The position numbers were made by a program, and so were the translations under genes. A stretch of DNA of 64,000 nt from Nitrospira sp. (GTDB lineage Bacteria > Nitrospirota > Nitrospiria > Nitrospirales > Nitrospiraceae): the NCBI GenBank assembly GCA_030123565.1, contig CP126122.1, forward strand, positions 4,354,800 to 4,418,799. Direction: 5' to 3'. This document shows positions 1 through 64,000 of the stretch, in pieces; the stretch's first letter is position 1; the number at the start of each line of letters is the position of its first letter. Under the pieces are notes generated by a model, which worked only from the letters and a program-made list of their open reading frames with translations, ran no database searches and was not told the origin of the DNA.

Positions 1-186
1 ACCGGTAATACCGTCCTCGTGATCGAACATAACCTCGATGTGATCCGCAATGCGGACTGGATCATCGACCTGGGGCCCGAAGGCGGCGACCGGGGCGGCG
101 AAATCGTGGTCGAGGGCCCGCCGAAAGAGATCGCCAAATCGAAGCGGTCCTACACGGGACAGGTGCTCAAGGAAGCGGGAGTGTGA
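1..186 (+). CDS. uvrA: UvrA excinuclease subunit, C-terminal fragment
   Basis: Only the last 61 codons are in the window; the gene is cut by the left edge. Frame 1 translates as [20 protein letters not shown]..., ending in KEAGV and TGA. The segment [11 protein letters not shown]...[14 protein letters not shown] is the conserved C-terminal ABC ATPase region of UvrA (the D-loop/H-loop His is in EHNLD). UvrA is the damage-recognition ATPase of nucleotide excision repair and loads UvrB. uvrC lies about 25 kb away on the opposite strand, so the uvr genes are not in one operon here. The family call is secure; nothing can be said of the missing N-terminus. Confidence 0.95.
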
Positions 187-199
187 GCGGCCAAGGTGC

Positions 200-322
200 C
201 CTCCTTGCTCCCAGAACGCGCACGATGAAACTGTGCTCGTCCGATGCGCGCAGGGGAGGACAGCCTTAGCCACTCACCGAATGAGAGGTAGAGGGGGAAG
301 GTACTTCTCGGACGCGCGCAGT
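200..322 (-). repeat. Dispersed hairpin repeat, copy U (downstream of uvrA)
   Basis: Read on the minus strand, 253 down to about 208 matches the first 45 or so bases of the element found in two nuo spacers (46293-46411 and 48830-48948): CTGCGCGCATCG, then CGAGCAC, loop, ATCGTGCGCG. A further upstream module containing GCGCGCGTCC and AGA (minus strand, about 320-305) is also shared with the 46.2 kb copy at similar spacing (66 versus 62 bases). The variable stem arms here are GGAC and GTTC, which still pair. The downstream two hairpins of the nuo copies are not present, so this copy is partial. Confidence 0.6.
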
Positions 323-658
323 AAAGGACGATCCAGCCATCCCGCTTTGAGGTTGGAGGCAAGAAGTAAAGTTGAGAGCGGCGGCTTTCTGCTAGCCGCA
401 ATTGTGATTTAAATAGAGATTGCTTCCGTTTTGTTTCTAATGACCCTCCGCTCCCCTAACACGTGATCGAGGGTCGCATGCCGTCGCACAACGGCACCTT
501 CACGCCTGTCATCTGCTCGTGCCCACTATGCCGACCCTCGAACGCGCCGCCCTTCTACCCCCGCAAAGTGGGAGATGGGAAGCGCAGGGAAGCAGATTCA
601 TGCGGAACTGGCGTCGTGGGGAGTCGGAGTGTAAGGAGGATGGTATAGACGAAATTTT
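323..658. other. Non-coding spacer with nested inverted repeats
   Basis: There is no convincing gene between the repeat and the HNH gene. The visible structure is a 9-bp perfect inverted repeat, CGAGGGTCG (468-476) with CGACCCTCG (532-540). It encloses a 6-bp hairpin, TGCCGT (479-484) with ACGGCA (491-496). A good Shine-Dalgarno (AAGGAGG, 633-639) lies too far (about 19 bases) from the HNH start at 659. The stretch becomes more AT-rich from about 640 onward. Confidence 0.4.
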
Positions 659-1222
659 ATGGATACAGATAAGGCAGAGCTAATAGAGCAAGTTCTTGAG
701 AAGTTGGCCAGGAATGACCTGGCGTCGGCCAGTTCCTATTTGCGTAATAATTGGCCTTCTTCGGCGAGTCGAGAGAGTCTCTCTCGAGGTGCGTTTTCTC
801 TTCGCCGTCAGCTCGATGTGTTCCAGAGAGATCGGTTTTATTGTCGTTATTGCCTGAACAGAACAATCTTTCTTGGATCTCTCGGTCTAATAACCCGCCT
901 TATACCTGAGGTCTTTCCGTGTCATCCCAATTGGAAGTTCACAGACACCCATCCGGCATACTTGGTGCTTTCTGCAACCCTTGATCATGTGGTGCCTGTA
1001 GCGAGAGGTGACAGTGATGATCTTTCAAACATCGCAACCGCATGTTGGCGGTGTAACTCGATCAAAGGTGCATGGTTACTCGATGAAATTCGATGGACAC
1101 TCAAAGAAGCGCCGTCTGAACCTTGGGATGGTCTTGTTGGATTGTTTGTTAGATGCATGGAATCCAATTCAGTCGACGACAATGGGCTCAAGGCATGGCA
1201 TAAGGTTCTTAAAGAGCGATGA
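659..1222 (+). CDS. HNH endonuclease family protein
   Basis: 187 residues. The C-terminal half has an HNH nuclease signature. A first CxxC (CRYC, about residues 62-65) is followed about 45 residues later by LDHVVPVARGDSDDLSNIATAC, then WRCNSIKG. The DH pair in DHVVP supplies the expected catalytic His, and the second Cys pair (CWRC) completes a structural zinc site. The N-terminus is a helical region with no recognised domain. The only possible start before the upstream in-frame stop at 632-634 is the ATG at 659. Codon use is clearly more AT-rich than the flanking genes, which suggests acquisition by transfer. It could be a homing-type, restriction or defence-associated nuclease; no partner gene is visible, so its target is unknown. 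Confidence 0.8.
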   Translation: MDTDKAELIEQVLEKLARNDLASASSYLRNNWPSSASRESLSRGAFSLRRQLDVFQRDRFYCRYCLNRTIFLGSLGLITRLIPEVFPCHPNWKFTDTHPAYLVLSATLDHVVPVARGDSDDLSNIATACWRCNSIKGAWLLDEIRWTLKEAPSEPWDGLVGLFVRCMESNSVDDNGLKAWHKVLKER

Positions 1223-1274
1223 TGTGAAGTTGAACAGCTGCTCTATCTGATTTGGCAAGGAGGTCTACTGGGGC

Positions 1275-1604
1275 ATGCATACGATCCTTCTTCTCACCGT
1301 CTCCAACATCTTCATGACCCTCGCCTGGTATGGGCATCTCAAGTACAAAGAGTCGCCCCTGTGGATCGCGATCGTGGTGAGCTGGGGTATCGCCTTTGTG
1401 GAATATTGTTTTCAAGTGCCGGCGAACCGCATCGGCCACTATGTATTCACGGCGGCGCAGTTGAAAACGATTCAGGAAGTGATCACGCTCGTCGTCTTTT
1501 GCCTGTTCTCGGTGCTGTATTTGAAAGAGCCGCTCAAGTGGAACTATCTGGTCGGATTCGGCATGATGGCCGGCGCGGTCTTTTTTGTGTTCAAGGAATG
1601 GTAA
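1275..1604 (+). CDS. DMT-type small membrane protein (DUF486 family)
   Basis: 109 residues with four predicted membrane segments: ILLLTVSNIFMTLAWYGHL, LWIAIVVSWGIAFVEYCF, a long central hydrophobic stretch around TLVVFCLFSVLYL, and YLVGFGMMAGAVFFVF. The motif FVEYCFQVPANRIG followed by FTAAQLKTIQE is typical of the DUF486/DMT family protein, a single-unit relative of drug/metabolite transporters. The substrate is unknown. A Shine-Dalgarno-like AAGGAGG lies about a dozen bases upstream. It is convergent with the hybrid kinase gene, whose stop lies only 18 bases beyond this one. Confidence 0.85.
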   Translation: MHTILLLTVSNIFMTLAWYGHLKYKESPLWIAIVVSWGIAFVEYCFQVPANRIGHYVFTAAQLKTIQEVITLVVFCLFSVLYLKEPLKWNYLVGFGMMAGAVFFVFKEW

Positions 1605-1622
1605 GTGCGGCTCGGCCGAACC

Positions 1623-3815
1623 TCAGGGACCAACCGGCTGCTCCGCCCCAAACCACCGCTCCACCACCTGGCGCAGTTGCCCCGCATCAAACGGTTTCAG
1701 TACGTAGTCCTGGGCGCCGATGCTCACGGCTTGGACCGCGCGGTCCTTGGCTCCGGAAGCCGTGACCATGATGATGGGCATGGTGCTCCGCTCGCGGGTC
1801 TGCCGCAGCACCGCGAGCCCGTCCAGTTCCGGCATGCTGATGTCCAGAATCATGCCGTCGAACGTGGTAGCGCCGAGGCGACGCAACGCCTCGACTCCAT
1901 CGGCGGCGGTGTCGACATGGTAGCCGTACGCACTCAAGCGTTCTTGTAGGAGATGACGGATATCGGGATCGTCGTCCACCACCAGGATCCTTCTCTTCGT
2001 CCCGGCGACCGCCGTCTGCAGGGTTCCCGCCGTCGGGCGCAGCGGCAGCGTGAAACGAAACTCCGAGCCGCGGCCGACTTCGCTCCGGATCGAGACCGTT
2101 CCCCCGTGCATTTCGACGAGTTGTTTGACGATGGAGAGGCCGAGCCCCAGGCCTTTGGGCGCGCCCTGGCGGAGATGCGGCATCTGGTAGAAGGGGTCGA
2201 AGAGTTTGGGGAGGGCGTCGGCGGGAATCCCCGGCCCATCGTCCTGCACCGACACCTCGGCCCAATGGGGGAGTCGCGCGTCCACCGCCACCACGATCCT
2301 TCCGCCGTCCTGAGTGTATTTGAGTGCGTTCTCGACCAGATTCGTCAGGATCTGGCTCACCTTGTCGGGATCGGCCCAGACCGCTCCCACAGGGTCCTGT
2401 CGACGGAATTCCAGATGTTGGCGCTTGGCCAGCGCCAGGGGACGCATTTGCTCGACGAGGTCGTGAGCCAATGCCGGGAGATCGACTTCCCGCAGGGTCA
2501 GGTCGATCTTCCCGGCTTCGATGCGCGATCGCTCCAAGAGATGGGTGATCATGCGGGCCAATCGCCCGGCATTGTCGACGACGCGACGGAGATTGTGCTC
2601 TTGCTTCGTGGTGAGCGGCCCTCCCAATCCGTCCAGCAGGTTTTCCGTAAGCCCCTTGATGCCGGTGAGGGGGGTGCGCAGTTCATGGGACACGTGGGCG
2701 AGGAACTGTGATTTGAGCCGGTCCATTTCTTTCAGCCGTTCGTTGGCGTCTTCAAGTTCCGCCGTCCGTTTGCGGACCTTCTCCTCCAGCCCCGCATTGA
2801 GCGATTCGATTTGATAGTTGGCCTGCCGCAGCTCCACCGTTTTTTGTTCTTGTTCCAGGTAGACCTGCCGGAGTTCCTCATGCCGCGCCTCGACCGTACT
2901 CAACTGTTCCTGGACCAAGGCCTCCCGCGCGTGCATGCGCTTCAGAAGAATGCGGAGATAATCGGCGATCCAGCATAAGACCAGAAGGGGGCCGGCCAAC
3001 AGGAGGCGCTCCACGAGCGAGAGATCGGGGTGTCGCAAGGACAGGTAGCCGAAGGCGGATCCGCTGGTGACCAGCCCCAGCGTGACCCAGAGGATGTGCG
3101 AATGTTTTTCCGGCTCCCACGTCACCTCCCATCGGCAACAGTCATCGCCTTGCGCGACGCACTGGAGGTCGCGGACATCGGCGGGGCGGAGATGGTGGAC
3201 TTTTTCCGGGATGGCCGCGAGCCCGCCCTTCGCCGACTGGCAGATGACCGTGGCGCAGGCGCTGCGGTAGGGCCCGAGTTTGTCAAGGATCGACTGCGGG
3301 TATCGCATGGTGAGCACGGCGGTCCGGTCCGTGATGGATTCCACGCCGAGCGTGAGGGAGGAAAGTTTCTCGCCGAAATAGGCGAACTTTTCATAGATGT
3401 ACCGGACGGAAAAGGGACGGCCCAACGTCTGCAGGAGCGAAGAGATGAACTTGGCCCGGCCGGCATGTTCGGCGAACAGCGGATCTCCGGAGATGTCCCG
3501 GCAGAATTCGATCAGGAAGCAGACGAATTCGTAGGAATAGCTGTTCCAGTCGTTTTTCAGGAATCGAGGGGACACATGGTAGGCGCGGTCGGTGATGCGC
3601 TCGTTCAGCAGCCGGCAGAGGGTGCGGACTGCTTCTTCGCCGGCCTCGCGGCCGTGAGTCCGGGCGACCGATTCTTCCAGATAATCGACGAAGGCGCGGA
3701 CTTTGATGCCAGGCGTGTCGCGAATCCGTTCACCGTTCGCTTCGACGCCGAACGGGCGGAACTGCATCAGGCCCCGTTCAAGGATGCGGTGCTCTTTTGA
3801 AAGCAGGTCGACCAT
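1623..3815 (-). CDS. Hybrid sensor histidine kinase with V4R-like sensor and C-terminal receiver
   Basis: 730 residues. The N-terminal 230 residues are a soluble sensory region that ends like a V4R/4-vinyl-reductase-type domain (LQCVAQGDDCCRWEVTW). Two membrane segments follow (ILWVTLGLVTSGSAFGYLSL and LLAGPLLVLCWIADYLRIL), then a coiled coil of about 80 residues. The HisKA domain has the phospho-acceptor His in FLAHVSHELRTPL. The HATPase_c domain has NLVENALKYT, DDGPGIP and GLGLGLSIVKQLVEMHGG. A C-terminal REC domain has an intact acidic pair (VVDDDPD), phospho-acceptor Asp (MILDISMPELDG) and Lys (VLKPF). Kinase and receiver both look active. No separate output regulator is adjacent, so the partner and the signal are unknown. 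Confidence 0.9.
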   Translation of the reverse strand: MVDLLSKEHRILERGLMQFRPFGVEANGERIRDTPGIKVRAFVDYLEESVARTHGREAGEEAVRTLCRLLNERITDRAYHVSPRFLKNDWNSYSYEFVCFLIEFCRDISGDPLFAEHAGRAKFISSLLQTLGRPFSVRYIYEKFAYFGEKLSSLTLGVESITDRTAVLTMRYPQSILDKLGPYRSACATVICQSAKGGLAAIPEKVHHLRPADVRDLQCVAQGDDCCRWEVTWEPEKHSHILWVTLGLVTSGSAFGYLSLRHPDLSLVERLLLAGPLLVLCWIADYLRILLKRMHAREALVQEQLSTVEARHEELRQVYLEQEQKTVELRQANYQIESLNAGLEEKVRKRTAELEDANERLKEMDRLKSQFLAHVSHELRTPLTGIKGLTENLLDGLGGPLTTKQEHNLRRVVDNAGRLARMITHLLERSRIEAGKIDLTLREVDLPALAHDLVEQMRPLALAKRQHLEFRRQDPVGAVWADPDKVSQILTNLVENALKYTQDGGRIVVAVDARLPHWAEVSVQDDGPGIPADALPKLFDPFYQMPHLRQGAPKGLGLGLSIVKQLVEMHGGTVSIRSEVGRGSEFRFTLPLRPTAGTLQTAVAGTKRRILVVDDDPDIRHLLQERLSAYGYHVDTAADGVEALRRLGATTFDGMILDISMPELDGLAVLRQTRERSTMPIIMVTASGAKDRAVQAVSIGAQDYVLKPFDAGQLRQVVERWFGAEQPVGP

Positions 3816-4202
3816 ACCTACTTCCTGTTCGAAGGGAGGCGCCGTGGCTGCGGCTGTGTTCGGCAGCGGAAGGCGCTGCTACTCTAACGCAGGGGCGACG
3901 GGAAAGGCTAGGCCCTGTCGAATGTCCAGATGAAACCTTGCGGAACGATTCCGGAATACACGTATTGACCAGGTGGTCCTTGAATCCGGCGGACGCGTGA
4001 GCGAAGTACGATTGCGGTGCCAGTTGATGAGATCAAAGGCCTCGCCGTTGGAAGACGACCCTCGTGCGCCGAGCCTGAACATCGCAGTAATCGTCGATCA
4101 TCGGTACCGGCCTCCCCTTGCAGTCTTCCGTACCGCTTACTAGAATGGCGTCCGATTTTTCTCGGCAACCGTCCCTCAGTTCCATCCTCTGCCTGGTGAT
4201 CT
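3816..4202. other. Divergent intergenic region between hybrid kinase and HerA-like ATPase
   Basis: 387 bases separate two divergently transcribed genes, so it should hold both promoters. I see no coding region with family-like features, no tRNA-like fold and no strong inverted repeat. The sequence in front of the ATPase gene has only a weak ribosome-binding match before the ATG at 4203. Confidence 0.4.
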
Positions 4203-6731
4203 ATGCCGTCGAAGAAGAACGACTCGAAAACCAAGGGAAGCTCGAAGGTCGGCACGCCGGCGACCACGCCGCCGCCTTCTGCAGCGGACGGCGCCGCCGA
4301 TTTTGAAAAGCTCGGCGTCTTCTATCTCGGGCGGCCCTATGACCTGGCAACCAAGCAGGCCAGGCCGGGATGGCTGCTCTACGATTCGAAAGATTTGGTG
4401 ACCCATGCGGTCTGCGTCGGTATGACCGGCAGCGGGAAGACGGGCCTTTGCCTCGGTCTGCTGGAGGAAGCCGCGATCGACGGCATCCCGGCGCTCGTCA
4501 TCGATCCCAAGGGAGATTTGGCGAATCTGTTGCTCACCTTCCCGCAACTCCGCGGGCAGGATTTTGCGCCCTGGATCAACGAGGACGAGGCGCGCAAGAA
4601 GGGGCTGTCCGCGTCGGACTATGCGGCTCAACAGGCCGCCCTGTGGCAGAAGGGATTGGGTGACTGGGGGCAGAGCGGCGAGCGTATTCAGAAGTTGCGC
4701 GATGCAGCGGAGTTCGTGGTCTACACGCCTGGGAGCAATGCGGGCCTGCCGGTGTCGATTCTGAAGGCATTCGCAGTACCACCGGCTTCCGTCATGGAGG
4801 ACACTGAGTTATTGCGACAGGAAATTAGCACCGTCGTCTCGTGCCTGCTCGGCCTCGCAGGCATTAGCGCAGATCCTGTCAAGAGCCCATCGCATATTCT
4901 CATTTCTACAATTATAGAAACAGCGTGGAGGAAAGGCCAAGACCTGGACCTTGTGCCACTGATTGCGCAGATTCAAACGCCGTCTTTTTCTCGACTGGGA
5001 GCCATGGACATTGAGTCCTTCTTCCCATCCTCTCAGAGATTCGAATTGGCGAAACGACTCAATGGTCTCATTGCCGCACCAAGCTTTGAGACCTGGATGG
5101 AAGGCGAGGCGCTGGATATCGGGCAGATGCTGCACGGTCCCTCGGGGAAGCCGCGCATCGCGATCTTTTCGATCGCCCATTTGAACGACGCGGAACGGAT
5201 GTTCTTCGTGTCGCTGCTCTTGAATCAGACGTTGGGCTGGATCCGTTCTCAATCCGGCACCACCAGCCTCCGCGCCATCCTCTACATGGATGAAATTTTC
5301 GGCTACTTCCCGCCGGTGGCCAATCCTCCGTCGAAAGCGCCCTTGCTGACCTTGCTCAAGCAGGCGCGCGCCTTCGGGCTGGGCGTCGTGCTGGCCACGC
5401 AGAATCCGGTGGATCTCGATTACAAGGGGCTGGCCAATACCGGAACCTGGTTCATCGGCCGGCTACAAACTGAGCGGGACAAAGCAAGGGTCATGGAGGG
5501 CTTGGAGGGTGCGGCTGGCGGCTCAGGAAAGAAGTTCGATAAGCAAAGGATGGAACAAATTCTAGCTGGGCTAGGCAATCGAGTATTTTTGCTCAACAAC
5601 GTACATGAGGATGCGCCAGAGGTTTTTCAGACGAGATGGACCCTGTCATATTTAAGAGGCCCTTTGACACGTACTCAAATCAAGACGCTCATGGAACCAC
5701 AGCGCGCCTCACTGTCGGGAGCTACACGCAGGGTAAAGGGAGTAAGAGAAGATGTCGCAGAGAAAACGGTGAGGTCAAAGTCGCGACCACTACTTCCGCC
5801 AGATGTTCGGCAGTACTTCATTCCTGTGCGAAGTTCTCGACCTCAAGGCAGCACGTTGCTTTATTTGCCGGTCTTGTTTGGAGTATCTGACGTTCGTGTG
5901 TCGGACAGAAAACTCAATATCGATGTAAATGATTCATGTGTGTTCACTGCGCCGCTCACTGAGAATCCTGTTCCGGTTGATTGGGATGACGCAATGCAGG
6001 TTCATATGGCTGTCAGTGATTTGGAGAGCGAGCCTCACGAATCACCCGAATTTAAGGCGCTTCCTTCAGCGGCCAGTCAAAGTAAGAGTTACGAGGTGTG
6101 GAAAAAAGACTTCGTAAATTGGCTGTATCGAACTCATGAGGTGGAATTGATGAAGAGCCCGGACGGAAAGCTTTTCTCGAAGCCAGGTGAGTCCGAGAGA
6201 GATTTCAGGATTCGACTTGGGGAGCAGAACCGGGAGTTGAGAGACGTGGTTCTTGAAAAGTTGAGACAGAAATACGCACCAAAGACCGCCGCTTTGGAGG
6301 AACGCCTTCGTCGAGCTAAGCAGATGGTTGATCGGCAAACGGCTGAGTCACAGACAAGTAAGGTACAGGCCGCCCTATCTGTTGGGGCCTCGATTTTAGG
6401 AGCGTTTCTTGGACGCAAAACGATTAGTGCTGCCAATATTGGAAGGGCATCGACAGTCATTCGTGGTGCAGGGCGAGTCATGAAAGAAGCGCAAGATGTT
6501 GGACAAGCCAAAGAGAACGTAGCAGTTATAGAACAACAATTAGCTGCGCTGGATGCTCAGTTTCAAGCGGATACGGATGCAGCCATCGCAAGCATTGATC
6601 GAACTGCCGATACGTTTGAAAGAATATCTCTGAAACCCACCAAGTCGAACATTGTCGTCAAACTCGTCGCCCTCGCCTGGGCGCCGCATTGGCTGAATGG
6701 GGACGGGACGCAGACACCTGCCTGGCAATGA
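4203..6731 (+). CDS. HerA-like ATP-binding protein (DUF87/DUF853-type)
   Basis: 842 residues. A Ser/Thr/Pro-rich N-terminal tail is followed by a P-loop ATPase of the HerA/FtsK superfamily. Walker A is GMTGSGKT (residues 73-80), with IDPKGDLANLLL just after it, Walker B is ILYMDEIFGYFP, and a sensor-like VLATQNPVDLDYKGLANTGTWFIGRL follows. The last 300 residues are helical, with a coiled coil near EERLRRAKQMVDRQ and a glycine/alanine hydrophobic patch (ALSVGASILGAFLG). Such ATPases translocate DNA; HerA proper works with the NurA nuclease, and other relatives serve in defence. No nuclease partner is adjacent. Base composition is uneven: high GC up to about 4780 and at 5090-5460, but visibly more AT-rich at 4790-5090 and through most of 5470-6650, suggesting a mosaic gene. 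Confidence 0.8.
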   Translation: MPSKKNDSKTKGSSKVGTPATTPPPSAADGAADFEKLGVFYLGRPYDLATKQARPGWLLYDSKDLVTHAVCVGMTGSGKTGLCLGLLEEAAIDGIPALVIDPKGDLANLLLTFPQLRGQDFAPWINEDEARKKGLSASDYAAQQAALWQKGLGDWGQSGERIQKLRDAAEFVVYTPGSNAGLPVSILKAFAVPPASVMEDTELLRQEISTVVSCLLGLAGISADPVKSPSHILISTIIETAWRKGQDLDLVPLIAQIQTPSFSRLGAMDIESFFPSSQRFELAKRLNGLIAAPSFETWMEGEALDIGQMLHGPSGKPRIAIFSIAHLNDAERMFFVSLLLNQTLGWIRSQSGTTSLRAILYMDEIFGYFPPVANPPSKAPLLTLLKQARAFGLGVVLATQNPVDLDYKGLANTGTWFIGRLQTERDKARVMEGLEGAAGGSGKKFDKQRMEQILAGLGNRVFLLNNVHEDAPEVFQTRWTLSYLRGPLTRTQIKTLMEPQRASLSGATRRVKGVREDVAEKTVRSKSRPLLPPDVRQYFIPVRSSRPQGSTLLYLPVLFGVSDVRVSDRKLNIDVNDSCVFTAPLTENPVPVDWDDAMQVHMAVSDLESEPHESPEFKALPSAASQSKSYEVWKKDFVNWLYRTHEVELMKSPDGKLFSKPGESERDFRIRLGEQNRELRDVVLEKLRQKYAPKTAALEERLRRAKQMVDRQTAESQTSKVQAALSVGASILGAFLGRKTISAANIGRASTVIRGAGRVMKEAQDVGQAKENVAVIEQQLAALDAQFQADTDAAIASIDRTADTFERISLKPTKSNIVVKLVALAWAPHWLNGDGTQTPAWQ

Positions 6732-6781
6732 CGGCTGTCTTTGTCCTTGCCATAGGCGATCAGCTTCCTCCCACGAGATAT

Positions 6782-6796
6782 GATTCACGATTCACG
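6782..6796. repeat. Heptamer repeat (ATTCACG unit)
   Basis: Two tandem copies of ATTCACG in the convergent spacer, preceded by ACGAGATATG. The same ACGAGATAYGATTCACG string recurs at about 44233-44249 between nuoG and nuoF. The unit is related to the CTTCACG/CGTGAAG heptamers elsewhere in this window. Confidence 0.5.
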
Positions 6797-6810
6797 GTGG
6801 TCAAGAACAC

Positions 6811-6833
6811 CGCCGGGCTTTCTCAGCATCCTA
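6811..6833 (-). repeat. Stop-codon-abutting repeat TAGGATGCTGARAAA, copy 1
   Basis: On the minus strand, TAGGATGCTGAGAAAG follows immediately after the TGA stop of the patatin-like gene. It matches 11073-11095 at 19 of 23 positions, where the same string begins with the stop codon of the next minus-strand gene. The position directly at a gene end suggests a 3'-end-associated dispersed element. Confidence 0.55.
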
Positions 6834-9800
6834 TCAGCTGAGCAGACGGGTCATCTGGAACCGATTCGGATCCGACCGGTCCCGCGTGAACCCCAGCTGT
6901 TCATAGAATCGAAGCCAACCGACATTTCGAATGGAGGTACCGGTCCAGGCGGGATTGTCGGGACCCAAGTCGACGGTCACGTTGTGGCCCGGGTAGGCGT
7001 CGAGCAATTCTGTGATGGCGGTGCCGAAGAGACGGTGCCCCAGCCCCAACCCTCGATAGGCCGGTCGGACCCATCCATGCAATGCGAGCCGGTGTCCTTC
7101 GACGGACAGCCGTGTGGCTGCGACCACGGCCAGGATTTCGCCGGGGCCGCTTGGTCCGTTCGGCGAGGACAGCGCAGGCAGGCGCATCTGCCATGCCGCA
7201 AGGCGTGGGCGCGCCTTGTCCGTGGATGGCTCTTCCAACGGGAGAGGCTGTTCCAGGGCCCGCATGAAATTCCGGGCATATCCGGGCTCGGACGCCCATT
7301 CGATCGACAGGTCCCTGAACAGGGCCGCAAGGTCGCTCGTCAGCCCCATCGGTTCCAGCGCCACGACGTTGTCGAGCGACAGGTTCAAGTGCTGGTCGGC
7401 AAACTGCACGAATTGCCGGCTGTACATGCCGCAGAGCGTAGGCCAGAACAGCCGAAAGGTGGCGGAAGAGGTCCAGCGCCGGAACAGGTTCATCCAGCCG
7501 CGATTGAGCGCATGGCCATGGAACTCCTCGAGATTCACGGCCAGGTAGACCTGCTCCATAAGCTGGATTTGCAGGTTGCAGGTGTGCAGGGCGGCGCGCG
7601 GGTTGAGTCCCGTGCCGGCCGGATCGATGCCGAAGAGGGAGCGGAGTTCCGGATAGATTTCCAAGTCGTAGCGCAGGAGGTCCGGGTCGTCCCGCAAGAG
7701 GCGTTCGAGATCCTTGAGGTCGTTCGTTTCGCCCAGAAACGATTCCTGCATGCCCGGCGGGGTGGTGACCCAGTAGGAGCGGAGCGCGTGGCAGAGGGTG
7801 GAGAAATCCTGCCCGCTGCGTTGGAGCGCAGGGCGCAGGATCTGCTGGGCCACATGTTCGCCCAGTCGGCGATAGGATTCGAATTGGGCCTCGTCGAAGA
7901 ACTGATCCGAGGTCGGTTCGTGGGGAAATGCCGGATGGCGCGCCGCATAGTCCTGCACGTCCGACGGTTCGTTGCCGGTCAGCGAAGGTTTGAGATACAG
8001 CAGCGTGCCGGCAGTGGCATTCGCGTCCACCTTGTCGTAGCGGATCAGGCCGATCGCATGGTGGCGGCCGCTGGTCGTCTCTCCTGGTTTCCGCCTGAGC
8101 TGGTCGAGGTTGATCTCGATGTCGATGCCCAGATCGATACGGATCTTGCGGATGGCGTTCCCGAGGTCCTCGAAGGTCGCCTTCGGATCACAACCGGCGT
8201 CCACGACGAGGATGCAATGGCAGCGGCGCAACACCATTTCGTAGAGGCCCAGGTTCTCGAAGTGCCCGCCGTCCGACAGGTAGACATAGGGGTGCCGCGC
8301 ATCGGTGAGGCCGAAGGCTTCCGCGAGCAGGGGATCCACGGACACGTCCGGCGACGCTTTCCGATAGGTATCGGCGCCGGCGGGGCCAGGGTTGCCGAGC
8401 CACCAACCCAGGCGAATGTTGAACAGGGCCAACAGAAACGTCACGGCCGAGGAGGAATGGTAGCCCATGTTGGGGCTGGCTGCGGCTCCTGAAATCGCCA
8501 GTGCGGTGCCGAGCGAGATGGGTTGGTTGAGATACCGGTTGGCCGCATAGTCTTCGGATCGCCGGTATCCGAGGTTCCAACTGCCGCTGTGGAGCGCGCT
8601 GACCGTGAACGACTGCGCCTTTCGTTGTTGCCAGGCCAGGTTGTCCCCCTTGACCAGATTGAGGGCGATGTTGATGAGGTGCAGCGGCCGTGGCGCCTGG
8701 TCATAGAGCCGGTTGAGGAACAGTTTGACGAACCACGTCGCGGCCTCCCGTCCTGCGGCCGTCCCTTTCGTCCATTCGTGCAACGCCGTCATCTTGGCGT
8801 CGCAGGCCGGCCCGACCCGCAGCTCAGCGGCGGCCTGCGACAACGTACCTCGTTGCAGCAGGGCGGACAATTCCTGTGTGAGGCGGTACAGCATGGTTTG
8901 CAATTGAACCGGCGGCGGGTCCGACAGGTCGTGGAACGATTTGAGCTGCGCGCGGGTGTCGGCGGAAAACTCGCGGGTATACAGCCGACGGGCCAGGCGC
9001 AGGTCATCGAACCGCACATCGCTCATGGCCGGGTTGTCCAGGTTGTCGAACCCGGTAAAGGGATTGAAGGTCCGTTCCCGTTCGGCTTGGGTACGGGACG
9101 CGCCGAGGTAGGCACGGATGAGCCGGTTGCGGTACATCGCATGGAGCGAAAACCGGTTGATGTTGATGAGCCGGGCCATGAAAAATCCCAGGCCTGCCAC
9201 CATCAGGGTGAAATACAAGAGGATCCGGAGCGGCGTGTGGTGGAGCACCTGGCCGTGTCCCCAGGGGTCTGGCGGTATCTGCTCTCCCACCGGTTTGGGA
9301 TGGGCGAGATCGCTCAGGTGCACCCCGAATTGGTGGGCGAAGACATCGAGTTGCCAACTGCTGCCCAGGGTCAGTGCAATGAGCACGCAGAGCATGAACA
9401 GGGGCGCCGCGGCCTTTACCGCCATATCGGCGACGATGGTCAGCTGGGATCGTTCTTCCTGCGGTTGAGCGGTGGTCTTCGAGCCGAATCCGAGGACGAG
9501 GGTCATGAGGCCCGAGAGTCCGCCGAGCGAGGCGGCGACTTTGGGCGTCATCCAGTGGATAAGCCCCGGTCCGAACACGACGACGGCACTGAGCGCGGAC
9601 CAGACGACGATCACGATCAGGACCCATGAGCCGGTGCGTCCCCACCACTCGCGGTCCTGCTCCTCGGTAAACCGACTGGCGAGTCCGATAAAGACCGTCG
9701 CGGTCAGCAAAAACATCACGAGCACGCCGGGGACGGCGAAACAGGCGAACCACTCGGCAAAGTTCGCCACCATGATCCGATCGGGTGTCTTCACGAGCAC

Positions 9801-10811
9801 GCTCCAGAGGAACCAACCGCCCAGTGCGCCGGTGGCGGCGACGGTGCAGGTTTCCCAGACCAGCCACCAGGAGAAGGGTTTGAATCGTTTGAGGGCGACC
9901 GTGCTGAAGAGCCAGCTGCCCGTATGGAGCAGCGCACCTCCGAGAACGGCATGGCGGAGGGTGAATTGCTCCAACGTGCCGCCCCCGTTGCGGAACCAGG
10001 CCCAGGTCGTGGTGAGGCAGGCCGTCGCCGTCACCAGGGGGCCCAAGCAGGCGACGAGAAACCAACGTTGGCTTTCCAGGTATTGCCACCAGGTATTGCG
10101 GCGATAGTCACGGAGCGTCGGCCGGCAGAGGTGCAGGTAAATCAGCGCCATGACGGCGAGTCCGAGTCCGACCGTCAGGAGGGAGGGGATTGCGGAATCG
10201 GGCAATCGGGCCTGGGGGCTGTTCAGCTGGGTCAGGGCGATGAACCAGCGGGGGATGAGCAGGGGAAGCATGAGGAGCGGCAGCAGCACCATCCAATTCA
10301 AGTGCAGGTTGCGCAGATAGATGCCGAGGAGCGTCCAGGAATCGGCGGAGAGGAATCCCAGGTGGGGGCTTAAGTAGTTGCTGTAGTTACGCAGCCATTG
10401 GACCGGATGCGCTGCCTCGGTGGCGTCCGGTTTCGAGGTGCTCCGGAGGTCGTCGATGACGCCGGCCGGCCCCCGCGGATGGCGATGGATCCAGGCCGTG
10501 AGCCAACTGCCGATATAGCCGCCGCCCGAGACCGTGGAGAGATAGTCGAACTTGTCCAAGAGCTGCAGTCTCGCGAGTGACTGCAAGATGCCCAGGCCGA
10601 ACGTGGCGCTCCGGATGCCGCCGCCCGAGAAGCAGAGTCCGGCGCGTTTGGGATGGCAGGCATGGATGTGTCGGAAGAGCGCCGTCATCCGCACGTCGTC
10701 TTGTGCCCCGACGGGATGGTCCTTCGAAAGGGGACCATGGAGCAGCTCGGTTTCTTCTTCCAGGATCGCCGCGAGGGAAAGGGGATTGTCCTGTTGCGCA
10801 GGGGGTTTCAT
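6834..10811 (-). CDS. Large membrane patatin-like phospholipase with C-terminal GNAT domain
   Basis: 1325 residues. The N-terminus has patatin elements: oxyanion-hole GGGIRSATFG (residues 63-72) and nucleophile motif STVSGGGYIG (Ser95). About ten hydrophobic segments (roughly residues 170-560) then interrupt the domain before its catalytic Asp appears near residue 846 in YLSDGGHFENLGLYE. The last 100 or so residues read as a GNAT acetyltransferase: VRPAYRGLGLGHRLFGTAITELL resembles the acetyl-CoA loop, and FYEQLGF the final strand. Start: GGAG lies 7 bases before the ATG. Patatin lipases cleave acyl chains from phospholipids and are typically cytosolic; here the active site seems built around a membrane anchor. 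Substrate and the meaning of the fused acetyltransferase are unknown. Confidence 0.8.
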   Translation of the reverse strand: MKPPAQQDNPLSLAAILEEETELLHGPLSKDHPVGAQDDVRMTALFRHIHACHPKRAGLCFSGGGIRSATFGLGILQSLARLQLLDKFDYLSTVSGGGYIGSWLTAWIHRHPRGPAGVIDDLRSTSKPDATEAAHPVQWLRNYSNYLSPHLGFLSADSWTLLGIYLRNLHLNWMVLLPLLMLPLLIPRWFIALTQLNSPQARLPDSAIPSLLTVGLGLAVMALIYLHLCRPTLRDYRRNTWWQYLESQRWFLVACLGPLVTATACLTTTWAWFRNGGGTLEQFTLRHAVLGGALLHTGSWLFSTVALKRFKPFSWWLVWETCTVAATGALGGWFLWSVLVKTPDRIMVANFAEWFACFAVPGVLVMFLLTATVFIGLASRFTEEQDREWWGRTGSWVLIVIVVWSALSAVVVFGPGLIHWMTPKVAASLGGLSGLMTLVLGFGSKTTAQPQEERSQLTIVADMAVKAAAPLFMLCVLIALTLGSSWQLDVFAHQFGVHLSDLAHPKPVGEQIPPDPWGHGQVLHHTPLRILLYFTLMVAGLGFFMARLININRFSLHAMYRNRLIRAYLGASRTQAERERTFNPFTGFDNLDNPAMSDVRFDDLRLARRLYTREFSADTRAQLKSFHDLSDPPPVQLQTMLYRLTQELSALLQRGTLSQAAAELRVGPACDAKMTALHEWTKGTAAGREAATWFVKLFLNRLYDQAPRPLHLINIALNLVKGDNLAWQQRKAQSFTVSALHSGSWNLGYRRSEDYAANRYLNQPISLGTALAISGAAASPNMGYHSSSAVTFLLALFNIRLGWWLGNPGPAGADTYRKASPDVSVDPLLAEAFGLTDARHPYVYLSDGGHFENLGLYEMVLRRCHCILVVDAGCDPKATFEDLGNAIRKIRIDLGIDIEINLDQLRRKPGETTSGRHHAIGLIRYDKVDANATAGTLLYLKPSLTGNEPSDVQDYAARHPAFPHEPTSDQFFDEAQFESYRRLGEHVAQQILRPALQRSGQDFSTLCHALRSYWVTTPPGMQESFLGETNDLKDLERLLRDDPDLLRYDLEIYPELRSLFGIDPAGTGLNPRAALHTCNLQIQLMEQVYLAVNLEEFHGHALNRGWMNLFRRWTSSATFRLFWPTLCGMYSRQFVQFADQHLNLSLDNVVALEPMGLTSDLAALFRDLSIEWASEPGYARNFMRALEQPLPLEEPSTDKARPRLAAWQMRLPALSSPNGPSGPGEILAVVAATRLSVEGHRLALHGWVRPAYRGLGLGHRLFGTAITELLDAYPGHNVTVDLGPDNPAWTGTSIRNVGWLRFYEQLGFTRDRSDPNRFQMTRLLS

Positions 10812-11072
10812 CGTCGCTCCAAGAGGACTATGTTCCGGTTGACGACGCTCTCCTTGGCGGTCTGAGAACGTTGTCGCTTCTTGCTCGACCGGCCGGATGG
10901 TCGCACCTATCGGTATGAAAGCAAATCGCGCGCCTCACCCACGGTTGGAAGGTTCGCGAACCGGTGAATCCAGAACGTTTCGGCGGCAGGAATAGGAACT
11001 GCCCGGCTTATCGAATCGGATACAGCATGTATCTGAAACGATACCGAAGGATTGTACTTCGCAAGGTACCGT

Positions 11073-11095
11073 CGGCGGATTTTTTCAGCATCCTA
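11073..11095 (-). repeat. Stop-codon-abutting repeat TAGGATGCTGARAAA, copy 2
   Basis: On the minus strand, TAGGATGCTGAAAAAATCCG begins with the TAG stop codon of the YqhA-type gene. It is the same element as 6811-6833. Here the repeat supplies the stop codon itself. Confidence 0.55.
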
Positions 11096-11659
11096 CGAAT
11101 GTTTCCGGTCCCGTTGCATCATCTTGTCGGTATAGGCCAACAGGATCGCGGAGCCAAGGAACGTCATGTGGATGAAAATCTTCCACTTGATGTGTTCGGG
11201 GTTTTCATTGGCCACGTCCACGAAGGCTTTGAGGAGGTGAATGCTGGAGATTCCGATCAGTGAGGCGGCCAGTTTGATCTTGATGGTGCCGGGGTCCACG
11301 TGTGTGAGCCAATCCGGGCGGTCGGGGTGGGTCTCGAGATCGAGCTTGCTCACGAAGGTGGCATAGCCGCCGATGATGACCATGGTCAAGAGGTTCGCGA
11401 CCATCGTCACGTCGATCAAGCCGAGCACGCCCAACATGAATTTGGTTTCTTCCAATTGATGGAAGTGTCTGGCCATTTCCCAGAGTTCGACGAGGAACTT
11501 AACCGCATAGAGCAGTTCGGCGACGATGAGCCCACCGTAGAGTGGTGCTTGAATCCAGCGGCTGCCGAAGACCAGGAATTCGAAGACCTGCTCGACACGG
11601 CCTGAAGAGGCGCTTGTTGGAAGTGACGGTGCGGAACCGGGCGGAGAAGGATGACTCAC
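11093..11659 (-). CDS. YqhA/UPF0114-family membrane protein
   Basis: 188 residues, GTG start. It has three to four membrane segments (APLYGGLIVAELLYAVKFLV, VTMVANLLTMVIIGGYATFV, IKLAASLIGISSIHLLKAFV, IFIHMTFLGSAILLAYTDK). The strings VFGSRWIQAPLYGGL and KLDLETHPDRPDWLTHVDPGTIKIKLA are typical of the TIGR00645/UPF0114 (YqhA) family of inner-membrane proteins, whose function is not established. An AGGAGG lies about 12 bases before the GTG, longer than ideal. It is not obviously in an operon: 281 bases separate it from the patatin gene downstream. Confidence 0.88.
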   Translation of the reverse strand: MSHPSPPGSAPSLPTSASSGRVEQVFEFLVFGSRWIQAPLYGGLIVAELLYAVKFLVELWEMARHFHQLEETKFMLGVLGLIDVTMVANLLTMVIIGGYATFVSKLDLETHPDRPDWLTHVDPGTIKIKLAASLIGISSIHLLKAFVDVANENPEHIKWKIFIHMTFLGSAILLAYTDKMMQRDRKHS

Positions 11660-11781
11660 GCGTACGCTCGACCTCCTGGTGAGGGCGTATCCTAGTGGGC
11701 GCGGCGCCTTCTGTCAATTGCGCAGTGACAAGATAGGCCTGGTGATCGATTCAGAAGGTGGTGGGGGGAACCTGCGCCGGA

Positions 11782-15282
<3,501 letters not shown>

Positions 15283-15345
15283 TGCATTGAGAAAGGTATC
15301 GTAGCAAGGAACGACGCCGCCCGGCTCGAAGCCGAAAATCCGGTA

Positions 15346-16704
15346 CTATTCATTGGACCAACGTTCTTCCCCCGTCGTGATCTGCCATTCCCATGAACCG
15401 AGGTGCGCAAGGGTCTGGGCATCGTCCAGGGCCTGCTGTTTCTCCCGTACCTCTTGTTGCGCGCGCGTTTGCGCTTCCTCCAGCCTTTTCCGGTCCGAGA
15501 TGTCGAGATGGATGCCGGCTGCTCGTAACGGGGCACCGGTGGCATCGCGTAAGAGCACTCGCCCGCTATCGAAGACCCATTGCCAGGCTCCGGATTTGGT
15601 CCGCAGACGATATTCATTGGAATAGAGGGGAGTCTCTCCACGGAGGTGTGCGGAGACGGCCTCCTTCATGGCTTGTTGATCGTCCGGATGCACCAGCTGA
15701 TCCCACATGCGGATATGCGGATCGAGGTCCGCGAGGTGGTAACCGAGCATGGTCGCCCACTGCTCGTTGAAGGTCACTTGACCGGTTGGAATGTCCCAGT
15801 CCCATGTCCCGACGCCGGCACCCCTGACGATCATCTCGATCCGGTCCGCTTGCGTCTGTACCGTCTGTTCGTGGACCGTCAGGAGTTGTTCCAACTCCGC
15901 CATCCGCGCCTGCATGGGTGCGACAGCGGTCAGGTTTGTTTCGGCAGCGCCGGTATCGGGCAGAGCCGCCGTCGAGGCATTGAGCAGCGGGATCTGATTC
16001 GCATGGGGGGCGAGGGCGATCTGTGCGCAAAGCGCCAGGGGTTTGAAGAGTTGGGCGGTGCTCTCGGGAACGGCATCCTTGCTGAACAGGATGATCGAGA
16101 ACAGTTCTCCGTCCGGCAGCGGCGCCCCGAATCCAAGAACCGAACGGACTCCGTACCTCCGCACGAACTCCTCCTGGACCGGGACGTAGGGGCTTCCTTC
16201 TGCCTGGAGGATGTGAAACACGTTGAACGTATGTTCCTGCGAGTCAAGGAGCAGGTTTTGTCGGGGCGTCGTGAGATGAGGAAGCGACCAACCTAACTGG
16301 TGAAAGAGTTGGCTGAACATGGGGAGTTGTTCGATGTCGTTGGGACAACTGAATGGAATGACCCGGAACCGGCTGGAGAGAGAGGGGTCGTTCCACCCCG
16401 GAACCGCGCCTGCGCTGGCCAGCAAGGTCAGGCAGGTGAGGGAAGGATCATCGGGCGTTTCCCCCAATCGCTCGATTGCCAATGACTGCAGATCCGGTGT
16501 GAGGCGATGGTAGGGGACGGTTTTGAAGAGTCGGACCAGGACGCAGGCCGGTTCGCCGGATCTGGGCATCGTGAAGGAGAAATAGAGATAGCGAACGAGG
16601 CGCTCGGCGACTTCTTCAAGGCTCTTGGCGCCGGCGCCGAGCCGGCGCAGGGCCGCGCCGCAGGCGGTCATATCCCTGAGATGGAACGATCGAAGTTGGT
16701 ACAT
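15346..16704 (-). CDS. Sensor half of amber-split hybrid kinase (GAF-like plus PAS)
   Basis: 452 residues ending at TAG in the middle of a PAS domain: the protein reads ...TGEERWSNE-stop, and the same frame continues YRIFGFEPGGVVPCYDTF, an ordinary PAS_3 continuation. The N-terminal 230 residues resemble a GAF-type sensor (GVRSVLGFGAPLPDGELFSIILFSKD). A coiled coil and a complete PAS/PAC follow (GAGVGTWDWDIPTGQVTFNE, then MLGYHLADLDPHIRMWDQLVHPDD). The missing codon is most simply CAG (Gln) changed to TAG. If translation stops there, the cell makes a soluble sensor fragment without kinase domains. It lies about 100 bases downstream of the NarL-like regulator, so probably co-transcribed with it. 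Confidence 0.75.
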   Translation of the reverse strand: MYQLRSFHLRDMTACGAALRRLGAGAKSLEEVAERLVRYLYFSFTMPRSGEPACVLVRLFKTVPYHRLTPDLQSLAIERLGETPDDPSLTCLTLLASAGAVPGWNDPSLSSRFRVIPFSCPNDIEQLPMFSQLFHQLGWSLPHLTTPRQNLLLDSQEHTFNVFHILQAEGSPYVPVQEEFVRRYGVRSVLGFGAPLPDGELFSIILFSKDAVPESTAQLFKPLALCAQIALAPHANQIPLLNASTAALPDTGAAETNLTAVAPMQARMAELEQLLTVHEQTVQTQADRIEMIVRGAGVGTWDWDIPTGQVTFNEQWATMLGYHLADLDPHIRMWDQLVHPDDQQAMKEAVSAHLRGETPLYSNEYRLRTKSGAWQWVFDSGRVLLRDATGAPLRAAGIHLDISDRKRLEEAQTRAQQEVREKQQALDDAQTLAHLGSWEWQITTGEERWSNE

Positions 16705-16811
16705 CGCGCAGACTCGTCCGGCGGAGGCGGAACAAGCCGGTCGGATACTCTGTCGGCGCGGGGTTGGAGGAACTTGAGCGGAACACTGCGGTGCCCGCGG
16801 TGAGGCCGCCC

Positions 16812-17732
16812 TCAGGACACATGTTTCAGATAGAAGGCCGCGGCTTGGGACCTCCTGGTGAGATGGAGTTTGGTATAGACATTGGCCAGATAATTTTTAA
16901 TCGTCTTGTCGCTCAACCCGAGTTCGGCGGCGATTTCCTTGTTGGTCTTTCCCTGCGCGATGAGCGGGAGCAGCCGTTGTTCCTGGGGGGACAACAGGTG
17001 CAGACCCCGCTCCGGTTCTCGATCAGCAAGTTTCCGGAGGTAGGCAAAGGTGTGGCGGGTCACGGAAGGATCGAGGTATGACTGCCCCTTGGTAATGGTG
17101 CGTAGGGCGTGCAGGAGGGTGTCGGCGCCGGCCTCCTGCAGGACATACCCATGAGCGCCGGTCGCGACGGCGGACAACAAGATCGTGTCATTCAGGTTGT
17201 CGGCAAGAAACAACAGGCGGGTCGCCGGAAGATTCGCGAGGATGTCTTTGGCCGTTTCGATGCCCTTCCCGTCCTGTACCCGTAGGTCGAGAATGACGAT
17301 GTCCGGTCTGAGTTGAAGGATGAGGGGCAGCGCCTCCATCCGCGAGGTCGCCTCTCCGACGACGGTGAAGTCTGCGACGGACTCCAGGAGTGTCCGTATG
17401 CCCACCCTCACGAGTTCCTGCGGGTTGACGATGAACACATGTGGCGTCTTGCTCTGTGGCATAGTCATGATCGGTTTCCAAATAAATGTGGATGGGTGAC
17501 GATTGTTGCCTGTCTGCCTGTCTGCATCGACTGAGTCGGGAACTTTCGTAACGTTCGCACCGGAGACGGTCGATGTCTCGCTGCTCGAATGCGGGGATAC
17601 GACCAGGCTTGCCGGACCTCCGGCCGCCGGCGGTTCTTGTGGATCGCCCGCTGCGGATCGGCCATCCACAAGCCGACCCGCCTGGGCGCAACGCCATTCG
17701 ATACGCGTGGTGAGGTTTTTTTTGTTGCGCAT
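16812..17732 (-). CDS. NarL/LuxR-type response regulator with degenerate receiver
   Basis: 306 residues from the ATG at 17732. A Shine-Dalgarno (AGGAG) overlaps the stop codon of the ketosynthase gene 10 bases upstream, arguing for coupled translation. An internal ATG at 17468 would give a conventional 218-residue regulator; the extra 88 residues are Ser/Pro/Ala-rich and domain-free. The receiver keeps the phospho-acceptor (VILDLRV, Asp149), but the acidic pair is replaced by Asn-Pro (FIVNPQELVRVG) and the conserved Lys by Gln (GYVLQEAG). The C-terminal HTH is canonical (LSPQEQRLLPLIAQGKTNKEIAAELGLSDKTIKNYLANVYTKL). Probably phosphorylation-independent or atypically switched. Confidence 0.85.
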   Translation of the reverse strand: MRNKKNLTTRIEWRCAQAGRLVDGRSAAGDPQEPPAAGGPASLVVSPHSSSETSTVSGANVTKVPDSVDADRQTGNNRHPSTFIWKPIMTMPQSKTPHVFIVNPQELVRVGIRTLLESVADFTVVGEATSRMEALPLILQLRPDIVILDLRVQDGKGIETAKDILANLPATRLLFLADNLNDTILLSAVATGAHGYVLQEAGADTLLHALRTITKGQSYLDPSVTRHTFAYLRKLADREPERGLHLLSPQEQRLLPLIAQGKTNKEIAAELGLSDKTIKNYLANVYTKLHLTRRSQAAAFYLKHVS

Positions 17733-17742
17733 AACGTCGCTC

Positions 17743-19068
17743 CTATGAGACTCCCGCCAGATGGGTCATGCCGAGTCCTTGCGTCGCGGCAAGCGGCGCG
17801 GTGGCCGCGAGGCCGACATCCACGCGCGACAGGGCCAGCACGATGTTCTTCCCGCCGAAACCGAAACTGTTGATCAGGGCCCGGTCGAGGTGGGTCGAGC
17901 GTCCCTGCCCGGAGACATAGTCGAGATCGCAGGTCGGATCCGGTGTCGTCAGGTTCAAGGTGGGCGGAATAAATTGATGCTCCATCGCCTTCGCGGTCCC
18001 GATGACCTGGAAGGCTCCGCTGGCGGCGAACGCATGGCCGAGCGCCGCCTTGAACGAACTGACCGGGACCCGGTAGGCGTGGGCCCCCAGGACCTGTTTC
18101 ACGGTCTGTGTTTCGAGCGCGTCCAAATCTATGGTGCCGAGCCCGCAGGCATTGACGTAGTCCACCTCTTCAGGAAACCAGTGGGCCGTCGACAGGGCCA
18201 GTCGTGCCGCACGTTGTTGCTCCTGTCCGGTGGCGGCCGGCTTCACCATCGAGTGGGCGTCGCAGGTGAAGCCCCACCCTTCCAGTTCGGCATACATCTT
18301 GGCGCCGCGGGCGCGGGCATGGTCGTAGTCTTCCAGCACGAAGCAACCGGCGCCTTCGCCCAGCACCATGCCGCATCTGGTCTTGTCGAAGGGACGGGGA
18401 AGATCGCGAATCGCCCCCCGTTCATCCGGCGCCAGCGCACGGCCTGCGTCCATCGCGGCATAGACGCTCGGGTGGAGGGGCGCTTCCGTGCCGCCCGCCA
18501 CGACGAGATGGGACTGGCCGGATTTGATCCATTCGTAGGCCCGTCCGATCGCATTGGCCGTGGAGGAGCACCCGATCGAATAGGTTTCGCAGGGGCCGTG
18601 CAGCCCCAACACGATGGCCACCTCCGACGAGATGGCGTTGGGAAAGGTCATGCCCATCGTAAAGGGGTTGACCCGTTCGTAGGCGGTGCGTCTCGCCGCG
18701 TCATGGAATTCGAAGGCTTCCTTCATCCCTCCGATCGAGGTGCCGATGCTGATGCCGATGGAGGCGCGATCTTGCCGCTCCAGATCGACGCCGGAATCGC
18801 GGGCGGCCATCATGGCGGAGGCCACGGCGAACTGGGTCGCACGTCCCATGCGACGCGCCTGCTTGCAATGCAGAAAATCTTCAGGGTCGAAATCCCGCAC
18901 CTCCGCCGCGAGGCAGGCATGGAACGGTGAGGTATCGAAGGAGGTGACCGGCTTGACGGCGCTCTCACCTCGGCTCAATAGATGCCAAAACAGATCTACG
19001 TTACAACCGAGCGGGGAGACGACTCCCATTCCGGTGATGACGACTCGACGCGACATGGGTGGTTTCAT
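17743..19068 (-). CDS. Beta-ketoacyl-ACP synthase (FabF-like), His-to-Cys variant
   Basis: 441 residues. The start at 19068 is set by AGGAGG 5 bases before the ATG; a longer in-frame reading from 19113 lacks this. It is a thiolase-fold KAS I/II enzyme: VVITGMGVVSPLG at the N-terminus, nucleophile Cys167 in YSIGCSSTANAIG, Lys340 and His345 in SSFKAALGHAFAASG, and NSFGFGGKN at the C-terminus. The first catalytic His, normally in VNAHGTST, is replaced: the sequence is YVNACGLGT, with Cys308. The Cys-His-His triad therefore reads Cys-Cys-His. No acyl carrier protein, ketoreductase or malonyltransferase is adjacent, so it is unlikely to be the housekeeping FabF. Product unknown; a small acyl-derived metabolite is plausible. 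Confidence 0.88.
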   Translation of the reverse strand: MKPPMSRRVVITGMGVVSPLGCNVDLFWHLLSRGESAVKPVTSFDTSPFHACLAAEVRDFDPEDFLHCKQARRMGRATQFAVASAMMAARDSGVDLERQDRASIGISIGTSIGGMKEAFEFHDAARRTAYERVNPFTMGMTFPNAISSEVAIVLGLHGPCETYSIGCSSTANAIGRAYEWIKSGQSHLVVAGGTEAPLHPSVYAAMDAGRALAPDERGAIRDLPRPFDKTRCGMVLGEGAGCFVLEDYDHARARGAKMYAELEGWGFTCDAHSMVKPAATGQEQQRAARLALSTAHWFPEEVDYVNACGLGTIDLDALETQTVKQVLGAHAYRVPVSSFKAALGHAFAASGAFQVIGTAKAMEHQFIPPTLNLTTPDPTCDLDYVSGQGRSTHLDRALINSFGFGGKNIVLALSRVDVGLAATAPLAATQGLGMTHLAGVS

Positions 19069-19109
19069 GGTGTCCTCCTGTGTGTTCAAGAGAGGAAAAG
19101 TGTGTGTCG

Positions 19110-20381
19110 TCAATGAGCATGCCAGACATGCATGTGTTCGCGATGCGCCTCCGGTAAGGCGGACTCGGGATAGAACGTCGCGTAAAAGTCTTCATCCAGG
19201 TGATGGGTCTGACAGGCCACGATCGATTTGCAGGCATCCGCGTGCGCGGGGAAGCGCCCGTAGGTGTCGAGGACGTAGTCGGTGAAGGCGATGGTCGCGT
19301 CGATGGCGCGGTCGGAATGTTGCGGGACCTGTTGGGCCGTCCCAGGGTTCACCCAAGGCTGTTCGTTCGGCTTCCGATAGGTGCCGTTCGGTCCGAACTT
19401 GCCGGCAACGAGCCTGGTCACGGCTTCCTTCATCGAGGGGACGAACGGCGGTGTGGGGCCTTCCCACACCTGTGGGAGGCCGACCGGATTGGCCCGGAGC
19501 GGCTTGCCCGGCGGGACCACGAAGTGGAATCCCAAGCCGGGATAAATGTGAGGCTCCATGCCCAGGAGGTGACGGCCGCTGCCGACGCTCTGGATGCCGC
19601 CGCCCAGCCCCAAGGCTTGCTGCATCAGCACGAGATGCTCGCAGACGATGCCTTGTTCTTGAATCGCGGTTTCACAAATGGCGGCATCCAGCTCGCGCAG
19701 GCTGAACATCCGCCGCTTGGCCATGTCGTCGTGCAGATGCCCGCCCGCGCTCCTGCGGAACGCATCGAGGCCGCAGGCGGCGTTGCCGTTGTCCGTATCC
19801 ACGATGAAGTAGCCGGTGTCCTCGCTGAACATCGTCAGGAGGAGGTTCAGATACAACAGCGCGATGTTGGTGACGGGCATGAACAGGGTGGTGCCGGGGC
19901 GATTCGTATACCACTGGTTGAACGGCAGCATGAAGGGGACGTCGCGCGGGATTTCCAGCCGGGACGACTGCAGTTGCACGACGTTCAGATCCCAGGGATG
20001 GTCGGGAGCCGCGGCCTCGGCGACGAAAAACACTCCGTCATCGTTGGTGTAAAACAGTTGGGTCGTGTGCGCGGCGCAGGGGCTTGGGACGGTACGGCTG
20101 CCGAAGTTCATCAGGGCGTTGCCCTGGCCTTCGCTTGAGCCGGGACGCCCGACGAATTGCATGTCGCCCAGGTTGCGGCCAGATTTGCCGATTGCCGCAT
20201 AGATGAGATACCGTTCTTCTTCGCGGCTCAGGGGGACCGGTTCATGCCGGCTGGTGTATTGAAGCGGGCCGCCGGGCAGGGTCATGCCGAGGCCGAATCG
20301 TCTGGTCTTGCGTTGCTGCAGGAGGTCAAGCAGGGTGAAGGTGGCTTCCATCGTTGCAGGCTGTGCGGCAAGCTGCTTCAT
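19110..20381 (-). CDS. Nitroreductase-like protein of unknown function
   Basis: 423 residues. The N-terminus looks like an FMN-dependent nitroreductase: LLDLLQQRKTRRFG (the usual flavin-phosphate Arg motif), then PLSREEERYLIYAAIG. Further on, CEHLVLMQQALGLGGGIQSVG matches the family's second conserved helix and glycine turn. The middle (about residues 80-230) and the C-terminal 150 residues, ending DTYGRFPAHADACKSIVACQ and HHLDEDFYATFYP, are outside the basic fold and I do not recognise them. GGAGG precedes the ATG by 5 bases. It is followed 41 bases later by the ketosynthase start, so the two probably act together. Redox modification of an acyl product is an inference only. Confidence 0.6.
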   Translation of the reverse strand: MKQLAAQPATMEATFTLLDLLQQRKTRRFGLGMTLPGGPLQYTSRHEPVPLSREEERYLIYAAIGKSGRNLGDMQFVGRPGSSEGQGNALMNFGSRTVPSPCAAHTTQLFYTNDDGVFFVAEAAAPDHPWDLNVVQLQSSRLEIPRDVPFMLPFNQWYTNRPGTTLFMPVTNIALLYLNLLLTMFSEDTGYFIVDTDNGNAACGLDAFRRSAGGHLHDDMAKRRMFSLRELDAAICETAIQEQGIVCEHLVLMQQALGLGGGIQSVGSGRHLLGMEPHIYPGLGFHFVVPPGKPLRANPVGLPQVWEGPTPPFVPSMKEAVTRLVAGKFGPNGTYRKPNEQPWVNPGTAQQVPQHSDRAIDATIAFTDYVLDTYGRFPAHADACKSIVACQTHHLDEDFYATFYPESALPEAHREHMHVWHAH

Positions 20382-20450
20382 AGGATCCTCCGTCCCGGGG
20401 TGTGTAGGCCCGACAGGCCGACCCGGGTTTCTGAATGGCTATGGTTTCGG

Positions 20451-20473
20451 CACGTCACGCGAAGCATGACGTG
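20451..20473. promoter_or_regulatory. Inverted repeat CACGTCA-N9-TGACGTG upstream of nitroreductase-like gene
   Basis: A perfect 7-bp inverted repeat centred about 80 bases upstream of the nitroreductase-like start. Its size and spacing fit an operator for a dimeric regulator. The adjacent LuxR-type protein is the obvious candidate but this is unproven. Confidence 0.45.
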
Positions 20474-20510
20474 GTGTAGGAGACTGTACGAGAGGTGTGC
20501 AGGGGCGTCA

Positions 20511-20528
20511 CCTACCCATCGGGGTAGG
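20511..20528. promoter_or_regulatory. Inverted repeat CCTACCC-ATCG-GGGTAGG
   Basis: A perfect 7-bp inverted repeat with a 4-base loop, 68 bases downstream of the luxR-type stop and 130 bases upstream of the next start. There is no T-run on the minus strand, so a simple intrinsic terminator is less likely than an operator or attenuator hairpin. Confidence 0.4.
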
Positions 20529-20595
20529 CGGCTCTCTCTCCCCGGTCGGTCACTGTATGACGGGGGAGGAGAGCGATTCGGCATGCATCGACGGG

Positions 20596-21393
20596 TTAAT
20601 CGTGATTGCTCGAGGCGGAAGGGGGACGATCGTCGCTCGGCGGAGAGGTTGCGACGATGCGATGCTGTTCGCCGGTTTGCCAGTAGGCAATGGCGCTCCA
20701 TCGATTTTCGACGCCGATTTTCTGGAAGATGTTCTTCAGGTGAAATTTAATCGTGTTCAAACTGACCTTGAGGATGACGGAAATTTCCCAGTTCGTCTTG
20801 CCCGCGGCGACCCACCGGAGGATCTCCTCTTCTCGGTTGCTGAGCGTCGCTGCTTGCCTGGTCTGCCGCTGCGGTTCCCACGAGGAGCTACAACGCATAT
20901 AACTCAGATGAAAGTGCGGCGCCAGGATGTCGAGCAGGAGGCGGAGCTTGTCGGTTTGTTTTGCATCGAAGTTACTGAAGGCGAAGTAGGAGCAGGAGCC
21001 GTTCGCACCCCGTACGCCGGCGGAGAGGCAGGTTTTGATGCCGAAATCGAGTTTCAGCGAGGTGATGGCCTTGGGCTCGTCACAACTTGGTTGATCCGCA
21101 CTCGATGTGACGGTTTGTCCCGACGTGAGCAATCGGTGCACGGCAGGGTCCACCGCCAACCCTTGGCCCATGTAGAGTTGGCAGAATTCCCGTGGATAGG
21201 TGGAATGGCCGAGCGACGGATCGACCGTGCGAAGGAGATTGACGGCTCCGCATCCGGAAAATTCGTAGGGCACGACCCGCTGCACGGATGAAACCAGTTT
21301 CCAGACTCCGTCGGTTCGGTGGAGGGAGCGTGCTTCATACATGATTTCCCCGAGCCGCTGGAACTCCTTCGAAGAAAACTCAGGTCGATTCAT
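20596..21393 (-). CDS. LuxR-family solo regulator (EpsA-like)
   Basis: 265 residues. The N-terminal 180 residues resemble an autoinducer-binding-type domain: STYPREFCQLYMGQGLAVDP is followed by ITSLKLDFGIKTCLSAGVRG, laid out as in LuxR proteins (YP..W, Y..DP, DFG). The C-terminal HTH is LSNREEEILRWVAAGKTNWEISVILKVSLNTIKFHLKNIF; the WVAAGKTNWEI string is also characteristic of EpsA, the regulator associated with exopolysaccharide/PEP-CTERM systems. No luxI homologue or exosortase is in the window, so it is a LuxR solo. It is first in a row of minus-strand genes leading into the nitroreductase-like and ketosynthase genes and probably controls them. Palindromic sites lie in its own promoter region. 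Confidence 0.85.
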   Translation of the reverse strand: MNRPEFSSKEFQRLGEIMYEARSLHRTDGVWKLVSSVQRVVPYEFSGCGAVNLLRTVDPSLGHSTYPREFCQLYMGQGLAVDPAVHRLLTSGQTVTSSADQPSCDEPKAITSLKLDFGIKTCLSAGVRGANGSCSYFAFSNFDAKQTDKLRLLLDILAPHFHLSYMRCSSSWEPQRQTRQAATLSNREEEILRWVAAGKTNWEISVILKVSLNTIKFHLKNIFQKIGVENRWSAIAYWQTGEQHRIVATSPPSDDRPPSASSNHD

Positions 21394-21434
21394 GTCGCTT
21401 CCTCCCGATGAGCGGGCACCTTCGCCACAGGGAA

Positions 21435-21448
21435 CATGTCAAGACATG
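21435..21448. promoter_or_regulatory. Palindrome CATGTC-AA-GACATG upstream of luxR-type gene
   Basis: Two perfect 6-bp half-sites separated by 2 bases, 42 bases upstream of the regulator's ATG. Suitable as an autoregulatory site for a dimeric HTH protein; unproven. Confidence 0.4.
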
Positions 21449-21534
21449 AAGGTTTACCGGTTCGCACGTGGTCCATGCTCGGGCAGCCATGACTAGAGAA
21501 CCGGTGGATTGTACCGCCCGGTGACGGGCCGTAT

Positions 21535-21582
21535 CTAGGGTCATTCAACCCTAGTATAGAGTGCCTAGGGTGTGAACCGCAA
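21535..21582 (-). promoter_or_regulatory. Candidate luxR-type promoter with three CTAGGGT half-sites
   Basis: On the minus strand, TTGCGG (21577-21582) and TATACT (21553-21558) are separated by 18 bases, a plausible sigma-70 promoter. Three copies of a 7-base half-site sit on it: CTAGGGT at 21535-21541 and 21565-21571, and its complement ACCCTAG at 21548-21554. One lies between the -35 and -10, one overlaps the -10 and one lies just downstream, an arrangement expected of a repressor or autoregulator. Confidence 0.45.
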
Positions 21583-21645
21583 TGGAAGAGGGATTCCGGT
21601 CGGGACGGTGAGAATGACGGTGCCGGTGGCCCGGTCGCCGCCCTG

Positions 21646-22626
21646 CTACCGCTGAATTTTCAACGTGGGGCCGAGGGTGAGCCACTTGGTGGGGCCGAGG
21701 GCGGCCATGTGCGGGAGGTGAGCGACATACCAGAACACGACGTCCTGTTCCTGAACGCCCTGATTGTCTTCATCATAGCCGAGCTGGCCGCGTGCTCCGA
21801 ACGACCATGGGACGTCCTCGTCTGGGTTGGCGCGGCGAATCGCCACATCGTGGTCGGCAAACCGGTCGCGTTCCCCGTCGTCTTTGAGGGGCGCGTAGCC
21901 GTCACCGGGGAGGACCCAGACGCCGTGTCCGGTCGACTGGTCCCGCACGAACCAGCTTCGGTGCGTGGCGGGGCTTTTGACGTCGTTGCGTTCATTCACA
22001 TATTTTTTCCAGCCTGGTCCCCAGCCCCTGTCCGGTCCCCCGTCGTCGTGCAGGAAGACCTGGTCCATCCCGTTGCCGTTGATGTCGAAATCGAATCGCC
22101 AGTAGGGATGGTGTACGTGGTCGGTGTTGCAGGAGAGGCCGCGGCTCTGGATGACCGGCCGCATTTCTCCGTCCTCAGACAGATGCCAGGCCTGATAGAT
22201 ATGGTATTCGCCGATTCTGGCGTAGATCCCCAGTTCGAGCCACTTCATCCCGTTCAGGCCGGCACTCTCGATACAGACCTTGTGGTCGCCGCAGTTCACG
22301 ATCGGAACCAGATCCTGCCAGCGCAGCCGGTCTTGAAAGGGCCCACAGCGCCCGCTGTCGGCACGGGACCCGAACCAGGTGAAGGGATTCCACCAACGGC
22401 GTTCCTTGACGTATTTCACGCGCACGACCGGCATGCTGGCCTTGGCCAGGACCTGTTCCCCCCCGTAGGTGACATTGCGAAGGGCAAGGCCGGTGTTGTC
22501 CTTGACTTCGTAATCGAAACTCCAGGGCCCCCAATCGATGTGTTCCGATGTGGTGTCCGCCAGGCCTGGGAGCGGCAAGGCGAGGGTGCAACAGAGCAGC
22601 AAGGCAGCCATTGCAGGGCGTGTCAT
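21646..22626 (-). CDS. Copper amine oxidase-like catalytic domain, exported
   Basis: 326 residues with a signal peptide (PAMAALLLCCTLALPLPGLA-DTT). The start at 22626 has AAAGGA 7 bases upstream. The core resembles the C-terminal catalytic domain of copper amine oxidases. DHVHHPYWRFDFDINGNG aligns with the family's HQH...FRLDLDVDG copper-ligand segment, and WYVAHLPHM aligns with the third-ligand segment (THxPR). The topaquinone motif TxxNY[DE] is altered: the equivalent tyrosine appears to be in RIGEYHIYQAW, followed by LSEDGEM. Only the catalytic domain is present (the family is usually over 600 residues); the preceding gene may supply the missing small domains. Whether it forms the cofactor is uncertain. 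Alignment was by eye. Confidence 0.6.
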   Translation of the reverse strand: MTRPAMAALLLCCTLALPLPGLADTTSEHIDWGPWSFDYEVKDNTGLALRNVTYGGEQVLAKASMPVVRVKYVKERRWWNPFTWFGSRADSGRCGPFQDRLRWQDLVPIVNCGDHKVCIESAGLNGMKWLELGIYARIGEYHIYQAWHLSEDGEMRPVIQSRGLSCNTDHVHHPYWRFDFDINGNGMDQVFLHDDGGPDRGWGPGWKKYVNERNDVKSPATHRSWFVRDQSTGHGVWVLPGDGYAPLKDDGERDRFADHDVAIRRANPDEDVPWSFGARGQLGYDEDNQGVQEQDVVFWYVAHLPHMAALGPTKWLTLGPTLKIQR

Positions 22627-22645
22627 CCGCGATCCTTTCATCTAT

Positions 22646-23413
22646 CTATCGAGGCGGTTCATCCCCCGCGTCCAACACGCGGTCTTCCGTGAGGTCCACC
22701 GTGGCCCAGTATTTGGGGCCGCCGTCCTGACCTTGGGAAAAGGTAATCCAGATCACTCGGTGCTCGTACCCAGGATCGTTCCTGAAAAACCCGCGATCAG
22801 GCTGCATCAGGAGTCCATGGCCTTGCAGGCCCTGTACCTTGCCGGCGAGACGTCCGTCGGCCCGGGCCAGTTCGATGCCTCGTTGAACGTCCTGCGGACC
22901 TTCGGGAGGCAGGTAGCCGTCGATCCGCGAGGCCTGCATCACGGCGCCGTCTTTCATGCGCACGTCGACCGCGACGTTGTTGCTATAGCTGAAATAGGTG
23001 AGTTTGGTGAATCGCGCCTGGGTCCGACAGCAGCCGAACGACACTTTGCCGTCCGGCGCCATGCGGTCCGCATCGATGAAGCCCCAACGGGCGCCCAAGA
23101 GCTGGGAGACTCTGGGATCGGCCTCGGCTGTTTTCCGCAAGGCGGCAATGTCGGACTCCGAGAGCATTGCAGCCTGGTTCGGTGACCGCGTGACCGCCGC
23201 ATCGACCACGGCCCCCGCCATCTTGGGCTTGATGTATCCGACGGACTCGTCTGCCGTGAAGGTCAGGGGATGCCTGGCCGGGATCTGCGCGGGCAGGACT
23301 TTTTTCGGGACGGCGGTTTCCGGATCTTCCGGTCCGAAGGGACCACGGGAAGAGGCATCGAGACTGCAGCCGGAACCGGCGATGAACAACAGCAGGGTCA
23401 CGTAGGTCCACAT
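22646..23413 (-). CDS. Exported protein resembling amine-oxidase N2/N3 domains
   Basis: 255 residues from the ATG at 23413, which has GGGAG about 11 bases upstream; a start at 23431 is possible but lacks a ribosome site. The N-terminus is a signal peptide ending in FIAGSGCS, with a weak lipobox, so a lipoprotein is likely. The body contains ALRKTAEADPRVSQLLGARWG, then a beta-rich region (LTYFSYSNNVAVDVRMKDG), DVQRGIELARADGRL and HRVIWITFSQGQ followed by YWATVDLTEDRVLDAGDEPP. This order and the last motif recall the N2/N3 (cystatin-like) domains that precede the catalytic domain in copper amine oxidases. It ends just before the oxidase-like gene, so the pair may be one enzyme split in two. Function otherwise unknown. 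Confidence 0.5.
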   Translation of the reverse strand: MWTYVTLLLFIAGSGCSLDASSRGPFGPEDPETAVPKKVLPAQIPARHPLTFTADESVGYIKPKMAGAVVDAAVTRSPNQAAMLSESDIAALRKTAEADPRVSQLLGARWGFIDADRMAPDGKVSFGCCRTQARFTKLTYFSYSNNVAVDVRMKDGAVMQASRIDGYLPPEGPQDVQRGIELARADGRLAGKVQGLQGHGLLMQPDRGFFRNDPGYEHRVIWITFSQGQDGGPKYWATVDLTEDRVLDAGDEPPR

Positions 23414-23436
23414 TGCGAATCTGGCTCCCATGCTTG

Positions 23437-23958
23437 TTACGCGACCGCCAACTTGCTGGCCACGCCCAGGGCCAATCTGGAAATCTGGGCCGCCGCCTTG
23501 ATGACGGCGGCGCGTTTCTTCCGCGATTCGGCGTCCAGAATGGCCTTTGTCAGGAGATCTTTGTAGGTGGCGATTTCATCGGCTTCGAACGGGACGATCT
23601 GGGCCACCGTTTCATTGTTGAAGGTGTTGGCCAGTTGCAGATACAGGTTGGAAATTTCCGCCGCGTAGATGCCCCGGCGCAGCGGGTCGTTCTTATAGGT
23701 TTCAAACTTCTTCCGCAAGGCCGCGACCGCTTCAAGCAGTGCCTTTTGGCGAACCTTCGTTTCATCCTGCTTCCCGACTGCGAAGGCGACGGTCCCCAGC
23801 TGATCGACCAGCAGTTGCGCCTCATCCCTGGCATGGTCCACCTGGTCAGCCAGCTGCTCGATGTCGGTGTTGGCGCTTTCGGCCGTCTCCATCAGTTGTT
23901 TGATGAGGCTATCGTTGTCTTGGAGGAAGGTGACCACTCCTTGGATGCTGGCGTTCAT
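23437..23958 (-). CDS. Small helical protein of unknown function
   Basis: 173 residues, no signal peptide, almost entirely helical with heptad character (IKQLMETAESANTDIEQLADQVDHARDEAQLLVDQL; 35 residues, about positions 19-53). A weakly hydrophobic C-terminus (AAQISRLALGVASKLAVA) might touch the membrane. A GGAGG sits 5 bases before the ATG, immediately after the stop codon of the upstream lipoprotein gene, so the genes are translated as a unit. I do not recognise the family. It is the only apparently cytosolic member of the five-gene run, perhaps an accessory or scaffold protein. Confidence 0.6.
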   Translation of the reverse strand: MNASIQGVVTFLQDNDSLIKQLMETAESANTDIEQLADQVDHARDEAQLLVDQLGTVAFAVGKQDETKVRQKALLEAVAALRKKFETYKNDPLRRGIYAAEISNLYLQLANTFNNETVAQIVPFEADEIATYKDLLTKAILDAESRKKRAAVIKAAAQISRLALGVASKLAVA

Positions 23959-23969
23959 GGATGCCTCCG

Positions 23970-24680
23970 TTACTGTCCGTCGTCTTTCTTCAGCCGGTCG
24001 AGCAGGTCCACCAGGTCGGCGGTGAAGGTGTGGGCGCGTTCCAAGGCGCCGATGCGCAGGATGCGTGCGCCGACGACTTCCTCCAGCGCGTCATTGACCG
24101 TCCGCGAATGGTTCAAGATCCCCATGATCTGTTCGGATCGGCCGGGCGCTTGATCCAGGATCGAGGCCACAAATTCAGGATCGACGGAGGCCAAGGCCGA
24201 TTGGTTGGCGAAGCGCTTGACTTGAGCATGGAGCGTGCCCATCCGTTTCCAGGAATCGTTGAGCGCATTGGCCTGGTCCCGCAGACCGCAGAAATCCTCT
24301 TCGAATTGGTCCCAGACCGCCTTCTCAAGTCCCTGCATGTCTGCCATGTAGATTTGGCTCACGAGGTAGGCCGCCGCATAGGCGGCGTCTCCCTTCTTGT
24401 TCGTCACATTCCGAAACGAGGCCAGGACGAAGCGGTGTTTGGTTTCCTGGATCTGGAGCGACTTGAAGCTTTCATGCAGCCAGCTGCGGGCCTGCTCAAG
24501 GGCCTTGATCCGGGCTTCGGTCTCTTTTTGGAATAGATCGATGTTGGTTTGCGCCGCATCGATTTTGGTGCCTTCCAGCTGAATGAGGTCGCGGACAGAC
24601 CGGCTGTGGATCGAATGGCATCCCACGGCCGTCAGGAGAACCGTGACGAGGGACAATAGAGACAGGCTTCGTCGGACCAT
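23970..24680 (-). CDS. Helical lipoprotein of unknown function
   Basis: 236 residues from the ATG at 24680, chosen because GGAG lies 6 bases upstream; an ATG at 24719 also exists. The N-terminus SLLSLVTVLLTAVGCHS is a signal peptide with lipobox TAVGC. The mature part is long amphipathic helices (about residues 45-80 around IDLFQKETEARIKALEQARSW, and again near the C-terminus). It follows and is tightly linked to another lipoprotein gene. Both carry a region that appears to measure out helix bundles rather than an enzyme fold. No family recognised. Confidence 0.6.
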   Translation of the reverse strand: MVRRSLSLLSLVTVLLTAVGCHSIHSRSVRDLIQLEGTKIDAAQTNIDLFQKETEARIKALEQARSWLHESFKSLQIQETKHRFVLASFRNVTNKKGDAAYAAAYLVSQIYMADMQGLEKAVWDQFEEDFCGLRDQANALNDSWKRMGTLHAQVKRFANQSALASVDPEFVASILDQAPGRSEQIMGILNHSRTVNDALEEVVGARILRIGALERAHTFTADLVDLLDRLKKDDGQ

Positions 24681-24715
24681 GGAGGGCTCCTTCTTCTCAC
24701 TGCCGGTTCGGCCGT

Positions 24716-25348
24716 TCATCGGCGCACCGCGCGAAGGGCATCGGCAAGCGCCTGAGTGTCGTTGCGGCTCAGGGTCACGTCGATATCCAGGTACTGTTTG
24801 ATGACGGCATTGATTCGGCGGAGCGCCTCGACATTGTTGCGGTACCGGTCGAACGCGGTGAGATCGACCGCCGAAGGCGCCTTCGAATCGGCGGCGACTC
24901 GTTGTTCGACCTGCGTGATCAACTCGGGGAGTTTCTGGATGAGGTTGCTCATGTCGCCGGAACCGGCCATGAAGACTGCTTGTCCGTTCGGGTCCTTGCG
25001 TTCCGGGAGTCCCTTGAGGCGCATGTCATTGATCACGGCAATGATCTCAGGACCCAGCAGCTCTGCATCGTCTTTGGTGAGGTCGGCGTCCGGGACATCG
25101 TTGCGTCTGGGATTGGTGGTCGCCCATTGCAACGCGAGGTCCAGTTTGAGCCTGGTTTGGACGTACCGATACCACTGCAGATGGCGAGTGGTGATATGGC
25201 TCACTAACTCTCGATACTGCTGCATGAGCTGTTCGTTCTCGGCATAGGCCTGGTCCTTCGCCACGAGCGCCTGTTTGATTTCCGGCGGGGTAGTGCAGGC
25301 GGCGAGCGATGCAACGATCGACAGGCTCAGGATGCGCAACATCCTCAT
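24716..25348 (-). CDS. Helical lipoprotein of unknown function
   Basis: 210 residues from the ATG at 25348, which has GGGAGG 8 bases upstream. A short signal peptide ends in lipobox LAAC (ILSLSIVASLAACTTPP). The remainder is mostly helical: AYAENEQLMQQYRELVSHIT, then TRLKLDLALQWAT, and a C-terminal bundle ending in DTQALADALRAVRR. It is the first gene of the five-gene minus-strand run leading to the amine-oxidase-like pair. No catalytic motif or known family seen. Confidence 0.6.
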   Translation of the reverse strand: MRMLRILSLSIVASLAACTTPPEIKQALVAKDQAYAENEQLMQQYRELVSHITTRHLQWYRYVQTRLKLDLALQWATTNPRRNDVPDADLTKDDAELLGPEIIAVINDMRLKGLPERKDPNGQAVFMAGSGDMSNLIQKLPELITQVEQRVAADSKAPSAVDLTAFDRYRNNVEALRRINAVIKQYLDIDVTLSRNDTQALADALRAVRR

Positions 25349-25572
25349 CGGGATTGCCTCCCAGTGATGGTCTTGGGTCAGATAGTCTGTAGCCATAGGC
25401 AAGCTACGTACCCGGCGAGAATCGGCGCGAAGCTGCAAGGGATGGGATCTCGGAATCCCCATTCTGCAAGAGAAAACAGCGCGCTGGTTCAGAATCGACA
25501 CAATATTGACGGTCCTATGGACCGTACCCATTCAGATACGGGTGTATCGAAGCCAATACAGTCAGGATGAGG

Positions 25573-27417
25573 TCACTGGTTGCGGTCTTGCGGTCTATGG
25601 AGCGTGATGGGGGTAAGGGCGTTTCGCAGGGCGATGATGATGGACTGGTCGAGGCCGGCCGACTTGAGTTGTTCATCGCCGGCGGCGGCGATGGCTTGGA
25701 GACTGCCGAATTGTTTCAAGAGTCGTTTCCGACGAATCTCACCGATGCCGGGGACCTGGTCTAGTTGCGATGACAGGAGGGCCTTGCCTCTCAGATTTCG
25801 GTGATAGGTCACGGCAAACCGGTGGGCTTCGTCTCGAATGCGCTGGACGAGGTGGGTGGCCGGCGAGGTCGGCCGCAGCAGGATAGGATTTTTTCTGCCC
25901 GGCAGGAAAATCCGTTCCTCTTTCTCACCACGGGCTTTGGCCAGGCCCATGATCGGGATCCGGTCCTGTCCGACCTGCTTGAGGCCCTCGAGCGCGGCGC
26001 TCAACTGGCCCAACCCGCCGTCGATGAGAATCAGGTCCGGGCGGGCGAGGTCTTCGGCGGCGCCGTAACGTCGCATCACGGCCTCCTGCATGCTGGCGAA
26101 GTCGTTGGCGCCCTCCACGGTTTGAATCCGGAATTTGCGATAGTCGGATTTCTTGGCCTGTCCGTCTTCCCAGACTACCAACGAGGCGACAGACTGATTG
26201 CCCATGATGTTTGAGATGTCGAATCCTTCGATGCGGCGCGGTGGCTTGTCGAGGCGAAGCAATCGTTTCAGCTCCGCCGTGGCCTGTCGATCCAAGGCTT
26301 CATTCCGGAGATGGTCGGCGATCGCGGCTCCGGCATTTTCTTCTGCGAGCAGGACCAATTGATGTTTCGCGCCTCGCTCGGGGGCCATGAGGCGCACGGT
26401 CTCGCCCCGTTTTTCGCTCAGCCACTGTTCGATCAGTTGCGCGTCGTCGAGAGCGGTCGGCACCAGGAGTTCCTTGGGCGGCTGCCCTTCCTTGTTGTAG
26501 AACTGTTCGATGGCGGAGCGGACCAATTCCTCATCGCCGTTGTCGGCACCCTGGGGCCAGAAAAAATCCTTGCGGCCGATCAACAGGCCGCCGCGCACGA
26601 ACAACAGTTGGAGGTCTGCCGCGGTTCCCTGCCGGGCCAGGCCGATCACATCCTGATCGGTGGCGGTGACCTGCGTGATGCGCTGTTTCTCCAGCGTACG
26701 TTCGACCTTGAAGAGTCGGTCCCGCAACCGGGCCGCCTCCTCGAATTCCTCCCGCTCCGCCGCCTGCTCCATGGCCTGTCGCAGGCTGTCCAGCAGTTCC
26801 CGGTCTCGTCCCTCGAGAAACTGGCGGACCTGTTTCACGATCAGGTGATAATCGTCGCGGGACTGGTTGCCGATGCAGGGCGCCATGCAGCGCTTGATTT
26901 CGAATTCGATGCAGGCGCGCTCGGCCTTGCCGTCGATGTCGATTTCGCAGGTGGCAAGCGGAAAGACCTTCCGGATGACCTTCAGCGTTTCGCGCAACGC
27001 GCCGGCCGGCGTGTAGGGGCCATAGTAGAGTGCGCCGTCTTTCTGCACGCGGCGGACGATAGAGAGCCGCGGAAAGTTTTCCTTGATGGGCAAGCGGAGG
27101 TATGGGTACTGCTTGTCGTCGCGCAGGACCACGTTGAAACGCGGGCGATGGCGCTTGATCAGGTTGCTTTCGAGGATCAGCGCTTCCAGCTCGGAGCGGG
27201 TGACGATGGTTTCGAGGTCGGCGACCTCGTTAACGAGCAGGCTGGTTTTCGGGGTCTGGTCGCTGCCCTTCTGGAAATAGGAGCGGACCCGATCCGCCAG
27301 CACAGCGGCCTTGCCGACGTAGAGAATCTCCTTCCTCTCGTTCTTAAACAGGTAGCAGCCTGGTTGCTCCGGCAGGTGGTCGAGTTTGGATTGGAGGAGA
27401 TCAGGAGATGTGGCCAT
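25573..27417 (-). CDS. uvrC: UvrC excinuclease subunit
   Basis: 614 residues, standard length. The GIY-YIG nuclease domain is at the N-terminus (PGCYLFKNERKEILYVGKA, then ELEALILESNLIKRHRPRFN). The Cys-rich segment ERACIEFEIKRCMAPCIG and a UVR domain (EREEFEEAARLRDRLFKVE) follow. The RNase H-like nuclease domain (RRIEGFDISNIMG, PDLILIDGGLGQLSAAL) comes next, then C-terminal helix-hairpin-helix motifs (LDQVPGIGEIRRKRLLKQFGS). UvrC makes both incisions around a lesion during nucleotide excision repair with UvrA and UvrB. It stands alone here, not beside uvrB. Confidence 0.97.
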   Translation of the reverse strand: MATSPDLLQSKLDHLPEQPGCYLFKNERKEILYVGKAAVLADRVRSYFQKGSDQTPKTSLLVNEVADLETIVTRSELEALILESNLIKRHRPRFNVVLRDDKQYPYLRLPIKENFPRLSIVRRVQKDGALYYGPYTPAGALRETLKVIRKVFPLATCEIDIDGKAERACIEFEIKRCMAPCIGNQSRDDYHLIVKQVRQFLEGRDRELLDSLRQAMEQAAEREEFEEAARLRDRLFKVERTLEKQRITQVTATDQDVIGLARQGTAADLQLLFVRGGLLIGRKDFFWPQGADNGDEELVRSAIEQFYNKEGQPPKELLVPTALDDAQLIEQWLSEKRGETVRLMAPERGAKHQLVLLAEENAGAAIADHLRNEALDRQATAELKRLLRLDKPPRRIEGFDISNIMGNQSVASLVVWEDGQAKKSDYRKFRIQTVEGANDFASMQEAVMRRYGAAEDLARPDLILIDGGLGQLSAALEGLKQVGQDRIPIMGLAKARGEKEERIFLPGRKNPILLRPTSPATHLVQRIRDEAHRFAVTYHRNLRGKALLSSQLDQVPGIGEIRRKRLLKQFGSLQAIAAAGDEQLKSAGLDQSIIIALRNALTPITLHRPQDRNQ

Positions 27418-27533
27418 AAAGCAATCAGCTGTCGGCTTTCAGCTATTGGGATGTGCAATCGGATAATTCTAACGGTCGGTGCAAATTCTCCGCAACCTTG
27501 CGTGGAGGCTGACTGCTGATCACTGTTGGCTTC

Positions 27534-28403
27534 TTAGCGAAGTCCTCGCACAAACGACGGGCTGAGTGCGCCGCGCGCCACCTCCGCTACCGGCCCCTTC
27601 ATGGTCAGGTTGAAATCGGCGGCGACGTCGATGTTGAGAGTGCCCCCCGGCATCTTGACCGTGACCGGGCTCTTGACGAGCCCGAGCCGGACGGCGGCAC
27701 TGGCGGCGGCGCAGGACGATGACCCTGAGGCCTGCGTTTCACCGGCTCCTCGCTCCCAAATCAGAATGAAGATGTCCTTCGGGCCGGTCGGCACGGCGAG
27801 TTGGACGTTGGTGCGTTTGGGAAACAACGAGTGATTCTCCAAGGCGGGCCCCAGCGTCAGCAGGTCCTCACGGCTCCAGGTTTCGCCTGCCTGCTTGAAC
27901 AACACGCAATGGGGATTGCCGACGCTGACACCGGTGAATTGCAGCGACCGTCCCGCCGCCTCGATCGGAGCCCGGATCAATTCATCTACTGCTAGGCTGC
28001 AGGGAAGGGCTGCCGGTTGAAAGGTGGCCCGTCCCATCTCGACCGTTGCAGCCGCTGCATCACCATGGCGATCGATGTGCAGCGTGATGGAGACCAGGCC
28101 GCCCTTGGTCTCGACGGTGAATTGTTTTTTTTTGGTTTTACCGACGGCATGGAGGTAGCGGGCGAAGATGCGCAATCCATTGCCGGATTTTTCTGCCTCG
28201 CTCCCGTCGGGATTGAAGATGCGCAGGCCGAAGTCGGCTTTCTTCGATGGGACCAGCGCGAGGATGCCGTCACTGCCCAGACCCCAGTGGCGGTCGCAGA
28301 TGCCTCGGATTTTTCCGGCGGTGAGCTTGAAGGTCAACTCCGTGGGGTCCATGACCAGATAGTCGTTGCCGAGTCCGTGGCCGCGGAAGAAACCGTTCTT
28401 CAT
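27534..28403 (-). CDS. dapF: Diaminopimelate epimerase homologue lacking both catalytic cysteines
   Basis: 289 residues from the ATG at 28403, which has GGAGG at good spacing. The DapF fold motifs are clear: FFRGHGLGNDYLVMDP, FNPDGSEAEKSGNGLRIFARYL, SVGNPHCVLF and ERGAGETQASGSSSCAA. DapF interconverts LL- and meso-diaminopimelate using two cysteines, normally in CGNG and ACGTG. Here both are serine: Ser73 (KSGNG) and Ser226 (QASGS). Residue numbering otherwise matches the classic enzymes. Related Ser/Ser proteins are commonly annotated as DapF, but two-base epimerisation by thiols cannot occur as described, so the substrate or reaction may differ. A second true dapF may exist elsewhere in the genome. 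Confidence 0.85.
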   Translation of the reverse strand: MKNGFFRGHGLGNDYLVMDPTELTFKLTAGKIRGICDRHWGLGSDGILALVPSKKADFGLRIFNPDGSEAEKSGNGLRIFARYLHAVGKTKKKQFTVETKGGLVSITLHIDRHGDAAAATVEMGRATFQPAALPCSLAVDELIRAPIEAAGRSLQFTGVSVGNPHCVLFKQAGETWSREDLLTLGPALENHSLFPKRTNVQLAVPTGPKDIFILIWERGAGETQASGSSSCAAASAAVRLGLVKSPVTVKMPGGTLNIDVAADFNLTMKGPVAEVARGALSPSFVRGLR

Positions 28404-28425
28404 TCCTGTCCTCCTTTTCGTCGCG

Positions 28426-28450
28426 CGTCGTTCGTGAAACGTGAAGCGCG
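28426..28450 (-). repeat. Heptamer-family repeat upstream of dapF homologue
   Basis: Contains CGTCGTTCGTGAAACGTGAAG, related to CGTTCGTCGCTTGTGAAGCG at 44171 and to the CGTGAAG tandem at 49363. It lies just upstream of the dapF ribosome-binding site, in the spacer to the VOC gene. Confidence 0.5.
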
Positions 28451-28564
28451 GGAACAATACTTGGACGGATCCGAATTCGTCAATGGGTTCACATGCACGG
28501 ACAATCGGTGAGGGGAACGATCAAGCCTGCGGATCACTCGCGTGCGAAAGACGAGCGACCTGTC

Positions 28565-28963
28565 CTAGACGAGTGCTGTGCCTGGCGGGCGTTCGATGAG
28601 TTCCACTTCGTAGCCGTCCGGCGCGTCGATGAAGATGAAGCGGCTGCCGGAGGAGGTGCGCGTGGGGCCGTCGGTGATGGGGATGCCGTCGGCCTTGAGG
28701 GCGTCGATGGTTTGGTCGAGGTTCTCGACTTCAAAGGCGAGGTGGACCAAATCTTCCTGCACCGTAACCGGGCCGCTGGCGGGAAAGCTGCAGAGTTCGA
28801 TGAGTTCTTCGCTGTTCGGCACCTTCAGAAAGGCCAGGTGGGACCCGCGCGGGGACACCTTCCGTTCCATCACCTCCAGCCCCAACACCTCCTGGTAGAA
28901 CCGGATGGTTTGATCCATGTCGCTGACCCGCATGCGGGTGTGGAGGAGCTTCTTCACGCGCAT
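28565..28963 (-). CDS. VOC-family protein (glyoxalase I-like)
   Basis: 132 residues from the ATG at 28963, which has AGGAG 7 bases upstream. The sequence has two beta-alpha-beta-beta-beta halves. The metal ligands of glyoxalase I are in place: His8 (KLLHTRMRV), Glu56 (LIELCSF), His74 (DLVHLAFEV) and Glu121 (GYEVELIER). Glyoxalase I converts the hemithioacetal of methylglyoxal and a thiol to a lactoyl thioester. The short length and DGYEVELIE ending fit lactoylglutathione lyase-type proteins, but thiol partner and substrate cannot be read from sequence. It lies 10 bases downstream of a GNAT gene on the same strand. Confidence 0.85.
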   Translation of the reverse strand: MRVKKLLHTRMRVSDMDQTIRFYQEVLGLEVMERKVSPRGSHLAFLKVPNSEELIELCSFPASGPVTVQEDLVHLAFEVENLDQTIDALKADGIPITDGPTRTSSGSRFIFIDAPDGYEVELIERPPGTALV

Positions 28964-28973
28964 AGATTTTCTC

Positions 28974-29468
28974 CTATTGCCCCGTTCTCGCCGGGCCGGT
29001 CGTTTTTCGCAGCAGGATCTCGGCATAGCCGGGAATGAGAAAATTCGGCATGGGGCCGATTTCCCTGTAGCCTTGCTTGCGGTAGAAGGCGCGTGCCCCG
29101 TCATTAAAATCCGACACGCAGGCGAACAGGTTTTTGGCCCGCGCAAACGTGAGCGACTCGACATGGGACAGCAACCGGCTGCCGAGGCCCCGGCCAGTTG
29201 CGGAAGGGGCGATCCCGAGTAATTCCAGATAGTCGCCGAACAAAAACTTCCGTCTCAGGATGGCGATGCCCAGCACGGCTCCGCCGATCTCCAGGACGAA
29301 CGTGTCCCGTCCCGCAGGAACCGGCGAAAAGATCCGGTCCCAATCGCCGGCGGTGAAACCGAGCCGTTTCCAGGGGTCGGAGTCGGTCAGGATCTGCACC
29401 ACGGAGTCACGATCCTCCGGCTGCATCTCGCGAATTATGGTTTGGGGGTGGCCATCGGTTGGTTGCAT
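28974..29468 (-). CDS. GNAT-family N-acetyltransferase
   Basis: 164 residues. The acetyl-CoA-binding core is YLELLGIAPSATGRGLGSRLL followed by ALAYR-like FYRKQGYREIG. The first strand IIREMQPEDRDSVVQIL starts at residue 11, which argues for the ATG at 29468 although it overlaps the upstream deacetylase gene by 34 bases; the internal ATG at 29426 would remove this strand. The overlap suggests coupled translation with the polysaccharide deacetylase. Acceptor unknown. Confidence 0.85.
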   Translation of the reverse strand: MQPTDGHPQTIIREMQPEDRDSVVQILTDSDPWKRLGFTAGDWDRIFSPVPAGRDTFVLEIGGAVLGIAILRRKFLFGDYLELLGIAPSATGRGLGSRLLSHVESLTFARAKNLFACVSDFNDGARAFYRKQGYREIGPMPNFLIPGYAEILLRKTTGPARTGQ

Positions 29469-30157
29469 TGCAAGAGATCCGAGACCGTGAGGGGAATCAG
29501 TCCTTTGGTCTGTAACAGGGAGCCGGCCAAGGTTTCGGTCACTTCGCGGGTATGTTTTCCTTTCCCGTTCGCATGCAGCACGATCACGCTGCCCGGCTTG
29601 ATCCGTTTCTGGACGCGCGCCACGATGGCCTCCGCGCTGAGCGTCGGGTCCGGATCACCGGATACGATGCTCCATAAGATGAATCGCAGGCCCAGCGCTT
29701 TCACGGCTTCCACCGTCTGGTCGTTGTATTCTCCATAGGGCGGTCGAAACAGGGTCGCCTGGCGACCGTACTTGGCCTTGAGCAGCCGCACCGGCCCCAT
29801 GATTTCCTGTTGCTGCTCCTCACGCTCCTGCATCGGGAGGTGGGCATGGACCTCGCCGTGGGTTCCGATCTCGAAAAAGGGAACGGCCAGCAACCTCTTC
29901 ACCTCGGCACCGTGCCGGACCATCCACCGGCCGGACATGAAAAAGGTGGCTGGAACCTTGTTCGCAATGAGGAATTCGATCAGCTCCGTATCGAATCCCG
30001 AGGCCGTACGCACCGGACAGAGGTCGTAGGTCAGGGCCACTGCGGGACAGGAGGGCGGACCGGCCTTGATGACCTGCGCCTGCGCCGGATGGGTATGAAC
30101 GGCGAGCGCCACCGCGCAGACCACGGACAAACCGAACCGCAACGTCTTCCATCGCAT
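29435..30157 (-). CDS. Polysaccharide deacetylase (NodB-type), exported
   Basis: 240 residues from the ATG at 30157, which directly precedes a signal peptide (FGLSVVCAVALAVHTHPAQA); an earlier in-frame start adds a non-signal-like stretch. The NodB homology domain follows: motif 1 is VALTYDLCPV, motif 2 EIGTHGEVHAHL (the metal-binding His pair), motif 3 FRPPYGEYND, motif 4 GDPDP and motif 5 IVLHANG. Motif 1 differs from the usual TFDDGP: the catalytic-base Asp is kept but the metal-binding Asp is Leu. TxDLC variants are known in the family, so activity is possible. It should remove acetyl groups from an extracellular or cell-wall polysaccharide. Confidence 0.85.
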   Translation of the reverse strand: MRWKTLRFGLSVVCAVALAVHTHPAQAQVIKAGPPSCPAVALTYDLCPVRTASGFDTELIEFLIANKVPATFFMSGRWMVRHGAEVKRLLAVPFFEIGTHGEVHAHLPMQEREEQQQEIMGPVRLLKAKYGRQATLFRPPYGEYNDQTVEAVKALGLRFILWSIVSGDPDPTLSAEAIVARVQKRIKPGSVIVLHANGKGKHTREVTETLAGSLLQTKGLIPLTVSDLLQCNQPMATPKP

Positions 30158-30230
30158 AGGGAGGAGTATACCTGACGGCACGACGCGGCGATAGTTGACG
30201 CTCAATCAAGGGGGCTGCTACGGTGAAACG

Positions 30231-31403
30231 ATGCAGGGTCCGGACTGGCAAATCGGTCGCATGTTCGGTATTCCCATCCGCGTGCATGCCTCGTGGCTCT
30301 TCGTCTTTTTCTTCGTGACCTGGTCCCTCGCGACGGGGTACCTGCCCGACATGCTTCCAGGTCTGTCGGAGCCGCGATACTGGGCGATGGGAGGGGTGGC
30401 GGCGCTCCTCTTGTTTGGGTCCGTGCTATTACACGAGCTTGGTCACTCCCTGGTCGCATTGCGTTATCGCATTCCGATCGGCCAGATCACGCTCTTCATC
30501 TTCGGCGGTGTGGCGCAGATGAGGAAGGAGCCGCCGCATCCTCGGGCGGAATTCTTGATCGCCATTGCCGGTCCGATCGTCAGCTTTCTTCTTGCTGGGT
30601 TCTGTTTAGGTCTGGTGGCTCTGTTGGAGTCGCTGCCTGATGGGACATCCGTGCGTGGGTTGACGGCGCTGGGCATGTTGCTGGGGATGGTCAACACCCA
30701 GCTGGGCCTGTTCAATCTGTTGCCGGGGTTTCCGTTGGACGGCGGTCGAGCCTTGCGGGCCGGACTCTGGGCCTGGAACAAGGATTTTTACCGCGCGACC
30801 AGCCAGGCGGCCCTGGTCGGACTGCTGTTCGGACTCAGCTTCGGTCTCTTCGGGGCCTTCCTCCTGGTCGGCGCCCTCACCGGCACGTTGTCGAGCGCCT
30901 TGGCGAGCAGCGGGGGCTGGATCGTCCTGCTGGGGGCCTTCTTGTTTGCCGCCGCGCGCGGGAGCCGGAAGCAGGCGGCCATCCGTTCCTCGCTGGTTTC
31001 GGTACCGGTCCGTGACCTCATGGTCAAGAACGTCGTGGCCCTCTCTCCGGACCTCACGCTGGAAGAAGCCGTCAATCAATATTTCCTCCCCTACGGGTAT
31101 GGAGGGTTCCCGGTGGTGCAAGACGACCGTCTAGTGGGTGTCGTGACCGTGCGCGATGTGCAGACGGTTCAGAACTCCCTTTGGGCGTACCGGCGCGTGG
31201 CCGATATCATGCAGGCTTCCGGCGACGAGATGGTCGTGTCGCCGGATGTGTCCGCGATGCAGGCGTTGGAGCAGATGATTGCGCTCGGCGCGGAACGGTT
31301 GGTCGTCGTGCAGGACGGGCACCTACTGGGGTTGGTGACGCGGGCTTCCCTCGGACACTTCATTGAGCAACGGCATCCCTCCGGCATGGGCCGTCCCTCG
31401 TAA
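30231..31403 (+). CDS. Site-2 protease family (M50) membrane metalloprotease with CBS domains
   Basis: 390 residues from the ATG at 30231. Six or so membrane segments hold the zinc site: HELGH (His68, Glu69, His72) in VLLHELGHSLVALRYR, and the second-motif Asp in NLLPGFPLDGGRALR. Two CBS domains close the protein (VRDLMVKNVVALSPDLTLEEAV, VVTVRDVQTV, then DEMVVSPDVSAMQALEQM and LLGLVTRASLGHF). This is the SpoIVFB/Rv2625-like branch of intramembrane proteases, where CBS domains are thought to sense nucleotides. The substrate is unknown. The gene is divergent from the polysaccharide deacetylase. Confidence 0.9.
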   Translation: MQGPDWQIGRMFGIPIRVHASWLFVFFFVTWSLATGYLPDMLPGLSEPRYWAMGGVAALLLFGSVLLHELGHSLVALRYRIPIGQITLFIFGGVAQMRKEPPHPRAEFLIAIAGPIVSFLLAGFCLGLVALLESLPDGTSVRGLTALGMLLGMVNTQLGLFNLLPGFPLDGGRALRAGLWAWNKDFYRATSQAALVGLLFGLSFGLFGAFLLVGALTGTLSSALASSGGWIVLLGAFLFAAARGSRKQAAIRSSLVSVPVRDLMVKNVVALSPDLTLEEAVNQYFLPYGYGGFPVVQDDRLVGVVTVRDVQTVQNSLWAYRRVADIMQASGDEMVVSPDVSAMQALEQMIALGAERLVVVQDGHLLGLVTRASLGHFIEQRHPSGMGRPS

Positions 31404-31451
31404 CGACTTCGGCCACCGGCGAGACAGGAACGACAAACGGTGCCTGGGGGA

Positions 31452-32810
31452 TCAGTCTTCCGCCCTGGCCATGGAGAGGTTTTGGACGATGGCCACCCGG
31501 ACGAGGTGCACGACGAGGAGGAATCCGTAGACGACGCAGAAGAAGTTGAACGCCACCCGATAAAAATCGACCAGCAGGATAGGCAGGCAGAGCGCAAAGA
31601 TGAGGCTGGCCATCAGCGTGACCAACGTCAGTCTGCGACAGAACTCATAGGAGGGCTCTCGCCCGATCAGTTTCAGCGCGTTGGCGTAGCGGGTCGCCCG
31701 CTGGAGACGGCATTTGTGAAGTTCGGATGCTCCTGCTCCCCAACGGTGCAGTGCGATGTAGCCGAGGGCGATGGCCAGCCAAGGTGCAGCCCACAGGGGC
31801 CAGTAGGACGAGCCGGCGTAGGGTTCGGACAGCACGAGGGTGGCGAAGGAAGGGGCATAGAGGAGCCCCAATACCAGCGGCAAGACTCGTTCATCGCCGG
31901 GACGTTGGCCGTCCGGGCCGCCATGGATGAGTTCGCGTTCGAACAGCGGATAGCCATACTTGAGGATGACGAGCGCAATGGCGGCGCTGAAGGTCTTGTC
32001 CGGAATATACCGGATGCAGTTCTGAAACCAATTCACGATCGTCCAGCCGAGACTTTCCCCCCACGTGAGACCGACGAATGATTCCAGGTAGAGGCGGACG
32101 GCGTCCTCCCACTGCGCGACCGTGAGGCTGAGTGTCGCGGCGACTTCAGGGTTGAGCGCGAAGATTGATTGCTCGCCCAGCGCTGCCTGCACCAGGGTAC
32201 CCGGTACGCTCATCACCACTGCGCCCAAGACTCCGAACGAGAAGAGGAACCAGACATGGGTCACGAGCTGGTTGCGGCCGGTGCGGAGATATTTTCGGAA
32301 GCCGCTTTGTCGGGCCATCAGACCCCAAAAGAATCCGCCGGCCATGTTGACGAGCGACCAGGGAAAGATCACGACGTCGGCCCCGGCCTCCGGGTAGAGG
32401 AGCCAGTTGACGACCGAATTCGACAGGAGGGCGGTGATGGCTCCCCACCAGGGACCCAACAGAAATGCCGTCAAGGCAGTGCCGGTCATATCGAGAAAGA
32501 GAATGCTGTGCAGATGTCGGCTGAGGGTGAGACCGAGGTAGTTCAGCAAGACACCGGCCGCCATGATGACGCCCGTTTCATAGAGCAACAGGTAGGAGGA
32601 TTTGTGAAACACCTTGGCGTCGAACAGATCGGCAGCCGGCGTCTTTGATCCGGGAGCACGATCAGGCACCGCGGCCGGCTGCTTGTCTTTCGAGGGTCCG
32701 AGGCGTTCATGCAGGTTCAGCATCTTCTCCAGGATGGAGAGCACCGCGGCCAGGAAGCCGGCGAGCGTGCCGCCTAACATGAGGAGGTCCCTGTCGAACC
32801 CGTCGGACAT
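31452..32810 (-). CDS. Polytopic membrane protein of unknown function (ECF-S-like segment)
   Basis: 452 residues from the ATG at 32810; a longer reading to 33143 adds an implausible Arg/Pro-rich leader. At least eight membrane segments are visible. The stretch SILFLDMTGTALTAFLLGPW followed by WGAITALLSNSVVNWLL resembles the membrane segment of ECF-transporter substrate-binding (S) subunits. A cytosolic loop near the N-terminus is Pro/Ala-rich. The C-terminal third (AFNFFCVVYGFLLVVHLVRVAI) is also hydrophobic. No ATPase partner is adjacent. Family and substrate unknown. Confidence 0.6.
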   Translation of the reverse strand: MSDGFDRDLLMLGGTLAGFLAAVLSILEKMLNLHERLGPSKDKQPAAVPDRAPGSKTPAADLFDAKVFHKSSYLLLYETGVIMAAGVLLNYLGLTLSRHLHSILFLDMTGTALTAFLLGPWWGAITALLSNSVVNWLLYPEAGADVVIFPWSLVNMAGGFFWGLMARQSGFRKYLRTGRNQLVTHVWFLFSFGVLGAVVMSVPGTLVQAALGEQSIFALNPEVAATLSLTVAQWEDAVRLYLESFVGLTWGESLGWTIVNWFQNCIRYIPDKTFSAAIALVILKYGYPLFERELIHGGPDGQRPGDERVLPLVLGLLYAPSFATLVLSEPYAGSSYWPLWAAPWLAIALGYIALHRWGAGASELHKCRLQRATRYANALKLIGREPSYEFCRRLTLVTLMASLIFALCLPILLVDFYRVAFNFFCVVYGFLLVVHLVRVAIVQNLSMARAED

Positions 32811-32935
32811 GGTGAGGAGTCGGTCCCCTGTCGGTTGATTGGAACGTCTCCACAATTCTATCCAGGAAGGAGCGAAGGCGCGAGAAAAAGCCGCGAACGA
32901 GACAGGTGTGTAGAGGCCTTCGCGAACGATGCCTG

Positions 32936-33787
32936 CTAGTGCGGGAGATCGGCCGCCGGTTGAGCCTGTGAGGGAGACAGGGACTGGACCTCGTGGGTCA
33001 CGACCGCTCCCAGCAGGACGAGCGCCGCTGAATAATAGACCCAGAGCAACAGCAGCACCACTTCGAGCAACGATCCATACAGTTGTGTGTACAGGGCGGC
33101 CCCTTCCAGGTAAGTGACGAACAGGGCCTTCGCGGCAATCCACAACAGGCTGAACAGGGCTCCGCCGATAGTCGCTTCCCGCCAGGTAGGCCGTTGGTGG
33201 GGCAGGAATCGATAGAGACAGGTGACGGACACGAAGGCGAGCAGGAAGGGGAGCGAATAGGTGAGGAGGAAATCATGGGCGGTGATCGCCACGAGATTCA
33301 GCCCCCACAGGCGCGGCGCATAGGTCGTGAGCAGCTCGATCGCCTGGGTGGCGACGAAGGAGATGAGCGTCAGAAAGCCCAGCATCCAGATCAAGGCAAT
33401 GGCCACGAGGGTTGAAATCAGCGGATGCCGCTTGGCCGCCGTGCCGAACACGGTGTTCATCGCATAGTCCAATTCGTAGAACACCAGGGCGCTGAACCAG
33501 CCGAATGCAAGAAAGACCACCCATCGCACCTCCTCCTGTTCCGCCACCCGGCGAATATCTTTGGCGAGGCGTTCCCCCATGCTGGGGAGAAATCCTTTGA
33601 GGAATCCCAGCAAGAATTGATAGCCGATGACATCCTGACTGACGATGAAGCTGATGCCGTACAGCAACAGGAACACCATGGGGAAGAGGGAGAGCAGGGA
33701 GTAGAAGGCCAGCGAGGCGGCCAGGCTCGGGCAACCGCGCCGGCGGAACGTGTCGAACACGCTGGAGAGAAAAGACCATCCGGTCAT
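32936..33787 (-). CDS. YihY/BrkB-family membrane protein
   Basis: 283 residues with six membrane segments. The start SFLSSVFDTFRRRGCPSLAA, then SLAFYSLLSLFPMVFLLLYG, and later PHQRPTWREATIGGALFSLLW with a Tyr in the final GSLLEVVLLLLWVYYSAALV are hallmarks of the YihY/virulence factor BrkB family. The biochemical role is not settled; earlier naming as ribonuclease BN was withdrawn. It lies downstream of nuoN on the same strand after 129 bases and is probably a separate unit. Confidence 0.9.
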   Translation of the reverse strand: MTGWSFLSSVFDTFRRRGCPSLAASLAFYSLLSLFPMVFLLLYGISFIVSQDVIGYQFLLGFLKGFLPSMGERLAKDIRRVAEQEEVRWVVFLAFGWFSALVFYELDYAMNTVFGTAAKRHPLISTLVAIALIWMLGFLTLISFVATQAIELLTTYAPRLWGLNLVAITAHDFLLTYSLPFLLAFVSVTCLYRFLPHQRPTWREATIGGALFSLLWIAAKALFVTYLEGAALYTQLYGSLLEVVLLLLWVYYSAALVLLGAVVTHEVQSLSPSQAQPAADLPH

Positions 33788-33916
33788 GCAAACTCGCGTC
33801 GTTCAGGGTCACGATGGCGCGACACAACGGCCTGCTATGGTACGGACCATTGTGGACGGCCGATCGGCGCGTCGCGTGAAAGAAGGTGCCGTTGTAAAAG
33901 ACGCTGCAGACAGCGG

Positions 33917-35392
33917 CTATTTCAGCAACGGCGCGGCCTGGGTGGCCAGAGACCACAGGCCGTTGGGGAACAGGCCCAACAGCACGACGCCGGCGAGGGC
34001 GCAGGCGAGGACGAGCGAGAGGGCCGGAGACGTTTCGAGCCGTGATTGGGATGCGACAGGGCCGTCGGCATCGCGCATGTACATGACCATCACGACGCGC
34101 AGGTAGTAGAAGGCGGAAATGGCGGCAAAGATGACGGCCACGACGGCCAGCCATGTCATTCCCGCGTTCACGGCGGCCATGAAGACATAGAACTTGCCGA
34201 TGAAGCCTGCAGTGGGAGGAATCCCGGCCAGCGACACCAGAAACATCAACATGAACCCGGCCGCCAGCGGCTCGCGCTTCGCCAGACCCGCAAAATCGTC
34301 GATGGCGTCGCTCTCCTGTCCTTCCTTGCGCAACATGCCCACGAGGGCGAACGCGCCGAGCGTCATGAACGAATAGATGGCGATATAGAGCAACACGCTT
34401 GCGAGACCGGTCGAGGCTGCCGCGCCTGTTTGCCTGCCCGCCACCACGACTCCGATCAGGGCATAGCCGGCATGGGCGATGCTGGAGTAGGCCAACATGC
34501 GCTTGATGTCGGTCTGGACGATTGCGACCAGGTTGCCCAAGGCGAGGGTCACCAGGCAGATGAGGGTAAAGAGGATCGACCAATCGGCGCTCACCCCGCC
34601 CAAGCCTTCCACGAACACCCGGAGAAAGGCACCGAAGCTGGCGGCCTTCGAGGCGACGGCCATGAAGGCGGTCACGGAGGTCGGCGCGCCTTGATAGACG
34701 TCCGGGGTCCACATGTGAAACGGCACGACGGCCAGTTTGAATCCGAACCCGACCACCAGCAACATCAACGCGAGGGGCAGGAGGGGGCTTCCGGTTCCCT
34801 GCGCGGCGATGGCCTCCGCGATCATGGACAGGCGCGTGCTGCCGGCCAATCCATACAGCAGCGAAATGCCATACAGCAAAATCCCGGAGGAGAAGGCCCC
34901 CAGTACGAAGTACTTGGCCGAGGCCTCCAGTGAACGGGCGTCGGTCCGTTTCAAGCCGGCCATCACGTAGAGGGATAGGGACATGAGTTCGGTGCCGAGG
35001 TAGATGGTGAGCAGGTCGGCGCCGGAGACCATGACCATCATGCCGGCCAGCGACAACAGGACGAAACCGTAGTATTCCCCGATGTTGAGCCGCTCGGCCT
35101 TGAGGTAGGCCAAAGACAGCAGCACCGTCAGCCCGGTCACGATGTACAGAAGCAGTTTCCAGAAGCTGGCGTAGGCATCGATCACGACCATGCCGCTGAA
35201 GATCGACAGGCGATCTGTCATTTGAGAAGAGGTCAGGCCCAGGCAAATGGCCAGGGCGCTCAACGTCAGCCAGGCGAGGAGGTCCTTCTTCGAAGCCGGG
35301 AGAATCGGATCCAATACCAGGATGAGACAGGCCGCGCCGATGACGACGAGTTCCGGAAGGATTGCAAGGAGGTCTTGCAAAGGAATGGTCAT
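33917..35392 (-). CDS. nuoN: NADH-quinone oxidoreductase subunit N
   Basis: 491 residues, 14 or so membrane segments, last gene of the complex I operon. It is an antiporter-like proton-channel subunit: LTIYLGTELMSLSLYVMAGL carries the conserved Glu of TM5, and FKLAVVPFHMWTPDVYQGAP plus VQTDIKRMLAYSSIAHAGYAL carry the lysine-bearing half-channel motifs. Its ATG overlaps the nuoM stop codon by 4 bases (ATGA), so translation is coupled. Complex I couples NADH oxidation to proton pumping; in nitrite oxidisers it is thought also to run in reverse to make NADH. Confidence 0.96.
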   Translation of the reverse strand: MTIPLQDLLAILPELVVIGAACLILVLDPILPASKKDLLAWLTLSALAICLGLTSSQMTDRLSIFSGMVVIDAYASFWKLLLYIVTGLTVLLSLAYLKAERLNIGEYYGFVLLSLAGMMVMVSGADLLTIYLGTELMSLSLYVMAGLKRTDARSLEASAKYFVLGAFSSGILLYGISLLYGLAGSTRLSMIAEAIAAQGTGSPLLPLALMLLVVGFGFKLAVVPFHMWTPDVYQGAPTSVTAFMAVASKAASFGAFLRVFVEGLGGVSADWSILFTLICLVTLALGNLVAIVQTDIKRMLAYSSIAHAGYALIGVVVAGRQTGAAASTGLASVLLYIAIYSFMTLGAFALVGMLRKEGQESDAIDDFAGLAKREPLAAGFMLMFLVSLAGIPPTAGFIGKFYVFMAAVNAGMTWLAVVAVIFAAISAFYYLRVVMVMYMRDADGPVASQSRLETSPALSLVLACALAGVVLLGLFPNGLWSLATQAAPLLK

Positions 35393-36951
35393 CGCGCCGC
35401 CGCCCGTTCAGAAGATGGGTTGGAGAGCGACCTAGCGATCGCCGTAGCCGGCTCTGCGCGAGGCGTCGGATGGGACTCTGTTGCAATCACCGGCGTCTTC
35501 GGTCCTGCCAGCAGTTGCGCCACACTGGCGTGCATACGGGTCAGCAGAGGGTTTGGGAAAATACCGATTACGAACACCAGCACGACCAGCGGAACCAGCG
35601 TGGCCGTTTCACGGGCATTGAGGTCCAGCAGATGCGCGCGATACTTGGGCGAGGGCACACCGAAGAGCATGCGTTGCGTGAGCCAGAGCATATAGGCGGC
35701 AGCCAGGATGATCACAAACGTAGCCAAGGTGGTGGCGAATTTGCTCCAGAGGAACGTGCCGGCCAACACCATGAATTCTCCGACGAAACCGTTGGTGCCG
35801 GGAAGTCCCAAGGACGAGAGGGCAAAAATCATAAAGAAAAGGGCATAGCGGGGCATCGGCCCTGCCAGTCCGGTATTGTCGATGATTTGCCGGCTGTGGG
35901 TCCGCTCATACATGATCCCTATACACAAGAACAGGCCGCCGGTGGTGATCCCATGATTGATCATTTGCATCACCGCTCCTTCGATCCCTTGAGTATTCAG
36001 GATGAAGATGCCCAGCGTGACGAAGCCCATGTGGCTGACACTGGAGTAGGCGATGAGCTTCTTGATGTCCGTCTGGGCCAGCGCCATATAGGCCCCATAA
36101 AGAATAGCCACGATCGACAGCACGACCATCGGCTTGGTGAACGTCGCGGTGGCGTCCGGCAGCATCGGCAAGGTGAAGCGGAGGAAGCCGTAGGTGCCCA
36201 TTTTCAACAACAGGCTGGCAAGGATCACGCTGCCGGCCGTCGGAGCTTCCACGTGGGCGTCGGGCAACCAGGTATGGAACGGGAACATCGGGACTTTGAC
36301 GGCAAAGGCTGCGAAGAAGGCGAGGAACAGCCAGATTTGGAATGACGCACTGTACGTTCCATGGCTCAGCGCGAGGATGTCGAAGGTATGCCCGCCGTGG
36401 AAATAGAGGGCGAGGATCGCGACGAGGAGCAACAGGCTGCCGGCCAGAGTATAGAGGAAAAATTTGATCGCCGCGTATAAACGGTTTGGGCCGCCCCAGA
36501 CGCCGATGAGCAGATACATCGGGATCAGCATGGCTTCCCAGAACACGTAGAACAGTACGAAGTCCAGGGCGACGAAGACTCCCAGCATCGCCGTTTCCAT
36601 GACCAGCAGCATAGCCATGAAGGTCTGGACCCTGGTGGTAATCGACGTCCAGGACACCATGACACAAAGCGGCATCAGCAGCGTCGTCAACAGGAGAAGG
36701 GGGAAACTGATGCCGTCGAGGCCGAGGCTGTATTGTATCGGCGGAGAAATGATCCAGGAGGCCCGTTCCACGAACTGCATCTCCGCGGTCGATGGGTCGA
36801 AGAGCCACCAGAGCGGCAGCGAGCAGAGAAAGGTCGCTACGGTGAAGCCGAGCGCCAGCCAGCGGGCCGACTCAACCTTGACCAGGAGGCAGAGGAGGGC
36901 TCCGAGCAGTGGGAGAAAGACGATCAGCGTCAGCCAGGGAAACGTCGTCAC
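35389..36951 (-). CDS. nuoM: NADH-quinone oxidoreductase subunit M
   Basis: 520 residues, antiporter-like proton-pumping subunit. Diagnostic strings include LFYVFWEAMLIPMYLLIGVWG (the TM5 Glu), FAAFAVKVPMFPFHTWLPDAHVEAPTAGSVILA (TM7-8 Lys region) and AQTDIKKLIAYSSVSHMGFV. A glycine-rich loop near SLGLPGTNGFVGEFMVLAG is also conserved. The C-terminal 40 residues are an unconserved Ala/Ser/Arg-rich tail. It lies between nuoL (48-base gap) and nuoN (4-base overlap). Only one nuoM is present, unlike the duplicated nuoM of the 2M-type complex I described in some nitrite oxidisers. Confidence 0.96.
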   Translation of the reverse strand: MTTFPWLTLIVFLPLLGALLCLLVKVESARWLALGFTVATFLCSLPLWWLFDPSTAEMQFVERASWIISPPIQYSLGLDGISFPLLLLTTLLMPLCVMVSWTSITTRVQTFMAMLLVMETAMLGVFVALDFVLFYVFWEAMLIPMYLLIGVWGGPNRLYAAIKFFLYTLAGSLLLLVAILALYFHGGHTFDILALSHGTYSASFQIWLFLAFFAAFAVKVPMFPFHTWLPDAHVEAPTAGSVILASLLLKMGTYGFLRFTLPMLPDATATFTKPMVVLSIVAILYGAYMALAQTDIKKLIAYSSVSHMGFVTLGIFILNTQGIEGAVMQMINHGITTGGLFLCIGIMYERTHSRQIIDNTGLAGPMPRYALFFMIFALSSLGLPGTNGFVGEFMVLAGTFLWSKFATTLATFVIILAAAYMLWLTQRMLFGVPSPKYRAHLLDLNARETATLVPLVVLVFVIGIFPNPLLTRMHASVAQLLAGPKTPVIATESHPTPRAEPATAIARSLSNPSSERAAAR

Positions 36952-36999
36952 GAAGCCTCACCCAAAGTAAACAGTAAAAAGGCAAAAGGTTCAGAGCTG

Positions 37000-38898
37000 C
37001 TAGAGCAGCAAATACACCGTCAGAATCACCACGGCGCCCAGCGTCATGCCGAGGGCGTAATGTTGCGTTTGCCCGCTCTGTGTCAGGCGGATGAACCAGC
37101 CTCCCCAGGCCACGGCGCGCGCCACCCCGTTGACGGCCCCATCGATGATCGACACATCGACATGTTTCCAGAGGTCGTTCGCGGCCGCGATGGTCGGGCG
37201 GACGAATGCGCGGTCGTAGGCCTCATCGACATACCACTTGTGGAACGACAGTTCGTAGGCCGCCCGCCACTGGTGCGCGAGTCGGTCCGGCAAACCGGGA
37301 TTCAAGACATAGAGATAATAGGCGGCGCCGATTCCGGCGAGCCCCATCAAGGTGGCGAAGGCCATGATGCCGTAGGCGGCGGACCCTTCATGGTGCGTGG
37401 CCCCACCTTCGCCGTGGAAGACCGGCTCCAAAAACGTCGGGATGCCCAGGTACCCGGCGACGATGCTGAGGACCGCGAGGACCATGAGCGGAGCCGTCAT
37501 CGTGGTCGAGGGTTCATGGACATGGCCTGCATGGTGCGGATCGACGCGGGATGGCCCCCAGAAGGTCACGAAGACGAGGCGGAAACTGTAAAACGCCGTC
37601 AGTCCCGCCGTGAGCAATCCGCAGATCGCCAGGGTTTGTCCTAAGGGACCGGCGGACCAGGAAGACAGGAGGATGTCGTCCTTGCTGAAAAACCCGGCGG
37701 TGAGCGGGAAGCCGGCGAGCGCCAGGGACCCCACCACAAATGTCCAATAGGTAACCGGGAGTGAATTTTTAAGTCCGCCCATGCGGCGCATGTCCTGTTC
37801 ATGGTGCAAGGCAATGATGACCGAGCCGCAGCCCAGGAACAGCAGCGCCTTGAATGCGCCATGGGTCAGCAGGTGGTAGATACCGGCGCTGTAGGCGCCC
37901 AGGCCGCAGGCCATCACCATGTAGCCCAGCTGGCTCATGGTCGAATAGGCCACCACTCGTTTGATATCGGTCTGGGTCAGGGCGATGGTCGCACCCAGCA
38001 TCATCGTGAGGGCGCCCACGAGGGCGACGACCGTCATGGCCGTCGGCGAGAGGTTATAGAGCGGCGCGAATCGCGCCACCATGAAGACGCCCGCCGTCAC
38101 CATAGTGGCGGCATGAATCAATGCGGAAATCGGCGTCGGTCCTTCCATGGCATCTGGGAGCCAGACGTGGAGAGGGACCTGCGCGGATTTGCCCACCGCG
38201 CCAATAAAAAGCAAGAGGCAGATCACCGTCATCACCGAGAGGTCCCATGTCCCACCGAAGGGCCCGAGGACATTCATGGTCTCGGGCGCCAGGTCCTGGG
38301 CTTGCGCAAACACCGTAACATAATCGAGCGATCCGAAGGAGTACCACACAAGGAACAGTCCGAGGAGGAAACCGAAGTCGCCGATCCGGTTGACGAGAAA
38401 CGCTTTCGTCGCGGCGGAGCAGGGGCTCGGCCGCTCATACCAATGGCCGATCAGGAGGTAGGAGCAGAGTCCCACCGCCTCCCAGAAGACGAACAGTTGC
38501 AGCAGGTTGTCCGCCATCACCAGCATCAACATGGAGAAGGTGAAGAGGGCGATATAGGCAAAGAAGCGGGCGTACCCCGGCTCTCCATGCATGTACCCGA
38601 TCGTGTAGATGTGTACCAACGTGCTGACGGTGGTGACGAGCACCAGCATGACGGCGGTGAGCCGGTCGATGGAAATGGCGATGTGGATGTCCAGGTTCCC
38701 CGAGGTCAGCCAGGTGTATAGGGGCACGTTCACGGAATGGCCCGTGGCCACGTCGTAGAGGGCCAGCAGGGAGAGCACGAAGGAGCCCACCATGGCCGGC
38801 ACCGCCACGAGGTGCGCCCGGTCCTTGATCCACTGTTCGCCGATGCCGACGACCAGAAAGGAGAACAGCGGAAGGAATGGAATCAACGCATAGAGCAT
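37000..38898 (-). CDS. nuoL: NADH-quinone oxidoreductase subunit L
   Basis: 632 residues. The antiporter-like core contains [53 protein letters not shown] and [22 protein letters not shown]. It ends with the extra lateral-helix region typical of NuoL ([18 protein letters not shown] and beyond). NuoL is the distal proton-pumping subunit and its long helix braces NuoM and NuoN. The stop codon lies in a small inverted repeat (GCTGC-TAGA-GCAGC), and the 48-base gap to nuoM holds the short direct repeats AAAAGG/AAAAGG. Confidence 0.96.
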
Positions 38899-38913
38899 GG
38901 CGAAAACGTCGGC

Positions 38914-39219
38914 CTACCGTTTCAACAGGTTGAGTTCATCGACGTAGATCGTCGAGTTCGCCCGGTGGAGGGCGATGATGATTGCCAGGCCCACGGCGAC
39001 TTCAGCCGCCGCGACGGTCAGGGCGAAAAAGACGAACACCTGTCCCGCTACATGGTGAAAATATTCCGAGAAGGCCACGAAGTTGATGTTCGTGGCGTTC
39101 AGCATCAGTTCGACCGACAGCAAGATCACGATGATGTTGCGCCGGATCAACACCCCGACCACCCCCGTAAGGAACACGAACCCGCTCAGGATCAAGTAGT
39201 AGGACAGGGGAACGGTCAT
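38914..39219 (-). CDS. nuoK: NADH-quinone oxidoreductase subunit K
   Basis: 101 residues, exactly the family length, with three membrane helices. The conserved glutamates of the proton path are present in [18 protein letters not shown] and in [17 protein letters not shown]. Its start overlaps the nuoJ stop by 4 bases and it is 15 bases from nuoL. It forms part of the membrane arm next to NuoJ and NuoN. Confidence 0.96.
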
Positions 39220-39731
39220 GTGTCACCGGACCCTTCGAAGATATCTTTCTTCGCCAGGATGATCGCGCCGATCATCGCCACCAAGAGAATCAGGGAGGCG
39301 ACCTCGAAGGGGAAGAGATAGGTCGAATAGAGCACTTCTCCGATGGTCTCGGTATTGCCGGCAGAGGTGACGGGATCAGCCGCGACCGCGGGAGCGGAGG
39401 CCGATCGAGACTGGATGAGGAGCAGGATCACTTCCGTCAACAGCATCACGCCGAGCAATCCCGCCACCGGGAGCTGGTTGTGGTACCGCTCTTCGGCCTT
39501 CACATTCAGCAGCATGACCACGAACAGATACAAGACCAGGATGGCTCCGGCGTAGACGACGATCTGGACCGCAGCCAGAAACTCTGCGTGCAGCGTGACG
39601 TAGAGCCCCGCCACATGAAAAAACATGATCAACAGGGCCAGCGCGCTGTAGACCGGGTTCCGCAAGGCCACCACCAGCAGGGAGGTCGTTGCGATGATGC
39701 CGGCGAAATAGAAGAAAAAAATGTGATCCAT
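39216..39731 (-). CDS. nuoJ: NADH-quinone oxidoreductase subunit J
   Basis: 171 residues from the ATG at 39731 ([23 protein letters not shown]). The open frame runs on upstream through nuoI in another frame, but family alignment puts the start here. Five membrane helices; [23 protein letters not shown] is the signature TM3 with the pi-bulge region. The C-terminal helix ALILL-type segment [20 protein letters not shown] is typical. It is separated from nuoI by 83 bases and overlaps nuoK by 4. Confidence 0.94.
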
Positions 39732-39814
39732 AGGTCCGTCAATCGTTCCGGAAACGGCCGCACCGTTCCGCAGTCCGGTATCCCGGGGTGCCGACATGGT
39801 CGTTCGACACCCCG

Positions 39815-40390
39815 CTAGTTCTCCTTTGGCGGGAGATGTTTGAAAGCGACGTTGAAAAACGCCACGTTCGGATGCTGCAGCTCGAGGCGTTTTTCCCGGA
39901 CGGGAAAGGAGCGGTCGCCGATGGCGAGCAGCTGCTGTTTGTTGAGGTGGAGTTGGCGTTTGTCGTAGACGGACCATTCGAACTCGCGCGTCATCGCGAG
40001 CGCATCCACGGGACAGGCGTCCACGCAGAGGCCGCAGAAGAGGCAGCGTGTCATGTCCATATAGTATTCCTTGGAGTAGCGCTTCGTCGGTTCTCCCGGG
40101 ACTTCGGCGCTGACGACCCTGATCACCCGCGAGGGGCAGGCGGCTTCGCAGAGATCGCAGCCGACGCATTTCTCCGTCCCGTCGTCGTAGCGCAGCAACG
40201 CCAGCATGCCGCGATAATTGTCCGGCAGCAGCCGCTTCTCATGCGGGTATTGGAGGGTGATCGGTTTGTAGTTGAGCAGGTGCTTGAGCGTGGCCTTCAT
40301 GCCCACGAGGAGTTCGTAGAAGGTCAAGGTCTTCAGCCAGTCGCCGAGAGACTGCCTGCGTTTGGGTTCTGTCGAGGGGGCGACGCTCAT
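39815..40390 (-). CDS. nuoI: NADH-quinone oxidoreductase subunit I
   Basis: 191 residues. Two 4Fe-4S ligand sets bind clusters N6a and N6b: CVGCDLCEAACPSRVI and CLFCGLCVDACPVDAL. The N-terminal amphipathic part (LTFYELLVGMKATLKHLLNYKPITLQYP) docks on the membrane arm. NuoI passes electrons from NuoG clusters to N2 in NuoB. nuoH ends 10 bases before it. Confidence 0.96.
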   Translation of the reverse strand: MSVAPSTEPKRRQSLGDWLKTLTFYELLVGMKATLKHLLNYKPITLQYPHEKRLLPDNYRGMLALLRYDDGTEKCVGCDLCEAACPSRVIRVVSAEVPGEPTKRYSKEYYMDMTRCLFCGLCVDACPVDALAMTREFEWSVYDKRQLHLNKQQLLAIGDRSFPVREKRLELQHPNVAFFNVAFKHLPPKEN

Positions 40391-40399
40391 GGCACTCCG

Positions 40400-41467
40400 T
40401 TACCGCGGGAAGAAATAGGCGGCGATGGATGTCAGCACAATGTTGCCCAGGGCGATCGGAAGCATGACCTTCCACCCGAACCGCATCAACTGATCGTACC
40501 GTAGCCGTGGCAAGGTGGCCCGCAGCCAGAAGAACAGGAACAGGAAGAAGTAGACCTTGGCGGCAAACCACACCACGTTTTCCACCCACGCGATATTCTC
40601 CATGCCGATGTGCCCCAGAAGGGTGCCGGGGTAGGGGGCGTTCCATCCGCCGAGAAACAGCGCCGCCGCGACGCAGGACACCAGAATCATGTTGGCGTAT
40701 TCCGCGATGAAGAAGAAGGCGAATCTCATGCCGCTGTATTCGGTGAAGAAGCCTGCGACGAGTTCGCTCTCGGCTTCCGGAAGGTCGAAGGGGACGCGGT
40801 TGGTTTCGGCCACCGACGAAATGACATAGACCACGAAGGCGAAGATCTGCGGGAACGGCATGGCCAGGACGTACCAATTCCAAAACCAGCCGGACTGTGC
40901 TTCCGTGATCTTGACGAGGCTCAACGAGCCGGACAGCAGGATCACGCCCACGATCGCGAGTCCGACGTTCAACTCATAACTGATCACCTGCGCGGCGGAG
41001 CGGAGCCCGCCGAGGAGGGAATACTTGCTGTTGGAGGCCCAGCCGCCCAGGATGATCCCATAGGCGCCGATGGAGGCGAAGGCCAGGATATAGAGGATGC
41101 CGATGTTGATGTCGCTGATCACGAACGGCTTGATCTGCATGCCGAACAATTCGATGGTATTGTTGGGACCGAAGGGGATCACCGCAAACCCGATCATCGC
41201 CGGCACCAGGGCCAGGATCGGTGCGAGGCTGAACAGGAACCTGTTGGCGCCGGCAGGGACGATGTCTTCCTTGAAGAACAATTTCAGTCCGTCGGCGATC
41301 GGTTGCAACACGCCGTAGGGGCCGACTTCCATCGGGCCCATGCGGTCCTGCATCCAGCCGAGGACCTTCCGTTCGGCGAGGGTGAGGACCATCACGGTCA
41401 ACATCACGACCCCCATTACCGCGGCGATTTGGGCCAACGACACCGCCAGTCGCAATCCGATTTCCAT
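40400..41467 (-). CDS. nuoH: NADH-quinone oxidoreductase subunit H
   Basis: 355 residues with eight or so membrane helices. Family strings are GWMQDRMGPMEVGPYGVLQPIADGLKLFFKEDIVPAGAN at the quinone-channel entrance, ETNRVPFDLPEAESELVAGFFTEYSGMRFAFFFIAEYANM and FFLFLFFWLRATLPRLRYDQLM. The acidic cluster around EAESELVAGFFTEY lies in the quinone/proton coupling channel. NuoH anchors the hydrophilic arm. (Strings split here are continuous in the protein.). Confidence 0.96.
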   Translation of the reverse strand: MEIGLRLAVSLAQIAAVMGVVMLTVMVLTLAERKVLGWMQDRMGPMEVGPYGVLQPIADGLKLFFKEDIVPAGANRFLFSLAPILALVPAMIGFAVIPFGPNNTIELFGMQIKPFVISDINIGILYILAFASIGAYGIILGGWASNSKYSLLGGLRSAAQVISYELNVGLAIVGVILLSGSLSLVKITEAQSGWFWNWYVLAMPFPQIFAFVVYVISSVAETNRVPFDLPEAESELVAGFFTEYSGMRFAFFFIAEYANMILVSCVAAALFLGGWNAPYPGTLLGHIGMENIAWVENVVWFAAKVYFFLFLFFWLRATLPRLRYDQLMRFGWKVMLPIALGNIVLTSIAAYFFPR

Positions 41468-41491
41468 AACGACAATACTCCTCGTCCCGTC

Positions 41492-44161
41492 TTACGAGAC
41501 CTTCGCGAGGGACACCTGCGCGAGCTTAAAATAGGGGATTTGAGTCTGGGGATCAATCGTCCAGTCGGCGAGCTGTTTGGCCTCGCCGTCGAAATGTTCG
41601 GGAAACCATACGACACCGGCCGGCACCCGCGCGCGTATCTTCACCGTCGTGGTCACGGATCCGCGTGAGTTGGATATGCGAACCTGCCCGCCCTCCGTCA
41701 GTCCCAGCCTGTTCGCGTCCGCCGGGTTGATCGACAGGAACCCTTCCTGCTGCAATTGGAGCAGTCCCTTGGAACGGGTCGAGAACTTCCCGGAATGGAA
41801 CAGCGTTTGGACGAACAGCATCGTGAAGGTGTTGTCGCCGGTAGGCGGAGCAGGGGTGAGGCCGTAGCGTGCCGCCAGATCCGCCGAAAAACCTTCCATC
41901 AGATAGTGGTGCAACCTGGCCTTGTCCACTTTCGGCTGAGTCGGCGTCGGTCCCAGCAGGCCATAACCGGGAATGACGCTCCGGAGCTCTTTCAGGATTT
42001 CCCGCGCCTCTCCATATTCGAGGGGTGAGCCCATCAGGACCGAAAGGGCCGAAAACATTTCCCAGTCGGGACGGCTGTCACCCACAGGGTCGATCGCCTG
42101 TCGGACTGCTTGGACATGGCCTTCGGAATTCGTGAAGGTGCCGTTCTTTTCCATATAGGAGCAGGCGGGGAGCACGACATGGGCCATCGCCGCGGTTTCC
42201 GTGAGAAACAACTCCTGACAGACGAGCAGGTCCAATTTCGCCAAGGCTTCTTTGGCCTGGGCTGCGGCCGGCAGGGTGCCGACCGGGTCTTCTCCGACGA
42301 CAAACAGCGCCTTGAGGGTTCCCCTGTCGGCAGCGGCAAGCATCTGAGTCAGAGAGGCACCGGGCGCGCGCGGCAATTCTTCCCGCCATACCATTGCGAT
42401 ACGTTCGCGGGCGGCCAGGTCGCCGAGGGTAGCAGGGCCTGGGAAAAATTCCGCCACGGCGCCCATTTCAACGGCGCCTTGATCGTTGTTTTCTTCGGCC
42501 AGCGGAGCGACTCCGCAGCCAGGCCTGTCGAGTTTGCCGAGCAGGATCAGCAAATCCAGGAGATTCGTGACCGTGCCCTGTCCGCGGGGATGCCGCAGCA
42601 CGCCGTTTCCGACCAGGATGACCAATCGCTTCGCCGCTGCCATTGTCTGCGCGGCCTCGTTCCACTGTGCTCGGGTCTGGCCTGTGGCTGCTTCCAAGCC
42701 TTCCCAGGCGATGCCCTGCAGGGCCTCGGTGAGGCGCTGCACGAATGCCGGGGCCTGTTGGGCGACGGTGGCATCGACCAGGTTCTGTTCGATGACGGCC
42801 TTGATCAATCCGGTGATGCTGTTCCCGAATTGCGTGGGATGAGTCGGGAAATGCTGCGTGGCCAGGTTGACGATATTGCTCAAGGTGTCGATGGCCGGCT
42901 GCAGGGTTTCCACCGTGACCAGCCGGGCCTGCCGTTTCTTGACTGCTTCCTTGACCTTGAGTCCGGTGATCGGGCTGGTTTCGGTAATGTTGGTGCCGAC
43001 CAGGAGCAGGGTATCGGCGGCGACGATGTCCTCGAATGCGATGGTCCAGCGGTGGGTGCCTTGGACCCGGCGCAGGGCCTGCACGCCGTTCAGGTGGCCG
43101 TACCGTGCGCTGCTGTCGACCTGGTTGGTCCCGATCACCTGCCGCATGAATTTTTGGAACACATACAGATCTTCGTTCGTGCAGCGGGAGGTGATCAGCC
43201 CTCCGATGGCATCCGCACCGTGAGCCAGCTTCAGGCGGGTGACCTGTTCGGCGACATATTCCAAGGCATCTTCCCAGGTGGCCTCGGTCAGTTTGCCGTC
43301 ACGCCGGATCAGAGGATGTGTGAGGCGGTCGGGATGGCTGGTGGCATGGAAGCCGAAGAAGCCACGGGCGCAGAGATCGCCGTTGTTGCGTCCGGCCCCA
43401 TGTGCGGAGTTGACCTCGATGAGCTCGTTGCCCTTGGTTTGTATGGTGATCCGGCAACCGTCGCCGCAGAAGGTGCAGATCGTGTCGGCCCGCTTGAGCA
43501 TCCAGGGGCGGTATTCGTACATGGACAGCCGGCTCGTGATGGCGCCGACCGGGCAAATCTGCACGCAGCCGCCGCAGAATTCGCAGTCGAGCTGATGCGG
43601 GCCGAAGTGTTTGATCTCGGTCATGGTGCCGCGGCCGACGGGGGCCAGCGCCTTGACGTCCATGATTTCGTCGCAATAACGGACGCAGCGGAGGCACTGC
43701 ACGCAGCGGTTCATCTGCGTTTCAATGAGCGGGCTGAAGTATTCTTTCTGGAAGATGCGTTTGGTTTCCGCGAAGCGGCTGGTCGTCGGCGTATATTGAT
43801 GCGAGAAATCCTGGAGGTCGCATTTGCCGCCCTGGTCGCAAACGGGACAATCGAGCGGATGGTTGGCCAGGATGAATTCCAGGACCGACTTGTGGGCGTC
43901 ATCCACCACGGTGGTGGCGGTCCGCACGACCATGCCTTCGGCCACCGGCGTGCTGCAGGCGGTCTGGAGCTTCGGCATCTTCTCGACTTCGACGAGACAC
44001 ATCCGGCAGTTGGCGTCCGGCTTCAGCTTCGGGTGGTAGCAGAAATGCGGAATCATCACGCCGACGCGCCGGGCCGCTTCGATCACGAGCGTCCCCTTGG
44101 GAACCGCGATCGTGGTGCCGTCGATGGTGAGGCGAACTGTTTCTGTCGTTGGATCAGGCAT
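41492..44161 (-). CDS. nuoG: NADH-quinone oxidoreductase subunit G
   Basis: 889 residues. The N-terminal 2Fe-2S domain binds N1b (HFCYHPKLKPDANCRMCLVEV). Next comes the His/Cys segment for N5 (HPLDCPVCDQGGKCDLQ) and ferredoxin-like Cys sets for N4 (RCVQCLRCVRYC and FCGGCVQICPVGAI). A molybdopterin-type domain begins with CTFCGDGCRITI and a fourth Cys in DLCARGFFG, so the N7 cluster ligands found in some bacterial NuoG are present. The C-terminal region has the beta-barrel module expected of the molybdopterin oxidoreductase family (VRISNSRGSV). Confidence 0.95.
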   Translation of the reverse strand: MPDPTTETVRLTIDGTTIAVPKGTLVIEAARRVGVMIPHFCYHPKLKPDANCRMCLVEVEKMPKLQTACSTPVAEGMVVRTATTVVDDAHKSVLEFILANHPLDCPVCDQGGKCDLQDFSHQYTPTTSRFAETKRIFQKEYFSPLIETQMNRCVQCLRCVRYCDEIMDVKALAPVGRGTMTEIKHFGPHQLDCEFCGGCVQICPVGAITSRLSMYEYRPWMLKRADTICTFCGDGCRITIQTKGNELIEVNSAHGAGRNNGDLCARGFFGFHATSHPDRLTHPLIRRDGKLTEATWEDALEYVAEQVTRLKLAHGADAIGGLITSRCTNEDLYVFQKFMRQVIGTNQVDSSARYGHLNGVQALRRVQGTHRWTIAFEDIVAADTLLLVGTNITETSPITGLKVKEAVKKRQARLVTVETLQPAIDTLSNIVNLATQHFPTHPTQFGNSITGLIKAVIEQNLVDATVAQQAPAFVQRLTEALQGIAWEGLEAATGQTRAQWNEAAQTMAAAKRLVILVGNGVLRHPRGQGTVTNLLDLLILLGKLDRPGCGVAPLAEENNDQGAVEMGAVAEFFPGPATLGDLAARERIAMVWREELPRAPGASLTQMLAAADRGTLKALFVVGEDPVGTLPAAAQAKEALAKLDLLVCQELFLTETAAMAHVVLPACSYMEKNGTFTNSEGHVQAVRQAIDPVGDSRPDWEMFSALSVLMGSPLEYGEAREILKELRSVIPGYGLLGPTPTQPKVDKARLHHYLMEGFSADLAARYGLTPAPPTGDNTFTMLFVQTLFHSGKFSTRSKGLLQLQQEGFLSINPADANRLGLTEGGQVRISNSRGSVTTTVKIRARVPAGVVWFPEHFDGEAKQLADWTIDPQTQIPYFKLAQVSLAKVS

Positions 44162-44170
44162 AATGTCCGT

Positions 44171-44195
44171 CGTTCGTCGCTTGTGAAGCGTGAAG
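44171..44195 (-). repeat. Heptamer-family repeat between nuoF and nuoG
   Basis: CGTTCGTCGCTTGTGAA followed by GCGTGAAG. The 17-base start matches the copy inserted in the hybrid-kinase receiver (11967-11983) at 16 of 17 positions. The spacer also contains ACGAGATACGATTCACG (about 44233-44249), shared with 6771-6790. Confidence 0.5.
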
Positions 44196-44257
44196 TGTCG
44201 CGAGTGATGTGGAGTGTCCGCCTTTCTCCGATGACGAGATACGATTCACGAGGTACG

Positions 44258-45565
44258 TCACTGTTTCGTTCCCACCGGTTCCGGCCTGATCAAGTTCGCC
44301 GCCTCTGCCGCATGGATATAGGTGACGTACTCGTGCCGCCAATGTTTGAGCGTGCTCATGATCGGGGAGACCTCGGCGTCTCCGAACGCGCAGACCGTGC
44401 GTCCCGCAATGTTTTTACACAGGTCGGTCAGGGTTTCAAGGTCGGCCATCTGTCCGCGCTTGTTGACGATCCGGCGCATGGTCTGCACGAGCCAGGAGCT
44501 GCCCTCCCGGCAGGGACTGCACTTGCCGCAGGACTCATGGTAGAAAAACTCCATCAGGCGCAACGCGGCCCACACCATGTCGGTGCCCTCTTCCATCACC
44601 GTCACGCCGCCCGATCCCAACATGGATCCGGCCTGCGCCACCGATTCGAAATCCAACTTGACATCCAGGTGATCGGGAGTCAGGAAGGGGGCGGACGCTC
44701 CGCCGGGAATGAAGGCTTTGAGTTTCTTATCCGAGCGCATGCCGCCGGCCTGGTCGTAGATGAGTTCGCGGAAGGTGATGCCCATCGGCACTTCGTAATT
44801 GCCGGGCTTCGCCACATGGCCGCTCACGCAAAAGACCCTGGTGCCGGTGCTCTTGGGCGGTGAGCCGATCGCCGCAAACCATTCGGCGCCGCGAATCATG
44901 ATATGCGGCAGATTGGCCAGGGTCTCGACGTTGTTCACCACGGTCGGTTTATTGTAAAGCCCATGTGTCGCCGGGAACGGCGGCTTGACGCGCGGGAGGC
45001 CGCGTTTGCCTTCGAGCGATTCCAACAGCGCCGTTTCTTCACCGCAAATATAGGCACCGGCTCCTCGATGGACCCAGACATCGATCGTGGTACCGCTGCC
45101 CAGAATATTCTTGCCGACATAGCCTGCCGCACGGGCCTCTCCGATCGCCTGTTCGAGGATCTTGGCGCCGAGGACGAATTCCCCACGAATATAAATGTAG
45201 GAGCTGGCGGCGCCGATGGCGTAACAGGCGATCAGGATCCCTTCGATCAATTGATGCGGATCGCGCTCGATCAGCTGGCGATCCTTGAAGGTGCCAGGCT
45301 CGCTTTCATCGGCATTGCAGCAGAGGTAGCGAGGGCCCTGATAGTCTTTGGGCAGAAACCCCCATTTGACTCCCGTCGGGAAACCGGCACCGCCGCGCCC
45401 GCGCAAGCCCGACTTCATGACCGTCGCGGTCACATCCGCGGGGCTGACCTTGCCCAGCACCTTCCGCAGGGCCTGGTAGCCGCCTGTGCGCTCATAATCC
45501 GCCAGCGAACCCGTATAGCCGGGTTGCAGCATGTTCTTCAGAAGAATCGGCTCGTACGTCGGCAT
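44258..45565 (-). CDS. nuoF: NADH-quinone oxidoreductase subunit F
   Basis: 435 residues. FMN and NADH sites: GLRGRGGAGFPTGVKWGF, NADESEPGTFKDR and GAGAYICGEETALLESLEG. The N3 4Fe-4S ligands are ESCGKCSPCREG plus the distal Cys in GRTVCAFGD. NuoF is the electron entry subunit where NADH is oxidised. nuoE follows upstream after a repeat-rich gap of about 70 bases. Confidence 0.96.
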   Translation of the reverse strand: MPTYEPILLKNMLQPGYTGSLADYERTGGYQALRKVLGKVSPADVTATVMKSGLRGRGGAGFPTGVKWGFLPKDYQGPRYLCCNADESEPGTFKDRQLIERDPHQLIEGILIACYAIGAASSYIYIRGEFVLGAKILEQAIGEARAAGYVGKNILGSGTTIDVWVHRGAGAYICGEETALLESLEGKRGLPRVKPPFPATHGLYNKPTVVNNVETLANLPHIMIRGAEWFAAIGSPPKSTGTRVFCVSGHVAKPGNYEVPMGITFRELIYDQAGGMRSDKKLKAFIPGGASAPFLTPDHLDVKLDFESVAQAGSMLGSGGVTVMEEGTDMVWAALRLMEFFYHESCGKCSPCREGSSWLVQTMRRIVNKRGQMADLETLTDLCKNIAGRTVCAFGDAEVSPIMSTLKHWRHEYVTYIHAAEAANLIRPEPVGTKQ

Positions 45566-45575
45566 AATTTCAGTT

Positions 45576-45655
45576 CGTAAGGCGTGAGGCGTGAAACGTT
45601 AGGCGAAGTACACGCTCTTGTATCACCTTACCCTTTACCCCTCACGCTTTACGGC
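45576..45655 (-). repeat. Heptamer-family repeats spanning the nuoE 3' end
   Basis: Two blocks of diverged heptamers in opposite orientation: GTAAGGCGTGAGGCGTGAAA at about 45577-45596, and the complement of GTAAAGCGTGAGGGGTAAAG at about 45634-45653. The second block contains the nuoE stop codon, so the last residues of NuoE (VKREG) are encoded by repeat DNA. Confidence 0.5.
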
Positions 45656-46174
45656 GCCCGCCGGTTCCGGCCACATGAAGGGGCCGGTTTTCAAAGAGCA
45701 GGAACCGGTGTGACGTAAATCCGCCAGGATGCGATCGACCTTGTCCTCGGTCAGCCGCTCATAATAGTCGTCGTTGATCTGCATCATCGGGCCGGTCCCG
45801 CAGGCGGCCAGACATTCCACCGTGCTCAAGGTGAAGAGCCTGTCCGGGGTCGTCTCGCCCGGCTTGATGCCGAGTTTCTTGCCGATCCAGCCGATGAGGG
45901 TGTCCGAGCCGACGAGCGCACACATCAGCGACTTGCAAACCTGAATGTGGAACTTCCCCACCGGCTTCAGGTTCAACATCGTATAGAACGTGGCCGTCTC
46001 ATACACCTGCGGCGGAGTCAGCTTCAAGATTCCGGCGATTTCCTGCATGGCCGATTCGGTGATGTAGCCCTCCTCTCGCTGCGCGAGGTACAGCAAGGGC
46101 AGCAGCGCCGACCGCTTCACGGGATAGCGGCTTAGAATATCGTCGATTTCAGCCTTGTGCGTTTCTTTCAGCAT
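45635..46174 (-). CDS. nuoE: NADH-quinone oxidoreductase subunit E
   Basis: 179 residues from the ATG at 46174 (MLKETHKAEIDDILSRYPVK). The upstream in-frame extension runs into dispersed-repeat DNA and is not family-like. The thioredoxin-fold 2Fe-2S domain for N1a has Cys ligands in IQVCKSLMC and TVECLAACGTGPMMQIND. The N-terminal helical part (LLYLAQREEGYITESAMQEIA) is typical. The C-terminus ends in a short repeat-derived tail. Confidence 0.95.
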   Translation of the reverse strand: MLKETHKAEIDDILSRYPVKRSALLPLLYLAQREEGYITESAMQEIAGILKLTPPQVYETATFYTMLNLKPVGKFHIQVCKSLMCALVGSDTLIGWIGKKLGIKPGETTPDRLFTLSTVECLAACGTGPMMQINDDYYERLTEDKVDRILADLRHTGSCSLKTGPFMWPEPAGAVKREG

Positions 46175-46230
46175 GGTTCTCTTACCCGTGCATACATACC
46201 AAGATGAGGAGTGAACCATGGTATTCCAAC

Positions 46231-46411
46231 GTGCGCGCGTCCAAGATCCCAGCCTCGCCACTTCTGAGGACCGCAGGGTTCGCGGTGCCTCTAACTGCGC
46301 GCATCGATCGAGCACATTCTGATCGTGCGCGATCTGCGAGGTGCGCGACGCGACGAATAAGGAGCGTCATGTCTGCGCACGCCGGCAAGATGGTGAGCCG
46401 GCCGTGTCTTG
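46231..46411 (+). repeat. Structured dispersed repeat, copy A (nuoCD-nuoE spacer)
   Basis: The 119-base core (46293-46411) aligns without gaps to 48830-48948 at about 82% identity. It can form three hairpins. HP1 has arms GATC/GATC and inner GCAC/GTGC. HP2 is GACGC (46347-46351) with GCGTC (46364-46368). HP3 is GCCGGC (46381-46386) with GCCGGC (46397-46402). Upstream, GCGCGCGTCC (46233-46242) is shared with copy U at 200-322. The strand given follows the written sequence; the transcribed strand of the operon is minus. Confidence 0.65.
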
Positions 46412-46432
46412 ATATCACCGGGCTCACGACCT

Positions 46433-48184
46433 TCATCTATCACATTCTCCCATCACGATGTCGTACGTTCCGAAGATCGTGATGATGTCCGAGATCAAGT
46501 AGCCGCGGGCCATGTGGTCGAACGCACCCATGTGAATGAACGAGGGGGCGCGGATCTTCAGCCTGTAGGGCCGCGGGCTGCCGTCGCTGACGATGAAGAA
46601 TCCGAGCTCGCCCTTGGGGGCTTCCGTGCCGCAATAGGTTTCTCCCTTCGGCGGCTTGAACCCCTGCGTGAAAATGATGAAGTGGTGAATCAGGCTCTCC
46701 ATGTCGCGCATGACCTTGGCCTTGGGCGGCGGAATCACCTGCGGCACATCCGCCATGATCGGCCCCTCCGGCATCTGGTCGAGACATTGCGCGATGATGC
46801 GCGCGCTCTGCCGCATTTCTTCCATGCGCACCCAGTAGCGATCGTAGGTGTCGCCCTGTTTGCCGACGGGCACCTCCCACTCGATTTTGTCGTAGGCCCC
46901 ATAGGGTTCGTACTTGCGCACATCGTAGTTGACGCCGGATCCTCGCAGCGTCGGGCCGGTCAATCCGAAATTGATCGCGTCTTCTGCGGAAATCACCGCC
47001 ACGTTTCTCGTGCGCCCCACCCAAATCCGGTTGGACAGGAGCAGTTGGTCGTACTCGCTGACCTTCTCGGGAAACGTCTTGAGAAATGTCTTCAGCCGGG
47101 CCGCCAGGTCGGGGGTGAAGTCGCTGTCCACGCCGCCGATGCGGTAGTAGTTCAAGGTGAGGCGCGCGCCGCACAGCTTCTCGAACATGTCCAATAACAC
47201 TTCTCGCTCGCGAAAGGTCCAGAAGAAGACCGTCATGGCCCCGATGTCGAGCGCCTGTGTGCCCAGCCAGAACAAGTGGCCGATGATCCTTTGCATCTCG
47301 GCGACGATGGTACGGACATATTCCGCCCGCTCCGGCACCGTGATGTCCAGGAGTTTTTCCACCGCCCGCACGTAGGCGTAGTTGTTTGCCATGGCGCAGA
47401 CATAGTCGAGCCGATCCGTGTGCGGAATGACCTGCATATAGTGGAGGCCTTCCGCCAGTTTCTCGACGCCGCGGTGCAGATAGCCCAGGTCCGGGGTCGC
47501 CTTCACGATCCGTTCGCCGTCCAATTCCAACACCACCCGGAGCACACCGTGGGTGCTGGGATGCTGCGGGCCCATGTTCAACAGCAATTCTTCGCGCCGG
47601 CGTGTACCGTTTCTGCTTTCTGGGGCGACGAAGGCTTGCCGCTCACTGTCGGCGACTTCCCCTTCCGTTTGCTCTACCGGCGCTTCGTCCAGCCGCGGAA
47701 TAAAGGGGAAGGAACTGCGCCAGCCCCGTCCTTCGGTCGGAAAATCTTTTCGCAGCGGATAGCCTTCCTCGTAGTCTTCCGGCAACAGAATGCGTCGAAG
47801 GTCGGGATGGCCCACGAAAGTGATGCCCATCAGGTCGTACACCTCGCGCTCCATGAACTCGGCGCCCTTCCAGATGCCGGTGACCGAAGCGATTTCCGGC
47901 GCATCTTCCGTGACGCGCGCTTTCAGCCTGATGCGTCGGCGATGCGGCAACGAGAGCAGCTGATAGACCACCTCGAATCGTTCCGGATCATCAGGATAAT
48001 CCACGGAACAGATGTCGGTGATATGGTCGAACGACGCCTCCGGCGTATCGTGCAGCCAGCGCGCGACCTCGACGATGCGGGCGGCGGCCACGCGGGCGGT
48101 CACCTCGTTGCGGGCCGCATCCACTTCTACAGCGCGGATGGCGTCCGGGAATGTCGTCATCAGTCGTTCAAGCAGCGGTTGCAT
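46433..48184 (-). CDS. nuoCD: NADH-quinone oxidoreductase fused subunits C/D
   Basis: 583 residues. The NuoC (30 kDa) part is residues 1-165 ([62 protein letters not shown]-like). A 25-residue linker leads to the NuoD (49 kDa) part ([86 protein letters not shown]). NuoD forms the quinone pocket with NuoB; the His in [10 protein letters not shown] and the Tyr in its fold bind quinone. Fused nuoCD is known from enterobacteria and others. The arginine-bearing loops would be targets if the upstream MidA-type protein methylates NuoD. Confidence 0.95.
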   Translation of the reverse strand: [583 protein letters not shown]

Positions 48185-48289
48185 CTCTAGAAGAAAGTAC
48201 GAGTGAGTGATTGCGGCATTGAGTCAAGTTGCCTTACGCCAGAGGCATTTCAGTGATGAAATGACCCGATGATTCAATGGGCACATGGT

Positions 48290-48769
48290 TTACTTCACGA
48301 ACACTTTTTCGCGCTGGATCTTTTCCTGCAGTTTCAACAGGCCATCGATCAGGGCTTCCGGACGCGGCGGGCAGCCGGGAATGTACACGTCGACCGGGAC
48401 GATCTGGTCCACTCCCTGGACCACGGCGTAACTGTTGTAATGGTTGCCGGAGGTGGCGCAGGACCCCATGGAGATGACGTAGCGTGGCTCCGCCATCTGG
48501 TCGTAAATGCGGCGGATGACGGGGGCCATCTTGCGCGTGACCGTGCCGGCCACGATCATCAGGTCCGATTGGCGCGGCGAGGCGCGGAACACGCCGGCAC
48601 CGAACCGGTCGATGTCATAGCGCGAAGACACGCTCGCGATCATCTCGATGGCGCAACAGGCCAATCCGAACGTCATGGGCCACAAAGAAGACTTGCGCGC
48701 CCACCCGACGAAGGCGTCGAGATTCGTCGTCATGATGTTGGCATCCAGCTGGCGCTCTAAAAAACTCAT
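48290..48769 (-). CDS. nuoB: NADH-quinone oxidoreductase subunit B
   Basis: 159 residues. Ligands for the terminal 4Fe-4S cluster N2 are the tandem Cys in [11 protein letters not shown], the Cys in [20 protein letters not shown] and the one in [19 protein letters not shown]2 reduces quinone. The gene has a conventional length for the short NuoB forms and is separated by about 105 bases from nuoCD, with no repeat of the structured family there. Confidence 0.96.
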
Positions 48770-48829
48770 ATCCTCCTCACTCCCCTAGGTCCTCTAGCGA
48801 GAAGGAGGATGAGTGATCGAGCCGGCTCC

Positions 48830-48948
48830 AACTGCGCGCGTCGAACGAGGGCCTTCCGAGGCCGCGCGTTCCGCGAGGTGCGCGACGCGAAGCATAATGA
48901 GCGTCACGGTTGCGCACGCCGGCGAGACGGTGAGCCGGCCGTGTCCTG
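48830..48948 (+). repeat. Structured dispersed repeat, copy B (nuoB-nuoA spacer)
   Basis: 119 bases, same length as copy A. HP1 outer arms are GAAC and GTTC where copy A has GATC and GATC, a compensatory change, and the inner stem becomes GGCC/GGCC. HP2 (GACGC/GCGTC) and HP3 (GCCGGC/GCCGGC with a 10-base loop) are kept. Conserved blocks are AACTGCGCGC, GCGAGGTGCGCGACGCGA, TGCGCACGCCGGC and GTGAGCCGGCCGTGTC. Confidence 0.65.
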
Positions 48949-48982
48949 GAGGCGGCTCGGTCGCTCATCACACATCCCATCC

Positions 48983-49354
48983 TCAGTCCCATTCGAGTGC
49001 CCCTTTTTTCCACGCATACCAGAATCCGACGACCAGGACGCCGATGAACACGACCATCTCCACCAACCCTACCAGCCCCAGCTTCTTGAACGCCACGGCC
49101 CAGGGAAACATGAACACGATTTCGATGTCGAAGATTACGAACAGCATCGCGATGATGTAATAGCGAATCGGAAACTGCACCCGGGCATCCGAAAACAGGG
49201 GGCTGCCGCTCTCGTAGGGCGCGAGCTTGGCACGATAGGGCCGGCTCGGCCGGACGATGCGCCCGACCAGGAGTTGGACCGCGCCGAAGGCGAACGCGAT
49301 CACGATAAAAATCAGGATCGGGATGTAATTCAGCGGAGCCGCTTCACTACCCAT
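48983..49354 (-). CDS. nuoA: NADH-quinone oxidoreductase subunit A
   Basis: 123 residues, first gene of the nuo operon. Three membrane helices; conserved AKLAPYESGSPLFSDARVQFPIRYYIIAMLFVIFDIEIVF-type core carries the acidic residues (YESG, FDIE) of the quinone-arm interface. nuoA precedes nuoB by 213 bases containing the structured repeat. Confidence 0.95.
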   Translation of the reverse strand: MGSEAAPLNYIPILIFIVIAFAFGAVQLLVGRIVRPSRPYRAKLAPYESGSPLFSDARVQFPIRYYIIAMLFVIFDIEIVFMFPWAVAFKKLGLVGLVEMVVFIGVLVVGFWYAWKKGALEWD

Positions 49355-49362
49355 GTGATACC

Positions 49363-49392
49363 CGTGAAGCGTGAAGCGTGAAGCGTGAAGCG
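49363..49392 (-). repeat. Tandem heptamer (CGTGAAG)4
   Basis: Four perfect tandem copies of CGTGAAG followed by CG, just upstream of nuoA in the spacer to the methyltransferase gene. It is the purest example of the heptamer family in the window and a likely site of copy-number variation. Confidence 0.75.
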
Positions 49393-49432
49393 CCGGTCAC
49401 CACAGTGCTCATCATTCCTCGTCGTGGCCTTG

Positions 49433-50605
49433 TTACGCGGCCGATTGAGTCGCCAAAATCGATCCGAAGAACGGTTGGAACTTCAGCCCATCCAATTCCG
49501 GCTTCGGCATGCCCTTGTGCTGCACCAGGACTTTGAACGTGCGCCCCATGCCGTCCGGCCGCAGCAGATGAATCGCGGCATAAAATTCCGGTGACTCCGG
49601 CTGGAGCGACTCCAGCATCTGCTCCGCACCCAGGCCGATCAAAAAACTCATTTGATTCGTAAATCCGGTCACGTCCAGCCCGGCCTGTTGGCCCGCCTGC
49701 GCCAGGGCCGTGAAGTCCACATGGGCGGTCATGTCCTGCTCACCCACCCGGTCGTAGGCATCCTCAGACGTGGTCTGGTGGTAGTAACAGAGGAACGTGC
49801 CGTTTTTACGGTCCGGCCCATAGAGATCCTCGGACGTATGGCCGTAGTCGATCGTCAGGACGGTGCCGCCCGCCATGGCCTGCGCGACCTGTTGCATCCA
49901 GCCGATCGCAGCGAGATTGATTTCCGTGCGATAGCCGTCGGGCAGGGTAATGCCGCCATCCCGTAAATAGCTCGCCAATTCCATGGAGAGGGGACGATAG
50001 ACCTCGCTGAATCGATCCTCACGAACATCGACATAAATTTCTTGCGGCTTGCCGTCGATGACCGCGATGCGATGAACCGGAAAGGCATCCACCAGCTCAT
50101 TGGAAAAGAAGAGGCCGGTGACGCTGTCCGGCGGCAGGTCCTCCAGGCGGTCGAGCCAGGCTACACGGCCGGGTTGTTCGATCCAGGGTGCCAGGTTCTT
50201 TTGCTGGAGCATGCGCATCGAGGCACTGCGCTCGATCAAGAGGTAGCGGAGACGGTCACCGAGGTCGGCGGGAGCATTTCGGCAGGTCGCGAGGAAATCC
50301 CGAGCCAGCAGGCCCTTGCCCGCGCCCATTTCAACCACCGTGAAGGGATCCGGATGTCCGAGGAGCACATCGAGTTGCTGCGCCTGTCTCGCCAATGCCT
50401 GGCCCAGAATCGGATGGACGTCTGAACTGGTATAGAAGTCGCCCGACCACCCGATGCGTTCCTGGGCGGGATCGACCGGGCGCACGTAGTAGCCGAATTG
50501 CGGGTGATAGAGAGCCAGCTCCATGAAACGGGCAAACGAAATCGGACCTGTCGCCGCAATCTCGCGCTTGATCTCCGCCAGAAGTTGTGGATGTCCGCTG
50601 CTCAA
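49433..50605 (-). CDS. MidA/NDUFAF7-family SAM-dependent methyltransferase
   Basis: 390 residues from a TTG (no ATG before residue 28). Family features: IKREIAATGPISFARFMELALYHPQFGYY at the N-terminus, GDFYTSSDVHPILGQALARQ, the SAM-binding VVEMGAGKGLLARDFL, and GLFFSNELVDAFPVHRI, IDYGHTSEDLYGPDRKNGTFLCYYHQ, DMTAHVDFTALAQAG. This is the COG1565 family. Mitochondrial NDUFAF7 (MidA in Dictyostelium) dimethylates an arginine of the 49-kDa subunit, the NuoD homologue, early in complex I assembly. Its position directly upstream of nuoA on the same strand supports the same role in this bacterium. That specific link is an inference. Confidence 0.88.
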   Translation of the reverse strand: MSSGHPQLLAEIKREIAATGPISFARFMELALYHPQFGYYVRPVDPAQERIGWSGDFYTSSDVHPILGQALARQAQQLDVLLGHPDPFTVVEMGAGKGLLARDFLATCRNAPADLGDRLRYLLIERSASMRMLQQKNLAPWIEQPGRVAWLDRLEDLPPDSVTGLFFSNELVDAFPVHRIAVIDGKPQEIYVDVREDRFSEVYRPLSMELASYLRDGGITLPDGYRTEINLAAIGWMQQVAQAMAGGTVLTIDYGHTSEDLYGPDRKNGTFLCYYHQTTSEDAYDRVGEQDMTAHVDFTALAQAGQQAGLDVTGFTNQMSFLIGLGAEQMLESLQPESPEFYAAIHLLRPDGMGRTFKVLVQHKGMPKPELDGLKFQPFFGSILATQSAA

Positions 50606-50743
50606 AGTGACACCACCCTTGTCGGTAGTCGAGGCTCATTTTGCGTGCCGCCGCAAGAAACCGCTCTCCTACCGGATTCTTTAGGGAAAAGAGGGGGTTA
50701 GATTAGCCGCTGGCCTGGAGGCAAGTCAAGGTGAAAACGGGGC

Positions 50744-50861
50744 AATGGTGCGGGTCCTGTCATGGCGAACAGCCCCACCGTGCTCGCTCCACCCATCCCC
50801 CCAGCGGGGCCCTTACGCTGCGCGCGGCGGGGCGACCCGTTCGCCCGCCACCCGCACCATT
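50744..50861. repeat. 118-base imperfect inverted repeat
   Basis: Outer arms are perfect over 12 bases: AATGGTGCGGGT (50744-50755) and ACCCGCACCATT (50850-50861). Nested arms GGCGAAC (50764-50770) and GTTCGCC (50839-50845) pair next, and a GCCCC/GGGGC pair lies inside. The tip holds CCCC-AGC-GGGG. It could be a mobile MITE-like unit, a cruciform or a structured RNA. There is no transposase nearby. Confidence 0.6.
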
Positions 50862-50973
50862 CCCCCTGGCAGGGAGTTGTGGGAATGAAGTGCAAGCGGT
50901 CGCTTTCCATTGCGTGTGGCTGGACACTCAGTCTGATGGTTCCTCAGCAGTCACCCTGTCCGAGAAATATTTT

Positions 50974-51258
50974 ATGGCGGCGGTCGTCGTGCAGGCGAAT
51001 AGCAACACCCACGAGGCTCTCTCATTTTTTCTCATCAAGATGGGATGGGCTGGCCTGGTGGCTCGAGTGGCGGAAGCGGGTCGTCTTTTTCTCTTCCAAG
51101 GGGATCAGGCAGGCGTGTTTCTGCGGATCGCGGAGGTTCGAATACCGTACGTGCTGAACAGCGGCGGCCGCGTAAGCGGATGGCGAGGACTGTTTGAAGA
51201 TTCGTTTTGCGAGGCAGCGAACGAATCAAGTTCCACAGCCAAGCCGCTGAAAGCATAG
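50974..51258 (+). CDS. Doubtful small hypothetical protein
   Basis: 94 residues from the ATG at 50974: MAAVVVQANSNTHEALSFFL... then LIKMGWAGLVARVAEAGRLF and LNSGGRVSGWRGLFEDSF. Composition is protein-like, with amphipathic helices, and not the Arg/Pro-rich pattern of random frames here. There is no ribosome-binding site and no known family. It may be a remnant of a longer gene, as the frame is open upstream to about 50731. Confidence 0.25.
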   Translation: MAAVVVQANSNTHEALSFFLIKMGWAGLVARVAEAGRLFLFQGDQAGVFLRIAEVRIPYVLNSGGRVSGWRGLFEDSFCEAANESSSTAKPLKA

Positions 51259-51307
51259 TACGGTCGAACCGAAATGTTTCAGCAGAAACTGTCTGCCGAT
51301 CCCATCG

Positions 51308-54010
<2,703 letters not shown>

Positions 54011-54262
54011 GCGGGCGCACCTTTATTCTCGCAGGCGAGGCTCGAAAGGGGAGCATCGGCTCGGCGGCGGAGTATACAGGAATTCACAAGGGAATCCTAC
54101 CGAAACAGCGGTGGTTGTCTCAACTGGTTCGCGGTGAAGGTCGCACGGTCGTCGCCGTCGTTGCTTTCGGATGTCCTGCCGTCTATAGTGGGGTCCATCG
54201 CTCCACCGATTATTCCTTATTCTTGCGGTGAAGGTCACCCACGGATTCTACTGCGGACTTCG

Positions 54263-55336
54263 ATGCAGCGAGCAGCCTGTTTCCGGCCTAACCTTCTCAC
54301 ATGCCTTCCGCTCTTCTGTCTTGTCGTTTCCTTTTTCACGTTCGAGTCATCGGCAGCCACATCCGTTGAATCGGCCAGGCGCAGTTATGAACGGGGCGTC
54401 ACGCTCTTTCGCGAGGGCGATGCCGACGGCGCGATCGAGGCGCTGAAGAAGGCGATCGCCCAGAATCCGAAATTGGCCGAGGCGTACCATGTGTTGGGAC
54501 TGGTCTACTTCCAGAGCAAGCGCAATCCGGATGAGGCGATTCAGGCGTACAAACAGTCGCTGAAGTTGGGCCCGCCGTCGGCGGAGATCCTCAATGACCT
54601 GGCCGATGTGTACCTCGCGCAGGGACGGGGGACCGACGCGGAGGCGACGCTGCGGCAGGTCCTGGATATCGCGCCGGGAAACGAAGAGGCCCATCTGGAT
54701 TTGGCGCGGCTCTATGAAGAACGGCATGATCGTACGAACGCCGTGAAGATGTATCGATCCTTGCTGAGGGTGCGGCCCGACCATGCGGAGGCCCTGTACC
54801 ATCTGGCCAATCTCTACGACAGCCAAGGCGACCTCAAGATGGCTCGGGAGCAACTCACCCGCCTCACGCAGGCGAATCCACGGCATGCCGATGCCTGGTA
54901 TCTGCTCGGGCGCCTTGCCGAGCGGGGAAACGACTTGCACGCGGCGGCTGCCGCCTTTCAGCAAGCCATTGCGGTAAAGCCGGATCTGGTCGATGCCCAT
55001 TACAACCTGGCCTTCGTCTACCGGAGTCAGGGGCTGTTACCGGAAGCCGAGCGAGAGTTTCTGGAAGTGGTCCGGTACCGCCCCGAATATGCGGAGGCCC
55101 ATTTGAATTTGGGGATGGTCTATACCAGCTTGAATCGATTGGACGAGGCGGAGAAGGAGCATGAACGGGCCATCGCCCTCAAACCCAATTCGGCGGAGGC
55201 TCACTACAACCTCGGGGTCTTTTACGAACTCCACCGCAAGGACATGGTCAGGGCCCTGGCGCAATATCGGCGGTACCGGGACCTGGGCGGACGGGATGAA
55301 CGGGTGGAGCGCATCATCGGCCTCGGAGGCTCTTAG
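54263..55336 (+). CDS. Exported tetratricopeptide-repeat protein
   Basis: 357 residues from the ATG at 54263, chosen because a signal peptide follows (LLTCLPLFCLVVSFFTFESSA); the open frame extends to 53999 without secretion features. About eight to nine TPR units follow from residue 35 (SYERGVTLFREGDADGAIEALKKAI, LAEAYHVLGLVYFQSKRNPDEAIQAYKQSLKL, VDAHYNLAFVYRSQGLLPEAEREFLEVVRYRPEYAEAHLNLGMVY are representative parts). Such periplasmic TPR solenoids act as assembly scaffolds. No specific partner is visible; the next gene starts 85 bases downstream and may be co-transcribed. Confidence 0.85.
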   Translation: MQRAACFRPNLLTCLPLFCLVVSFFTFESSAATSVESARRSYERGVTLFREGDADGAIEALKKAIAQNPKLAEAYHVLGLVYFQSKRNPDEAIQAYKQSLKLGPPSAEILNDLADVYLAQGRGTDAEATLRQVLDIAPGNEEAHLDLARLYEERHDRTNAVKMYRSLLRVRPDHAEALYHLANLYDSQGDLKMAREQLTRLTQANPRHADAWYLLGRLAERGNDLHAAAAAFQQAIAVKPDLVDAHYNLAFVYRSQGLLPEAEREFLEVVRYRPEYAEAHLNLGMVYTSLNRLDEAEKEHERAIALKPNSAEAHYNLGVFYELHRKDMVRALAQYRRYRDLGGRDERVERIIGLGGS

Positions 55337-55421
55337 TTGGTTGAATAGCGGCGAATGTTGCGTTGACGGTCCCCCGGTCATTTTGTTACGCTGCGCATCA
55401 GCTATCTCGGTTTTTTTCTCT

Positions 55422-55727
55422 ATGAGAAGTCCGTTCTTCAGAACCATCGTCTGGGTCGTGGCCTGTGCCGTGATCGTGTTGCTGGGCCTGACGACCGGCA
55501 GCGCCGTGGCGCACGAGATCCAACATGCGGCGCATCACAACGCCGGCATGCATGGGTCCGGTATCTGTGCCTGGATGTGCGCCGCCGCCGGGGCACATGT
55601 GGTGACCCCCGTTCACCAGGCGCAACTGTTTGATCTGGTCGGCCACGTTCCTCTCCGTTCCGACAAGACGTATCTGTCTCAACCGCTCGTCCAGAGCCGG
55701 CCTCGCGCACCCCCCATTTCCGCCTGA
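55422..55727 (+). CDS. Small membrane protein with His cluster and CAWxC motif (copy 1)
   Basis: 101 residues. One N-terminal membrane segment (IVWVVACAVIVLLGLTTGSA) is followed by HEIQHAAHHNAGMHGSGICAWMC, a His-rich stretch running into a Cys pair spaced CxxxC, then a hydrophobic AAAGAHVV. The C-terminus ends VQSRPRAPPIS. The protein at 59542-59862 has the same layout (HSGFCAWAC, and ending ASRAPPDRS), so the two are paralogues at either end of the locus. The His/Cys layout suggests metal binding in the periplasm, but the family is not one I recognise with certainty. Confidence 0.65.
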   Translation: MRSPFFRTIVWVVACAVIVLLGLTTGSAVAHEIQHAAHHNAGMHGSGICAWMCAAAGAHVVTPVHQAQLFDLVGHVPLRSDKTYLSQPLVQSRPRAPPISA

Positions 55728-55854
55728 TCCCCGGTTCACGTTGTGCCGATCGCGCTCCGCCCGTGATGCAGGAGCGCGTGCGGGCACAGTTCAGGCTCTG
55801 TTGCGCCTGGGCAGGCGCATTCCTTTTCCAGACCCTTCATGAACGAGGCGATAG

Positions 55855-57123
55855 ATGTGCAGGGTTCCTGACTTCAGCGTGGTCCTGAGGGCCGCCGTGG
55901 TTCTGTTCTTGATGTCCGGCTCCAGTGCCGTGGCGTCGGCCGAGAATGGCCGCCAGGCTGCCGTCGTGCTGGAGGCGCCCCTCACACTCCTGCAGGCGAC
56001 GACGACGATTTCCCCTCCCACCCTGCGTTTCAGCCGAGAGGGGCAGTTGCACGCCGCCTGGATTGAGAAAAGCGGGGGACAGGGAGAGGTCACAACGGTG
56101 CAGGTTCCGGCTGGCCAATCGGCGGCAACACCGGTGCGGGTGAGTCCGGCCGGAGACGGGCCGGAAGCCGTCCATCAGTCGCCGGGGTTTGCCATCGGGA
56201 CCGACGGGGCTCAGTTCGTCACCTGGTCTTCCGCCAACAGGGCTCCGGGGTCGTTGTTCGCGTCGGACCTCAAGCTCACCCGCTCGGCCGACGGCCACCT
56301 CTTCCAGGCGCCGGTGCAGGTCAATGACGATGGGTTGGCCATCTCGCATACGTTTGAAGACCTGTCCGTGGGCAAGGACGGCGAGGTCTATATCGCCTGG
56401 CTGGATGGACGAAACAAGGATCGGAGCGGAGCCGGTGCCATGATTGCCTGCTCGCGAGACAACGGGGCCACGGTCGGGAAGAACGTGGTGATCGATGGAA
56501 TGGCCTGCCCCTGTTGCCGTCCGATGCTGGCCCATGCGCCGGATGGATCGCTGTGGGTCGCCTGGCGCAAGACCTTCGAGGGAAATGTGCGGGACATCGT
56601 GATTGCCCGTTCGACCGATCAGGGACGCACCTTTTCTCCGCCGATGGTGGTCAGTCGTGATGGGTGGGTCTTCGACGCCTGTCCTCATCGAGGCCCTTCG
56701 ATCGCCTTCGATGGCCGGGGACGGCTCTATATCGGCTGGTACACGGAGGGTAAGGACGAGCAGCCGCGTCTCTTCATCGCCACGTCGGACGACCAGGGCG
56801 CTACCTTTTCAACAGCGGCGGCGCTGCACTCCGCCGTGACCTCACTGCCGGACAACCTGCAGATGGCGGTCCATCCGGACGGACAGATCGTGGCCGTGTG
56901 GGAAGAGGTCACCGGAGTGCGGAAGCGAGTGGTCATGCGGGTTTCGACGGATCGCGGGCAGACATTCGGTCAGATGCAGACCTTGAGCGGCGGGTCCAAG
57001 GCCGAGCACCCGACGGTGGCGATCCACGACAGTGGAAGGGTGGCGATCGGCTGGACCGAACATGCATTCCCGCACAACAAGATCATCGTGCAACAGGGGC
57101 AATTGCAGCGGGCGGCACAGTAG
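55855..57123 (+). CDS. Exported Asp-box (BNR/sialidase-like) beta-propeller protein with CPCC motif
   Basis: 422 residues with a signal peptide (VVLRAAVVLFLMSGSSAVASA). At least four Asp-box repeats (SxDxGxTF/W type) are visible: SRDNGATVG, STDQGRTFS, TSDDQGATFS and STDRGQTFG, plus a looser SADGHLFQ. These mark a six-bladed sialidase-like propeller. No sialidase catalytic Arg triad or Tyr/Glu pair can be recognised, so enzymatic sialidase activity is doubtful. DGMACPCCRPMLA and FDACPHRGPS provide four cysteines in the middle of the fold that could bind a metal or form disulfides. Its place between CAWxC proteins, TonB and a TlpA-like thioredoxin argues for a role in periplasmic metal or ligand handling. 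Confidence 0.75.
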   Translation: MCRVPDFSVVLRAAVVLFLMSGSSAVASAENGRQAAVVLEAPLTLLQATTTISPPTLRFSREGQLHAAWIEKSGGQGEVTTVQVPAGQSAATPVRVSPAGDGPEAVHQSPGFAIGTDGAQFVTWSSANRAPGSLFASDLKLTRSADGHLFQAPVQVNDDGLAISHTFEDLSVGKDGEVYIAWLDGRNKDRSGAGAMIACSRDNGATVGKNVVIDGMACPCCRPMLAHAPDGSLWVAWRKTFEGNVRDIVIARSTDQGRTFSPPMVVSRDGWVFDACPHRGPSIAFDGRGRLYIGWYTEGKDEQPRLFIATSDDQGATFSTAAALHSAVTSLPDNLQMAVHPDGQIVAVWEEVTGVRKRVVMRVSTDRGQTFGQMQTLSGGSKAEHPTVAIHDSGRVAIGWTEHAFPHNKIIVQQGQLQRAAQ

Positions 57124-57169
57124 CGCAGTGCGGTCGGCCCCATTCCAAGGGCAAGCAAGCGGAGGCGTC

Positions 57170-57628
57170 ATGAAGAAGCAGGCCTGTCAGAGAGCGAAGT
57201 GGATCGGTGTCCATGGGCTGATGGGGGTGGCGTTTCTGTTGTGGGCCTCGGTTGTTTCCGCCGCCGACGCGAAGGGCGAAAAGACGTTCCATATCGTCGT
57301 GACCGACCAGCAGGGCGTCGAAACCGAACTCAAGAACGGCATCTTCTATTGGGAAGAAAAAATGAGCGAGACCTCCTTCGTGCCCCATGAACTTCGGCAC
57401 CTGCCGTCCAAACGGGGCACGGCCACGGTCAACATCAAGTTCGAGCAGATCAAACAGATCGAGATCAAGCCAGGCGCCGACAAGGCCGCGCCTTCGATGA
57501 CCGTGACCTTGACCAACGGCAAGAACGGAGAATTCGTTCCGGCGGTGGACGGCAGCTTCAAGGGCGAGTCCGATTTCGGGCAGGTTGAGGTGCCGATCGG
57601 ATCGATTTCCAAAGTGGTGTTCAAATAA
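57170..57628 (+). CDS. Small exported protein of unknown function
   Basis: 152 residues with a signal peptide (LMGVAFLLWASVVSAADAKG). The start at 57170 has GGAGG 4 bases upstream. The body is beta-rich: TFHIVVTDQQGVETELKNGIFYWEEKMSE, LPSKRGTATVNIKFEQIKQIEIK and a C-terminal VEVPIGSISKVVFK. The phrase 'I.f..I..I.ik' around a carbohydrate-module-like core suggests a small sandwich domain, but I cannot name it. It sits between the propeller and tonB, 34 bases before the latter. Confidence 0.6.
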   Translation: MKKQACQRAKWIGVHGLMGVAFLLWASVVSAADAKGEKTFHIVVTDQQGVETELKNGIFYWEEKMSETSFVPHELRHLPSKRGTATVNIKFEQIKQIEIKPGADKAAPSMTVTLTNGKNGEFVPAVDGSFKGESDFGQVEVPIGSISKVVFK

Positions 57629-57662
57629 CGCGAGGATGGATCGTTTCGGAAGGGGGCATCCC

Positions 57663-58907
57663 ATGGACAATGTGCTCATGGCGCAATCTGGACAATCCAA
57701 ACAGGCATTGCAGGGGTGGGGAGTATCCTGCCTGTTGCATGCCTGCCTCGCGCTGGCCGCGTTCGTCCTCATGCCGAAGATGGCTGTGCTGGTGCAGCAC
57801 GAGCCGTTCAAATGGGACGTGGCCTTGGTGGAGGCTCCGCGCGAGGTCGTGCGATCGGAAGAACCGGCACCGGCACCTCAGGCGCAGCCTCCGACAGCGA
57901 TCAAACCGCGGCGTGAGCCGGTGCGTGCCGTCGAGCCGCCTCCCCAGCCGGTACAGCGACAGGTGGAAACGCGGATGGAACCTCAGCCGGTTCAACGGGC
58001 GATGCAACCGGTAGAACGGGTGGTGCAGCCGGTGCAGCGGGAGCCGCAGCCGGTCGTCGAAGCGGTTCGGCCGAAGGAGCAGATTCAACCGCCGCAGGAA
58101 GTCGTTCAGGTGCAGCCCAAGCCTATCGAGCAGCAGGAGGTTCAAAAAACCGAGCCGGTGGTTCAGGCCGCGACTCCAGCCGAGGTGAAGCAAGAGGTCG
58201 CTCCGGCGGTTGAGCAGAAGGTCGTCGAATCGATGCCTGTTGCAGCCCAAACCTATCAGGCGCAGCCGGTGGTCAGCGCGCCTCCCGCCGTGAAGACCAA
58301 GCCCGAGCCGGTGGTGACGGCGACTGCGCCGGTTGTACAGCAGGCTCTTGCTGCTCCGGCCGTCGAACCGGCTCCGGAGGGCCCGACTCCCGCGCCCCCG
58401 ATGAAAACGACAACCGCAGCCAGTGAGCCGCCTCCCGCTGCTCCAGTTCCTGTTGCAGCGGACCCGGCCCCAACGCCGCCCGCGCCGGTTGCGGCGGCAG
58501 AGCTGGAACCGGCCGTAGCGCAGCCTGCAGCTGCTGCCGAGGCACAGCAGGATCCCGCCACGCTGCAAGAACATCAGGTCGTGGCCCGCGCGGTCACCCC
58601 GAGGCCTGCGACCAAGGCCGACTATGGTTGGTTGGCGGAGTCGCTCCATCGCCGCATCATCGAGTTGCGACATTATCCGAGCACTGCCCGCTTGAACGGG
58701 TGGGAAGGCAAGGTCGTGCTGAAGGTGTCGATCAAGAAAGACGGGCAACTGAAGGATGTCGAGGTCGTAAAGAGTTCCGGCCATGAGTCGCTGGATCAGG
58801 CGGCGATGGAAGCGGTGCGGCGAGCCTGTCCTCTGCACATGAAACATGAGCTGGCGGCCCCGATGGTCGTGTTGCATCTTCCGGTCAGTTACAGCCTGAA
58901 TCGATGA
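57663..58907 (+). CDS. tonB: TonB energy-transducing protein
   Basis: 414 residues from the ATG at 57663, which follows GAAGGGGG. One N-terminal membrane helix (GVSCLLHACLALAAFVLM) is followed by a very long periplasmic spacer of about 270 residues rich in Pro, Val, Gln and Glu (repeats like QPVQR, VQPKP). The C-terminal TonB domain is SLHRRIIELRHYPSTARLNGWEGKVVLKVSIKKDGQLKDVEVVKSSG, ending HLPVSYSLNR. TonB transmits proton-motive force from ExbBD to outer-membrane receptors. No exbB or exbD lies in the window, so it must use energisers encoded elsewhere. Confidence 0.92.
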   Translation: MDNVLMAQSGQSKQALQGWGVSCLLHACLALAAFVLMPKMAVLVQHEPFKWDVALVEAPREVVRSEEPAPAPQAQPPTAIKPRREPVRAVEPPPQPVQRQVETRMEPQPVQRAMQPVERVVQPVQREPQPVVEAVRPKEQIQPPQEVVQVQPKPIEQQEVQKTEPVVQAATPAEVKQEVAPAVEQKVVESMPVAAQTYQAQPVVSAPPAVKTKPEPVVTATAPVVQQALAAPAVEPAPEGPTPAPPMKTTTAASEPPPAAPVPVAADPAPTPPAPVAAAELEPAVAQPAAAAEAQQDPATLQEHQVVARAVTPRPATKADYGWLAESLHRRIIELRHYPSTARLNGWEGKVVLKVSIKKDGQLKDVEVVKSSGHESLDQAAMEAVRRACPLHMKHELAAPMVVLHLPVSYSLNR

Positions 58908-59011
58908 CCGATTGTTGAAACAGGCCGCCGGCTCAGCAGGTCCTGCTGGTGTCACCCTAAAGGTGGCGGCTGAAGCGGAACAATAACTGAGGCAGGCGTG
59001 TTGGTGGAACG

Positions 59012-59545
59012 ATGGTGGTGACGGCATTCATGAGAGTCCTCCTCTTGTCGGGTGCCGTTGCGTTGACTGCAAGCCCTGTATCGGCCGACGATCCCATGGC
59101 GGCCTTGAAAATCGCACGGGTCGCTCCGGGAACCGCCGCCACCCCATTCGACTTGAAGACATTGGATGGCCGCTCTGTTCAGCTCGCGGACCTGAAGGGG
59201 AAAGTGGTCCTGGTGAATTTCTGGGCCACCTGGTGCGGCCCCTGTAAAGAGGAAATGCCGGGCTTCGAACGGTTGCGGCAGCGGCTGGACCCTGAACGGT
59301 TCGCCCTCGTCACGATCACCACCGACTTGCAGCGGGACGGCATCAAGCATTTTTTGACGAACCTGAACGTGCAGCTTCCTGTGTTGTTCGATGAAGATCA
59401 GGACGTGTCCCGTGCGTACCTGGTGCGGGCCTTGCCGACCACCGTGCTCATCGATCGACAAGGGACCGTGGTTGGACGCGCCGTCGGGCCGCGTGAATGG
59501 GATGCTCCCAAGACGATTCATCTGCTGCAGGGTATGACGGAATGA
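59012..59545 (+). CDS. TlpA/ResA-like thiol-disulfide protein, exported
   Basis: 177 residues from the ATG at 59012; an ATG at 59030 is also possible. Signal peptide LLLSGAVALTASPVSADD. The thioredoxin fold has the active site VVLVNFWATWCGPCKEEMPGF and the cis-Pro in RALPTTVLIDRQG. TlpA/ResA-type proteins reduce specific periplasmic disulfides, for example in cytochrome c or copper-site maturation. The neighbours carry several Cys pairs (CAWxC, CPCC) and may be its substrates. It overlaps the next gene by 4 bases. Confidence 0.9.
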   Translation: MVVTAFMRVLLLSGAVALTASPVSADDPMAALKIARVAPGTAATPFDLKTLDGRSVQLADLKGKVVLVNFWATWCGPCKEEMPGFERLRQRLDPERFALVTITTDLQRDGIKHFLTNLNVQLPVLFDEDQDVSRAYLVRALPTTVLIDRQGTVVGRAVGPREWDAPKTIHLLQGMTE

Positions 59546-59862
59546 GCCGCGCGCAACGATCGTTCGCCGGCCTCGCGGCCCTCCTCGCCGGGACCTATCT
59601 GGTCCTGGCCGTCTTTTCCATGGCCTGTGCTGTCGAACATCTCGAGCTGCAGACCTCGGGCCATCACCATGGCAGTACGGTTTCCCACTCCGGCTTCTGT
59701 GCCTGGGCCTGCCAGGTCAATCCCATGTCTGCCATCGGATCTTCCGCCTTCGTGCTGCACCCGTTTCTTGCGGCCGCTCCCTTCGTCCAGAGCGGCCACG
59801 TCGTCATCGCAAGTGTCAGTGGATTCCACGCAGCCTCCCGCGCGCCTCCTGATCGATCGTAA
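59542..59862 (+). CDS. Small membrane protein with His cluster and CAWxC motif (copy 2)
   Basis: 106 residues. The ATG overlaps the TlpA-like stop (ATGA), so the two are translationally coupled. An N-terminal membrane segment (FAGLAALLAGTYLVLAVFSMA) is followed by EHLELQTSGHHHGSTVSHSGFCAWACQVNP, a His-rich run leading to the Cys pair as in the 55422-55727 protein, then a hydrophobic stretch and ASRAPPDRS. Coupling to a thioredoxin-like protein suggests its Cys pair is redox-controlled. Family not recognised; some small copper-related membrane proteins (DUF2946 type) have a similar His plus CxxC layout. Confidence 0.65.
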   Translation: MSRAQRSFAGLAALLAGTYLVLAVFSMACAVEHLELQTSGHHHGSTVSHSGFCAWACQVNPMSAIGSSAFVLHPFLAAAPFVQSGHVVIASVSGFHAASRAPPDRS

Positions 59863-59985
59863 TTCCTTTTCATATCGTTGGTCGTGCCGGCGCTCTTGCC
59901 GTCCGCTCAGACAGGGACGGCGAGGGTGTGTCTGTGCCGTCGTGTGAACGGGTGTGCCGGGAGGAAGTGTAGTAAGGAGGTCGCC

Positions 59986-60180
59986 ATGACGAAACAATTG
60001 TTGCGGGTCGGAGAAGCAGCGGAAGTGTTGGCGGTCAGTCGTTGGACGATCTATCGGTGGGTGGACGAAGGGCGGTTGGAGGGGACGAAGATTGGGCGCG
60101 GCAGTTTGCGGGTGTTTCGCGCCTCCCTCGACCGGCTGGTGCAGAACAACAAAACGCAAGAACTGAAATTATCGGTGTGA
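59986..60180 (+). CDS. Small excisionase/MerR-type HTH protein
   Basis: 64 residues from the ATG at 59986, with AAGGAGG 6 bases upstream. The sequence LLRVGEAAEVLAVSRWTIYRWVDEGRLEGTKIGRGSLRVFRASLDRLV is a complete winged HTH of the excisionase-family type (helix-turn-helix, then a wing with IGRGSLRV). Such proteins can be recombination directionality factors or simple regulators. There is no integrase nearby and it lies 7 bases before the amidohydrolase gene, so a local transcriptional regulator is the better guess. Confidence 0.85.
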   Translation: MTKQLLRVGEAAEVLAVSRWTIYRWVDEGRLEGTKIGRGSLRVFRASLDRLVQNNKTQELKLSV

Positions 60181-60187
60181 GGGACCT

Positions 60188-61609
60188 ATGAGCCTCGTCT
60201 TGTCTCTTCTGGCCCTGCTGCTGACCGGCTGTGTCGGCGGCTCCGACCTCGCATCGTCTCCCGGAACGGCACCCGTGACCGGGTCATCGGAGGTCGAGAA
60301 CTATGCCCTCTTGAACGGCCGGTGGTTCGACGGAAAGGGGTTCGAAGCCGCCACCTGGTATTCGGTTCAGGGCCGCCTGACCCGCAATCCGCCGCAGGGC
60401 AGACTGGAGGTGGTCGATCTTTCCGGCCTGTTCATCGTCCCGCCGTTCGGCGAGGCTCACAATCACAACGTCGAGGGTCCGTGGAATCTTCAGGCCGTGA
60501 GTGAGCGGTACCTGAAGGACGGAGTATTCTACGTAAAGATTCCGAACAATGTGCGCGAGTTCGCGCTGCAGATCCGAGGCCGGCTCAATCTGCCGACGAG
60601 TCTCGATGTGGCCTTTGCCCATGCGGGGTTGACCGGTCGGGGCGGCCATCCGATCGCGCTGTATGAGGATGTGTTGCGGAGGAGTTGGTATGAACAGGCG
60701 ATCGGACCAATCGAACGGGGTTGGTTCGAAAACCGTTCCTATGTCGTGGTCGAGACGGAACGCGATGTGGAGGAAAAGTGGGCCTTGATCACCAGCGGTC
60801 GGCCGGATTTCTTGAAGGTCTACCTGGTCCATTCTGAAGATGACGCTCCGGATCGGCGGTCCGGACAGGCGGTCGTCCGTACCGGCCTCAGGCCGCAACT
60901 GTTGCCGCGCATCGTTGCGAAGGCGCATGCGGCTGGTCTGGCGGTGACGGCCCATGTGGAAACGGCGGCAGACTTTCGTCAGGCGGTCCGCGCGGGGGTC
61001 GATGAGGTCGCCCATGTGCCGGGATGGCTGGTGAAGGAGGCCGGTGATGCGGCAGGCGCCAGGCTGACGGAAGAGGACGCCCGTTTGGCTGCGGAACGAA
61101 AGGTCCGTGTCGTGACCACGACCGTGGCGGGGCATGCCATGCCGACCGACGCCGGCCGCCATCCACAGCATGGTGGGCAGGCCGCGAAGCAGGCCGGCCA
61201 AGGCGAACCGGTGCTGGATGAGTTGGCCTGGCAGGTGGTGAAGGACAACCTCACCCTCCTCCATCGTGCCGGTGTGCGATTGGCGATCGGCAGCGACCAT
61301 GCGGATACGTCCTTGGACGAAGTCCTGCACCTGCGTTCCTTGCAGATTTTCGACGACCTCACCCTGTTGAACCTCTGGTGCGACGAGACCCCCGCCGCCA
61401 TTTTCCCCGGTCGAAGGATCGGGCGATTTGAGGAAGGGTACGAAGCGAGTTTTCTGGCGTTGGGCGGCAATCCCCTCGATGATTTCACCCAGGTGCAGGC
61501 CATCCGTCGCCGCTTCAAACAGGGCGTACTGCTGAACGATCGCGTCGGTGGCGACGCGGCTCCTTCCGGGAGCGGCCATGGGATCCCCGATAGGCAACCA
61601 TCACAATGA
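60188..61609 (+). CDS. Amidohydrolase-family lipoprotein
   Basis: 473 residues. The N-terminus is a lipoprotein signal with a clear lipobox (LALLLTGCVGG). The TIM-barrel metal motifs are GEAHNHNVEGP (first HxH), AVTAHVETAADF, VDEVAHVPGWL and IGSDHADTSL (metal/catalytic Asp region). It lacks an obvious carbamylated Lys, and SFLALGGNPLDD at the C-terminus is the usual imidazolonepropionase-like ending. It hydrolyses an unknown amide or cyclic substrate on the periplasmic face of a membrane. Located between the HTH gene and the TonB-dependent receptor, it may process the imported ligand. Confidence 0.85.
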   Translation: MSLVLSLLALLLTGCVGGSDLASSPGTAPVTGSSEVENYALLNGRWFDGKGFEAATWYSVQGRLTRNPPQGRLEVVDLSGLFIVPPFGEAHNHNVEGPWNLQAVSERYLKDGVFYVKIPNNVREFALQIRGRLNLPTSLDVAFAHAGLTGRGGHPIALYEDVLRRSWYEQAIGPIERGWFENRSYVVVETERDVEEKWALITSGRPDFLKVYLVHSEDDAPDRRSGQAVVRTGLRPQLLPRIVAKAHAAGLAVTAHVETAADFRQAVRAGVDEVAHVPGWLVKEAGDAAGARLTEEDARLAAERKVRVVTTTVAGHAMPTDAGRHPQHGGQAAKQAGQGEPVLDELAWQVVKDNLTLLHRAGVRLAIGSDHADTSLDEVLHLRSLQIFDDLTLLNLWCDETPAAIFPGRRIGRFEEGYEASFLALGGNPLDDFTQVQAIRRRFKQGVLLNDRVGGDAAPSGSGHGIPDRQPSQ

Positions 61610-61657
61610 TCGTGACTCATAGAGGTACACAGTCATTCACACAGGAGGAGCAGAGAG

Positions 61658-63919
61658 ATGAAGTCAGGGCTGTATTGGACAGGCAAAGCGGGGATGGTCT
61701 GCTTGGTTGCCCTGTTGGCGGTAGGCCTTCAGCCGCCGGGCGGTTGGGCGGCCGAAGAGCCTCCCGAAGAAGAAGTGCCGATCGTGGCCGTCGAGCCGGT
61801 CGAGGTGAAGGGGAAGCGAATCGAAAACGTCGAGGACGTGAAACAGGAGCTCGCCCGCCGTCCCGGCAGCAATATCCTCATCGAAGAAAAGCAGATCACC
61901 GAGACAAGGGCCTTCAATCTTCAGGATGTGTTGCAGTTCGCGCCCGGCGTCCGGTTTCAATCGCGTTTCGGCGCCGACGAAGGGCAGTTTCAGATCCGCG
62001 GCACGTCGTTGCGCAACAACTTCCACCATCGCGGCATCAACATCCTGATCAACGGGATTTTCTTCGGCGATGCCGACGGCTTTTCGGACTTTGAATCGAT
62101 CGACCTGTTGGCCTACGAGCGCATCGAGGTCTACAAGGGCGCCAACGCCTTGCGTTACGGCGCGAACACCATCGGCGGTGCGATCAACCTGGTGCCCCGC
62201 ACCGGCTACAACGCCTCGACCCTGCAGATGCGGATGCTGGCCGGCAGCTTCGGCATGGTGAGCGGCCAAGTTTCCAGCGGGAAGGTGCTGCAACCCTTCC
62301 AGGTCGGCAACATGAGCGCGACGATGGACTACTACATCAGCGTGTCCGGCAATCGCCAGGATGGATTCCAAGACAACAACCAGCAGGCCAGGGAGCGCGT
62401 CAATGCCAACATCGGCATTCAGTTGGGCAATCACCAGGAAATACGCGCCTACTTTCTCCAGGCGAATGTGGCAGAGCGCATTCCCGGCTCACTGACCAAT
62501 CAACAGCTGTTTTCCAATCGGCAACAGGCCGGCGGACAAAGCCCTCCCGGAACCCCGCCGTTTTTTGCCTGTAACCTGAGTAACCAGGTCTGTAATTACG
62601 GGCGCTACTACAATTTGCAGCGTATCGGGATCGCCTACCGTAACGAGTTTGCAGCCAATCAATATGTCGAGATCGTGCCGTACTTCTCGAACCAATATGT
62701 GGACCATCCGATTTTCCAGACGATCAGGCAGGAAAACAACAATGTGGGCGGAGAGTTCCGGTACGTCAATTCCAATTCACTGTTCGGTAAAAACAACTCC
62801 TTCGTCGTGGGGGTCCAGCCGCGGTACGGCAATCAGCGTCAGCAACGGTTCGTCAATATCAACGGCAGCATCGGGGCGATGACGCAGAACTACACGGCCA
62901 AGACCACGTACTTCGGCGTCTATGCCGAGGATGCCTTCGATGCGACCAAGGATTTCACGATCGTGATCGGCGGCCGCTGGGATTACAGCGGGCGTCAGGC
63001 GACGGTGGATAACTTCGGGCCGGCCGGGAACCCGTTCAACCCCAATACGCCGTCCACGCCGACCGGCACCCAGCGGCCGCTGCAACATTTCGATGCGATC
63101 AACCCGAAGCTCGGATTCGTCTATCGCACGACGCCGACTTCGCAACTGTATTTCAACGCGAGCCGGGCCTATGAGGCGCCGCTCAATCTGGAGTTGCTGT
63201 CTTCGGTCAATGCGAACGGCAGCGCCAACACCGGCTTCCTGAATCTCGATGCGCAACGGGCCTGGCAGTTGGAACTCGGTCACCGGGGAGCGTCGGCCGA
63301 TAAACGCTACAGCTGGGATGTCACGGTCTACAATCTCGAGATGCAAAAAGAGATTCTGGCGTCGAACATCAACAACCAGAGTACGTTTCAGAACGCCAAC
63401 GGGACGCGCCACACAGGCGTGGAGGTCGGCGGCGGAATGGTTTTGACGAAGGGACTGTTCGCGCAGGGTGGAGCCGGCAAGGAGGACAGCCTGCAGACGC
63501 GCGTGGCCTATACCTGGTCGCGCTTCAAGTTCACCGACGATGTGCGGGGGGGAGGCATCGGCGGTCCCAACGTCTTGATTGCGAAAGACGGCAATACGGT
63601 CGCCGGTGCGCCGGAACATAACCTGAACCTGGAGCTTCGATACGACCATCCGGCCGGTTGGTGGATCGCGCCGAATTTCGAGTGGTCCTTGTCAGGGTTC
63701 TATACCGACTATCTCAACACGGTGAAGAATCCGTCTTATTTCGTCGTCAACCTGCGTTCCGGGTACAACATCGGTGACCATTGGACCCTCTTTGCCGAAG
63801 GCCGCAACTTGACCGACAAGACCTACGCCGGAGCGGTGGTCGTCAACGATCAGTTCAATCGGTTCGCCAATCCCGGATTGGGCATCAGTGGATTCGCGGG
63901 GGTGGAATACAAGTTCTAG
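61658..63919 (+). CDS. TonB-dependent outer-membrane receptor
   Basis: 753 residues with a signal peptide (GMVCLVALLAVGLQPPGGWA-AEE). A candidate TonB box lies in the EEEVPIVAVEPVEVKGKR region. The plug domain follows (RAFNLQDVLQFAPGVRFQSR, FQIRGTSLRNNFHHRGINIL, FESIDLLAYERIEVYKGANA, IGGAINLVPRTGY), then a 22-strand-type barrel ending in ...GFAGVEYKF with C-terminal Phe. Asn/Gln-rich extracellular loops are prominent (NNQQARERVNA, NRQQAGGQS). The resemblance in the plug is to siderophore/metal receptors, but the substrate cannot be read. It probably works with the TonB encoded about 3 kb upstream. Confidence 0.93.
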   Translation: MKSGLYWTGKAGMVCLVALLAVGLQPPGGWAAEEPPEEEVPIVAVEPVEVKGKRIENVEDVKQELARRPGSNILIEEKQITETRAFNLQDVLQFAPGVRFQSRFGADEGQFQIRGTSLRNNFHHRGINILINGIFFGDADGFSDFESIDLLAYERIEVYKGANALRYGANTIGGAINLVPRTGYNASTLQMRMLAGSFGMVSGQVSSGKVLQPFQVGNMSATMDYYISVSGNRQDGFQDNNQQARERVNANIGIQLGNHQEIRAYFLQANVAERIPGSLTNQQLFSNRQQAGGQSPPGTPPFFACNLSNQVCNYGRYYNLQRIGIAYRNEFAANQYVEIVPYFSNQYVDHPIFQTIRQENNNVGGEFRYVNSNSLFGKNNSFVVGVQPRYGNQRQQRFVNINGSIGAMTQNYTAKTTYFGVYAEDAFDATKDFTIVIGGRWDYSGRQATVDNFGPAGNPFNPNTPSTPTGTQRPLQHFDAINPKLGFVYRTTPTSQLYFNASRAYEAPLNLELLSSVNANGSANTGFLNLDAQRAWQLELGHRGASADKRYSWDVTVYNLEMQKEILASNINNQSTFQNANGTRHTGVEVGGGMVLTKGLFAQGGAGKEDSLQTRVAYTWSRFKFTDDVRGGGIGGPNVLIAKDGNTVAGAPEHNLNLELRYDHPAGWWIAPNFEWSLSGFYTDYLNTVKNPSYFVVNLRSGYNIGDHWTLFAEGRNLTDKTYAGAVVVNDQFNRFANPGLGISGFAGVEYKF

Positions 63920-63976
63920 TCTCCTGGTCTCTGAAGTTCGTGGAGTCGATCCGCGAGGCGGCTTCCCCTCTTCCTC

Positions 63977-63999
63977 CCCTCTCCCCACCGGGGAGAGGG
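63977..63999. terminator. Hairpin after the receptor gene
   Basis: CCCTCTCCCC (63977-63986) pairs perfectly with GGGGAGAGGG (63990-63999) over a 3-base loop. The window ends one base later, so a following T-run cannot be checked. It may be a terminator of the receptor operon or a widely dispersed hairpin repeat. Confidence 0.45.
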
Positions 64000-64000
64000 C

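Follow-up and report, generated by a model that had tools for sequence, protein, structure and literature searches.

What are two small His- and Cys-bearing proteins, CAWxC1 and CAWxC2, doing in a locus of Nitrospira sp. that also encodes TonB and a TonB-dependent receptor, and what does that locus handle? The window that we analysed is a stretch of 64,000 nucleotides (assembly GCA_030123565.1, contig CP126122.1, positions 4,354,800 to 4,418,799), and all of the genes of the locus listed in a first-pass annotation made from the sequence alone are open frames on the plus strand at the positions given by that annotation (Table 1). Its description of the two CAWxC proteins as paralogues also holds, in that both fall within one family profile although they are only 21% identical, as does the overlap that it had noted between the genes for the TlpA-like thioredoxin and CAWxC2, where the start of the second lies within the stop of the first over four bases (ATGA), which points to translational coupling. 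The listed genes belong to the set, but its end at 63919 does not stand: the locus continues beyond that point through an S9-type peptidase gene, a third CAWxC gene (CSWAC, RAPP; G000 contig 1 4420928-4421437, equivalent to L002:12929-13438), a gene for a 114-residue protein and then further genes. Further 3' of the third CAWxC gene come genes for proteins resembling cupredoxins and DsbA, and one for a P-type ATPase that has a CPC motif as well as YHS and HMBD domains. The third CAWxC gene itself, which sits after the S9 peptidase, has no obvious large gene directly 3' of it.

Table 1. Features of the CAWxC-TonB locus, in positions of the window
Feature	Position	Strand	Remark
TPR-repeat protein	54263..55336	+	upstream neighbour, kept in most relatives
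CAWxC1, SGICAWMC, 41-residue spacer, RAPP-ISA-stop	55422..55727	+	putative copper-sensing arrest peptide 5' of Asp-box gene
C>G stretch, second half of CAWxC1 and start of spacer	55625..55760	+	Rho-loading-type composition
Strong hairpin, CAWxC1-Asp-box spacer	55743..55787	+	hairpin region kept in 13 genomes, weak covariation
Asp-box beta-propeller, CPCC and CPH, N-terminal hydrophobic helix	55855..57123	+	'sialidase family' annotation in relatives
Small beta-rich protein, signal-like N-terminus	57170..57628	+	no family; 55-86% identity within Nitrospira
TonB energy-transducing protein	57663..58907	+	TonB_C 6e-18
Deletion junction, ~3.6 kb of relatives missing	58928..58960	+	comparison with relatives
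TlpA/ResA-like periplasmic thioredoxin, WCGPC	59012..59545	+	family match
CAWxC2, SGFCAWAC, 42-residue spacer, RAPP-DRS-stop	59542..59862	+	putative arrest peptide, start within tlpA stop
Structured leader 3' of CAWxC2	59863..59985	+	helices 59877-59891, 59892-59927, 59938-59964
Deletion junction, TBDR_A receptor gene of relatives missing	59971..59974	+	comparison with relatives
Small HTH_17 DNA-binding protein	59986..60180	+	HTH_17 9e-12
Amidohydrolase-like lipoprotein, LLTGC lipobox	60188..61609	+	Amidohydro_1 2.6e-5, just below Pfam cut-off
TonB-dependent receptor TBDR_B	61658..63919	+	family match 1e-40; PqqU/YncD nearest solved relative

Conservation of the gene set was one of the checks that the first-pass annotation had proposed, and the TonB-linked locus is indeed kept in most relatives (Candidatus Nitrospira defluvii is one of the named relatives). 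The order of genes, taken from 20-kb stretches of most relatives and with some blocks absent in some genomes, is TPR protein, CAWxC1, propeller, small beta protein, TonB, a second TlpA, a CAWxC gene, a porin, a second propeller, TlpA, CAWxC2, receptor A, HTH protein, amidohydrolase, receptor B, S9 peptidase and CAWxC3. CAWxC1 and CAWxC2 occupy the same places in most of these genomes. Compared with this order, the window genome lacks approximately 3.6 kb between TonB and TlpA (the second TlpA, a CAWxC gene, the porin and the second Asp-box gene) and approximately 2.7 kb carrying receptor A, and the receptor-A leader now abuts the HTH gene. With receptor A deleted, CAWxC2 would now control the HTH-amidohydrolase-receptor segment, which we count against the reading proposed below. 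In a near relative (G006) the HTH and amidohydrolase genes are lost too, whereas both CAWxC genes, the CPCC protein, TonB, TlpA and the receptor are kept. The earlier suggestion that the amidohydrolase, a lipoprotein with weak similarity to Xaa-Pro dipeptidases, processes a metal carrier was therefore rejected; no metallophore genes were seen either. The HTH_17 protein lies inside the locus in most relatives, which is unusual for an excisionase-like domain, and is perhaps a local regulator. The small beta-rich protein (FYWEEKMSETSFVPHELRHLP) is highly conserved and adjoins tonB in the Nitrospira loci seen; its model is of low confidence and gave no fold match at E 0.001.

What is conserved within the CAWxC family itself bears directly on its role. 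In an alignment of 18 members the only invariant residues are C, C, R, P and P, corresponding to a CxxxC pair and a C-terminal RxPP. The loci analysed contain 146 ORFs of this pattern, of which 144 have CxxxC and 138 end in RAPP (103) or RGPP (35), with the second cysteine separated from the arginine by 41 (64 ORFs) or 42 (72 ORFs) residues in 136 cases and the stop codon following RxPP within eight residues in all but one. A hydrophobic N-terminal segment, as judged by hydropathy only rather than by a signal-peptide predictor, is present in 98% of 136 CAWxC ORFs, and at least three histidines precede the Cys pair in 97% of them. The pattern of CxxC or CxxxC, spacer and RxPP end is expected 0.25 times per window under residue shuffling, and the window contains the two real CAWxC matches and one further match at 26649. 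The latter (26649-26834, minus strand) was set aside as a chance match, being arginine-rich and having neither a signal nor a His stretch. The family profile matches 59 of 61 related genomes and all 47 of those of good quality. Two of them (G015 and G029) have ten CAWxC-type ORFs each by the profile, suggestive of a wide regulon.

Published copper-sensing leaders have a closely similar design. The nascent CruR protein of Bordetella pertussis senses copper by a CxxC motif, RAPP located 45 residues further on arrests the ribosome, and release of the ribosome lets Rho end transcription ahead of the receptor gene (PMC9426467). In CutF of Rhodobacter capsulatus the Cys motif is CxxxC, the end is rich in proline and a stem-loop covers the ribosome-binding site of the next gene; its sense of control is opposite to that of CruR (PMC9973294). 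A third report found RAPP and RGPP to be the strongest of the arrest motifs that it tested in several contexts, and in many phyla genes for small exported proteins with these motifs lie 5' of TonB- and Cu-related genes (PMC12992588). Because the invariant residues of the CAWxC proteins, together with their 41/42 spacing, are those of this arrest-leader design (PMC9426467, PMC9973294, PMC12992588), the first-pass proposal that these proteins capture a metal is not supported, and we consider it likely that they are copper-sensing arrest peptides in a copper locus. Stable periplasmic or membrane proteins for the capture and onward transfer of copper could make use of the His-rich stretch and Cys pair for binding and of the hydrophobic N-terminal segment, but the CAWxC sequence drifts nearly everywhere except in the Cys pair, the spacing and the RxPP end, and such a role leaves the invariant RAPP/RGPP near the stop and the structured leader unexplained, so that we regard it as very improbable. 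Formal membership in DUF2946 (PF11162) was also rejected: CAWxC1 scores 11.5 bits against a Pfam cut-off of 23.7, the model gives weak matches in 9 of 18 members (best E 0.034) of which none reaches the cut-off, and the profile-profile comparison is weak (33%) and limited to the surroundings of the Cys motif, which counts against our reading. Since the cut-off is missed, our claim is that the CAWxC proteins work like CruR and not that they are members of DUF2946. A search of NCBIfam gave no consistent match.

The positions of the family members suggest what they would control. The gene 3' of a CAWxC ORF encodes a receptor in 58 cases, an Asp-box propeller in 18, a porin in 17 and the second TlpA in 5. 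Sixteen homologues lie directly 5' of the Asp-box gene, every one of them with a spacer of 41, and 42 members lie directly 5' of a receptor of type TBDR_A, as CAWxC2 does in most relatives. A spacer of 41 accompanies propeller, porin and TlpA, and a spacer of 42 accompanies receptors. An unlinked fourth CAWxC-like ORF in the same genome (G000 contig 1 2375159-2375452, minus strand; L174) has an intact RAPP and lies directly 5' of the gene for an 833-residue TonB-dependent receptor, but CQWVQYH replaces its Cys pair, the second cysteine being gone. This is a point against copper sensing, and the fourth copy may sense another metal. The CAWxC copy of other families within the order is mostly 5' of a porin-like outer-membrane protein. 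Separately, in six loci of another family of the order (L205, L206, L211, L212, L218 and L220) a uORF with an RGPP end lies 5' of the gene for an outer-membrane-like protein in which an MMGD/EHTH motif is conserved. A conserved secreted protein is encoded next, and the set is possibly another copper module.

The RNA that follows CAWxC2 is itself conserved. Aligned over 21 genomes, this leader has three conserved helices comprising 26 pairs, with 98.2% of cells paired, a percentage that is biased upward because the structure was derived from the same alignment. Changes on both sides of a pair occur in 20 cells, the covariation is 0.229 as against 0.146 in shuffles (none of 500 shuffles being as high), and sliding the partners by 1-3 columns lowers pairing to 46-58%. 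Part of the GGGAGGA ribosome-binding site lies within the third helix; the mean unpaired probability of the site is 0.04-0.55, and removal of the first 45 bases raises it only modestly and unevenly, a point against the leader mechanism. The strong hairpin in the CAWxC1-propeller spacer has a covariation term near zero, which also counts against it. Over the final 120 bases, C exceeds G in 98-100% of the CAWxC genes with a spacer of 41 or 42, compared with 0-26% of most other genes at the locus; such composition is the mark of the Rho site in cruR (PMC9426467), and Rho was found in the genome. A few neighbours (SLP, DEGP, CUP and PORIN) also have ends in which C exceeds G, which counts against the specificity of this feature.

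The identification of the metal as copper is supported by the neighbours of the propeller in an independent lineage. Cys218, Cys220 and Cys221 (CPCC) and Cys276 (CPH) of the propeller do not vary in any of the 35 sequences from the order, nor in wider alignments, its model is confident (pLDDT 88) with a fold like those of sialidases and lectins (Foldseek E 1e-12 to 1e-10), and relatives of it occur in 39 of 61 related genomes. On a Roseobacter plasmid the CxCC propeller adjoins genes for CopC, CopD and a multicopper oxidase, and on a Sulfitobacter plasmid it adjoins genes for a multicopper oxidase, a heavy-metal ATPase and mercury functions, the oxidase/ATPase pattern recurring in most of the alphaproteobacterial loci screened by motif; the neighbours in Roseobacter relatives include MerA. 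These neighbourhoods in marine alphaproteobacteria lend weight to the copper link of the first-pass annotation, and we also counted the CPC ATPase 3' of the locus in this genome toward copper. A 'sialidase' gene has been reported within a cluster raised under copper limitation in Nitrososphaera viennensis (PMC7785015).

The nearest solved relative of TBDR_B is PqqU/YncD (E 7e-28), and the receptors are closer to PqqU than to the OprC copper receptor, which counts against copper uptake. An assignment as PqqU was nevertheless rejected at 135 bits against the NF041535 cut-off of 1200. Assignment as an OprC-type copper receptor was rejected as well, the OprC/NosA model TIGR01778 being absent from the 23 families that the window receptor matches (E 0.1) and, for the other receptors of this genome and its relatives, from the best 25 matches listed; this genome gave no match to the CopB family. 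It could be argued from the PqqU similarity that the CAWxC proteins are arrest peptides that sense zinc, nickel, the thiol-redox state or export, and that the locus takes up a cofactor other than a metal, for instance PQQ. The TlpA neighbours would fit a Cys pair that could sense redox, and nickel/cobalt genes accompany His-only CutF-like proteins, though it is mostly copper genes that Cys-type CutF-like proteins precede (PMC9973294). Given this, the shortfall of the window receptor from the PqqU cut-off and the copper neighbours of the propeller in an independent lineage, we consider such an explanation unlikely. The locus is probably one for copper homeostasis, and probably for copper uptake, as the presence of TonB and receptors would imply.

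We propose that the CAWxC protein is a small exported protein whose job would be done during its own synthesis, after which it would be disposable. The emerging His/CxxxC region would bind copper, and the C-terminal RAPP/RGPP would halt translation a few codons short of the stop. Continued stalling or release of the ribosome would then decide the fate of the structured, C-rich stretch behind the CAWxC gene, which would either let Rho end transcription or hide the next ribosome-binding site. The segment of the CPCC propeller would be under the control of CAWxC1 and the receptor segment under that of CAWxC2, whose synthesis would directly follow that of TlpA, with TonB powering the receptors, TlpA keeping periplasmic thiols reduced and the CxCC propeller handling copper in the periplasm. 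For the receptor segment the logic of CruR is likelier than that of CutF: scarce copper would stall the ribosome and the receptor would be made, and plentiful copper would switch the segment off. Under the opposite logic copper would lengthen the stall, the leader would unfold and the segment would come on, making this a locus for copper defence or handling rather than uptake. In its favour are the Cys motif, which is CxxxC like that of CutF and not CxxC, a folded leader that extends to the ribosome-binding site, the copper-resistance genes that adjoin the CxCC propeller in Roseobacters and the downstream CPC ATPase, but the commonest controlled genes are those for TonB and receptors, which fits uptake, and the C>G ends fit Rho control in the manner of CruR; we think it rather unlikely, though worth keeping in mind. 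One might tentatively suggest that serial arrest peptides split one copper locus into segments, the two sub-types (41 for propeller and porin, 42 for receptors) being set at different copper levels to give a graded response of its handling and uptake parts, but we regard this extension as somewhat doubtful.

PcoB/CopB has been reported almost only in comammox members of Nitrospira (PMC13374858). A TonB locus under copper-sensing leaders is a testable answer to the question of how copper crosses the outer membrane of nitrite-oxidising Nitrospira. If this is correct, co-translational copper sensing extends to a phylum with profile matches in nearly every genome searched and up to ten copies per genome by the profile, and serial arrest peptides in one locus become open to experiment.

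In the literature searched, neither such a sensor in Nitrospira nor several copies in a row was found described, and the available portion of PMC12992588 reports neither the Nitrospira locus nor a serial arrangement. The arrest peptides of PMC12992588 share with the CAWxC proteins the RAPP/RGPP motif near the stop, small exported proteins and TonB- or Cu-related genes 3' of them. TBDR_B has PqqU/YncD as its nearest solved relative but is far below the cut-off of that family and stands in a copper-like context. The locus propeller shares its fold and BNR repeats with sialidase-like Asp-box propellers, but its mature sequence lacks the RIP/FRIP motif and has an invariant CxCC...CP, and its family, unlike sialidases, has copper-gene neighbours in Roseobacters. 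With CruR and CutF the CAWxC proteins have in common a Cys pair and RAPP/RGPP at a fixed spacing and an N-terminal hydrophobic segment. CAWxC genes lie on the same strand directly 5' of genes for a receptor, porin or propeller, which may serve copper. The likeness to CutF consists of CxxxC, a proline-rich end, a probable Sec-type signal and a putative stem-loop that would cover the ribosome-binding site of the next gene; however, CutF controls a multicopper oxidase that copper switches on, whereas CAWxC genes precede those for receptors, porins and the propeller. The likeness to CruR (Bp2923, DUF2946) consists of an export signal, a Cys pair, a fixed spacer, a C-terminal RAPP, a late-gene stretch in which C exceeds G, a structured spacer and a receptor gene 3' of it. 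The CAWxC proteins differ from it by CxxxC in place of CxxC, by a spacer of 41 or 42 rather than 45, by falling below the DUF2946 cut-off and by occurring as several copies in series, one of them apparently within an operon. By published description a CruR gene opens its operon, whereas CAWxC2 overlaps tlpA, a difference that counts against the comparison. The kind of sensor is thus already known; new, as judged by the literature searched, would be the CxxxC peptides with their 41/42 spacers, their serial arrangement in one locus, the coupling of one arrest peptide to tlpA and the control of a CxCC propeller together with receptors.
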